A stretch of 32,239 nt of DNA from Paracoccaceae bacterium (lineage in GTDB: Bacteria > Pseudomonadota > Alphaproteobacteria > Rhodobacterales > Rhodobacteraceae): positions 1 to 32,239 of the forward strand of contig JAHDDY010000041.1 of assembly GCA_020629115.1 (NCBI GenBank), in the 5' to 3' direction. This document shows positions 1 through 32,239 of this stretch, one piece after another. Each line of letters opens with the position of its first letter. The first letter of the stretch is position 1. Below the pieces are notes generated by a model that worked only from the letters and a program-made list of their open reading frames with translations, was not told the DNA's origin and ran no database searches. A program made the translations under genes and the position numbers.

Positions 1-48
1 GGTGACGGTGGACAGGTCCCACAGGTGATGATGCGCGTCGATTCTCAT
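1..48 (-). CDS. Amidohydrolase family protein, N-terminal fragment
   Basis: Only the first 16 codons lie in the window; the gene runs off the left edge. It reads MRIDAHHHLWDLSTVT. The D-A-H-H-H-L-W-D start is characteristic of the amidohydrolase-2 TIM-barrel family, in which the first histidines bind the active-site metal. Family members include sugar-acid lactonases and pyrone-dicarboxylate lactonase, but the substrate cannot be told from this fragment. A GGAG and an AAGG lie upstream of the ATG as possible ribosome binding sites. It follows the SnoaL-like gene on the same strand, with a paired palindromic element between them. Confidence 0.75.
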   Translation of the reverse strand, partial: MRIDAHHHLWDLSTVT

Positions 49-69
49 GGTCTACCTTACTCCAGCGGC

Positions 70-155
70 GTCATTGCCGGACTCGATCCGGCAATCCAGA
101 GATGCCTGCACCATTGCATGTCACCCTGGATTACCCGGTCGAGCCGGGTAATGAC
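70..155. repeat. Paired palindromic intergenic element (copy 1)
   Basis: Two hairpins face each other: ATTGCCGG/CCGGCAAT at 73-95 and ATTACCCGG-TCGAG-CCGGGTAAT at 130-152. The outer ends are GTCATT and AATGAC, so the whole unit is an inverted repeat. It lies between two minus-strand genes. The same architecture recurs at 3622, 12271, 25597, 28629 and 31848. Confidence 0.8.
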
Positions 156-164
156 ACCATCCCG

Positions 165-1187
165 TCAAACCGGCCCGCTACCGAGATAATCCACCCCTTG
201 CGTCTTCCAGAAGTGCAGCAGGTCGATGAAGACCCAGTTCTCGGCCAGCTTGTCGCCCCGGCGGCGGTAGAGGTCGATGACGCGGAATTCGCCCGGGGTC
301 TCGCCCCCCGGCATCCCCATGAAGCCACCCCTGTGGCGCGCGGTGAAGTTGGGCCAGCCGAAGAAGCCGCCGTAATGCCCCTCGGCCAGCCGCGCGACGT
401 GGTTCGTGGGCGAGCGGTCGGCGAAGGCGGCGCGGAAAGGGCCGGAATGCTGCCTCGCGTATCGCTCGATGGTGAAGGTCGAGCCGATGCCCTCCGGTCC
501 CCACCAGACCATGTCGTCGTGCCAGCTGCGCGCCAGCTCCTCCTCCAGGGGCAGGCCCGAGCCCCATTGCCCGAGATCGCAGATCATCGCCTCGATCGCG
601 TCCAGCGTCCGCACGCCCTCCTCCGACGGCTGCGCCGCGTGGAGCAGGCCGTCATGGGTGGCCGGGCCGGGCTGGACCAGATGCGCCGCGGTCTGCGTCC
701 CGAACGGCCCGCACCCGGCCTGGCGCATCAGGTGCGGGATGTCGAAATACATCGCCGTCTCCGCGATGCGCCCGTCTGCCACGCGGTGAAAGGTGCAGTA
801 GCGCAGGAAGGCCATCCTGCCCGTCGGCGCGATGCCGAGCCAGGGCGCGTCGAACAGGCCGACCAGATGCCCCATCGCCACGACCCAGACCCCCGGCTCC
901 CCGCCCAGGGCGTTGCGCCCGGCGAAGAAGATGTCGTCGCGCCGGTGCAGCCCCGTCATCGCGGCCTTGAGTGGCTCCCAGAAGCGCGCGGCCACCGCCT
1001 CGCCGCCGTGCAATTCGCCGAAGGGATGGAAGCCCCGCCAGAGGTAATCCGCCGCCGCATCGTCGCGAAAGCGCGTGACGAGGGCCGCGCCCCGCGCCGC
1101 GTCGAGACCCGCGTGATGCGCCCGCACCACCGCCTTCGCCGCGTCCAGTTCGGCGACGAACGCCGTTTCCTGCCCGTAGTCAAGCAT
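165..1187 (-). CDS. Double SnoaL-like (NTF2-fold) protein
   Basis: The 340-residue product appears to contain two NTF2-fold SnoaL-like domains, about residues 10-165 and 185-335. Each half has the usual helix, cone-shaped sheet and a late G-R-I/D-K-L-x-E-x-x-x-x-x-D segment (GRIAETAMYFD; DKLAENWVFID). SnoaL-fold proteins include polyketide cyclases, small isomerases and hydrolases, so the fold does not fix the reaction. I chose the ATG at 1187 because GGAG stands seven bases ahead and the upstream codons are not protein-like. It is divergent from the ABC operon and co-directional with the amidohydrolase. A second protein of the same double-domain type starts at 6092. Catalytic residues could not be assigned. 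Confidence 0.82.
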   Translation of the reverse strand: MLDYGQETAFVAELDAAKAVVRAHHAGLDAARGAALVTRFRDDAAADYLWRGFHPFGELHGGEAVAARFWEPLKAAMTGLHRRDDIFFAGRNALGGEPGVWVVAMGHLVGLFDAPWLGIAPTGRMAFLRYCTFHRVADGRIAETAMYFDIPHLMRQAGCGPFGTQTAAHLVQPGPATHDGLLHAAQPSEEGVRTLDAIEAMICDLGQWGSGLPLEEELARSWHDDMVWWGPEGIGSTFTIERYARQHSGPFRAAFADRSPTNHVARLAEGHYGGFFGWPNFTARHRGGFMGMPGGETPGEFRVIDLYRRRGDKLAENWVFIDLLHFWKTQGVDYLGSGPV

Positions 1188-1280
1188 GCCTATCTCCGAA
1201 AAACCGCTTGCCGAGGCCGGCGCGCGGTGTCTACCGTGAACAAAGCAACTGACTGGAACGCGATTCGATCCGGGGGACAC

Positions 1281-2336
1281 TTGGCAGAGATCATTCTATC
1301 GGGCGTCTCCAAGCGGTGGGGTAGCTTCGTCGGCGTCGATAAATTCGATCTGACCATACCGGATCGCGAATTCCTAGTGCTTCTCGGCCCCTCCGGCTGC
1401 GGCAAGACGACGACCATGCGCATGATCGCGGGACTCGAGGACCCGACCGACGGCGAGATCCGGATCGACGGCAGGGTCGTGAACGATCTGGAGCCGAAGG
1501 ACCGCGACGTGGCCATGGTGTTCCAGAGCTACGCGCTCTATCCGAACATGAACGTCTACGAGAACATCCGCTTCCCCCTGCGTGTGCGCGGCATCGACGC
1601 GGGCACCCACGACGCGAAGGTGCGCCGGGCCAGCGCGATGGTCGAGCTGGACGAGTTCCTGCACCGCAAGCCCGCCGAACTGTCGGGCGGCCAGCGCCAG
1701 CGCGTCGCGCTCGCCCGGGCCATCGTGCGCGAGCCGAACGTCTTCCTGATGGACGAGCCGCTGTCGAACCTCGACGCGAAGCTGCGCGTCTCGACCCGCG
1801 CGCAGATCAAGAACCTCAGCCACGAGCTGTCCGTCACCACGATCTACGTCACCCACGACCAGATCGAGGCGATGACCCTGGCCGACCGGGTGGTCGTCAT
1901 GGAGAAGGGCATCGTGCAGCAGGTGGGCAGCCCGACCGAGATCTACGACCGCCCCGCCAACACCTTCGTCGCCAGCTTCATCGGCAACCCGGCCATGAAC
2001 CTGATGCAGGGCCGCGCGACGGGCGGCACCTTCCGCACCGACAATACCGAGATCGCCGGCCTCGACGTGCGGGACGGCCCCGTCACCCTGGGCTTCCGCG
2101 CCGAGGACGCGACGGTCGTCGGTCCCGACGAGGGCGGGCAGATCACCGCGCCGATCTACACGCTGGAGCTGCTCGGCGAGGCGACCATGGTCAGCCTGCG
2201 CATCGCGGGCGAGCTGGTCAGCGCCAAGGCCGACAAGACCTTCCGCGCCGAGATCGGCGATACCGTCTCCATCCGCATTCCGCCCGAACAATGCCATCTG
2301 TTCGATGCAGGCTCGGGCGCGCGCATCGGGGGCTGA
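1281..2336 (+). CDS. CUT1-type sugar ABC transporter ATP-binding protein (UgpC/MsmK-like)
   Basis: The 351-residue ATPase should power the two permeases encoded downstream. Visible motifs are Walker A GPSGCGKTT (36-44), Q-loop Gln81, signature LSGGQ (133-137), Walker B VFLMDEP (153-159) and switch His191. A C-terminal regulatory domain of the MalK/UgpC kind follows from about residue 235. The start is taken as TTG 1281, preceded by GGGGGA, because family members begin at this point (AEIILSGVSKRWG). In-frame GTGs at 1227 and 1236 are alternatives. The frame stays open far upstream only because it is antisense to the SnoaL-like gene. It is the first gene of ATPase, binding protein, permease, permease. 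Confidence 0.9.
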   Translation: MAEIILSGVSKRWGSFVGVDKFDLTIPDREFLVLLGPSGCGKTTTMRMIAGLEDPTDGEIRIDGRVVNDLEPKDRDVAMVFQSYALYPNMNVYENIRFPLRVRGIDAGTHDAKVRRASAMVELDEFLHRKPAELSGGQRQRVALARAIVREPNVFLMDEPLSNLDAKLRVSTRAQIKNLSHELSVTTIYVTHDQIEAMTLADRVVVMEKGIVQQVGSPTEIYDRPANTFVASFIGNPAMNLMQGRATGGTFRTDNTEIAGLDVRDGPVTLGFRAEDATVVGPDEGGQITAPIYTLELLGEATMVSLRIAGELVSAKADKTFRAEIGDTVSIRIPPEQCHLFDAGSGARIGG

Positions 2337-2380
2337 ACCCCGGGCCACGAATACCAACGAACGATATCTGGGAGAACGAC

Positions 2381-3610
2381 ATGTTCATCAAGACCATCAC
2401 CGCCGCCAGCCTGATCGCGCTCGCCGCGCCGACGCTGGCCATGGCCTGCGAGATCGGCGCGCGCGTCAGCGTCGTGGGCAACGAATTCCCCGCCATCCAG
2501 ACGGTCGGCGCGGGCGCGCAGGAATGCGAGGGAGGGGAGGTCACGACCAACCTGACCGCCGATCACCAGACCATCAACCTGCCGGGCATGCAGGGCAACC
2601 CCGCCGAGTACACCTCCGCCATCATCGCCAACTCCTCGATCGTCGCGCTGATGAACGAGGATGTCATCCGGCCCCTGGGCGACCTGATCGAGAAGCACGG
2701 CAAGGATCTCCAGCCCACGCAGATCATCACCATCGGCGGCGAGCCGATGGCGGTCGCCTTCATGGCCAACGCCCAGCACCTCGTCTACCGCGCCGACCTG
2801 CTCGAAGAGGCGGGCCTCGACGTCCCGACGACCTACGAGGAGATGCTCGAAGCGGCCAAGACGCTGCGCGAGAAGGGGATTTCCGAGAACCCGGTGGGCG
2901 GCCCCTACAAGGCGGGCTGGAACCTGGCGCAGGAATTCAACAACATGTTCCTCGGCCATGGCGGCACGCACTTCAAGGACGGCACCGCCGAGCCGAACGT
3001 CAACACCCCCGAGGGCGTGGCCACGCTGGAGATGATGAAGGCGCTGGCCGAGTACATGAACCCCGACTACCTGACGCATGATTCCAACGGCACGAACGCC
3101 GAGTTCCGCGCCGGCAACGTCGCGCTGATGCACATGTGGGGCAGCCGCGCGGCCACTATGACCGACGCCGACGGCGTGCCGCAGGAAGTCGTCGACGGCT
3201 TCGCCATCGCCGGGCCGCTGACGGTCGGCGGCGGGGAGACCCCGGCCTCGACCCTGTGGTGGGACGGGTTCACGGTCGCCAAGAACATCCCCGACGAGGA
3301 GGCCGAGGCCACCTTCGTCGCCCTGATGCACGGCATCCGCCCCGAGATCCTCGAAGACGAGGAGACCGCCAAGCAGGCCGTGTGGCTGATCGAGGGCTAC
3401 AAGCCGACCGAGGCGGCCAAGGGCGTGTTCGCGGCGGCGCAGTCCGGCACGATCCCCTACCCCATGCTCCCCTACATGGGCCTGCTGCACACGGCGCTCG
3501 GTAACGAGCTGTCCGACTTCATGCAGGGCAAGGAAAGCGCGGAGCAGGCGCTCTCGGACGTCGAGGCCGCCTACACCGCCGCCGCCAAGGAACAGGGCTT
3601 CCTGAAGTAG
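2381..3610 (+). CDS. Extracellular solute-binding protein, sugar ABC transporter
   Basis: This 409-residue periplasmic protein has a clear signal peptide, with cleavage likely after ALA-MA near residue 22. The mature part matches the SBP_bac_1 layout for sugars and oligosaccharides. The start is ATG 2381 with GGGAG six bases ahead. Two cysteines at residues 23 and 49 flank the mature N-terminus and could form a disulphide. No ligand can be assigned from sequence alone. It lies 44 bp after the ATPase and 127 bp before the first permease. That second gap carries a paired hairpin element that may let this gene be expressed above the membrane subunits. Confidence 0.9.
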   Translation: MFIKTITAASLIALAAPTLAMACEIGARVSVVGNEFPAIQTVGAGAQECEGGEVTTNLTADHQTINLPGMQGNPAEYTSAIIANSSIVALMNEDVIRPLGDLIEKHGKDLQPTQIITIGGEPMAVAFMANAQHLVYRADLLEEAGLDVPTTYEEMLEAAKTLREKGISENPVGGPYKAGWNLAQEFNNMFLGHGGTHFKDGTAEPNVNTPEGVATLEMMKALAEYMNPDYLTHDSNGTNAEFRAGNVALMHMWGSRAATMTDADGVPQEVVDGFAIAGPLTVGGGETPASTLWWDGFTVAKNIPDEEAEATFVALMHGIRPEILEDEETAKQAVWLIEGYKPTEAAKGVFAAAQSGTIPYPMLPYMGLLHTALGNELSDFMQGKESAEQALSDVEAAYTAAAKEQGFLK

Positions 3611-3621
3611 GCCACACATAC

Positions 3622-3708
3622 CTCTGCCCCGGCCTTGCAGTTGCAGCGGGGCCTCTCTCCACAAAGCACATCGATGGAGAGAGGCCCCGGATCGGGTCCG
3701 GGGCAGAG
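3622..3708. repeat. Paired palindromic intergenic element (copy 2), within the ABC operon
   Basis: Outer arms CTCTGCCCCGG (3622-3632) and CCGGGGCAGAG (3698-3708) are perfectly complementary. Inside them, GGCCTCTCTCC (3650-3660) pairs with GGAGAGAGGCC (3677-3687). Each half can also form its own CCCCGG/CCGGGG hairpin. It fills most of the gap between the binding-protein and first permease genes. Its ends match the copy at 31848. Confidence 0.85.
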
Positions 3709-3737
3709 CTTTCCCTCCCCTCATCACTCCGGGTTCA

Positions 3738-4763
3738 ATGAAACATCGCACCTTCTTCTGGTTCTTCCTGCCGACCGGGCTGGCGATGCTCCTGTTCATT
3801 GCGCTTCCGCTCGTATCGGTGATCATCCAGTCGACCCACGCCCCGCACGAGGCGGTGTTCCGCACGGTCGAGAACTGCGGCCCGTTCGGCTGCGTGGAGG
3901 AGACCACCATCGACCAGGAGGCGACCCGGGCGATCCGCGACGCCGAGCCGCTGGGCCGCTTCGTCGGCCTCGACATCTACCTCGACCGCGGTCACCTGGC
4001 CGCGCAGGAGGTGGGCGAGGCCTGGGCGAACCGGGAGAGCATCGGCGACTTCCTCTCGCGCCTCGGCAACCTGCCCTTCTACCGCGCGATGGCCTTCACG
4101 CTGACCTACACCTTCACCGTCACGCCGCTGCTCATCGTGCTCGGCCTGATGATCGCGCTGGCGGTCAACACGGTGACGCAGCGGCTCAAGGGCTTCATCA
4201 TCTTCTTCTCGCTGCTGCCGATGATCGTGACGCCCCTCGTCGGCTCGCTGATCCTGTTCTGGATGCTCGACAGCCGCGGGGTGCTCGGCACCTTCATCCA
4301 GTGGGCGGCGAACGATCCGGACCTGTCGCTCAAGGCTTCGACTCCGCTGACCTGGGCCATGCTCATCGTCTACGGCATCTGGAGCTCGGCGCCCTTCGCC
4401 TTCGTCGTCTTCTACGCCGGTCTCCAGACCCTGCCGCAGGACCAGATCGAGGCGGCGCAGATCGACGGCGCGACCCGGTGGCAGCAGGTGAAATACGTCA
4501 TCGTCCCGCACCTCATGCCCCTCGTCACCTTCGTCGCGCTGATCCAGCTCATGGACAATTTCCGCGTGCTGGAGCCGATCATCGGCTTCAACGCGCAGGC
4601 GCACGCCACCTCGCTCTCGTGGATCATTCTCAACGATCTCGGCGGCGAGACGCGCCAGCTCTCGGCGGCCTCGGCGACCTCGGTGATGACCATCCTCGGC
4701 GTCGCGATCCTGCTGACGCCCGTCCTCATCCGCACCTGGCGCGATTTCAGGAGCAAGACCTGA
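3738..4763 (+). CDS. Sugar ABC transporter permease 1 (MalF/UgpA-like)
   Basis: This 341-residue inner-membrane protein has a first membrane helix at about 8-30. A hydrophilic segment of about 85 residues follows, then a cluster of five or so helices from about residue 115 to the end. The EAA loop that contacts the ATPase is visible as IEAAQIDGATRWQQ and the following VIVPHLMPL. The long segment after helix 1 carries a C-x-x-x-x-C pair (NCGPFGC) and is probably periplasmic, recalling the P2 loop of MalF. The start at 3738 has no good Shine-Dalgarno sequence. The stop overlaps the start of the next permease by one base. Confidence 0.9.
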   Translation: MKHRTFFWFFLPTGLAMLLFIALPLVSVIIQSTHAPHEAVFRTVENCGPFGCVEETTIDQEATRAIRDAEPLGRFVGLDIYLDRGHLAAQEVGEAWANRESIGDFLSRLGNLPFYRAMAFTLTYTFTVTPLLIVLGLMIALAVNTVTQRLKGFIIFFSLLPMIVTPLVGSLILFWMLDSRGVLGTFIQWAANDPDLSLKASTPLTWAMLIVYGIWSSAPFAFVVFYAGLQTLPQDQIEAAQIDGATRWQQVKYVIVPHLMPLVTFVALIQLMDNFRVLEPIIGFNAQAHATSLSWIILNDLGGETRQLSAASATSVMTILGVAILLTPVLIRTWRDFRSKT

Positions 4764-5644
4764 TGGCTTCCAAGGCCCAACGCGCCCCCCTCGGCCTACG
4801 CCTCGCGACGGGCGGGTTCGTCGTCGTCTGGCTGATCCTCGCGGCCTTCCCGTTCCTGTGGACGCTGTGGGGGTCGTTCAAGGTCGAGCTGGACTTCTTC
4901 TCCATCGCCGACTGGACCAACGCCCTGACCGGCGAGAATACCGAGAAGGTCTACGGCACGCCCTTCACCGGCGCGGGCTATCGCGGGGCCTGGGTGCAGG
5001 AGGAGTTCTGGCGCGCGGTCATCAACACGTTCGTCGTGTGCTTCTTCGTGGTCTGCACCTCGCTGACCATCGGCACGCTGGGGGGCTACGCCCTGTCGCG
5101 CTCGGGGTTCCGCTACACGTTCTGGCTGCTCATCATCGCGCTGATCTTCCGCGCCATGCCGCCCGTGACGCTCGTGTCGGGCTACCTGCTGCCCTTCTTC
5201 GAGTGGAACGTCTGGGGCATCCTGCCGACCGCCATCATCGTGCTGGTCGCCATCAACCAGCCCTTCACGCTGTGGATGCTGCATTCCTTCTTCCAGAACA
5301 TCCCCAAGGAGCTGGACGAGAGCGCGAAGGTCGACGGCTGCACCCAGTTCCAGGCCTTCCGCCACGTCATCGTGCCGGTCATGTGGCCGGGGGTCATCAC
5401 GACGGGATTGTTCAGCTTCCTGCTCGCCTACAACGATTTCGTGGTGACCGCGATGCTCCTGTCCGAGAGCAACCGGACCATGATTCCCGAGATCGCCGCC
5501 TTCCTCGGCACGACCCAGACCGAGGGCAACGTCATGTTCGCCGTCGCGGCGGTCGTCTCGGCCACGGCCCCGCTCTTCGTGCTGGTCATGTTCTTCCAGC
5601 GCCAGATCGTCAGCGGCCTGACGGCGGGGGCTGTCAAGGGGTGA
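4763..5644 (+). CDS. Sugar ABC transporter permease 2 (MalG/UgpE-like)
   Basis: This 293-residue permease completes the CUT1 importer. It starts at ATG 4763, sharing its A with the TGA of permease 1, so the two are likely translationally coupled. Helices run from about residue 15, with a periplasmic insert around 40-85 and five more helices after it. The EAA loop reads LDESAKVDGCTQFQ, followed by VIVPVMWPG. The product should pair with permease 1 in the inner membrane. A perfect ten-base hairpin lies 23 bp after the stop. With two SnoaL-like genes flanking the operon, the substrate is probably processed by this gene block, but that is inference. Confidence 0.9.
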   Translation: MASKAQRAPLGLRLATGGFVVVWLILAAFPFLWTLWGSFKVELDFFSIADWTNALTGENTEKVYGTPFTGAGYRGAWVQEEFWRAVINTFVVCFFVVCTSLTIGTLGGYALSRSGFRYTFWLLIIALIFRAMPPVTLVSGYLLPFFEWNVWGILPTAIIVLVAINQPFTLWMLHSFFQNIPKELDESAKVDGCTQFQAFRHVIVPVMWPGVITTGLFSFLLAYNDFVVTAMLLSESNRTMIPEIAAFLGTTQTEGNVMFAVAAVVSATAPLFVLVMFFQRQIVSGLTAGAVKG

Positions 5645-5667
5645 GGCGCGGTCGGCCGCAGGCCGAT

Positions 5668-5690
5668 GAAACGTGCCAGTGGCACGTTTC
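5668..5690. terminator. Perfect hairpin after the ABC operon
   Basis: GAAACGTGCC (5668-5677) pairs with GGCACGTTTC (5681-5690) across the loop AGT. It sits 23 bp after the permease stop. There is no clear T-run, so it may be a 3' mRNA-end stabiliser or repeat rather than a classic intrinsic terminator. Confidence 0.5.
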
Positions 5691-5899
5691 AAGCGCCGAA
5701 CGCCCGAGCAAAGCGAGGGCCGAAGGACGTCAACCCTCTCGCCGACCCCCTATCCATCCACAACTCCGCAACACTTGTTCGAACGCGATTCTCAGAAGCC
5801 TTCCGGAAAAACCGATCGTCCCGAAGATATCGAGTAGTATCGTCCACCCAACCCGACCAAGTGACCTCGAACTGCGAGCATCGGCGTTTGTTGCCCTGG

Positions 5900-5922
5900 A
5901 TCGCCCGGTCGAGCCGGGCGAT
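5900..5922. repeat. Single palindrome of the dispersed family
   Basis: ATCGCCCGG-TCGAG-CCGGGCGAT, nine-base arms with a five-base loop. The core is identical to the right half of copy 1 at 130-152, but no second hairpin accompanies it. Confidence 0.8.
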
Positions 5923-6091
5923 GACGGTGGAGATATTAAGCACCGACACCCCTGACCGGCCCTCTCCCACGCTCGAAAAACGACCGTCCACGGAACACCG
6001 CGACGCGGCCATCCGCCCGGTTTTCATGGACTTTTAACCGACTTTAAGGCAGACCGGACAGGCGCGGATTTTCCGCACAATGGAGACGATT

Positions 6092-7240
6092 ATGAGTGAA
6101 CCGCTTAGCGGGCGGTCGGCATCGCCGCATACCGGCGATCTTTCCACGGCCGAACAGACCTACATTCCCTCGGATGCGGACATAGCATCGTTTGAGACAA
6201 ATTCCACCGTTTCGCCGCCCCTGACGACAGAATCCTTCGCCGGCACGCCGATGCGGGGTTTCGACCCGAAATTCCGGAACTTCCCCGACTACATCATCGG
6301 CATCACCAAGGAGATCTGGGAAGACCGGGGCATCGCGACCCTGCACGACTACTACGCGCCCGACATCGTCGTCCGCTCGCCCGAGGCGGTGGTGCGCGGC
6401 AATCGGGGCGTCATCGCCGCGACCATGGCGACGCTGGCCGAGTTCCCGGATCGGCAGCTCCTGGGCGAGGACGTCATCTGGTCGGGCACGCCCGAGACGG
6501 GGATGCTCTCCTCCCACCGCCTGTTCTCGACCGCCACGCACCTGAACGCCGGTCTCTACGGCCCGGCGAGCGGCGTGCAGTTCCGCTACCGCATCCTCGC
6601 CGACTGCCACGCGCGGAACAACGCCATCGACGACGAATGGCTGATCCGCGACCAGGGCGCCATTGTGCGGCAGATGGGGCTGGACCCGGTCGCCTACACC
6701 CGCGACCTGATCGCGCGCGAGGGCGGGCCGGAGCGCTGCATCAAGCCGCTCACCCCCGCGACCGACATCCAGGGGCCGTATACCGGCACGGGCAACGAGA
6801 ACGAATGGGGCCAGCGCCACGCCGGCATCCTGAACCGGATCATGAACGCCGACATGGCGACCATCGAGCGCGAGTACGACCGCGCCGCCTGCGTCGCCTA
6901 TCCCGGCGGCGTGGAGGGGTATTCCTTCGACCTGGTGGACAGCTTCTGGATGGGCCTGCGCGCCGCCTTCCCGAGCGCCGAGTTCGAGATCCATCACCAG
7001 ATCGGCCGCGACGACCCGGCCATGCCCCCCCGCTCGGCCCTCCGCTGGAGCCTGAAGGGCCGGCACGACGGCTACGGCGCGTTCGGCCCGCCCACGGGGG
7101 CGGAGGTCTACGTCCTCGGCATCTCCCATGCCGAGTTCGGCGCGGTGGTGCCCGGCCAGGTGAAGCTGCGCCGGGAATGGACGCTCTACAACGATATCGC
7201 CGTCTGGAAGCAGATCCTGCTCCAGACGGGGGCGCTCTGA
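6092..7240 (+). CDS. Double SnoaL-like (NTF2-fold) protein, second copy
   Basis: The 382-residue product again shows two NTF2-fold halves, roughly residues 60-195 and 235-380, after a polar N-terminal tail. Motifs such as SPEAVVRGNRGV in the first half and WTLYNDIAVWKQ at the end of the second fit the SnoaL-like fold. The start is set at ATG 6092 because GGAGA stands five bases ahead. The in-frame ATG at 6080 has no ribosome site. It has the same two-domain build as the protein at 165-1187 but is clearly diverged from it, so the two may act on successive intermediates. It leads a plus-strand set with the bicupin, HAD-like and MetE-like genes. The reaction is unknown. Confidence 0.82.
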   Translation: MSEPLSGRSASPHTGDLSTAEQTYIPSDADIASFETNSTVSPPLTTESFAGTPMRGFDPKFRNFPDYIIGITKEIWEDRGIATLHDYYAPDIVVRSPEAVVRGNRGVIAATMATLAEFPDRQLLGEDVIWSGTPETGMLSSHRLFSTATHLNAGLYGPASGVQFRYRILADCHARNNAIDDEWLIRDQGAIVRQMGLDPVAYTRDLIAREGGPERCIKPLTPATDIQGPYTGTGNENEWGQRHAGILNRIMNADMATIEREYDRAACVAYPGGVEGYSFDLVDSFWMGLRAAFPSAEFEIHHQIGRDDPAMPPRSALRWSLKGRHDGYGAFGPPTGAEVYVLGISHAEFGAVVPGQVKLRREWTLYNDIAVWKQILLQTGAL

Positions 7241-7257
7241 CGCCGGACGATTGTTTC

Positions 7258-7280
7258 GGTCCCGGGCTTGACCCGGGGCC
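7258..7280. repeat. Single palindrome of the dispersed family
   Basis: CCCGGG-CTTGA-CCCGGG, extended by GG on the left and CC on the right around a T-G pair. It lies in the 123-bp gap between the SnoaL-like and bicupin genes. Confidence 0.7.
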
Positions 7281-7363
7281 TCCCCATGCGTGACGCTGGC
7301 ACGGATCGAATGCGTCCGGCATGGAGCCAGCGCGCGATATCGACCCAATGCATCGAGAGACCC

Positions 7364-8329
7364 ATGACCCCCGCCGACATGGAAAGCCGCATCGTCCGCT
7401 ACGGCGACCTGCGCCCCTGCAAGACCGCCTTCATCGACGCCCACACCCCCGGCAGCGACACGAAGGAGAATTTCACCATCATCGGCGGCGGGGTCAGCGA
7501 AAGCCCCGACCAGCACGTCCACATCGCGATCCCCCACGGCTTCAACATCGGCGCGGCGGGACAGCCGCCCCGGTGCCGCAACTCGCTGCATTCGCATCGC
7601 ACGGCGGAGGTGTTCTTCGTCCTGTCGGGGCGCTGGCGCTTCTTCTGGGGGCGCCGGGGCACGGCGGGCGAGGTGGTGCTGGAGAAGGGCGACATCTTCA
7701 ACATCCCCACCGGCATCTTCCGCGGCTTCGAGAATATCGGCACCGATTACGGGATGATCATGGCCATCCTCGGCGGCGACGACGCGGGGGGCGGCGTCAT
7801 CTGGGCGCCGCAGGTGATCGAGGACGCGCGCGACCACGGCCTCGTCCTGTCCGAGCGCGGCAAGCTGTACGACACGAAGGCGGGCCAGGCCCTGCCGGAC
7901 GGCGTGCGCCCCATGCCGCTGCTGACGGAGGAGGAGCTGGACGGCTATCCCGAGCCGGAAGCCGCCGACGTGGTGCCGCGCCACGTCGCCCGCTACTGGG
8001 ACCTCGTGGCGCTGGCGGATCGCAGGCCCGCGAAGGTCATCGGCGAACATGGAAAACTGCGCGACCGACCCGGCTTCGAGGTCGACCTCGTCACCCGCAC
8101 CTCGGCGACCGACGCCATGCACCGCCACGACCGCCCGTCCGTCCTCATGCCCGTCACCGGCCACTGGCGGGTCACTTGGACGGGGGGCGAGGCGGTGCTG
8201 GCCCCCGGCGACACCATGAGCGTGCCCGAGACCGTCGATCACGCGGCGGTGCCCGCCATGTCGGGCGAGGCGGCGCTCTACCACATCGTCGGCACCGACG
8301 ATCCCGCCGGACCGACCTGGAACGGTTGA
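7364..8329 (+). CDS. Bicupin domain protein
   Basis: The 321-residue product has two cupin barrels. The first centres on HSHRTAEVFFVLSGRW (about residues 75-95). Its second motif includes GDIFNIPTGIFRGFEN. The second barrel, about residues 245-315, has MHRHDRPSVLMPVTGHW and a GDTMSVPE turn. Histidines in the first motif of each barrel could bind a metal, as in bicupin dioxygenases and isomerases, but the second barrel's later histidine motif is less canonical. The start is ATG 7364 with GAGAG ahead, chosen over upstream in-frame ATGs in the repeat-bearing gap. It lies between a SnoaL-like gene and the HAD-like gene, suggesting a shared pathway. No substrate can be named. Confidence 0.85.
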   Translation: MTPADMESRIVRYGDLRPCKTAFIDAHTPGSDTKENFTIIGGGVSESPDQHVHIAIPHGFNIGAAGQPPRCRNSLHSHRTAEVFFVLSGRWRFFWGRRGTAGEVVLEKGDIFNIPTGIFRGFENIGTDYGMIMAILGGDDAGGGVIWAPQVIEDARDHGLVLSERGKLYDTKAGQALPDGVRPMPLLTEEELDGYPEPEAADVVPRHVARYWDLVALADRRPAKVIGEHGKLRDRPGFEVDLVTRTSATDAMHRHDRPSVLMPVTGHWRVTWTGGEAVLAPGDTMSVPETVDHAAVPAMSGEAALYHIVGTDDPAGPTWNG

Positions 8330-8372
8330 AATCTGCCGAGGGGTGGAACGGCCCCGGGTGCGACATATCTGA

Positions 8373-8397
8373 CGGGTCTCTCACACAAGGAGACCCG
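8373..8397 (+). promoter_or_regulatory. Hairpin covering the ribosome binding site of the HAD-like gene
   Basis: CGGGTCTC (8373-8380) is fully complementary to GAGACCCG (8390-8397), with loop TCACACAAG. The Shine-Dalgarno AAGGAG spans 8387-8392, so its GAG is in the stem, just before ATG 8400. If the hairpin forms, it would limit translation starts. Confidence 0.5.
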
Positions 8398-8399
8398 CC

Positions 8400-9047
8400 A
8401 TGCCCGCCCTCTTCTTCGGTTCCATCGGCACCCTCGCCGAGACCTCCCGCATCCAGCTCGACTGCTTCAACGAAGCCTTCAAGGAGGCCGGTCTCGACTG
8501 GCACTGGTCCGAGGACGACTACCGCGTCATGCTCGGCGACGCGGGCGGCGCGAGCCGCATCGCGCGCCATGCCGAGACGCGCGGCGAGATCGTCGACGCC
8601 GATGCCATCCATGCCCGTAAGAGCGCGCTGTTCCAGCACCGCCTCGCCCACGGCATCCCCCTGCGCCCCGGCGTCGAGGAGACGATGAAGGCTGCGCGCG
8701 ACAAGGGGTGGCAGCTCGCCTTCGTCACCACCACCTCCCGCGAGAACGTAGAGGCCATCCTGAAGGCGACCGGCCTGAAGGCCGAGGCGTTCGACCTCGT
8801 GACGGATGCCGGACAGGTCGAGCGGACCAAGCCCGACCCCCAGGCCTACGAGATCGCCCTGTCGCGGCTCGGCCTCGCCGCCGGCGATGCCGTCGCGGTA
8901 GAGGACAATCCCGACGGGGCCAGGGCCGCCCGCGCCGCCGGGATCGACTGCATCGCCTTCCCCGGCGCCATGCACGACGCCGGCGCCTTCCTCGACGCGC
9001 GCACGGTCACCGACCGGCTCGACCCCGAGGTGGCGATGGCGGCCTGA
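8400..9047 (+). CDS. HAD-superfamily fold protein lacking the catalytic aspartates
   Basis: The 215-residue product follows the CbbY/phosphoglycolate-phosphatase subfamily from end to end. Motif II is Thr110-Thr112, motif III is Lys144 (RTKPDP) and motif IV is Glu168-Asp169. Motif I, normally D-x-D-G-T, reads F-G7-S-I9-G-T-L. Both the nucleophile and the acid/base aspartate are therefore absent. With no nucleophile, ordinary phosphatase chemistry is not expected. The protein may bind a phosphorylated ligand, act as a regulator, or use another mechanism. The start at 8400 has AAGGAG ahead, partly inside a hairpin. It sits between the bicupin and MetE-like genes. Confidence 0.85.
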   Translation: MPALFFGSIGTLAETSRIQLDCFNEAFKEAGLDWHWSEDDYRVMLGDAGGASRIARHAETRGEIVDADAIHARKSALFQHRLAHGIPLRPGVEETMKAARDKGWQLAFVTTTSRENVEAILKATGLKAEAFDLVTDAGQVERTKPDPQAYEIALSRLGLAAGDAVAVEDNPDGARAARAAGIDCIAFPGAMHDAGAFLDARTVTDRLDPEVAMAA

Positions 9048-9059
9048 GCCGCGTGACGG

Positions 9060-9095
9060 GGCAGGAAATGCGCGACACCGCGCGCGTTTCCTGCC
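9060..9095. other. 15-bp stem hairpin between HAD-like and MetE-like genes
   Basis: Bases 9060-9074 pair with 9081-9095 over 15 positions (one T-G), leaving a six-base loop ACACCG. No T-run follows, so an intrinsic terminator is doubtful. It could be an mRNA processing or stability element. The arm CAGGAAATGCGC is also the inner arm of the 96-bp element at 19781-19876. Confidence 0.65.
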
Positions 9096-9140
9096 AGAAC
9101 GGGTCCGCACGATCCGTATCGCCAGCGAGAGGCCCCGTCG

Positions 9141-10262
9141 ATGACCGTCCTGACCACCCATGTCGGCTCCCTGCCCCGGACGCAGGACGTCGTCGATTTC
9201 ATCTTCGCCCGCGAGCACGGCAAGGACTACGATCCCGGCGCGTTCGATGCCGCCATGACGTCGGCCGTGGCCGAGACGGTGCGGCGGCAGAAGGAGGCGG
9301 GCGTCGATATCGTCAGCGACGGCGAGACCTCGAAGATCAGCTACGCGACCTACGTGAAGGACCGCTACACCGGCTTCGACGGGGACAGCCCGCGCAACGC
9401 CCCGGCGGACCTCAAGCGGTTCCCCGGCTTCCTCAAGCGCCTCGCCGACGATGGCGGCACACCGCAATACGCGCGCCCCATGTGCGTGGGCGAGGTGCGG
9501 TCGAAGGGTCAGGGCGAGCTGGAGAAGGACATCGCCAACCTCAGGGCGGCGATGGAGAGCCACGGCATCGAGCGCGGCTTCATGAACGCCGCCTCGCCCG
9601 GCGTCATCTCGCTGTTCCTCCAGAACGACCACTACCCCACGCGCGACGCCTATCTCGCCGCGCTGGCCGATGCGATGAAGGCGGAATACGAGACCATCGT
9701 CGCCTCCGGCCTCGACCTCCAGCTCGACTGCCCGGACCTGGCGCTGTCGCGGCACATGCTGTTCAACGACCTCTCCGACGAGGATTTCCTGAAGATCGCG
9801 GCCAGCCATGTCGAGGCGCTGAACCACGCGCTATCCGACGTACCCGAGGAGAAGGTGCGCATCCATATCTGCTGGGGCAACTACGAAGGTCCGCATGTCT
9901 GCGACATCCCCATGGCGACGATGTTCGACACGCTGATGGGCGCCAAGGCGCGCTACGTCCTGTTCGAGACCTCGAACCCGCGCCACGGCCACGAATGGAC
10001 CGTCTTCCGCGACCGCAGGGGCGATATCCCGGATACCAAGGTACTGGTGCCCGGCGTGGTGGACACGACGACCAACTTCGTCGAGCATCCCGACCTCGTG
10101 GCCCAGCGCATCGCGCGCTTCACCGATATCGTGGGCGAGGAGCGGGTCATCGCCGGCTCCGATTGCGGCTTCGGCACCTTCGCGGGCTTCGGCGCGGTGG
10201 ACCCGGATATCGCCTACGCGAAGCTCGGCGCGCTGGCCGAGGGGGCGAAGCGGGCGGGCTGA
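9141..10262 (+). CDS. MetE-like (cobalamin-independent methionine synthase II family) zinc methyltransferase
   Basis: The 373-residue product corresponds to the catalytic barrel of MetE without its N-terminal half. It begins with TTHVGSLPR, as family members do. The four zinc ligands expected from MetE are present: His242 and Cys244 (HICWGN), Glu276 (LFETSN) and Cys342 (SDCGFG). Related single-domain proteins transfer alkyl groups to thiols, for example epoxyalkane:coenzyme M transferase and betaine- or methylcobalamin-linked enzymes. The lack of the N-terminal domain argues against a folate-dependent methionine synthase. ATG 9141 has GAGAGG ahead. It closes the SnoaL, bicupin, HAD-like set, so transfer of a methyl or alkyl group from a pathway intermediate is a reasonable guess. 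Confidence 0.88.
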   Translation: MTVLTTHVGSLPRTQDVVDFIFAREHGKDYDPGAFDAAMTSAVAETVRRQKEAGVDIVSDGETSKISYATYVKDRYTGFDGDSPRNAPADLKRFPGFLKRLADDGGTPQYARPMCVGEVRSKGQGELEKDIANLRAAMESHGIERGFMNAASPGVISLFLQNDHYPTRDAYLAALADAMKAEYETIVASGLDLQLDCPDLALSRHMLFNDLSDEDFLKIAASHVEALNHALSDVPEEKVRIHICWGNYEGPHVCDIPMATMFDTLMGAKARYVLFETSNPRHGHEWTVFRDRRGDIPDTKVLVPGVVDTTTNFVEHPDLVAQRIARFTDIVGEERVIAGSDCGFGTFAGFGAVDPDIAYAKLGALAEGAKRAG

Positions 10263-10302
10263 CCGCGCGGGGACCGGCGTTCGGCCCCCCACCGCGAATC
10301 AG

Positions 10303-10350
10303 GACCGCCGTACCGGGAACCGCCCCTGCGGCGGAACGGCGGTCTTTCCT
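10303..10350 (+). terminator. Terminator-like hairpin after the MetE-like gene
   Basis: GACCGCCGT (10303-10311) pairs exactly with ACGGCGGTC (10336-10344) and is followed by TTTCCT. The 24-base loop can itself fold (CCGC/GCGG). It should separate the MetE-like unit from the YeeE-type transporter gene. Confidence 0.6.
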
Positions 10351-10409
10351 GCGCCCCGGGGCGGCGGAATCGCTGGAACCGGGCGGTTCCGCCTCCGATA
10401 TGCGACCTC

Positions 10410-11477
10410 ATGACACTGATAGACATCATGGAACGCTTCGGGGACGCCGAGACCATGGCGCTCGCGGGGCTTGCGGTCGGGGCGGCGTTCGGGTTCGCGG
10501 CGCAGGCATCGGCCTTCTGCCTCCGGGCGGCGACGGTCGAGCTTGGCCGGGGCGCGGGCGGGTCGCGGCTCGCCGTCTGGCTGCTCGCGGCGGCGGCGGC
10601 GGTGCTGGGCACGCAGATGCTGGCGCTCGGCGGCCATGCGGATCTCTCGATGTCGCGCTATCTCGACCAGGGCGGCTCGCTGTCGGGCGCGCTGCTGGGC
10701 GGAGCGCTGTTCGGGGCGGGCATGATCCTGTCGCGGGGCTGCTCCGGGCGGCTGCTGATCCTGTCGGGCACGGGCAACCTGCGCGCGGTCTTCGCGGTCG
10801 TCGTCTTCGCGCTGACGGCATGGCTCGCCTATGGCGGGGCGCTGGTGCCGGTGCGCGAGGCCATCACCGGCCTGTGGCAAAGCCCGGTCGGCGCGGCGGA
10901 GGCGACGGGGCTGCTGGGCCTCGGCATGTATGGCGGCGTCGCCATCGGCGCGGTGCTGCTGGCCGTGGCCGTGGCGGTCGCCATCCGCACCCGCGCGGGC
11001 TGGCTGGCGGGCATCGCCGCGCTGGCCACGGGCGGGGCCATCGTCGCGGGCTGGTGGGCCACCTCCTCGGTCGCGGCCCTGTCCTTCGACCCGATGGACG
11101 TGGAGAGCGTCACCTTCTCGCGCCCCTTCGTCTTTCTCGTGGAAGGGTTCGCCGGGGCCGCGCCGCTCCTGAGCTTCGGCACGGCGATGATCGGCGGCGT
11201 GCTGGTCGGCGCGTTCCTCTCGGCCCTCCTGCGCCGCGAGGTGCGGGTGCAGGGCTTCGCGAGCGTGCGGGACGTGCCGCGCTACGCCCTGGGCGCGGTG
11301 CTGATGGGCATCGGCGCGGTGGCGGCGGGGGGCTGCGCGACCGGCGCACTGACCGGCGCGACCACCTTCGCCGTCGCGCCCCTGCTGGCGCTGGCGGGCA
11401 TCGCGGGCGGGGCGATGGTCACGGACCGGCTGATCGACCGCGCCCCCGCCCCGCGCCTGTCGCCCGCGGCGGCCTGA
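10410..11477 (+). CDS. YeeE/YedE family sulfur-compound transporter (TsuA-like)
   Basis: This is a 355-residue, very hydrophobic inner-membrane protein with about ten helices. YeeE/TsuA proteins carry thiosulfate and related sulfur species using conserved cysteines. Cysteines here are Cys37 (ASAFCLRAA), Cys111 (LSRGCSGRL) and Cys309 (AAGGCATGA), each in a family-type context. The length matches characterised members at about 350 residues. The start is not certain. ATG 10410 has no clear ribosome site, and ATG 10428 is possible. It ends 16 bp from the converging SDR gene. A terminator-like hairpin separates it from the MetE-like gene, so a joint role in sulfur metabolism is only suggestive. 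Confidence 0.85.
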   Translation: MTLIDIMERFGDAETMALAGLAVGAAFGFAAQASAFCLRAATVELGRGAGGSRLAVWLLAAAAAVLGTQMLALGGHADLSMSRYLDQGGSLSGALLGGALFGAGMILSRGCSGRLLILSGTGNLRAVFAVVVFALTAWLAYGGALVPVREAITGLWQSPVGAAEATGLLGLGMYGGVAIGAVLLAVAVAVAIRTRAGWLAGIAALATGGAIVAGWWATSSVAALSFDPMDVESVTFSRPFVFLVEGFAGAAPLLSFGTAMIGGVLVGAFLSALLRREVRVQGFASVRDVPRYALGAVLMGIGAVAAGGCATGALTGATTFAVAPLLALAGIAGGAMVTDRLIDRAPAPRLSPAAA

Positions 11478-11493
11478 CCCGCATTCCGGCGCG

Positions 11494-12246
11494 TCAGGTT
11501 CGCAGCGCCGGCAGCCCCACCCCCGTCGCTTCGAACCCGCCATCGGCGGCGATGACCTGTCCGGTGACGTAGCTCGCCTCCGGGGAGCACAGGAACGCGA
11601 TGACCCGCGCGATCTCGTCCTCCGAGCCGTAGCGGTTCAGGGGGATGGCGTCATGGTAGGCGTCGACGATCTCCTGCGTATGCACCGCCATGGCCAGCTT
11701 CGTGCGCACCGGGCCGGGACAGACGCAGTTCGCGCGGATGCCGTATTCGCCCAGTTCCGCCGCCTGCTGCTTCGTCAGCTGGATCACCGCCGCCTTGGAG
11801 GTGCCGTAGGCGATGCGCAGGGTCGAGGCGCGCAGGCCCGAGATGGAGGCGATGTTGACGAGGCATCCCCGCGTCGCCTTCAGCGCGGGCGTCGCGGCCT
11901 GGGAAACGAGGAACGTCCCATCGAGGTTGGTCGCCATCACCGCGCGCCAGCGGGCGAAGTCGGTCTCCTCCACGGGGCCGAAATCGGCGACGCCCGCATT
12001 GTTCACCACCGCGTCGAGGCGGCCGAAGGCCTCGACCGTCTCCGCCACCATGCGCGCGGCGGCATCCGGATCGGCAATATCGGCGATGATGGCGCGGGCG
12101 CCGTCGAGCGGCGCGGCGGCCTCGGTAAGCGCTTCTTCATCCCGGTCGACCATGGCCACCCGCCAGCCGCGCTCCAGCAGGAGCCGCGTCGTCGCGAGGC
12201 CGATGCCCCGGGCCGCGCCGGTGACGAGGGCGGTGCTGGTGGTCAT
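11494..12246 (-). CDS. Short-chain dehydrogenase/reductase (SDR)
   Basis: This 250-residue cytosolic oxidoreductase has a classical SDR fold. Visible motifs are TGAARGIG (9-16) for the cofactor, NNAG (82-85), a catalytic serine in NIASIS (134/136), and Tyr147 and Lys151 of YxxxK. Asp34 at the end of the second strand suggests NAD(H) rather than NADP(H). The C-terminal VTGQVIAADGG is also typical. ATG 12246 has GGGAG eight bases ahead. It follows the glutathione transferase gene on the same strand, with a paired palindromic element between. The substrate is unknown. Confidence 0.92.
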   Translation of the reverse strand: MTTSTALVTGAARGIGLATTRLLLERGWRVAMVDRDEEALTEAAAPLDGARAIIADIADPDAAARMVAETVEAFGRLDAVVNNAGVADFGPVEETDFARWRAVMATNLDGTFLVSQAATPALKATRGCLVNIASISGLRASTLRIAYGTSKAAVIQLTKQQAAELGEYGIRANCVCPGPVRTKLAMAVHTQEIVDAYHDAIPLNRYGSEDEIARVIAFLCSPEASYVTGQVIAADGGFEATGVGLPALRT

Positions 12247-12270
12247 GGGTGGTCTCCCTGAAAATCCCCT

Positions 12271-12340
12271 GCTCCCGGCGTAAGACCGGGAGCCTCGACG
12301 GGACGCGCTGCTCCGCGAGGTCCCCGGTCTGCGCCGGGGA
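12271..12340. repeat. Paired palindromic intergenic element (copy 3)
   Basis: The first hairpin is GCTCCCGG/CCGGGAGC (12271-12293) and the second is TCCCCGG/CCGGGGA (12321-12340). It lies between the glutathione transferase and SDR genes, both on the minus strand. Confidence 0.75.
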
Positions 12341-12355
12341 CGGGGGAAATGATGG

Positions 12356-12985
12356 CTACTTCCGCAATTCCGCATGCAGCGCCCGGCCCCGCCTCACGCC
12401 ATCGCGCGCGCCGACCCGCTCCAGCCATGCGGCGACGTTCGGGAATGCCGCGATGTCGATCCGCTGCTTCTCGTGGCAGGACACCCACCCCCACAGCGCG
12501 ATATCGGCGATGGAGTACGGCCCGGCGACGTGGTCCCGATCCGCGAGCCGCCGGTCGAGGACGCCGTAGAGCCGCTTCGTCTCGTCCTGGTACCGCTTTT
12601 TCGCGAAGGGAATGTCCTCGGGCGCGGCGTGCAGGAAGTAATGCGTCTGCCCCGCCATCGGGCCGACGCCGCCCATCTGCCACATGAGCCACTGGTCCAC
12701 CTCGACCCGCTCGCGCTCCGTCCCGCCGCAGAAGCGGCCGTGCTTGCGGGCCAGATATTGCAGGATGGCCCCGGACTCGAAGATCGAGATCGGCTCCCCG
12801 TCCGGGCCGTCGTGGTCCACGATGGCGGGCATCCGGTTGTTGGGGGCGATCTTCAGGAAGGCGGGATCGAACTGCTCGCCCGCCCCGATATTCACCAGAT
12901 GCGTGGTGTAGGGCACCCCCAGCTCTTCGAGCATGATGGATACCTTCCAGCCGTTCGGCGTGGGCCAGTAGTACAGGTCGATCAT
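12356..12985 (-). CDS. Glutathione S-transferase, YfcG/Ure2p-like
   Basis: The 209-residue protein has an N-terminal thioredoxin-like domain (1-82) and an all-helical C-terminal domain. The start MIDLYYWPTPNGWK places Thr9 and Asn11 where YfcG-type enzymes bind glutathione in place of a catalytic Tyr or Ser. NRMPAIVDHDG supplies the cis-proline and ESGAILQYLA the Glu-Ser glutathione contact. Such proteins reduce disulphides or conjugate glutathione. ATG 12985 has GGGGAG seven bases ahead. The gene starts 27 bp after the alpha/beta hydrolase gene, so co-transcription is likely. Confidence 0.92.
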   Translation of the reverse strand: MIDLYYWPTPNGWKVSIMLEELGVPYTTHLVNIGAGEQFDPAFLKIAPNNRMPAIVDHDGPDGEPISIFESGAILQYLARKHGRFCGGTERERVEVDQWLMWQMGGVGPMAGQTHYFLHAAPEDIPFAKKRYQDETKRLYGVLDRRLADRDHVAGPYSIADIALWGWVSCHEKQRIDIAAFPNVAAWLERVGARDGVRRGRALHAELRK

Positions 12986-13012
12986 CGCGCACTCCCCTGT
13001 TGTCGAAAGCGT

Positions 13013-14068
13013 TCAGGTAGCGGCATTGCCCTCGGCGGCAACCGGGCGACGGCCCCTGCGGCGCAGGAACCACGGCATCCGCGACCAGCGCGGCTCCAGA
13101 TCCTCGGGCACGCCTTCCTCCCGCAGCACCGGAATCGCCCAGCGGGGCCGGTCGCGCAGGATGGCGGCGTAGAGGGCGAGCGTGCCGGGGCGGTTGTAGA
13201 CGCCCCAGTGGCAGGCCCGGCGCGGCTCGCCGCCGATGACGGCCCCGCGCTCGGCCAGCCAGGCACGGGTCTCGGGATGGTCGATCTGGAGGTCGAGCCA
13301 GCTCCTGCGCCCCGCGCCGATGCCGCTCGCCCCGATGCCGATCTTGCGGCGCAGCGGCAGGCGGGGGGCGAAATGCTCAAGCAGGGCATCGAACACGTCG
13401 TTCTCCCGCGCGAGCATGGCGTAGACGCACGGACCGCCCCCCCGCCGCACGCCGCGCATGGTGGCCAGTGTCGCCCGGGCGACGACGGCCAGCTCGGCCG
13501 GGCCGAGCATGATGGCCCGGCCCATCGCGTTCAGCAGGTCGTGCCGCCGCCGCTGCGCCGCCAGCCGCATGGCACAGAGCACCACCCGCGCGCCGAGGCT
13601 GTGGGCGACGAAGTCGATGGGCCGTCCGGGATGCACCCGCGCGACCAGCTCGACGGTGCGCAGGAGCGCCCGCCCCGCACGCTCCGCATTCGCATAGGCC
13701 GCGCAGAAGCGCCCGAACCGCGCCCGGGGCCGCGCCGACCAGCCGAAGGCGATGCACAGACCCTCGTGTCCCTCGACGTCCTCCGGCGTGAAGCCCAGAC
13801 CGCGCGGCCAGCTCTCGGTCTTTTGCCAGCGGTCGGCGCGCGGGCGCACGGGATCGAAGGCGAAGAGCGTCTCGTGGGGGTTGGCGAGCGGGGCGGCATG
13901 GGGGTCGTAGCGGTAGCCGTGGATCAGGATGACGACGGGCGCGCGCGGCGCGAGGGCGGGGGCCGCCTCCCGGATCGCCGCGCAGGTCAGCGCGGGCGCG
14001 TCCTCCCGCCGTTCCGGGTCGTGCAGCCGCGCGGTCGCGCCGCTCGCCGATATCCGCAGCATCGCCAT
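13013..14068 (-). CDS. Alpha/beta hydrolase, DUF900-like
   Basis: The 351-residue protein has an alpha/beta hydrolase core. The oxyanion-loop motif is IHGYRYDP (His50-Gly51) and the nucleophile elbow is AHSLGA with Ser157. The His/Asp partners were not assigned with certainty. No signal peptide is evident, and the C-terminal part is rich in Arg and Trp. Lipase/esterase chemistry is likely but the substrate is unknown. ATG 14068 is preceded by AGGGA; ATG 14062 is also possible. It lies between the glutamate-synthase-like and glutathione transferase genes on the same strand. Confidence 0.8.
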   Translation of the reverse strand: MAMLRISASGATARLHDPERREDAPALTCAAIREAAPALAPRAPVVILIHGYRYDPHAAPLANPHETLFAFDPVRPRADRWQKTESWPRGLGFTPEDVEGHEGLCIAFGWSARPRARFGRFCAAYANAERAGRALLRTVELVARVHPGRPIDFVAHSLGARVVLCAMRLAAQRRRHDLLNAMGRAIMLGPAELAVVARATLATMRGVRRGGGPCVYAMLARENDVFDALLEHFAPRLPLRRKIGIGASGIGAGRRSWLDLQIDHPETRAWLAERGAVIGGEPRRACHWGVYNRPGTLALYAAILRDRPRWAIPVLREEGVPEDLEPRWSRMPWFLRRRGRRPVAAEGNAAT

Positions 14069-14134
14069 GGACCGTCCCTCCCGTCTCCCTCGTACGCCGC
14101 GCTTTCACAACGCGGAACCGCGACATCCGGATGA

Positions 14135-14168
14135 CGCGCTCACGACAAGATCATCACGGGTGAGCGCG
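14135..14168. terminator. Hairpin after the glutamate-synthase-like gene
   Basis: CGCGCTCAC (14135-14143) pairs exactly with GTGAGCGCG (14160-14168). It is in the 172-bp gap downstream of the gene ending at 14241. On the minus strand no T-run follows, so it may be a weak or factor-assisted terminator. Confidence 0.4.
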
Positions 14169-14240
14169 CCTTTTCCGTCGGGCGCAGGATACCGGATGCG
14201 CGTGATGGAAGGCTTAAGCGGCGGAACGGGGGGCTTCGGC

Positions 14241-15752
14241 CTACTCCGCCGCGATTCCCGATGCCCCGTCCGCGTCGGGCCACAGCCGGTCCATCGGCAC
14301 CGACCGCCCGTCCCCCTGCACCAGGCGCACGTGATGGCGGCGCAGGGCGCGGGGATGGTCGGCCCCGCAGGCATGGGCGATGAGGTTCACGCCGTACGCC
14401 ATCTTCTTCACGAAATTGGCCACCCGCACCGACTTGACCGCCGGGTCCAGACCCTTCTGGAGCCGCCGGTCATGGGTCGTGATCCCGGTCGGGCAGGTGT
14501 TCTTGTTGCATTTCAGCGACTGGATGCAGCCCAGCGCGAACATGAAGCCCCGCGCCGTGTTCACGAAATCCGCCCCCGCGCAATAGGCCCAGGCCACCTC
14601 CGCCGGGGTGACGAGCTTGCCCGACGCGATGACCTTCACCCGGTCCCGCAGGCCGGTGCGGACCAGCGTGTCGACCACGATGGGCAGCGCCTCGCGCACC
14701 GTCAGGCCGCAATTATCGAGGAGCGGCATGGGCGCGGCCCCCGTGCCGCCGTCGCCGCCGTCGACGGTGATGAAATCGGGGGCCGAGGCGGGGCCGCGCC
14801 GGGCGATCTCGGCGCACAGGGCGTCGAACCACCGCTCGTCGCTCACCACCGTCTTGATGCCCGTCGGCTTGCCCGTGATCCGGCGCACCCGTTCGATGGC
14901 GTCCAGCAGGGCCGCGTTGTCGGGGATGTCCGGGTGGCGGTTGGGCGAGATGGAATCCTTCCCCTCCGGGATGCCGCGCACCGCCGCGATCTCCCCGGTG
15001 ATCTTCGCGCCGGGCAGCAGGCCGCCCTTGCCGGGCTTGGCCCCCTGGCTCAGCTTGATCTCGATCATGCGCACCGATCCGTGCCCCGCGACGTCGCGCA
15101 GCTTTTCCTCGTCCAGCGCGCCGTCCCCGGTCCGCACCCCGTATTTCGCCGTCCCGATCTGGAAGACGATGTCGCAGCCGCCGTCCAGATGATGCTCCGA
15201 CAGGCCGCCCTCGCCCGTGTTGAGCCAGCATCCGGCCAGCTTCGCCCCGCGGCTGAGCGCGCGGATGGCCGGGGCCGACAGGGAGCCGTAGCTCATGGCC
15301 GAGATGTTGACGAGGGAGCGGGCCTCGTAGGGCGTGGCGCATCCCGCGCCGATGACGAGGGCCGGGGCGGTGGTGTCGTGCTCGTCCATCACCGGATAGG
15401 GCGCGTTGACGAAGATGGGCGTGCCCGGCGGGGTCAGGCTACGCGTCGAGCCGAAGGCGGCCGTGTTGTCCTCCCCGTGCGCCGACTTCTTGATCCACTC
15501 GCGCTCGGCCCGGTTGAAGGGCAGCTCCTCGCGGTCCATGGCGAAGAAATACTGCCGGAAGAACTCGCCCAGCGTCTGGAACAGGTACCGGAAGCGCCCG
15601 ATGACGGGATAGTTCCGCCGCACGGCGTCCTTCGTCTGGGTGACGTCCACGACGAACAGGACGACCGCCGCCAGCAGGACGAGGCCGAGAAGGAAGAGCA
15701 GGATGTTCGACAGCAGGATGACACCGTCGAGCATGGGGAACATGTCGGGCAT
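14241..15752 (-). CDS. FMN-binding glutamate-synthase-like protein (GltB domain 2), membrane anchored
   Basis: The 503-residue protein starts with a membrane helix (about residues 10-36), followed by the FMN-binding TIM barrel of the glutamate synthase large subunit. Conserved segments include SAMSYGSLS, ITVDGGDGGTG and a cysteine cluster GCIQSLKCNKNTCPTG, which in glutamate synthase binds a 3Fe-4S centre. The glutaminase and GXGXG domains of full GltB are absent, so it is not expected to use glutamine by itself. Stand-alone proteins of this family have no firmly assigned role that I know of. The start could be 15752, 15743 or 15734, and none has a strong ribosome site. Confidence 0.88.
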   Translation of the reverse strand: MPDMFPMLDGVILLSNILLFLLGLVLLAAVVLFVVDVTQTKDAVRRNYPVIGRFRYLFQTLGEFFRQYFFAMDREELPFNRAEREWIKKSAHGEDNTAAFGSTRSLTPPGTPIFVNAPYPVMDEHDTTAPALVIGAGCATPYEARSLVNISAMSYGSLSAPAIRALSRGAKLAGCWLNTGEGGLSEHHLDGGCDIVFQIGTAKYGVRTGDGALDEEKLRDVAGHGSVRMIEIKLSQGAKPGKGGLLPGAKITGEIAAVRGIPEGKDSISPNRHPDIPDNAALLDAIERVRRITGKPTGIKTVVSDERWFDALCAEIARRGPASAPDFITVDGGDGGTGAAPMPLLDNCGLTVREALPIVVDTLVRTGLRDRVKVIASGKLVTPAEVAWAYCAGADFVNTARGFMFALGCIQSLKCNKNTCPTGITTHDRRLQKGLDPAVKSVRVANFVKKMAYGVNLIAHACGADHPRALRRHHVRLVQGDGRSVPMDRLWPDADGASGIAAE

Positions 15753-15857
15753 GGGGGCGGGGCTTTCATGGGACGGCGGGACCGGATGAGATAGCGCGGG
15801 GCGGTCGTATGGCTATTGAAAGAGCCGGACAGCTGCAACGGCTCAAGTTCACCGCTC

Positions 15858-15889
15858 TTGTCTGTCGATCTCCGAATATCCTGTAAAAT
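15858..15889 (+). promoter_or_regulatory. Candidate promoter of the toxin-antitoxin pair
   Basis: TTGTCT at 15858-15863 and TGTAAA/TAAAAT at 15882-15889 are spaced 18-20 bases, in an AT-richer stretch of a gap with no gene on this strand. The match to the housekeeping consensus is partial, so this is only a candidate. Confidence 0.3.
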
Positions 15890-15981
15890 CCATGAGGTTT
15901 AAGCGTGGGGTTCTGCCAGACGGAACCCGCCGATTTTCGGTAGCGCTTTACTCTCCGTCAAAATCGGTTGATGAAACCCCT

Positions 15982-16014
15982 CTTGATCCGTACGGCAGAA
16001 TACCGTACATCAAG
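15982..16014. promoter_or_regulatory. Candidate autoregulatory operator of the toxin-antitoxin pair
   Basis: GTACGG (15990-15995) and CCGTAC (16003-16008) form a palindrome with a seven-base centre. An outer pair CTTGAT (15982-15987) and ATCAAG (16009-16014) extends it. It lies just before the antitoxin start. Ribbon-helix-helix antitoxins usually bind such palindromes to repress their own operon. A further inverted repeat, CCGATTTT/AAAATCGG, spans 15930-15967. Confidence 0.6.
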
Positions 16015-16032
16015 GACATGGAGGACTTTTCG

Positions 16033-16317
16033 ATGGCTCTACCTGCCCGTTCGGAACGCATCGAGGCCCGCATAGCGCCTGAAGTACTCGCCACCGTGCG
16101 CCGGGCCGCCGAGATGGAAGGTCGCTCGTTGAGCGATTTTGTCGTCGCTGCTGCCGAACAGGCGGCGCGGCGCACGATCGAAGATCTCCAGATCGTGCGC
16201 CTGTCCGCCGCCGATCAGCTCCGGTTCGTCGAGGCTTTGCTCGACGACGATGCGGCACCGGCCCCGGCCATGACGCGCGCCGCCGAGAACCACGAACGCC
16301 TGTTCGGGAAACCGTGA
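16033..16317 (+). CDS. DUF1778 (TacA-like) antitoxin
   Basis: The 94-residue protein has an N-terminal ribbon-helix-helix DNA-binding part, about residues 5-45, with RSERIEARIAPEV then LSDFVVAAAEQAA. A C-terminal tail would wrap the toxin. This is the DUF1778 family, whose members neutralise GNAT toxins. The start is ATG 16033 because GGAGG lies eight bases ahead. An in-frame ATG at 16018 and an open frame back to 15892 are not supported by family length. The stop overlaps the GTG of the toxin by four bases (GTGA), as is usual in these operons. A palindrome upstream may be its own operator. Confidence 0.9.
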   Translation: MALPARSERIEARIAPEVLATVRRAAEMEGRSLSDFVVAAAEQAARRTIEDLQIVRLSAADQLRFVEALLDDDAAPAPAMTRAAENHERLFGKP

Positions 16318-16817
16318 GCCGACCTCGATTTCGGATTGCACAACTCGGCAAGGAAGACCGTTCCGGCTTTCAAAGCGATAGTGAGCCTCTGGACCGTTAT
16401 TTCCGCACCCAAGTCGGCCAGGATATCCGCAGGCGGGTCGCGGCCTGCTACATCGCGATCCATACCGCATCGAATACCGTCGCGGGCTACTACACGCTGT
16501 CCGCCGCAGATATCCCTGTAACAGACGCGCCGGAGGACATGACCAAGCGGCTTCCCCGCTATCCGACGATCCCGGCGGCGCGGCTCGGACGCTTGGCCGT
16601 CGACAAGCAGTTTCGCGGGATGGGACTTGGCGGAGCGCTTCTGTACGATGCCGTGCAGCGTGTCGGGCGATCCGAAGTCGCCATGCACGCCATGATCGTC
16701 GAGGCGAAGGACGATGCCGCCGAGGCATTCTATCGGCATCACGGCTTCGCCCTCTACGGCTCAGCGCCCGGTCTGCTGATCGCACCCCTTAAGCGGCTGC
16801 TCAAGGACGGAGAATAG
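16314..16817 (+). CDS. GNAT-family toxin (TacT/AtaT-like tRNA acetyltransferase)
   Basis: This 167-residue acetyltransferase is the partner of the DUF1778 antitoxin. Characterised relatives acetylate the amino group of charged tRNAs and stop translation. The acetyl-CoA loop is Arg101-Gly-Met-Gly-Leu-Gly106 after the LGRLAVD strand. Tyr140 in EAFYRHHGF is at the place of the catalytic tyrosine described for TacT. It starts with GTG 16314 inside the end of the antitoxin gene, so translation is coupled and toxin output probably stays lower. Which tRNA is hit cannot be read from sequence. Its coding style looks slightly less GC-extreme than that of its neighbours, which would fit acquisition by transfer. 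Confidence 0.9.
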   Translation: MSRPRFRIAQLGKEDRSGFQSDSEPLDRYFRTQVGQDIRRRVAACYIAIHTASNTVAGYYTLSAADIPVTDAPEDMTKRLPRYPTIPAARLGRLAVDKQFRGMGLGGALLYDAVQRVGRSEVAMHAMIVEAKDDAAEAFYRHHGFALYGSAPGLLIAPLKRLLKDGE

Positions 16818-16887
16818 GGGGATTGGCGTGGGTTTTCGATAGCCCGACAACAAATTGCCCCAGACCCTCAAGCCTGAACACCCCACT

Positions 16888-17850
16888 CTACAAATCACTG
16901 TGCCGATCCTTCAGCGGCGAAATCCCGAACCGTTCGCGGTACACCTTCGTGAAATGCGAGTGCGAGCCGAAGCCCGTCGCCGCCGCCACGTCGATGATCT
17001 TGGCGGGGGTGCCGTGCAGGAGGGCGCGGGCGTGGCGCAGGCGCATGTCGCGGTAGAAGTCGGTCGGCGTCTCGCCGGTATGCTGGCGGAACAGGCGGTG
17101 GAGCTGGCGGCGGGTGAGGCCGATGGTCTCGGACAGGTCGATCATCGAGACGGGCTGGTCGAGGTTCTCCTCCATCGTCAGGATCGCCTTCGCCAGCGGG
17201 GCCGAGCGGGCCTTCGCCTTGTAGAGCGAGGCGCTGGCCTGGCGGTCGACGGTCGAGCGCACGCGCTCGACCTGCATCATCTCGGCGGTCTTCGAGGCGA
17301 TGCGCCCGCCGAGGTCGTCGTCGATGATCCGCAGCATCATGTCGATGGTCGCCGCCCCGCCCGAACAGGTCAGCCGGTCGCGGTCGATGCAGAAGAGCTG
17401 GTCCGTCACCTCGATATCCGGGAAGGTCTCGCGGAAGACCGCCGCGTCGTACCAGTGCAGCGCGCAGCGGTAGCCGCCCATCAGCCCCGCCTCGGCGAGG
17501 ACGTAGCTGCCCGCCGAGATGCCCCCGAGCGGCACCCCCCGGCTGGCCAGGCGGCGCAGCCAGCCCTGCACCGTGGGATGGTGGGCGATGCCGGACGGGA
17601 ACTCGCTGCCCGCGCAGACGAAGAGCATCGACGGCTCCCCCTCCCCGACCTCGCCGCCGACCTGGATGTCGAGCCGGTTCGACGCCGCCACGATGCCGCC
17701 GCCCAGGGCGTAGGTGCGGTAGCGGTAGCGCTCGCGATCCGCGTAGCCGTTGGCGTGGCGCAGGGCGTCGAGGGCCGAGGAGAGGCAGACGAGCGGGAAC
17801 CCGGGCACGAGCAGGAACCCGATCTCGACCGTCCCCTCCCGCTCCAGCAT
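16888..17850 (-). CDS. GlxA-family AraC-type transcriptional regulator
   Basis: The 320-residue protein joins a DJ-1/PfpI-like sensor domain (1-190) to a C-terminal AraC double helix-turn-helix (about 220-318; [20 protein letters not shown] and [20 protein letters not shown]). At the nucleophile elbow the motif reads [14 protein letters not shown], with Ser112 replacing the cysteine of DJ-1 proteins. Similar replacements occur in regulators of carnitine, betaine and arginine catabolism (CdhR, GbdR, ArgR types), where the domain senses a metabolite and is not catalytic. ATG 17850 has AGGGA ahead. It is divergent from rplM; its targets are unknown. Confidence 0.88.
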
Positions 17851-17937
17851 GGCGCATCCCTTCCCGCGATATGCGCCCCATCCTACGAGGCGGCGGAACC
17901 CGCGCAAACCCCTTTCCGACAGAAGATTGCCGATATC

Positions 17938-17957
17938 TGGGGTATCGTGGAACCCCA
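17938..17957. promoter_or_regulatory. Short palindrome upstream of the AraC-type regulator
   Basis: TGGGGT (17938-17943) and ACCCCA (17952-17957) form a six-base inverted repeat about 90 bp upstream of the regulator start. It could be an operator, but the short arms make chance plausible. Confidence 0.25.
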
Positions 17958-18001
17958 CGCCTAGCCCGATGTTCCCGCACGTCTTTTTGGCACGAAAACG
18001 C

Positions 18002-18030
18002 TTGACTTCGCGGGCGGGAGCGGCGATTGA
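18002..18030 (+). promoter_or_regulatory. Candidate rplM promoter
   Basis: TTGACT at 18002-18007 is a good -35 match. The -10 at 17 bp spacing (GATTGA, 18025-18030) is poor. It lies 57 bp before the rplM start, between two divergent genes. Confidence 0.35.
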
Positions 18031-18086
18031 GCGCCCCATCGGCGCGCATGGCGGGCCACCCTCTTTCACGCAAGCATGGAAGACGC

Positions 18087-18548
18087 ATGAAAACCTTTAC
18101 GGCAACCCCGTCCAATATCGAGAAGGAATGGGTCGTGATCGACGCCTCGGGCATCGTCCTCGGCCGCCTCGCCTCGGTCGTCGCGGCCCGCCTGCGCGGC
18201 AAGCACAAGCCGACCTTCACCCCTCACATGGATTGCGGCGACAACATCGTCGTCATCAATGCCGAGAAGGTGAAGCTGACCGGCAACAAGCGCACCGACA
18301 AGAAATACTACTGGCATACCGGCCACCCGGGCGGCATCAAGCACCGCACCGCCGATCAACTGCTCGACGGCAAGTACCCCGAGCGCGTGATCGAGGCCGC
18401 CGTGCGCCGCATGATGCCGGGCGGTCCCCTGACCCGCAAGCAGCTCAAGAACCTGCGCGTCTACGCGGGCGAGGCCCACGAGCAGGAGGCGCAGCAGCCC
18501 CGCACCCTCGACCTCGCAGCCGCGAATATCAAGAATGCACGGAGCTGA
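18087..18548 (+). CDS. rplM: 50S ribosomal protein L13
   Basis: The 153-residue protein is L13, an early-assembly 23S rRNA-binding protein of the large subunit. Diagnostic segments are the [16 protein letters not shown] start, [19 protein letters not shown], the [11 protein letters not shown] region and [25 protein letters not shown] 18087 has GGAAG five bases ahead. The frame opens upstream at 18027 but those residues are not L13-like. It is followed at once by rpsI, the conserved bacterial order, and the rpsI ribosome site lies at its 3' end. Confidence 0.98.
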
Positions 18549-18553
18549 TCCCG

Positions 18554-19069
18554 ATGGCCGATGAAATCAAATCCCTCAGCGACCTGAAATCCGCCGTCGG
18601 CACCGAGGCGGCCGATAGCGGCGACACCATCACGCTGGAGCGCAGCGAGGAAGCCCCCGTCTACGAGCAGAAGCGCGACGAGCACGGCCGCTCCTACGCC
18701 ACCGGCAAGCGCAAGGACGCCATCGCGCGCGTCTGGGTCAAGCCCGGCAAGGGCACCATCACGGTGAACGGCAAGGAGCTGTCGAAGTACTTCGCCCGCC
18801 CCGTGCTCCAGATGGTGATCGGTCAGCCCTTCACCGTCGCGGGCGTCACGGGCCAGTTCGACGTGGTCGCCACCGTCAAGGGCGGCGGTCTCTCGGGACA
18901 GGCCGGGGCCGTGAAGCACGGCATCTCGAAGGCCCTCGCCTTCTACGATCCGGAGGTGCGCCCCGCCTTGAAGAAGGCCGGCTTCCTGACCCGCGACCCG
19001 CGCGTCGTGGAGCGCAAGAAGTACGGCAAGGCCAAGGCGCGCAAGAGCTTCCAGTTCTCCAAGCGCTGA
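18554..19069 (+). CDS. rpsI: 30S ribosomal protein S9
   Basis: The 171-residue protein is S9. The S9 core starts near [18 protein letters not shown] and ends with the canonical [11 protein letters not shown], whose C-terminal Lys-Arg tail reaches the P-site tRNA. An acidic extension of about 45 residues precedes the core, as in many alphaproteobacteria. ATG 18554 has GGAG nine bases ahead, inside the end of rplM. The gap to rplM is five bases. A strong terminator follows at 19096. Confidence 0.98.
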
Positions 19070-19095
19070 TCGGCCTTCCCTGTCGAACGCACCGG

Positions 19096-19123
19096 AAACC
19101 GCTCCTTCGGGGGCGGTTTTTCT
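19096..19123 (+). terminator. Intrinsic terminator of rplM-rpsI
   Basis: AACCGCTCC (19097-19105) pairs with GGGGCGGTT (19110-19118), with one T-G pair, around a TTCG tetraloop. The run TTTTT (19117-19121) follows. This is a textbook Rho-independent terminator. Confidence 0.9.
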
Positions 19124-19184
19124 GCATGCGGGGGTGGCGAAGGCGCGGTACGGTCCGGCGCATTCCCGCTGTCCGGAGGTTTCC

Positions 19185-19784
19185 ATGACCGCCCCTCCCT
19201 GGCCCCCCGCCGTCACCCTGCGCGGTGCCCATGCCGCGCTCGAACCGCTCTCCCAAAGCCACGCGCCGGACCTGGCCGCCGCCTCGGCGGAGGGCGACCT
19301 GTCGACGCTGTGGTACACGAGCGTTCCCGCGCCCGACGCCGTCCCGGGCGAGATCGCGCGCCGGCTGGCCCTGCGCGAGGCCGGCTCGATGCTGCCCTTC
19401 GCGGTGCTGGACGCGGACGGGCGCGCGGTGGGGATGACGACCTACATGAACATCGACGCGGCCAACCGGCGCGTGGAGATCGGCTCGACCTGGATCGCCC
19501 AGAGCGTCCAGCGCGGGCCGCTGAACACCGAATGCAAGCTCATGCTGCTGCGCCACGCCTTCGACGGGCTGGACTGCATCGCGGTGGAATTTCGCACCCA
19601 TCGCCTGAACCACCAGAGCCGCCGCGCCATCGAGCGCCTCGGCGCGACGCTGGACGGCATCCTGCGCGCGCATTCGGTCATGGCGAACGGGACGATCCGC
19701 GATACGGCGGTCTATTCCATCACCGCCCCCGAATGGCCGACCGTCCGGGCGCATCTGGAATGGCAGCTCTCCAGGCCGCGCTAG
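19185..19784 (+). CDS. GNAT acetyltransferase, RimJ/RimL-like
   Basis: The 199-residue protein resembles the RimJ/RimL branch of GNAT N-acetyltransferases. It starts with VTLRGAHAALEPLS. The middle has VEIGSTWIAQSVQRG, where the acetyl-CoA loop is expected. The end shows HRLNHQSRRAIERLGATLDG, typical of the family. ATG 19185 has a strong GGAGG site. Its TAG stop is formed by the first bases of the inverted-repeat element at 19781. The substrate is unknown. Confidence 0.85.
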   Translation: MTAPPWPPAVTLRGAHAALEPLSQSHAPDLAAASAEGDLSTLWYTSVPAPDAVPGEIARRLALREAGSMLPFAVLDADGRAVGMTTYMNIDAANRRVEIGSTWIAQSVQRGPLNTECKLMLLRHAFDGLDCIAVEFRTHRLNHQSRRAIERLGATLDGILRAHSVMANGTIRDTAVYSITAPEWPTVRAHLEWQLSRPR

Positions 19785-19876
19785 AGCGAAACGCGATCAG
19801 GTTGAGCCACAGAGCGTCAGGAAATGCGCACGTCTTGGCGCAATTCCTGACCCGACTTGATCGCGTTTCACTCTAG
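19781..19876. repeat. 96-bp inverted-repeat element (MITE-like) between GNAT gene and metZ
   Basis: The outer arms start CTAGAGCGAAACGCGATCAG and end, read in reverse complement, CTAGAGTGAAACGCGATCAA, so about 18 of 20 bases match. An inner stem pairs TCAGGAAATGCGC (19818-19830) with GCGCAATTCCTGA (19838-19850), with one mismatch. The terminal CTAG ends supply TAG stops for both converging genes. The build resembles short palindromic intergenic elements common in alphaproteobacteria. Confidence 0.85.
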
Positions 19877-21057
19877 GACGATCCGGCCGCGGCCAACCCC
19901 CGGTCCAGGTCGGCGATCAGGTCGTCCGGCGCCTCCAGCCCGACCGACAGGCGGATCAGGCCCGGCGTGATCCCGAGGGACAGGCGGTCCTCCTCCGTCA
20001 TGCGCTGGTGCGTGGTGGTGGTGGGATGGGTGGCGATGGTCTTCGCGTCGCCGAGATTGTTGGAGATCTTCGCGATCTCCAGCGCGTCGAGGAAGGCGAA
20101 GGCCGCCTCCTTGTCCGCCAGCTCGAAGGACACCATCGTCCCGCCCCGCGTCATCTGGCCCATCGCGAGCGCGTGCTGGGGATGATCCGCGAGGCCGGGA
20201 TAGAGCGTCCGGCGCACCGCCCCGTGCCCGGACAGATGCGCCGCGATGGCCTCCGCGCTCCGCGCCTGGGCGTCGCAGCGCAGGTGCAGGGTCTCCAGGC
20301 CCTTGAGCATGACCCAGGCGTTGAAGGGCGAGAGCGCGCCGCCCGTATGCTTCATGTATTCCAGCACCGGCCCGCGGACGATCTCCGCCGAGCCGAGCAG
20401 CGCGCCGCCCAGGCAGCGCCCCTGCCCGTCGATATGCTTGGTGGTCGAGTACATCACCAGATCGGCCCCCAGTTCCAGCGGGCGCTGGAAGCAGGGGGTC
20501 GCGAAGACGTTGTCCACCACCAGCCGCGCCCCGGCCGCGTGGGCGATCCCGGCGACGGCGGCGATGTCGATGATCTCCAGCGTCGGGTTGGAGGGCGATT
20601 CGAGGAAGCAGAGCTTCGTGTTCCCCCGCATCGCCGCGCGCCACTGGTCGAGGTCGGTCCCGTCCACCAGCGTCGTCTCGACCCCGAAGCGGGGCAGCAG
20701 GGTGTCGACGATGTAGTGGCACGACCCGAACAGCGCCCGCGCGGCGACCGCATGGTCCCCCGCCGCGAGCTGCGAGAACATCGCCGCGTTCACCGCCGCC
20801 ATGCCCGACGCGGTGGCGAAGCACGCCTCGGCCCCTTCCAGCGAGGCGAGGCGATCCTCGAACATCCCGACGGTGGGGTTGCCGTAGCGCGCGTAGACGT
20901 AGCCGGGGTCCGACCCGTCGAAGCGCGCCTCGGCCTGCGCGGCGCTGTCGTAGGCGAACCCCTGCGTCAGGTAGAGCGCCTCGGACATCTCGCCGAAAGC
21001 CCGGCGGTCGGTGCCGTCGTGGATCATGCGGGTGCGGGGGTCGAGCGGTCGGGTCAC
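19873..21057 (-). CDS. metZ: O-succinylhomoserine sulfhydrylase
   Basis: The 394-residue PLP enzyme makes homocysteine from O-succinylhomoserine and sulfide in methionine synthesis. The PLP lysine is Lys207 in YSTTKHIDGQGR. Other family segments are YARYGNPTV, ATASGMAAV, VDNVFATP and THPTTTTHQRM. I chose GTG 21057 because AGGAGG lies eight bases ahead and the residue count then matches MetZ. The frame opens further upstream at 21126, inside the riboswitch. The SAM-II element directly in front indicates repression when S-adenosylmethionine is plentiful. Its TAG stop lies in the 96-bp repeat element. Cystathionine gamma-synthase is the main alternative. Confidence 0.93.
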   Translation of the reverse strand: MTRPLDPRTRMIHDGTDRRAFGEMSEALYLTQGFAYDSAAQAEARFDGSDPGYVYARYGNPTVGMFEDRLASLEGAEACFATASGMAAVNAAMFSQLAAGDHAVAARALFGSCHYIVDTLLPRFGVETTLVDGTDLDQWRAAMRGNTKLCFLESPSNPTLEIIDIAAVAGIAHAAGARLVVDNVFATPCFQRPLELGADLVMYSTTKHIDGQGRCLGGALLGSAEIVRGPVLEYMKHTGGALSPFNAWVMLKGLETLHLRCDAQARSAEAIAAHLSGHGAVRRTLYPGLADHPQHALAMGQMTRGGTMVSFELADKEAAFAFLDALEIAKISNNLGDAKTIATHPTTTTHQRMTEEDRLSLGITPGLIRLSVGLEAPDDLIADLDRGLAAAGSS

Positions 21058-21065
21058 GAAGACGT

Positions 21066-21136
21066 CCTCCTCTTTAGCGGTGTTGATTCGGGCACGATGC
21101 CCGCGCAGCCCGCAATCCGGTGACAAATCGCTGCGC
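21066..21136 (-). promoter_or_regulatory. SAM-II riboswitch upstream of metZ
   Basis: Read on the minus strand, P1 is GCGCAGC (21136-21130) with GCTGCGC (21109-21103). The loop between them has the conserved GATTTG and CCGGATTGC. An extra hairpin GGGCA-TCG-TGCCC (21102-21090) follows. Then comes AACACCGCTAAAG, ending next to the Shine-Dalgarno AGGAGG. GCGG (21113-21110) can pair with CCGC (21080-21077) as the pseudoknot. SAM-II RNAs bind S-adenosylmethionine and mask the ribosome site. Confidence 0.87.
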
Positions 21137-21270
21137 CTGCCCTGTTAGGAGGACGGGGCGGAAGAGGTCAAGGATTATCGCCGCCCTCGCCGCATGCCCC
21201 GCCTGCCGTAATGTTTTCTACACCAAGCTGTGGCTGTCTCCCCTGAAAGGACGAAAGAGGCGACACCCCG

Positions 21271-22740
21271 ATGTTCAAGGCTTTCCGAAGGCCCGCGCCG
21301 GTCCTCACCGACGACCCCGCGCCCGCGCCACCCCCGCCGCCGGCACCCGAACCCGTCGCGCCGCCGGTGGATGCCGCGCAGCTTCAGGCGCTGACGACGG
21401 GGGCGTCGCGGCTGGGCTACGAGATCGTCGATGTCGCGGGGTTCCTCGACGGCCTGAAGGAGCGCTCCCGGGCGCAGATCGACATCCTGCACAACGCCCA
21501 GGCCACCGCCGAGGACGTGGTCGCCTCCACCGAAGCCGCCTCGACGGTCTCGGCCGAGGCGAAGGACGCGGCGGAGGAGGCGCGCGCCCTGACGGACCGC
21601 TCCATCGAGACGGTGCGCCAGTCCGCCGGGCGCTCCACCGACGTGGCGGAATGGGTGTCGTCCCTGTCCGAGAAGGTCGACACGCTGACGGCGTCTCTCG
21701 GCGAGGTGGACAGCAACAACAAGCTCGTCGGCGAGATCGCGACGCAGGTGAAGCTTCTGTCCATCAACGCCCGGATCGAGGCGAGCCGCAGCGGCGACGC
21801 GGGCAAGGGCTTCGCCATCATCGCACAGGAGGTGCACGACATGGCCACCCGCACCAACCGGGTGGCCGACCACATCCGCCGGAGCGTCGCCGCGCTGAAC
21901 GAGGCGGTCGCCCATCTGGCGGGCGAGGCGGGCACCATGCGCGACAAGGCGGACAGGGTGATCGAGGACAGCGAGGCGACCCATGCGGCCCTCGGCGAGA
22001 TCGCCGAGCGCATCGGCGGCGTCCACTCGAAATCCCTCGACATGGAGGCGGAGACAAACCGCGCGCGCGAGGCGACGGCCAGCTTCGCCCCCGCCTTCCG
22101 CGACGTGCGCGACAGCATCGGCGGCACGTCGGACCGGATCGCGGACGTGACGAAGCGCACGCATACCCTGATCGACACCAGCGAGATCATCGTGCGCGGC
22201 ACCGTCCTCCTCGGCGGGGCGAGCGACGATTGCGCCTTCATCGAGCGGGTGCAGGACGATGCCGCCGCGCTTTCGGACCTGCTGGGCAGGGCGGTGGCGG
22301 AAGGGCGGATCAGGATGGAGGCGCTCTTCTCCCGCACCTACACGCCCATCCCGGACACCCGGCCCGAGCAGGTCATGGCCCCCTTCACCGCCCTGACGGA
22401 CGACCTGTTCCCGAAGGTGCAGGAGGCCGCGCTGGCGCATTCGGACAAGGTGGTCTTCTGCGCGGGCGTCAACCTCGACGGCTACCTGCCGACGCATAAC
22501 CGCAAGTTCGCGCAGCCCCAGGGCCGGGACGAGGCGTGGAACACCGCCAACTGCCGCAACCGGCGCATCTTCGACGACCGGGTGGGCCTGAAGGCGGGGC
22601 GCAATACCGAGCCGTTCCTGTTGCAGGTCTATCGCCGCGACATGGGCGGCGGGACGTTCAAGCTGATGAAGGACGTCTCGGCCCCGATCACGGTGAACGG
22701 CCGCCACTGGGGCGGCCTGCGCCTCGCCTACGACGGCTGA
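21271..22740 (+). CDS. Soluble methyl-accepting chemotaxis protein
   Basis: The 489-residue chemoreceptor lacks any membrane segment. It has a Pro-rich linker at residues 16-32 (PAPAPPPPPAPEPVAPP) and a long coiled-coil signalling region at about 60-300. The tip, near 155-190, shows IATQVKLLSINARIEASRSG and GKGFAIIAQEV, the CheA/CheW contact. A C-terminal sensor-like part, about 390-489, carries DGYLPTHN, a WNTANCRNRRIF stretch and MKDVSAPI. This tail occurs in other alphaproteobacterial receptors but its ligand is unknown to me. ATG 21271 is the first residue in frame. No che genes are nearby, so it must join a system encoded elsewhere. Confidence 0.9.
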   Translation: MFKAFRRPAPVLTDDPAPAPPPPPAPEPVAPPVDAAQLQALTTGASRLGYEIVDVAGFLDGLKERSRAQIDILHNAQATAEDVVASTEAASTVSAEAKDAAEEARALTDRSIETVRQSAGRSTDVAEWVSSLSEKVDTLTASLGEVDSNNKLVGEIATQVKLLSINARIEASRSGDAGKGFAIIAQEVHDMATRTNRVADHIRRSVAALNEAVAHLAGEAGTMRDKADRVIEDSEATHAALGEIAERIGGVHSKSLDMEAETNRAREATASFAPAFRDVRDSIGGTSDRIADVTKRTHTLIDTSEIIVRGTVLLGGASDDCAFIERVQDDAAALSDLLGRAVAEGRIRMEALFSRTYTPIPDTRPEQVMAPFTALTDDLFPKVQEAALAHSDKVVFCAGVNLDGYLPTHNRKFAQPQGRDEAWNTANCRNRRIFDDRVGLKAGRNTEPFLLQVYRRDMGGGTFKLMKDVSAPITVNGRHWGGLRLAYDG

Positions 22741-22840
22741 ACCGCCCTTTTCTTATCGTGCGAGGGCGGGTAGACGGTCGCATGTATGGACGGATGCGCC
22801 CTAAGCCCCTCCTCGCGGAATAGCGCGCCGACCGTCGAGG

Positions 22841-22859
22841 TCCCCGGTCGAGCCGGGGA
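22841..22859. repeat. Single palindrome of the dispersed family
   Basis: TCCCCGG-TCGAG-CCGGGGA. It lies between the chemoreceptor and DUF952 genes, ending 25 bp before the DUF952 start. Confidence 0.7.
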
Positions 22860-22884
22860 CGGGGGATATGCGGAGGCGGGCACG

Positions 22885-23217
22885 ATGCCGATCTACAAGA
22901 TACTCGATGCCGCGCTCTGGGCGCGGATGCAGGCGGACGGGCGGCTCGACGGCGCGCCGGTCGACCTGGCCGACGGGTTCATCCATTTCTCCACCGCCGA
23001 TCAGGTCCGCGAGACGGCGGCGAAGCACTTCGCGGGGCAGGACGGGCTGATCCTGCTGGCCGTCGACGCCGACGCCCTGGGCGAGGCGCTGAAATGGGAG
23101 ACGTCGCGCGGCGGCGCGCTCTTTCCGCATCTCTACCGCCCGCTCGCGCTCGACGAGGTGCTGTGGTCGAAGCCGATGCCCCTGCAGGCCGACGGCACGC
23201 ACGGGATCGAGACGTGA
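22885..23217 (+). CDS. DUF952 family protein
   Basis: The 110-residue protein belongs to DUF952, small proteins resembling glutathione-transferase-associated or ADP-ribosyltransferase-like folds, with no settled function. Family features are the MPIYKILD start, [12 protein letters not shown] and [11 protein letters not shown] near the end. ATG 22885 has GGAGG eight bases ahead. Its TGA overlaps the GTG start of pyrD by four bases, so the two are co-translated. Confidence 0.88.
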
Positions 23218-24278
23218 GCCTCGTCCAGCGTCTCGGCCTCGCCGCCCTGCACCGCATGGACCCGGAGACGGCGCACGGCCTCGCCCTGCGCGCGCTCCGC
23301 GCCGGATTGGTGCCGCGCTGGACGGGGCCGGTGCCCGCGGTCCTGCGCGGCAAGCCGCTGGGGTTCGATCTGGCGCATCCGGTCGGGGTCGCCGCCGGGT
23401 TCGACAAGAATGCCGAAGCGGTCGCGCCGCTGCTGGATGCGGGCTTCTCCTTCGTCGAGGTCGGCGCGGTGACGCCGGAGCCGCAGCCGGGCAACCCCCG
23501 CCCGCGCCTGTTCCGCCTGCCCGAGGACCGCGCGGCGATCAACCGCTACGGCTTCAACAACGACGGGATGGAGGCGGTCCACGGGCGGCTGTCGGCACCG
23601 CGCCGGGGGGGCGTGGTCGGCCTCAATCTGGGGGCGAACAAGGATTCGGCGGATCGGGCGGGCGATTACGGCCGCGTGCTGGCCCGGCTCGGCCCGCTGG
23701 TCGATTTCGCCACCGTCAACGTCTCCTCCCCCAACACCGCCGGCCTGCGCGACATGCAGGCCCGCGAGGCGCTGGAGGAGGTGCTGTCCCGGACGATGGC
23801 GGTGCGGGACGAGACGGTGCCGGACGTGAAGCTGCTGCTGAAGATCGCCCCCGATCTCACCGACGCGCAGGTCGAGGACGTGGCCGAGGTCGCGCTGGCG
23901 AGCGGGATCGACGGGCTCGTCGCCACCAACACCACCCTGTCGCGCGAGGGCCTGCGCGGGGCGGCGCGGAGCGAGGCGGGGGGCCTGTCCGGCGTGCCGC
24001 TCATGGCGCGCTCGACCGGGGTTCTCGCCCGCCTCGCCGCCCGCACCGAGGGGCGGCTGACGCTGGTCGGCGTGGGCGGGGTCGCGAGCGGGGCCGATGC
24101 CTACGCCAAGATCCGCGCGGGCGCGTCGCTGGTGCAGCTCTACACGGCGCTGGCCTATGACGGCCCCGGCCTCGTGCGCACCATCGCGGCGGATCTCGCC
24201 CGCCTGCTGGAGCGCGACGGGTTCGAGCGGCTCGATCAGGCCGTCGGGGCCGATATCCCGCGCTCCACCCCCGGATAG
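23214..24278 (+). CDS. pyrD: Dihydroorotate dehydrogenase (quinone), class 2
   Basis: The 354-residue membrane-associated flavoenzyme oxidises dihydroorotate to orotate in pyrimidine synthesis, passing electrons to quinone. The N-terminal helices ([20 protein letters not shown]) are the class 2 membrane anchor. FMN and substrate segments include [33 protein letters not shown] with catalytic Ser172, and [12 protein letters not shown]. It starts with GTG 23214 inside the end of the DUF952 gene. The last 43 bp overlap the end of the converging MATE gene. Confidence 0.96.
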
Positions 24279-25582
24279 GCGAGCAGCATCGTCGCCGCGC
24301 GCAGCGCGAACATGGCGTGCACGGCGGCCCAGATGCCATGATTGCCGAAGCTTTCGGCCAGCCACACGCTGAGCGGAAAGAAGACGAGCGCCGACAGGAT
24401 CATCGCGTTGCGCATCGCCGCGCTCGCCGTCGCGCCGACGAAGATGCCGTCGAGCTGGAAGGCCGCGAACCCCGCCGCCGGGGAGAAGGCGGCCCAGCCG
24501 ACATACAGCATCGCCGCCGCCCGCACCTCGGGCAGGTCGGTCAGCACGGCGACGAGCGGCCCGCTCAGGGCGTAGAACAGCACCGACAGCGCCAGCGCCA
24601 GCCCACCCGCCCAAAGGCTCGACAGGAGGGCCGCGCGGCGGAAGGCGGCCCGGTCGCCCGCGCCCTTGGCCTGGCCCACCAGCGTCTCGGCCGCCATGGC
24701 GAAGCCGTCCAGTCCGTAGGCAGAGACGGCGAGGAACTGCCACAGCACCACGTTGACCGCGAGCGTCAGGTCGCCCGCCTGCGCGCCGAGCCGCGTGATC
24801 CAGGCGAACGACAGCGTGAGCAGCACCGTGCGGATGAAGATGTCGCGGTTCAGCGCCATGACACGCAGCAGTTCGTCCCGCCTGAGAAGGCGCGCCCGGT
24901 CGGGCCGCCACGCCGCATCCAGCCGCCGCCCCTGCGCCCGGGCGAGCCACAGGCCGTAGGCCAGCCCCGTCCCGCTCGCCAGCACGGTCGCCAGCGCCAC
25001 TCCCGCCAGCCCCCAGCCGAGCCACAGGCCGAACAGGAGGCTGAGCGCGATGTTCGAGAGGGTCGTGACGAGCTGATGCTGGAACACGCGGCGCGTCATC
25101 TCCTGCCCCGTGAACCAGCCGAGGACGGCGTAGTTGGCCAGCTCGAACGGCGCGCCCCAGATACGGATGTCGAAATATCGCGCCGCCGCCGCCTGCGCCT
25201 CCGCGCCCCCCTCGAAGAAGCGCTGCGAGGCGGCGAGGATGGGCATCTGGAGCGCGACGAGCGCGGCGGCGATGGCGAGGGCGATGAGAAGGGTGCGCGC
25301 GAGGGTGTCGAGCACCCGGCGCGCATCCCCCGCGCCCAGCGCCTGCGCCGTCAGGCCGGAACAGCCCATCTGGAGGAAGTTGAACGCCATGAACACGATG
25401 GAGAAGATCGCTGCCCCGATCCCCACGCCGCTCAGCGCGCCTTGCGTGCCGACGTTCCCGATGATGGCCGTATCCACCGCCCCCTGAAGCGGGACGGTCG
25501 CGTTCGAGAGGACGACGGGCAGCGCGATGGCGAGAATGCGCGGGCCGGTGATGGTGTCGGCGCGGATCATGGGTGGGGGCAT
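24236..25582 (-). CDS. MATE family efflux transporter (DinF-like)
   Basis: The 448-residue protein has about twelve membrane helices in two similar halves, as in MATE exporters that use a Na+ or H+ gradient. Recognisable segments are [20 protein letters not shown] near the start, [12 protein letters not shown] and [16 protein letters not shown]. The DinF-like branch fits the length and these motifs. ATG 25582 has GGAAG nine bases ahead; ATG 25570 is possible. Its last 43 bp overlap the end of pyrD on the other strand. The substrate is unknown. Confidence 0.9.
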
Positions 25583-25596
25583 CGCAACGCGCTTCC

Positions 25597-25668
25597 GCCC
25601 CGGCCCCGAGCCGGGGCCTCTTCGGGCAGGGTGCCCCGCATCGACAGGCCCCGCATCGGGTGCGGGGC
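25597..25668. repeat. Paired palindromic intergenic element (copy 4)
   Basis: Hairpin one is GCCCCGG/CCGGGGC (25597-25617) and hairpin two is GCCCCGC/GCGGGGC (25648-25668), followed by AGAG. It fills the 100-bp gap between a thioesterase gene and the MATE gene, both minus strand. Confidence 0.75.
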
Positions 25669-25682
25669 AGAGCGGTCGATCG

Positions 25683-26147
25683 TCACCCCGCCGCCCCCAG
25701 CAGGAAGTTCCCGTGCGCCGCCGCGATGAGCTTGCCGCGCGCGTCCTGCCACGCCTCGATGCGCACGTTCGCCACCCGCCGTCCCCGGCGCTGGACGATG
25801 GCGCGGGCGTAGGTGTCGCGCGGCTTGCCGGAGCGCAGGTAGTCGAAGGTGATGTCGATGGGCCGGGGCATCGCGGGCGCGTAGTCGTCGGGCAGTTCGC
25901 CCCGCGCCGCATCGGCCAGCGCGGTATCCGACAGGAGCTGCGCCACGCCCGTGATCTCCAGGAACGCCCCCGTCGCCCCGCCGTGCAGGGCGGGCAGCAG
26001 CGGGTTGCCGATCAGGTCGGGCTTGTAGGGCATCAGCGCCGTGATCTCGTCGCCCCGCCGCTCGAAGACGAGGCCGAGAAAGCGGATATAGGGGATGGAT
26101 GCGGACAGGTCGTCCAGCAGGTCCGAATGCGCGCCGTCCTCGGTCAT
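25683..26147 (-). CDS. Hotdog-fold thioesterase, PaaI-like (second of a pair)
   Basis: The 154-residue protein has the hotdog fold of PaaI-type acyl-CoA thioesterases. LPALHGGATGAFLEITG holds the HGG turn and an acidic residue, and ITFDYLRSGKPRDTYARA the typical second half. ATG 26147 has AGGAGA ahead and overlaps the stop of the preceding gene by four bases (ATGA). The two tandem genes are diverged paralogues and may act together. The acyl-CoA substrate is unknown. Confidence 0.88.
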   Translation of the reverse strand: MTEDGAHSDLLDDLSASIPYIRFLGLVFERRGDEITALMPYKPDLIGNPLLPALHGGATGAFLEITGVAQLLSDTALADAARGELPDDYAPAMPRPIDITFDYLRSGKPRDTYARAIVQRRGRRVANVRIEAWQDARGKLIAAAHGNFLLGAAG

Positions 26148-26617
26148 GCCGTCTTCTCCTTCTCCGGCTTGCGTTCGAGGATGAAGGCCGCCGAGGCGGT
26201 GGCGACCGGCCTGTCGCGCGTCTCGGTCCACGCCACGGCCCGGACGAAGGCGACGGAGCGGGTGACGCGGTAGCATTCGGCATGGGCCTGGACGGCCCGG
26301 CCCGGCGTCGCGGGGCGCATGTAGTCGATGCGCAGGTCGAGCGTCGCGGTCGAGGCGATGCCCTTGTCCCCGGCCACGAACACCGCCGTTCCGCAGCAGG
26401 TGTCGAGCAGTGCCGTGATCGCCCCGCCGCCCAGCACCCCCGTCGCCACGTCGCCGACCAGCGCCTCCGAATAGGGCAGCATCAGCGTCGCCTCGCCCTT
26501 GCCCGTCGAGACGAGGCGCATGCCCATGGCCGCCGAATGGGGCAGGCCCGTCAGCGCCACGCCCTCCCCGTCCGGCGTCGTCTCGCCCCCGGTCATGCGT
26601 CCTTCGAGATCGGTCAT
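26144..26617 (-). CDS. Hotdog-fold thioesterase, PaaI-like (first of a pair)
   Basis: The 157-residue protein is the upstream member of the pair. VLGGGAITALLDTCCGTAVF is the active-site helix, with GGG in place of the usual HGG and Asp as the likely catalytic acid. LDLRIDYMRPATPGRAV is the standard PaaI second half. ATG 26617 has AAGGA ahead. Its stop overlaps the next start, so both are translated together. Loss of the His in the HGG turn is a visible difference from its neighbour. Confidence 0.87.
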   Translation of the reverse strand: MTDLEGRMTGGETTPDGEGVALTGLPHSAAMGMRLVSTGKGEATLMLPYSEALVGDVATGVLGGGAITALLDTCCGTAVFVAGDKGIASTATLDLRIDYMRPATPGRAVQAHAECYRVTRSVAFVRAVAWTETRDRPVATASAAFILERKPEKEKTA

Positions 26618-26816
26618 GGCGGTTCCTTCGCTGGGGTCGCGCGCAGCCTAGCGGCATTCGCGGCGGGGGAACAGGGTGCCGATGCGGCAGGGGGCGGGCG
26701 CAACGGATAAAATTGCACGCATTTCGACCCTGCGCACCGCCCCGTGCGCGGTAAGGATAAATCGCCCGTCAACCGCGTCGCGCAAGAATGGCGGCCTCGT
26801 CACGAGGGGAACCGAC

Positions 26817-26951
26817 ATGACCGTACTGAAGAGACTCGGCGCCTGGTACATCCGTCAGCGCATCATCCGCGACCTCGAAGCCTTCTCGCACCGGGAGCTG
26901 CGGGACATGGGCATCACCGAAGGCGATATCCGCGGCATCGCGGCGGAATAG
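26817..26951 (+). CDS. DUF1127 (YjiS-like) mini-protein
   Basis: The 44-residue protein has the DUF1127 signature: a basic helix (LKRLGAWYIRQRIIRDLEAF), then HRELRDMGITEGDIRGI. Members of this family in alphaproteobacteria have been linked to phosphate and carbon metabolism and RNA turnover. ATG 26817 has GAGGGG ahead. Its stop codon directly abuts the stop of the converging hyuB gene. The upstream 100 bp is AT-richer than the genes and may hold its promoter. Confidence 0.92.
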   Translation: MTVLKRLGAWYIRQRIIRDLEAFSHRELRDMGITEGDIRGIAAE

Positions 26952-28610
26952 TCACGGCTCGGGCGGGACGTAGCCGAGGCGCACGTCCTCGGCCACCGCC
27001 GCCGGATCGCGCTCGGACGGGTCGCCGTAGCCGCCACCGCCGGGGGTGCGCACCTCCACCCGGTCGCCGGCCTTCAGCGCGACGTCCTGCTCCTTTGACA
27101 AGTGCTCGGGCGTGTAGGGCACGCCGCCGCGCCAGACCGTGACCGCGTTGGGCGCACCGTCCGCGCCGCCCAGCGCCCCCTGCGGGCCGACGCGGCCATG
27201 GTCCATGACGAAGGACGCCCGCGCCTCGCCCCGGCGCAGCTCCAGCTCGTAATGCAGGCCGAGGCCGCCCCGGTGCCGCCCGGCCCCGCCCGACCCCTCG
27301 CGCAGGGCGTAGCGGCGGTAGAGGACGGGAAACTGCTGCTCCATGATCTCGACGGGGGGCGCCTTCGAGATGCCGATGGTCGAGCAGCCGTTGGACAGCC
27401 CGTCATGGTCCGCGTTCCCGCCATAGCCCCCGCCCGACAGCTGGTACATGACGTAGCTCCGCCCCTTGGCCGGGTCGTACCCCCCCAGCCCGAAATTGCC
27501 CGACGTGCCCGCCGGGGCCGCCGTCACGCGATCCGGCAGCGGCCCGACCAGCGCGGCGAAGACCGCCTCGGCGATGCGCTGGCTCACCTCCGCCGCGCAG
27601 CCGGAGACGGGGCGGGGATAGTGCGCGTCGAGAAACGTGCCGGTCGGGGTGAGCACCGTCAGCGGCTCGAACGCCCCCGCGCTCATGGGCACGTCCGGGA
27701 AGATGTGGCGCATGGCGAGGTAGACGGACGAGAGCGTCGTCGCGAGGACGGAGTTCATCGGTCCCTGGCAGGGCGGGCTGGACCCACCGAGGTCGAAGGT
27801 CAGCCCGCCCTCTGCCTTCGTCACCGCAAGCACGATCTCCAGCGGCTCGTTCACCACCCCGTCCGAATCGACGATGGCGGTGCCGTGGTAGGTGCCGTCC
27901 GGGATCTCCGCGATGCGCGCCCGCATCTGCGCCGCCGCCCGGACCCGCAATTCGGCGATGGCCGCGCGGACGGTCTCGTCGCCGTAGCGGTCGAGCAGCG
28001 CGCCGAGGCGCTCCTCGCCCACCCGCAGGGCGCTCGCCTGCGCGCGCACGTCGCCGATGCGCTGTTCGGCCACGCGGATGTTCGAGCAGATGATGGCGTA
28101 GATCTCCCGGTCCATCTCGCCCCGCTTGAACAGCTTGACGGGCGGCAGACGCAGGCCCTCCTGCTCCACGGCGGTCGCGGAGGCCGAGAAGCCGCCGGGC
28201 ACCGAGCCGCCGATATCGGGCCAGTGGCCGGTATTCGACAGCCAGCAGAAGATCTCGCCGCCCCGGTAGACGGGCTTGGCGAAGCGCACGTCCATCAGGT
28301 GCGTGCCGCCCAGGTACGGATCGTTGACGATGTAGATGTCGTCCGGCTCCGGCGCGGCCGTCTCGCCCGAGGCGATGCGCTCGATCAGCGTGCGGGTCGA
28401 GAACTGCATCGTCCCGACGAAGACCGGCAGCCCCCCCGCCCCCTGCGCGACGAGCGCCCCGTCCTCGGCCGCATAGATGCCGTCCGAGCGGTCGTTCGCC
28501 TCGGCGATGACGGGGGAGAAGGCGGCGCGGCTGAACGTCAGGTCCATCTCGTCGCACACCTGCTGCAACCCCGCGCCGATGACGGAGAGGGTGATGGGGT
28601 CGAGGGTCAT
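26952..28610 (-). CDS. hyuB: Hydantoinase/oxoprolinase subunit B
   Basis: The 552-residue protein is the B subunit of the ATP-dependent hydantoinase/5-oxoprolinase family. It starts LDPITLSVIGAGLQQVCDEM and shows NDPYLGGTHLMDV, WPDIGGSVPGG and the C-terminal RTPGGGGYGDP, all family landmarks. With HyuA it opens hydantoin, oxoproline or related rings, or carboxylates ketones in some cases; the substrate is not readable here. ATG 28610 has GGGAGG ahead. It follows hyuA after a 136-bp gap holding a paired palindromic element. Confidence 0.93.
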   Translation of the reverse strand: MTLDPITLSVIGAGLQQVCDEMDLTFSRAAFSPVIAEANDRSDGIYAAEDGALVAQGAGGLPVFVGTMQFSTRTLIERIASGETAAPEPDDIYIVNDPYLGGTHLMDVRFAKPVYRGGEIFCWLSNTGHWPDIGGSVPGGFSASATAVEQEGLRLPPVKLFKRGEMDREIYAIICSNIRVAEQRIGDVRAQASALRVGEERLGALLDRYGDETVRAAIAELRVRAAAQMRARIAEIPDGTYHGTAIVDSDGVVNEPLEIVLAVTKAEGGLTFDLGGSSPPCQGPMNSVLATTLSSVYLAMRHIFPDVPMSAGAFEPLTVLTPTGTFLDAHYPRPVSGCAAEVSQRIAEAVFAALVGPLPDRVTAAPAGTSGNFGLGGYDPAKGRSYVMYQLSGGGYGGNADHDGLSNGCSTIGISKAPPVEIMEQQFPVLYRRYALREGSGGAGRHRGGLGLHYELELRRGEARASFVMDHGRVGPQGALGGADGAPNAVTVWRGGVPYTPEHLSKEQDVALKAGDRVEVRTPGGGGYGDPSERDPAAVAEDVRLGYVPPEP

Positions 28611-28628
28611 GGGGTGCCTCCCCGAACC

Positions 28629-28720
28629 GTCACCCCCGGGCTTGACCCGGGGGTCCATCTCTCCGCGCGCATGGTTTTTCCAGCGGGGAGATGGATTGCC
28701 GGGTCAAGCCCGGCAATGAC
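28629..28720. repeat. Paired palindromic intergenic element (copy 5), between hyuA and hyuB
   Basis: The left hairpin is ACCCCCGGG-CTTGA-CCCGGGGGT (28632-28654). The right one is ATTGCCGGG-TCAAG-CCCGGCAAT (28695-28717). The outer ends are GTCA and TGAC, and inner ATCTCTCC and GGGGAGAT also pair in part. This is the best-preserved copy with GTCA ends. Confidence 0.85.
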
Positions 28721-28746
28721 AGGGATAAAGGCCATTGTCGCTTCCA

Positions 28747-30801
28747 TCACCCCACCTCCACGATCAGGTTGCCGTCGCGATCCTGCGTCACCCGGTCCCC
28801 CGGCTCGATGACGACCGTGGTGTCCATCTGCTCCACGATGGCCGGGCCGGTGAAGGACGCGCCCTCGGGCAGGCGCTCGCGGCGATAGACGGGGGTGTCG
28901 TGCCAGCCGTCCCCGAACCGGACGCGCCGCGTGCCGTCCCGTGCCTCGGCCAGCGTCGCGCGCCGGGCGGCGGCGTCGATCAGGACGGACAGGTCGATCT
29001 CGGGCCGCACGCCGATGACGGACGTGGCGAGCGTGACGAGGACGGCGCGGATTTCCGGCAGGCGCACGCGGAAGCGCGCGAAATACGCCGCCTCGAACAG
29101 CGATTGCAGCGTATCGCGGTCGAACGGGCCATCCGGCAGGGGCACGCGCAGCAGATGCGTCTGCCCGGCGAACTGCATGTCGGCGCTGCGCAGCACGTCG
29201 ACGCGCTCGACCGCCACGCTCTCCCGCCCGACCAGCGCCCGGCCCTGCGCCTCCTGCTCCGCGAGGATGGCGTGCGCCTCGTCCATGTCCAGATCGGCCA
29301 CCGCCCGGCCCACGCTGCGCACGAAGTCGTGCCGCAGGTCGGCCACGGCGCAGCCCAGCGCGTTGGTGATGCCGGGCCGTCCGGGGATCAGCACGCGCGG
29401 GATGCCCAGCTCCTTCGCGATGGCCACCGCATGGAGCGGGCCGGCCCCGCCGAAGGCGAAGAGGGCGAAGTCGCGCGGGTCGATGCCGAGCGAGACCGAC
29501 ACCATCCGCGTCGCCCCGGCCATGCGCGCGTTCGCGATGCGGATCACCGCCGCCGCCGCCTCGTGCGCGTCGAGGCCCAGCGGCGCGCCCAGCGTCCGCG
29601 CGAAGATATCCGCCACCGCCTCCATCGTCACGGGCGCGTCGACCGAGAACAGGCTCGCGGGGTTCAGCCGCCCCAGCAGCAGGTTCGCGTCCGAGATGGT
29701 CGGCAGCCGCCCGCCGCGCCCGTAGCAGATCGGCCCCGGCATCGCGCCCGCCGAATCCGGCCCCACCTCCAGCAGCCCCGCATCCGTCACCCGCGCGATG
29801 GAGCCGCCGCCCGCGCCCACCGTGCGCACGTCGACCATGGGCAGGTGGATGGGCATGGCGTATTCGACCTCGATCTCGGACGAGACCGCCGGGGTCGCGC
29901 CCCGGATCAGCGACACGTCCGTCGAGGTGCCGCCCATGTCGTAGGTGATGAGGTTCGGCTCGCCCGCCCGCCGCCCGGTATAGGCCGCCGCCATGACGCC
30001 CGAGGCCGGGCCGCTCATCACCGTCTTCGCCGCCTCGCGCCCCGTCAGCATTGAGGAGACCATGCCCCCGTTGCCGTTGACGATCAGCAGGTCGTGCGCG
30101 TAGCCCCCCGCCGCCAGCTCGCCGCGCAGCCGGTCGAGATAGCGGGTCAGGAGCGGCTGGACCGAGGCATTCACCGCCGCCGTCACCCCGCGCTCGAACT
30201 CGCGGCTCTCGGCGAGCAGCTCGTGACCGACGGTGACGTTCGCATTGGGCCAGACGCCGCGCGCGATCTCCCCCGCGCGGCGCTCGTGAGCGGGGTTGGC
30301 GTAGGAATGCAGGAAGTGGATCACCAGCGATTCGCACCCCGCCGCGAGCAGCGCGTCGAGCGCCGCGCGCAGGGCGCCCTCGTCCAGCGGCGTCACCACG
30401 TCGCCCCCGGCATCCATCCGCTCGGGGATCTCGATGCGCAGGTCGCGGGGGATGACGGGGCGGAACGTGCCGGTCATGCCGTAGGGGGCGGGGCGCGTGC
30501 GCCGGCCCAGCTCCAGCACGTCGCGGAAGCCCTCCGTCGTGATCAGCCCCGTCCGCGACAGCTTGCGCTCCAGCACCGCATTCGTGGTGGTGGTCGTGCC
30601 GTGGACGATCAGGTCGAGCGCGGCGAGATCGGCCTCCCCCGCCGCCAGCGCCGCCATGACGCCCTGCGCCTGGTTCCCGGGCGTCGTCGGCGTCTTGGCG
30701 AGGCGCACGGTCCCGCGCGCGGGGTCGACCAGCACCAGATCGGTGAAGGTGCCGCCCACGTCGATCCCGGCGATCAGCCCGCCCCCCGTCCGTTCCGTCA
30801 T
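28747..30801 (-). CDS. hyuA: Hydantoinase/oxoprolinase subunit A
   Basis: The 684-residue protein is the ATP-binding A subunit. The actin-like fold shows GIDVGGTFTD near the start and ITYDMGGTSTDVSLI in the middle, both phosphate-binding loops. VHGTTTTTNAVLER, VGAGGGSIA and FGGAGPLHA are family motifs. ATG 30801 has GAGGGA close ahead. ATG 30822 is also possible, and the frame stays open to 31593 only antisense to fpr. It leads hyuB. The two should form one enzyme. The substrate is undetermined. Confidence 0.93.
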   Translation of the reverse strand: MTERTGGGLIAGIDVGGTFTDLVLVDPARGTVRLAKTPTTPGNQAQGVMAALAAGEADLAALDLIVHGTTTTTNAVLERKLSRTGLITTEGFRDVLELGRRTRPAPYGMTGTFRPVIPRDLRIEIPERMDAGGDVVTPLDEGALRAALDALLAAGCESLVIHFLHSYANPAHERRAGEIARGVWPNANVTVGHELLAESREFERGVTAAVNASVQPLLTRYLDRLRGELAAGGYAHDLLIVNGNGGMVSSMLTGREAAKTVMSGPASGVMAAAYTGRRAGEPNLITYDMGGTSTDVSLIRGATPAVSSEIEVEYAMPIHLPMVDVRTVGAGGGSIARVTDAGLLEVGPDSAGAMPGPICYGRGGRLPTISDANLLLGRLNPASLFSVDAPVTMEAVADIFARTLGAPLGLDAHEAAAAVIRIANARMAGATRMVSVSLGIDPRDFALFAFGGAGPLHAVAIAKELGIPRVLIPGRPGITNALGCAVADLRHDFVRSVGRAVADLDMDEAHAILAEQEAQGRALVGRESVAVERVDVLRSADMQFAGQTHLLRVPLPDGPFDRDTLQSLFEAAYFARFRVRLPEIRAVLVTLATSVIGVRPEIDLSVLIDAAARRATLAEARDGTRRVRFGDGWHDTPVYRRERLPEGASFTGPAIVEQMDTTVVIEPGDRVTQDRDGNLIVEVG

Positions 30802-30930
30802 CCGTCCCTCGTTTCGCGCCATCGCCCCGGTTCCGGCCCCGACGCGGCCCCGCCGGACGGATCGCGGTCCATCCCGATGGAGAACGGAGGAACCTCGTCC
30901 CGTCAACCCGTCCTGACAGCCTATTGTGAC

Positions 30931-30958
30931 TTGATGTCCCGCGTTGCACAAATGATAT
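30931..30958 (+). promoter_or_regulatory. Candidate fpr promoter
   Basis: TTGATG (30931-30936) and TGATAT (30953-30958) are separated by 16 bases in the AT-richest part of the 216-bp gap between hyuA and fpr. The consensus match is partial. Confidence 0.3.
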
Positions 30959-31017
30959 GAGAGCCGGGAGCCGACCCACGACCGAGAGCCGCAGAGCAAG
31001 AGAGACGGGGACAGACC

Positions 31018-31836
31018 ATGAGCGAGACCGCGACCGCCGATGCCGCCACGGACGGCTTTCCCGTCCCCAAGGGCGTGTTCGCCGAAAAGGTGCTGTCGGT
31101 GCAGCACTACACCGACCGCCTGTTCCGCTTCCGCATGACCCGGCCGCAGAGCTTCCGCTTCCGCTCCGGCGAGTTCGTGATGATCGGCCTGCCCAATGCC
31201 GAGCGCCCCGTCTTCCGCGCCTATTCCATCGCCTCCCCCGCCTGGGACGAGGAACTGGAATTCTACTCGATCAAGGTGCCGGACGGCCCGCTGACGGAGC
31301 ATCTTCAGAAGGTGCAGCCCGGCGATACCGTGCTGATGCGCAAGAAGCCCGTGGGCACGCTGGTGCACGACGCGCTGCTCGGGGGCGAGCGGCTCTACAT
31401 GTTCTCGACCGGCACCGGCATCGCGCCGTTTGCCTCCGTCATCCGCGACCCGGAGACCTACGAGCGGTTCGCGCAGGTGATCCTGATCCATACCTGCCGC
31501 GAGGCGGGGGAGCTGACCTACGGCCACGACCTCGTCGCCGCGACGCGCGCGGACCCGCTGGTCGGCGAGGAGGCGAGCGCGCAGCTGGTGCACTACGCCA
31601 CCACGACGCGCGAGACGACCGACCGCATGGGCCGCATCACGACCCTGATCGAGAGCGGAAAGCTGTTCGCAGACCTCGGCGTCCCGCCGCTGGACCCCGC
31701 CACCGACCGCGCGATGATCTGCGGCTCAATGGACATGCTCAAAGACGTCAAGGCGATCTGCGAGGGGGCGGGGCTGGTGGAAGGATCGAACAGCCAGCCG
31801 GGACAGTTCGTGGTGGAACGGGCCTTCGTGGATTGA
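31018..31836 (+). CDS. fpr: Ferredoxin/flavodoxin-NADP+ reductase
   Basis: The 272-residue flavoenzyme moves electrons between NADP(H) and ferredoxin or flavodoxin. RAYSIASPAWDE binds FAD, GTGIAPFASV binds the NADP ribose-phosphate, and the C-terminal FVVERAFVD covers the flavin, as in the bacterial subclass known from Rhodobacter. The length equals that of the Rhodobacter enzyme. ATG 31018 has a weak GGGGAC site. It is divergent from hyuA and converges on the last gene. Relatives support redox balance and oxidative stress responses. Confidence 0.96.
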   Translation: MSETATADAATDGFPVPKGVFAEKVLSVQHYTDRLFRFRMTRPQSFRFRSGEFVMIGLPNAERPVFRAYSIASPAWDEELEFYSIKVPDGPLTEHLQKVQPGDTVLMRKKPVGTLVHDALLGGERLYMFSTGTGIAPFASVIRDPETYERFAQVILIHTCREAGELTYGHDLVAATRADPLVGEEASAQLVHYATTTRETTDRMGRITTLIESGKLFADLGVPPLDPATDRAMICGSMDMLKDVKAICEGAGLVEGSNSQPGQFVVERAFVD

Positions 31837-31847
31837 CGCCTTCCCCC

Positions 31848-31928
31848 CTCTGCCCCGGCCTTGAGCCGGGGCCTGTCGAAACGAAGCACGCTGTTCGCAA
31901 AGGCCCCGGATCGTGGTCCGGGGCAGAG
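31848..31928. repeat. Paired palindromic intergenic element (copy 6)
   Basis: Outer arms CTCTGCCCCGG and CCGGGGCAGAG match those of copy 2. Each half is a hairpin: GCCCCGG/CCGGGGC at 31852-31872 and GCCCCGGA/TCCGGGGC at 31903-31924. It lies between converging genes, where it could end transcription from both sides. Confidence 0.85.
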
Positions 31929-31935
31929 AAGACCC

Positions 31936-32239
31936 CTACTCCACCGCCCCCGTCACCGGCGAAGGCGGCCCGAAATGCCGGTTCTCGGGGTCCTCGGCCA
32001 CCCACTGCCGATGCTCTTCCTCGATCTGCTCGATAATGGGCAGGAGGTCGGAGCCGTCGCCGGATTGCAGACGGTCGGCCTTGTCGGATTGACCGGAGCG
32101 GTGCCAGATGTGAGACAATTGTGAGATGCGACTCCGCGTTTGCGAATGCTGCAACTGATCTAGCGACAGATCGGTTGCCATAGCCCGCGCCATATGCCCG
32201 GCGGCGCGCGGAACATCGCCATCATTGAAATACATCACC
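31936..32239 (-). CDS. Unrecognised protein, C-terminal part
   Basis: About 100 residues are visible and the frame runs off the right edge. I do not recognise the family. The part begins VMYFNDGDVPRAAGHMARAM, a helix pattern like a TPR-type repeat, then LDQLQHSQTRSRISQLSHIW, another helix pair. It ends with an acidic stretch and NRHFGPPSPVTGAVE. No membrane segment or signal is visible. ATG 32235 could in principle be a start, but the helix seems to continue upstream. Confidence 0.6.
   Translation of the reverse strand, partial: VMYFNDGDVPRAAGHMARAMATDLSLDQLQHSQTRSRISQLSHIWHRSGQSDKADRLQSGDGSDLLPIIEQIEEEHRQWVAEDPENRHFGPPSPVTGAVE

Follow-up and report, generated by a model that had tools for sequence, protein, structure and literature searches.

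A CbbY-like HAD protein family without motif I aspartates, found mostly in light-using bacteria

The window protein compared with CbbY

In the HAD superfamily, the D-x-D of motif I provides the nucleophile and the acid/base. CbbY, a xylulose-1,5-bisphosphate phosphatase of this superfamily with solved structures from R. sphaeroides (4UAR/4UAT) and Arabidopsis (4UAV), is the closest solved relative of the protein considered here, by both sequence and fold. HAD pseudophosphatases in general keep the fold and lose catalytic residues; a bacterial pseudophosphatase derived from CbbY was not found among the literature matches listed, which covered few subscription papers. We have analyzed a stretch of 32,239 nucleotides (the window; assembly GCA_020629115.1, contig JAHDDY010000041.1) from a Paracoccaceae bacterium, which encodes a CbbY-like protein with an altered motif I. 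Genomes are given below as G numbers and loci as L numbers. The gene has the following features.

8400–9047 (stop included), + strand: CbbY-like HAD protein lacking both aspartates of motif I; ATG start, 215 residues
8415–8435, + strand: motif I, residues 6–12, F-G-S-I-G-T-L (D-x-D-G-T in CbbY), from DNA, translation and alignment
8445–8456, + strand: residues 16–19, S-R-I-Q, with Ser16 and Gln19 at the Glu and His places of the D-x-D rows, from alignment
8727–8735, + strand: motif II region, T110-T111-T112, from translation and alignment
8829–8831, + strand: motif III, Lys144 (Lys in 50 of the 51 main-clade rows described below)
8901–8906, + strand: motif IV, Glu168-Asp169 (Glu in 50 and Asp in all 51 of these rows)

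On the one hand, the window protein resembled CbbY. In the sequence search, its top solved relatives were 4uat/4uar, R. sphaeroides CbbY (1.5e-34), and it is 36–38% identical to the R. sphaeroides chains. The AlphaFold model, predicted from six input sequences with a mean pLDDT of 94.6, ranked CbbY first both in Foldseek (TM 0.89) and in VIA-align (215 residues at rmsd 2.1, Z 28.6). The chains 4uar, 4uau and 4uat matched the model over its full length with Z 28.6–28.3, rmsd 2.0–2.1 and 36% identity, and the next fold match was Arabidopsis CbbY at Z 24.4. By domain match and by this predicted fold, the protein belongs to HAD class IA, with a core and a cap and a full-length match to solved members.

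On the other hand, both motif I aspartates are replaced, as the earlier note had claimed and as DNA and translation confirm, and Ser16 and Gln19 stand in place of the Glu and His of CbbY. The title of 4uat names the second aspartate as D10, for which the window equivalent is Ile9; the CbbY of G064, a genome of the window's family, is the printed 4uat sequence save the engineered residue. Pfam HAD_2 (E=1.6e-25) begins its match at residue 10, past the missing aspartates. Among the NCBIfam models of HAD-IA and beta-phosphoglucomutase type, the window protein passed the cut-off of TIGR01509 (55.1 bits against 29.4) and fell far below that of TIGR02009 (75.5 against 153.35), and it differs from these types in having no D-x-D. 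The motif III lysine and the acidic pair of motif IV are present, again as claimed earlier. In its own assembly, the protein has a single further match, a 27% relative.

Motif I across relatives

The search covered 394 genomes from 393 genera of the window's family, which we take to be Rhodobacteraceae as defined by GTDB, together with 289 genomes of its class and 398 of its phylum, and motif I was read in those matches that were available as loci. An initial alignment of 18 sequences, the window among them, showed G7 to be invariant. In a quick, midpoint-rooted tree of 135 rows, from which L168 was left out, a single branch (SH-aLRT 100) splits 58 rows that lack both aspartates, the window included, from 77 D-x-D rows, among them R. 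sphaeroides-type CbbY (L061). The earlier note had regarded D-x-D homologues as a sign of local mutation or sequencing error. Such homologues do exist, but they stand on a separate branch, so the loss is not a local mutation.

The 58 rows consist of a main clade of 51 and a second clade of seven. The G-S-I-G-T singled out earlier reads G-[SA]-[IVL] in the nearest homologues, which form the main clade: Gly7 is found in 51 of 51 rows, Ser8 in 42, and residue 9 is Ile in 46, Val in 3 and Leu in 2, so that no row has an acid at either lost place. Ser16 is found in 48 and Gln19 in 47 rows. Beside Lys144, Glu168 and Asp169, R53 (50 of 51) and K74 (47 of 51) are conserved. In the 77 D-x-D rows, D7, D9 and H19 are invariant and E16 is present in 75. 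The contrast at residues 7 and 9 is far from what chance would give. The two sets differ by six residue switches, at positions 7, 8, 9, 16, 19 and 78, and the window protein has N24, W34, W36, R53, K74, R89, K144, E168 and D169 in common with the D-x-D rows.

The second clade without D-x-D comprises L184, L202, L204, L215, L229, L237, L146 and, by motif only, L168. In its seven tree rows, the motif III lysine is replaced by A or P, and Glu168 by V, A or a gap.

Members without D-x-D come from many genomes in two phyla. Outside the window's family, they occur in Alphaproteobacteria (G661, G564, G513, G616 and G508) and in an actinobacterial metagenome-assembled genome of Nitriliruptoraceae (L004). 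One scan of viral contigs gave no relative.

Considering that there is neither a nucleophile nor an acid/base, the phosphoaspartate chemistry of the superfamily cannot run, and we regard the loss of classical phosphatase chemistry in the window protein as nearly certain. Judging from its sequence, the protein probably has no phosphatase activity of any kind. As the D-x-D was looked for and is missing, the D-x-D-less proteins do not qualify as CbbY phosphatases. Because a whole protein family, occurring chiefly in light-using bacteria, has the same loss, the protein seems to be a retained "dead enzyme" and not the product of a mutation. The sole annotated copy seen, ROLI_RS23305, is labelled as an HAD-IA hydrolase even though the chemistry of that family needs the lost acids, and caution is advisable when CbbY function is transferred by homology. 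Roseobacter litoralis B14 has a homologue on pROLI81.

Phototrophy and upstream sequences

As a marker of phototrophy, the reaction-centre family PF00124 was scored in the same 394 family genomes, 166 of which were positive. It was present in 36 of 40 carriers of the D-x-D-less gene and in 130 of 354 non-carriers (Fisher p 4e-11, kinship ignored). Genomes with only D-x-D matches differ from the carriers in this respect, with PF00124 in 17 of 63; among the 103 family genomes with a match, G158, whose motif I was unread, was counted as D-x-D. Carriers of the main type as judged by motif were positive in 30 of 31 cases (the exception is G184), and those of the main clade as judged by tree in 30 of 33 (p 1e-9, kinship ignored), the two counts differing because G370 and G061 are set apart by their residues and belong to the main clade by tree. 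Second-clade genomes had reaction-centre genes in 7 of 8 cases (the exception is G198). The four carriers without PF00124 are thus G184, G370 and G061 from the main clade by tree and G198 from the second; the rhodopsin family PF01036 was searched for in G198 and G370 and not found. Five further carriers (G007, G008, G873, G968 and the genome of L003) were all PF00124-positive, the first four being from genera already in the sample.

The six carriers outside the family were all without PF00124 and all with rhodopsin PF01036, whereas among 50 class genomes that gave no match, taken as consecutive handles and not by random draw, 5 had rhodopsin. G434, from the same group as the carrier G661, has no match to the gene, yet it is rhodopsin-positive.

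At the threshold used, a carrier match was absent from 130 of the 166 PF00124 genomes, which indicates that the gene is not needed for phototrophy. The PF00124 genes of the window genome lie on a separate contig (C218); no photosynthesis genes are immediate neighbours of the window copy, which accordingly is not placed in a photosynthesis gene cluster. Among the literature matches listed, none was found on an HAD gene with phototrophy.

The neighbourhoods were read in 46 stretches, that is, 45 loci and the window, with five genomes supplying two or more. BchJ- or BchE-like genes lie beside the gene in 5 of 46 (L120, L122, L123, L124 and L137), where BchE and BchJ were each scored on one representative and the remaining members were assigned by similarity. 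A PAS protein is a neighbour in L151 and L152, and an HWE-type kinase in L145.

Upstream of the gene, we considered the consensus GGAAC-N16/17-[CG]GTT, described for EcfG of Rubellimicrobium thermophilum in a study that also has the EcfG general stress response controlled by HWE/HisKA2 kinases, some of them light-sensing (PMC12148442). In the 220 bases before the gene, 7 of 46 copies have a strict site of this type, compared with 0 of 242 other genes from these stretches; GGAACC alone precedes 13 of 46 copies and 5 of 242 genes. The 46 stretches are non-independent, and GGAACC was first spotted by eye in them, the strict consensus being taken from print. The seven strict sites begin 54–76 bases before the start codon and may place these copies in the EcfG general stress regulon of Alphaproteobacteria. 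The other 39 copies have no strict site; the window copy, which is one of them, differs in being short of the full motif and has only the following elements.

8345–8349, + strand: GGAAC, possible EcfG-type -35 element, 55 bases before the start, not followed by [CG]GTT at the required distance
8319–8323, + strand: second GGAAC (-81), with no partner, from the upstream sequence

As its GGAAC has no correctly spaced [CG]GTT, the signal is weak in the window copy. Two other motifs were tried and rejected: TGT-N12-ACA, a PpsR-type site, was seen upstream of 1 of 46 copies and 12 of 242 genes, and TGATC upstream of 15 of 46 and 94 of 242, neither being enriched. The window also has an inverted repeat, GGGTCTC/GAGACCC, at 8373–8396 around the likely ribosome-binding site, with unexceptional folding energy; an RNA hairpin over this site did not stand out (z -1.66; 14 of 200 shuffles fold equally well).

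Based on these results, we propose, at about an even chance, that the window protein is a pseudophosphatase from a CbbY-like ancestor that has been kept as a binder of a phosphorylated ligand in light-using bacteria. Both motif I aspartates would have been lost in a capped CbbY-type HAD family, an event that the tree requires no more than once, and selection would then have retained the D-x-D-less family. Considering that Lys144 of motif III and the acids of motif IV are retained along with R53 and K74, a phosphorylated sugar-like ligand would most likely still be bound; K144, R53 and K74 are assumed here to be ligand contacts. In light-using bacteria, the protein would most likely act as a regulator that responds to its ligand, or as a scaffold, because its distribution tracks phototrophy and a stress promoter, or neighbours of pigment, sunscreen-type or light- or stress-signalling kind, are found with some copies. 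The D-x-D-less proteins may work like other pseudoenzymes. A conserved dead enzyme tied to phototrophy offers a testable entry to metabolic and stress sensing in light-using heterotrophs.

The association could also be incidental, with the gene passed down in lineages whose phototrophy is a coincidence and serving an unrelated household or stress role. The association figures ignore kinship, 13 of the 46 copies share a place near the gene of the carbamoyl-phosphate-synthase large chain (carB), and general-stress sites are compatible with any stress. Against this, the 394 family genomes represent 393 genera, and the D-x-D-only genomes trend in the opposite direction. Moreover, phototrophy is scattered in Rhodobacteraceae, at 44 of 105 strains with 32 losses under one hypothesis (PMC6052148), which speaks against a single shared ancestry as the sole cause. 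We consider incidental inheritance somewhat unlikely.

Gene neighbourhoods and other possible roles

The window gene lies in a cluster of catabolic type, the members of which were assigned by domain scan and orthologue comparison.

2291–3610, + strand: ABC transporter solute-binding protein of the bicupin/MetE-like cluster
6080–7240, + strand: SnoaL-like gene of the same cluster
7268–8329, + strand: bicupin gene immediately before the D-x-D-less gene, same cluster; its start codon is uncertain
9141–10262, + strand: MetE-like (Meth_synt_2) gene downstream, same cluster

Further downstream, a sulphur-transport (PF04143) gene at 10410–11477 is overlapped by a long open frame of the opposite strand at 10299–11543.

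This cluster, which we call type A, has transporter, SnoaL-like, bicupin and MetE-like genes and mostly also histidinol-dehydrogenase-like, LacI, alpha/beta hydrolase and RraA-like genes. It was seen at 2291–10262 of the window and at L003, L128, L143, L144, L158/L246, L243 and L244, with 68–79% identity to the window for the bicupin and 68–86% for the MetE-like protein. We know of no pathway assigned to it. A methylated cyclitol or a mycosporine-type compound is a candidate substrate, in keeping with a putative set of steps comprising hydroxymethyl oxidation, methyl removal, ring opening and RraA-type cleavage. The cluster may represent one pathway that the window protein serves; nothing in the homarine catabolism literature was tied to it among the matches listed.

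The earlier note had suggested testing binding to the bicupin or MetE-like protein, and a link to these neighbours gains some support from part of the copies. Bicupin and MetE-like orthologues were found beside the gene in 6 of 46 stretches (the window, L003, L128, L144, L143 and L158), and a seventh, L157, has a partial cluster at a contig end, where permease, D-x-D-less gene, SDR and SnoaL follow one another closely; the other 39 copies are situated elsewhere. In the window, L003, L128 and L144, the gene sits between the bicupin and MetE-like genes. In L143, it is placed after the MetE-like gene, and in L158, the cluster of which continues in L246, it precedes the solute-binding gene by about 2 kb, a distance that takes in an ABC gene and one SnoaL gene of the opposite strand. 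A fixed partnership seems doubtful, since the bicupin and MetE-like genes are 21 bases apart on Marinovum algicola pMaD9 and 3 bases apart on Octadecabacter arcticus pOA238_160, with no gene between and no match to the D-x-D-less protein in the stretches read of the two plasmids. The gene thus appears optional for the cluster yet repeatedly close to it. The Sinorhizobium medicae pSMED01 stretch has a bicupin, with no MetE-like or D-x-D-less protein match at 1e-8.

These arrangements raise the possibility that the protein is an accessory of the bicupin/MetE-like pathway, binding an intermediate or a protein and recruited in several lineages. In the tree, L143, L157 and L158 stand apart from the other four cluster copies, suggesting that gene and cluster may have come together on more than one occasion. 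Considering also that the neighbourhoods are varied and that 7 of 46 copies lie near one metabolic cluster, the role may concern a pathway rather than light. However, most copies are outside such clusters, and on the two plasmids the gene is missing between the bicupin and MetE-like genes. In addition, among L003, L128, L144 and L143, the D-x-D-less protein is less alike to that of the window (39–60% identity) than are the bicupin (71–79%) and the MetE-like protein (74–86%), and the strict EcfG-type site of L128, located between the bicupin and D-x-D-less genes, indicates that the gene may be expressed apart. We therefore judge a pathway accessory unlikely.

Elsewhere, the neighbourhoods are diverse. 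In 11 of 46 stretches, there is a class II aminoacyl-tRNA synthetase that has a GAD domain and is probably the aspartyl enzyme, a cyclopropane-synthase-like gene adjoins in 5, and a TauD-family gene occurs in 5, directly adjacent in 4. In the first 18 kb of the window, 16 ORFs were scanned, some of which are possibly not genes, and no Calvin-cycle (cbb) family was found in them.

In an actinobacterial (L004, 3074–9797) and an alphaproteobacterial locus (L160, 2943–8689), the D-x-D-less HAD gene lies within mycosporine-type clusters with MysA-D-like genes, beside dehydroquinate-synthase-like, methyltransferase, PRK06849-type and D-Ala-D-Ala-ligase-like proteins, a set typical of mycosporine-like amino acid clusters; the L004 cluster ends in a TauD-family gene. 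The Mys names are putative labels, as are the methyltransferases, which were read by eye. A mycosporine link as the general role was rejected: a MysA-like query matched 30 of 38 carrier genomes, at full length only in its source G508 and as partial matches of 24–29% identity in the remaining 29. No MysA-D-like genes were found among the 16 window ORFs scanned, and the window genome gave only a partial 28% match. Taken together, the occurrence in two biosynthetic clusters of mycosporine type from different phyla, the repeated proximity to the candidate ring-breaking cluster and the phototrophy by bacteriochlorophyll or rhodopsin would allow a narrower reading, in which the dead, ligand-holding protein of CbbY-like origin has a part in light stress and in the metabolism of sunscreen-type compounds (mycosporines or methylated cyclitols), and this we regard as quite unlikely.

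Alternatively, the protein may be an enzyme with new chemistry, in which the pocket has been re-tooled (Ser8, Ser16 and Gln19 with Lys144 and Glu168/Asp169) for, e.g., an isomerization or elimination without phosphoaspartate. The new polar residues near motif I are common in the main clade, much of the pocket is retained, and copies occur in metabolic clusters, two of them sunscreen-type. However, the diverse neighbourhoods are ill-suited to one pathway step, and the main clade offers no acid at the lost places; on balance, new chemistry seems distinctly improbable.

Recent inactivation, decay or sequencing error, for which nothing speaks beyond the odd motif, is practically ruled out by a loss common to all 58 tree rows, by an open frame without a stop and by dN/dS of 0.17 and 0.29 in two close pairs, which represents purifying selection and, with the conserved site residues, bears out the view of the earlier note that the gene is under constraint.

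One genome, G354, has two copies of the gene (L151 and L152) on different contigs of its assembly. Their proteins are 80% identical, and the two loci have eight neighbour clusters in common.
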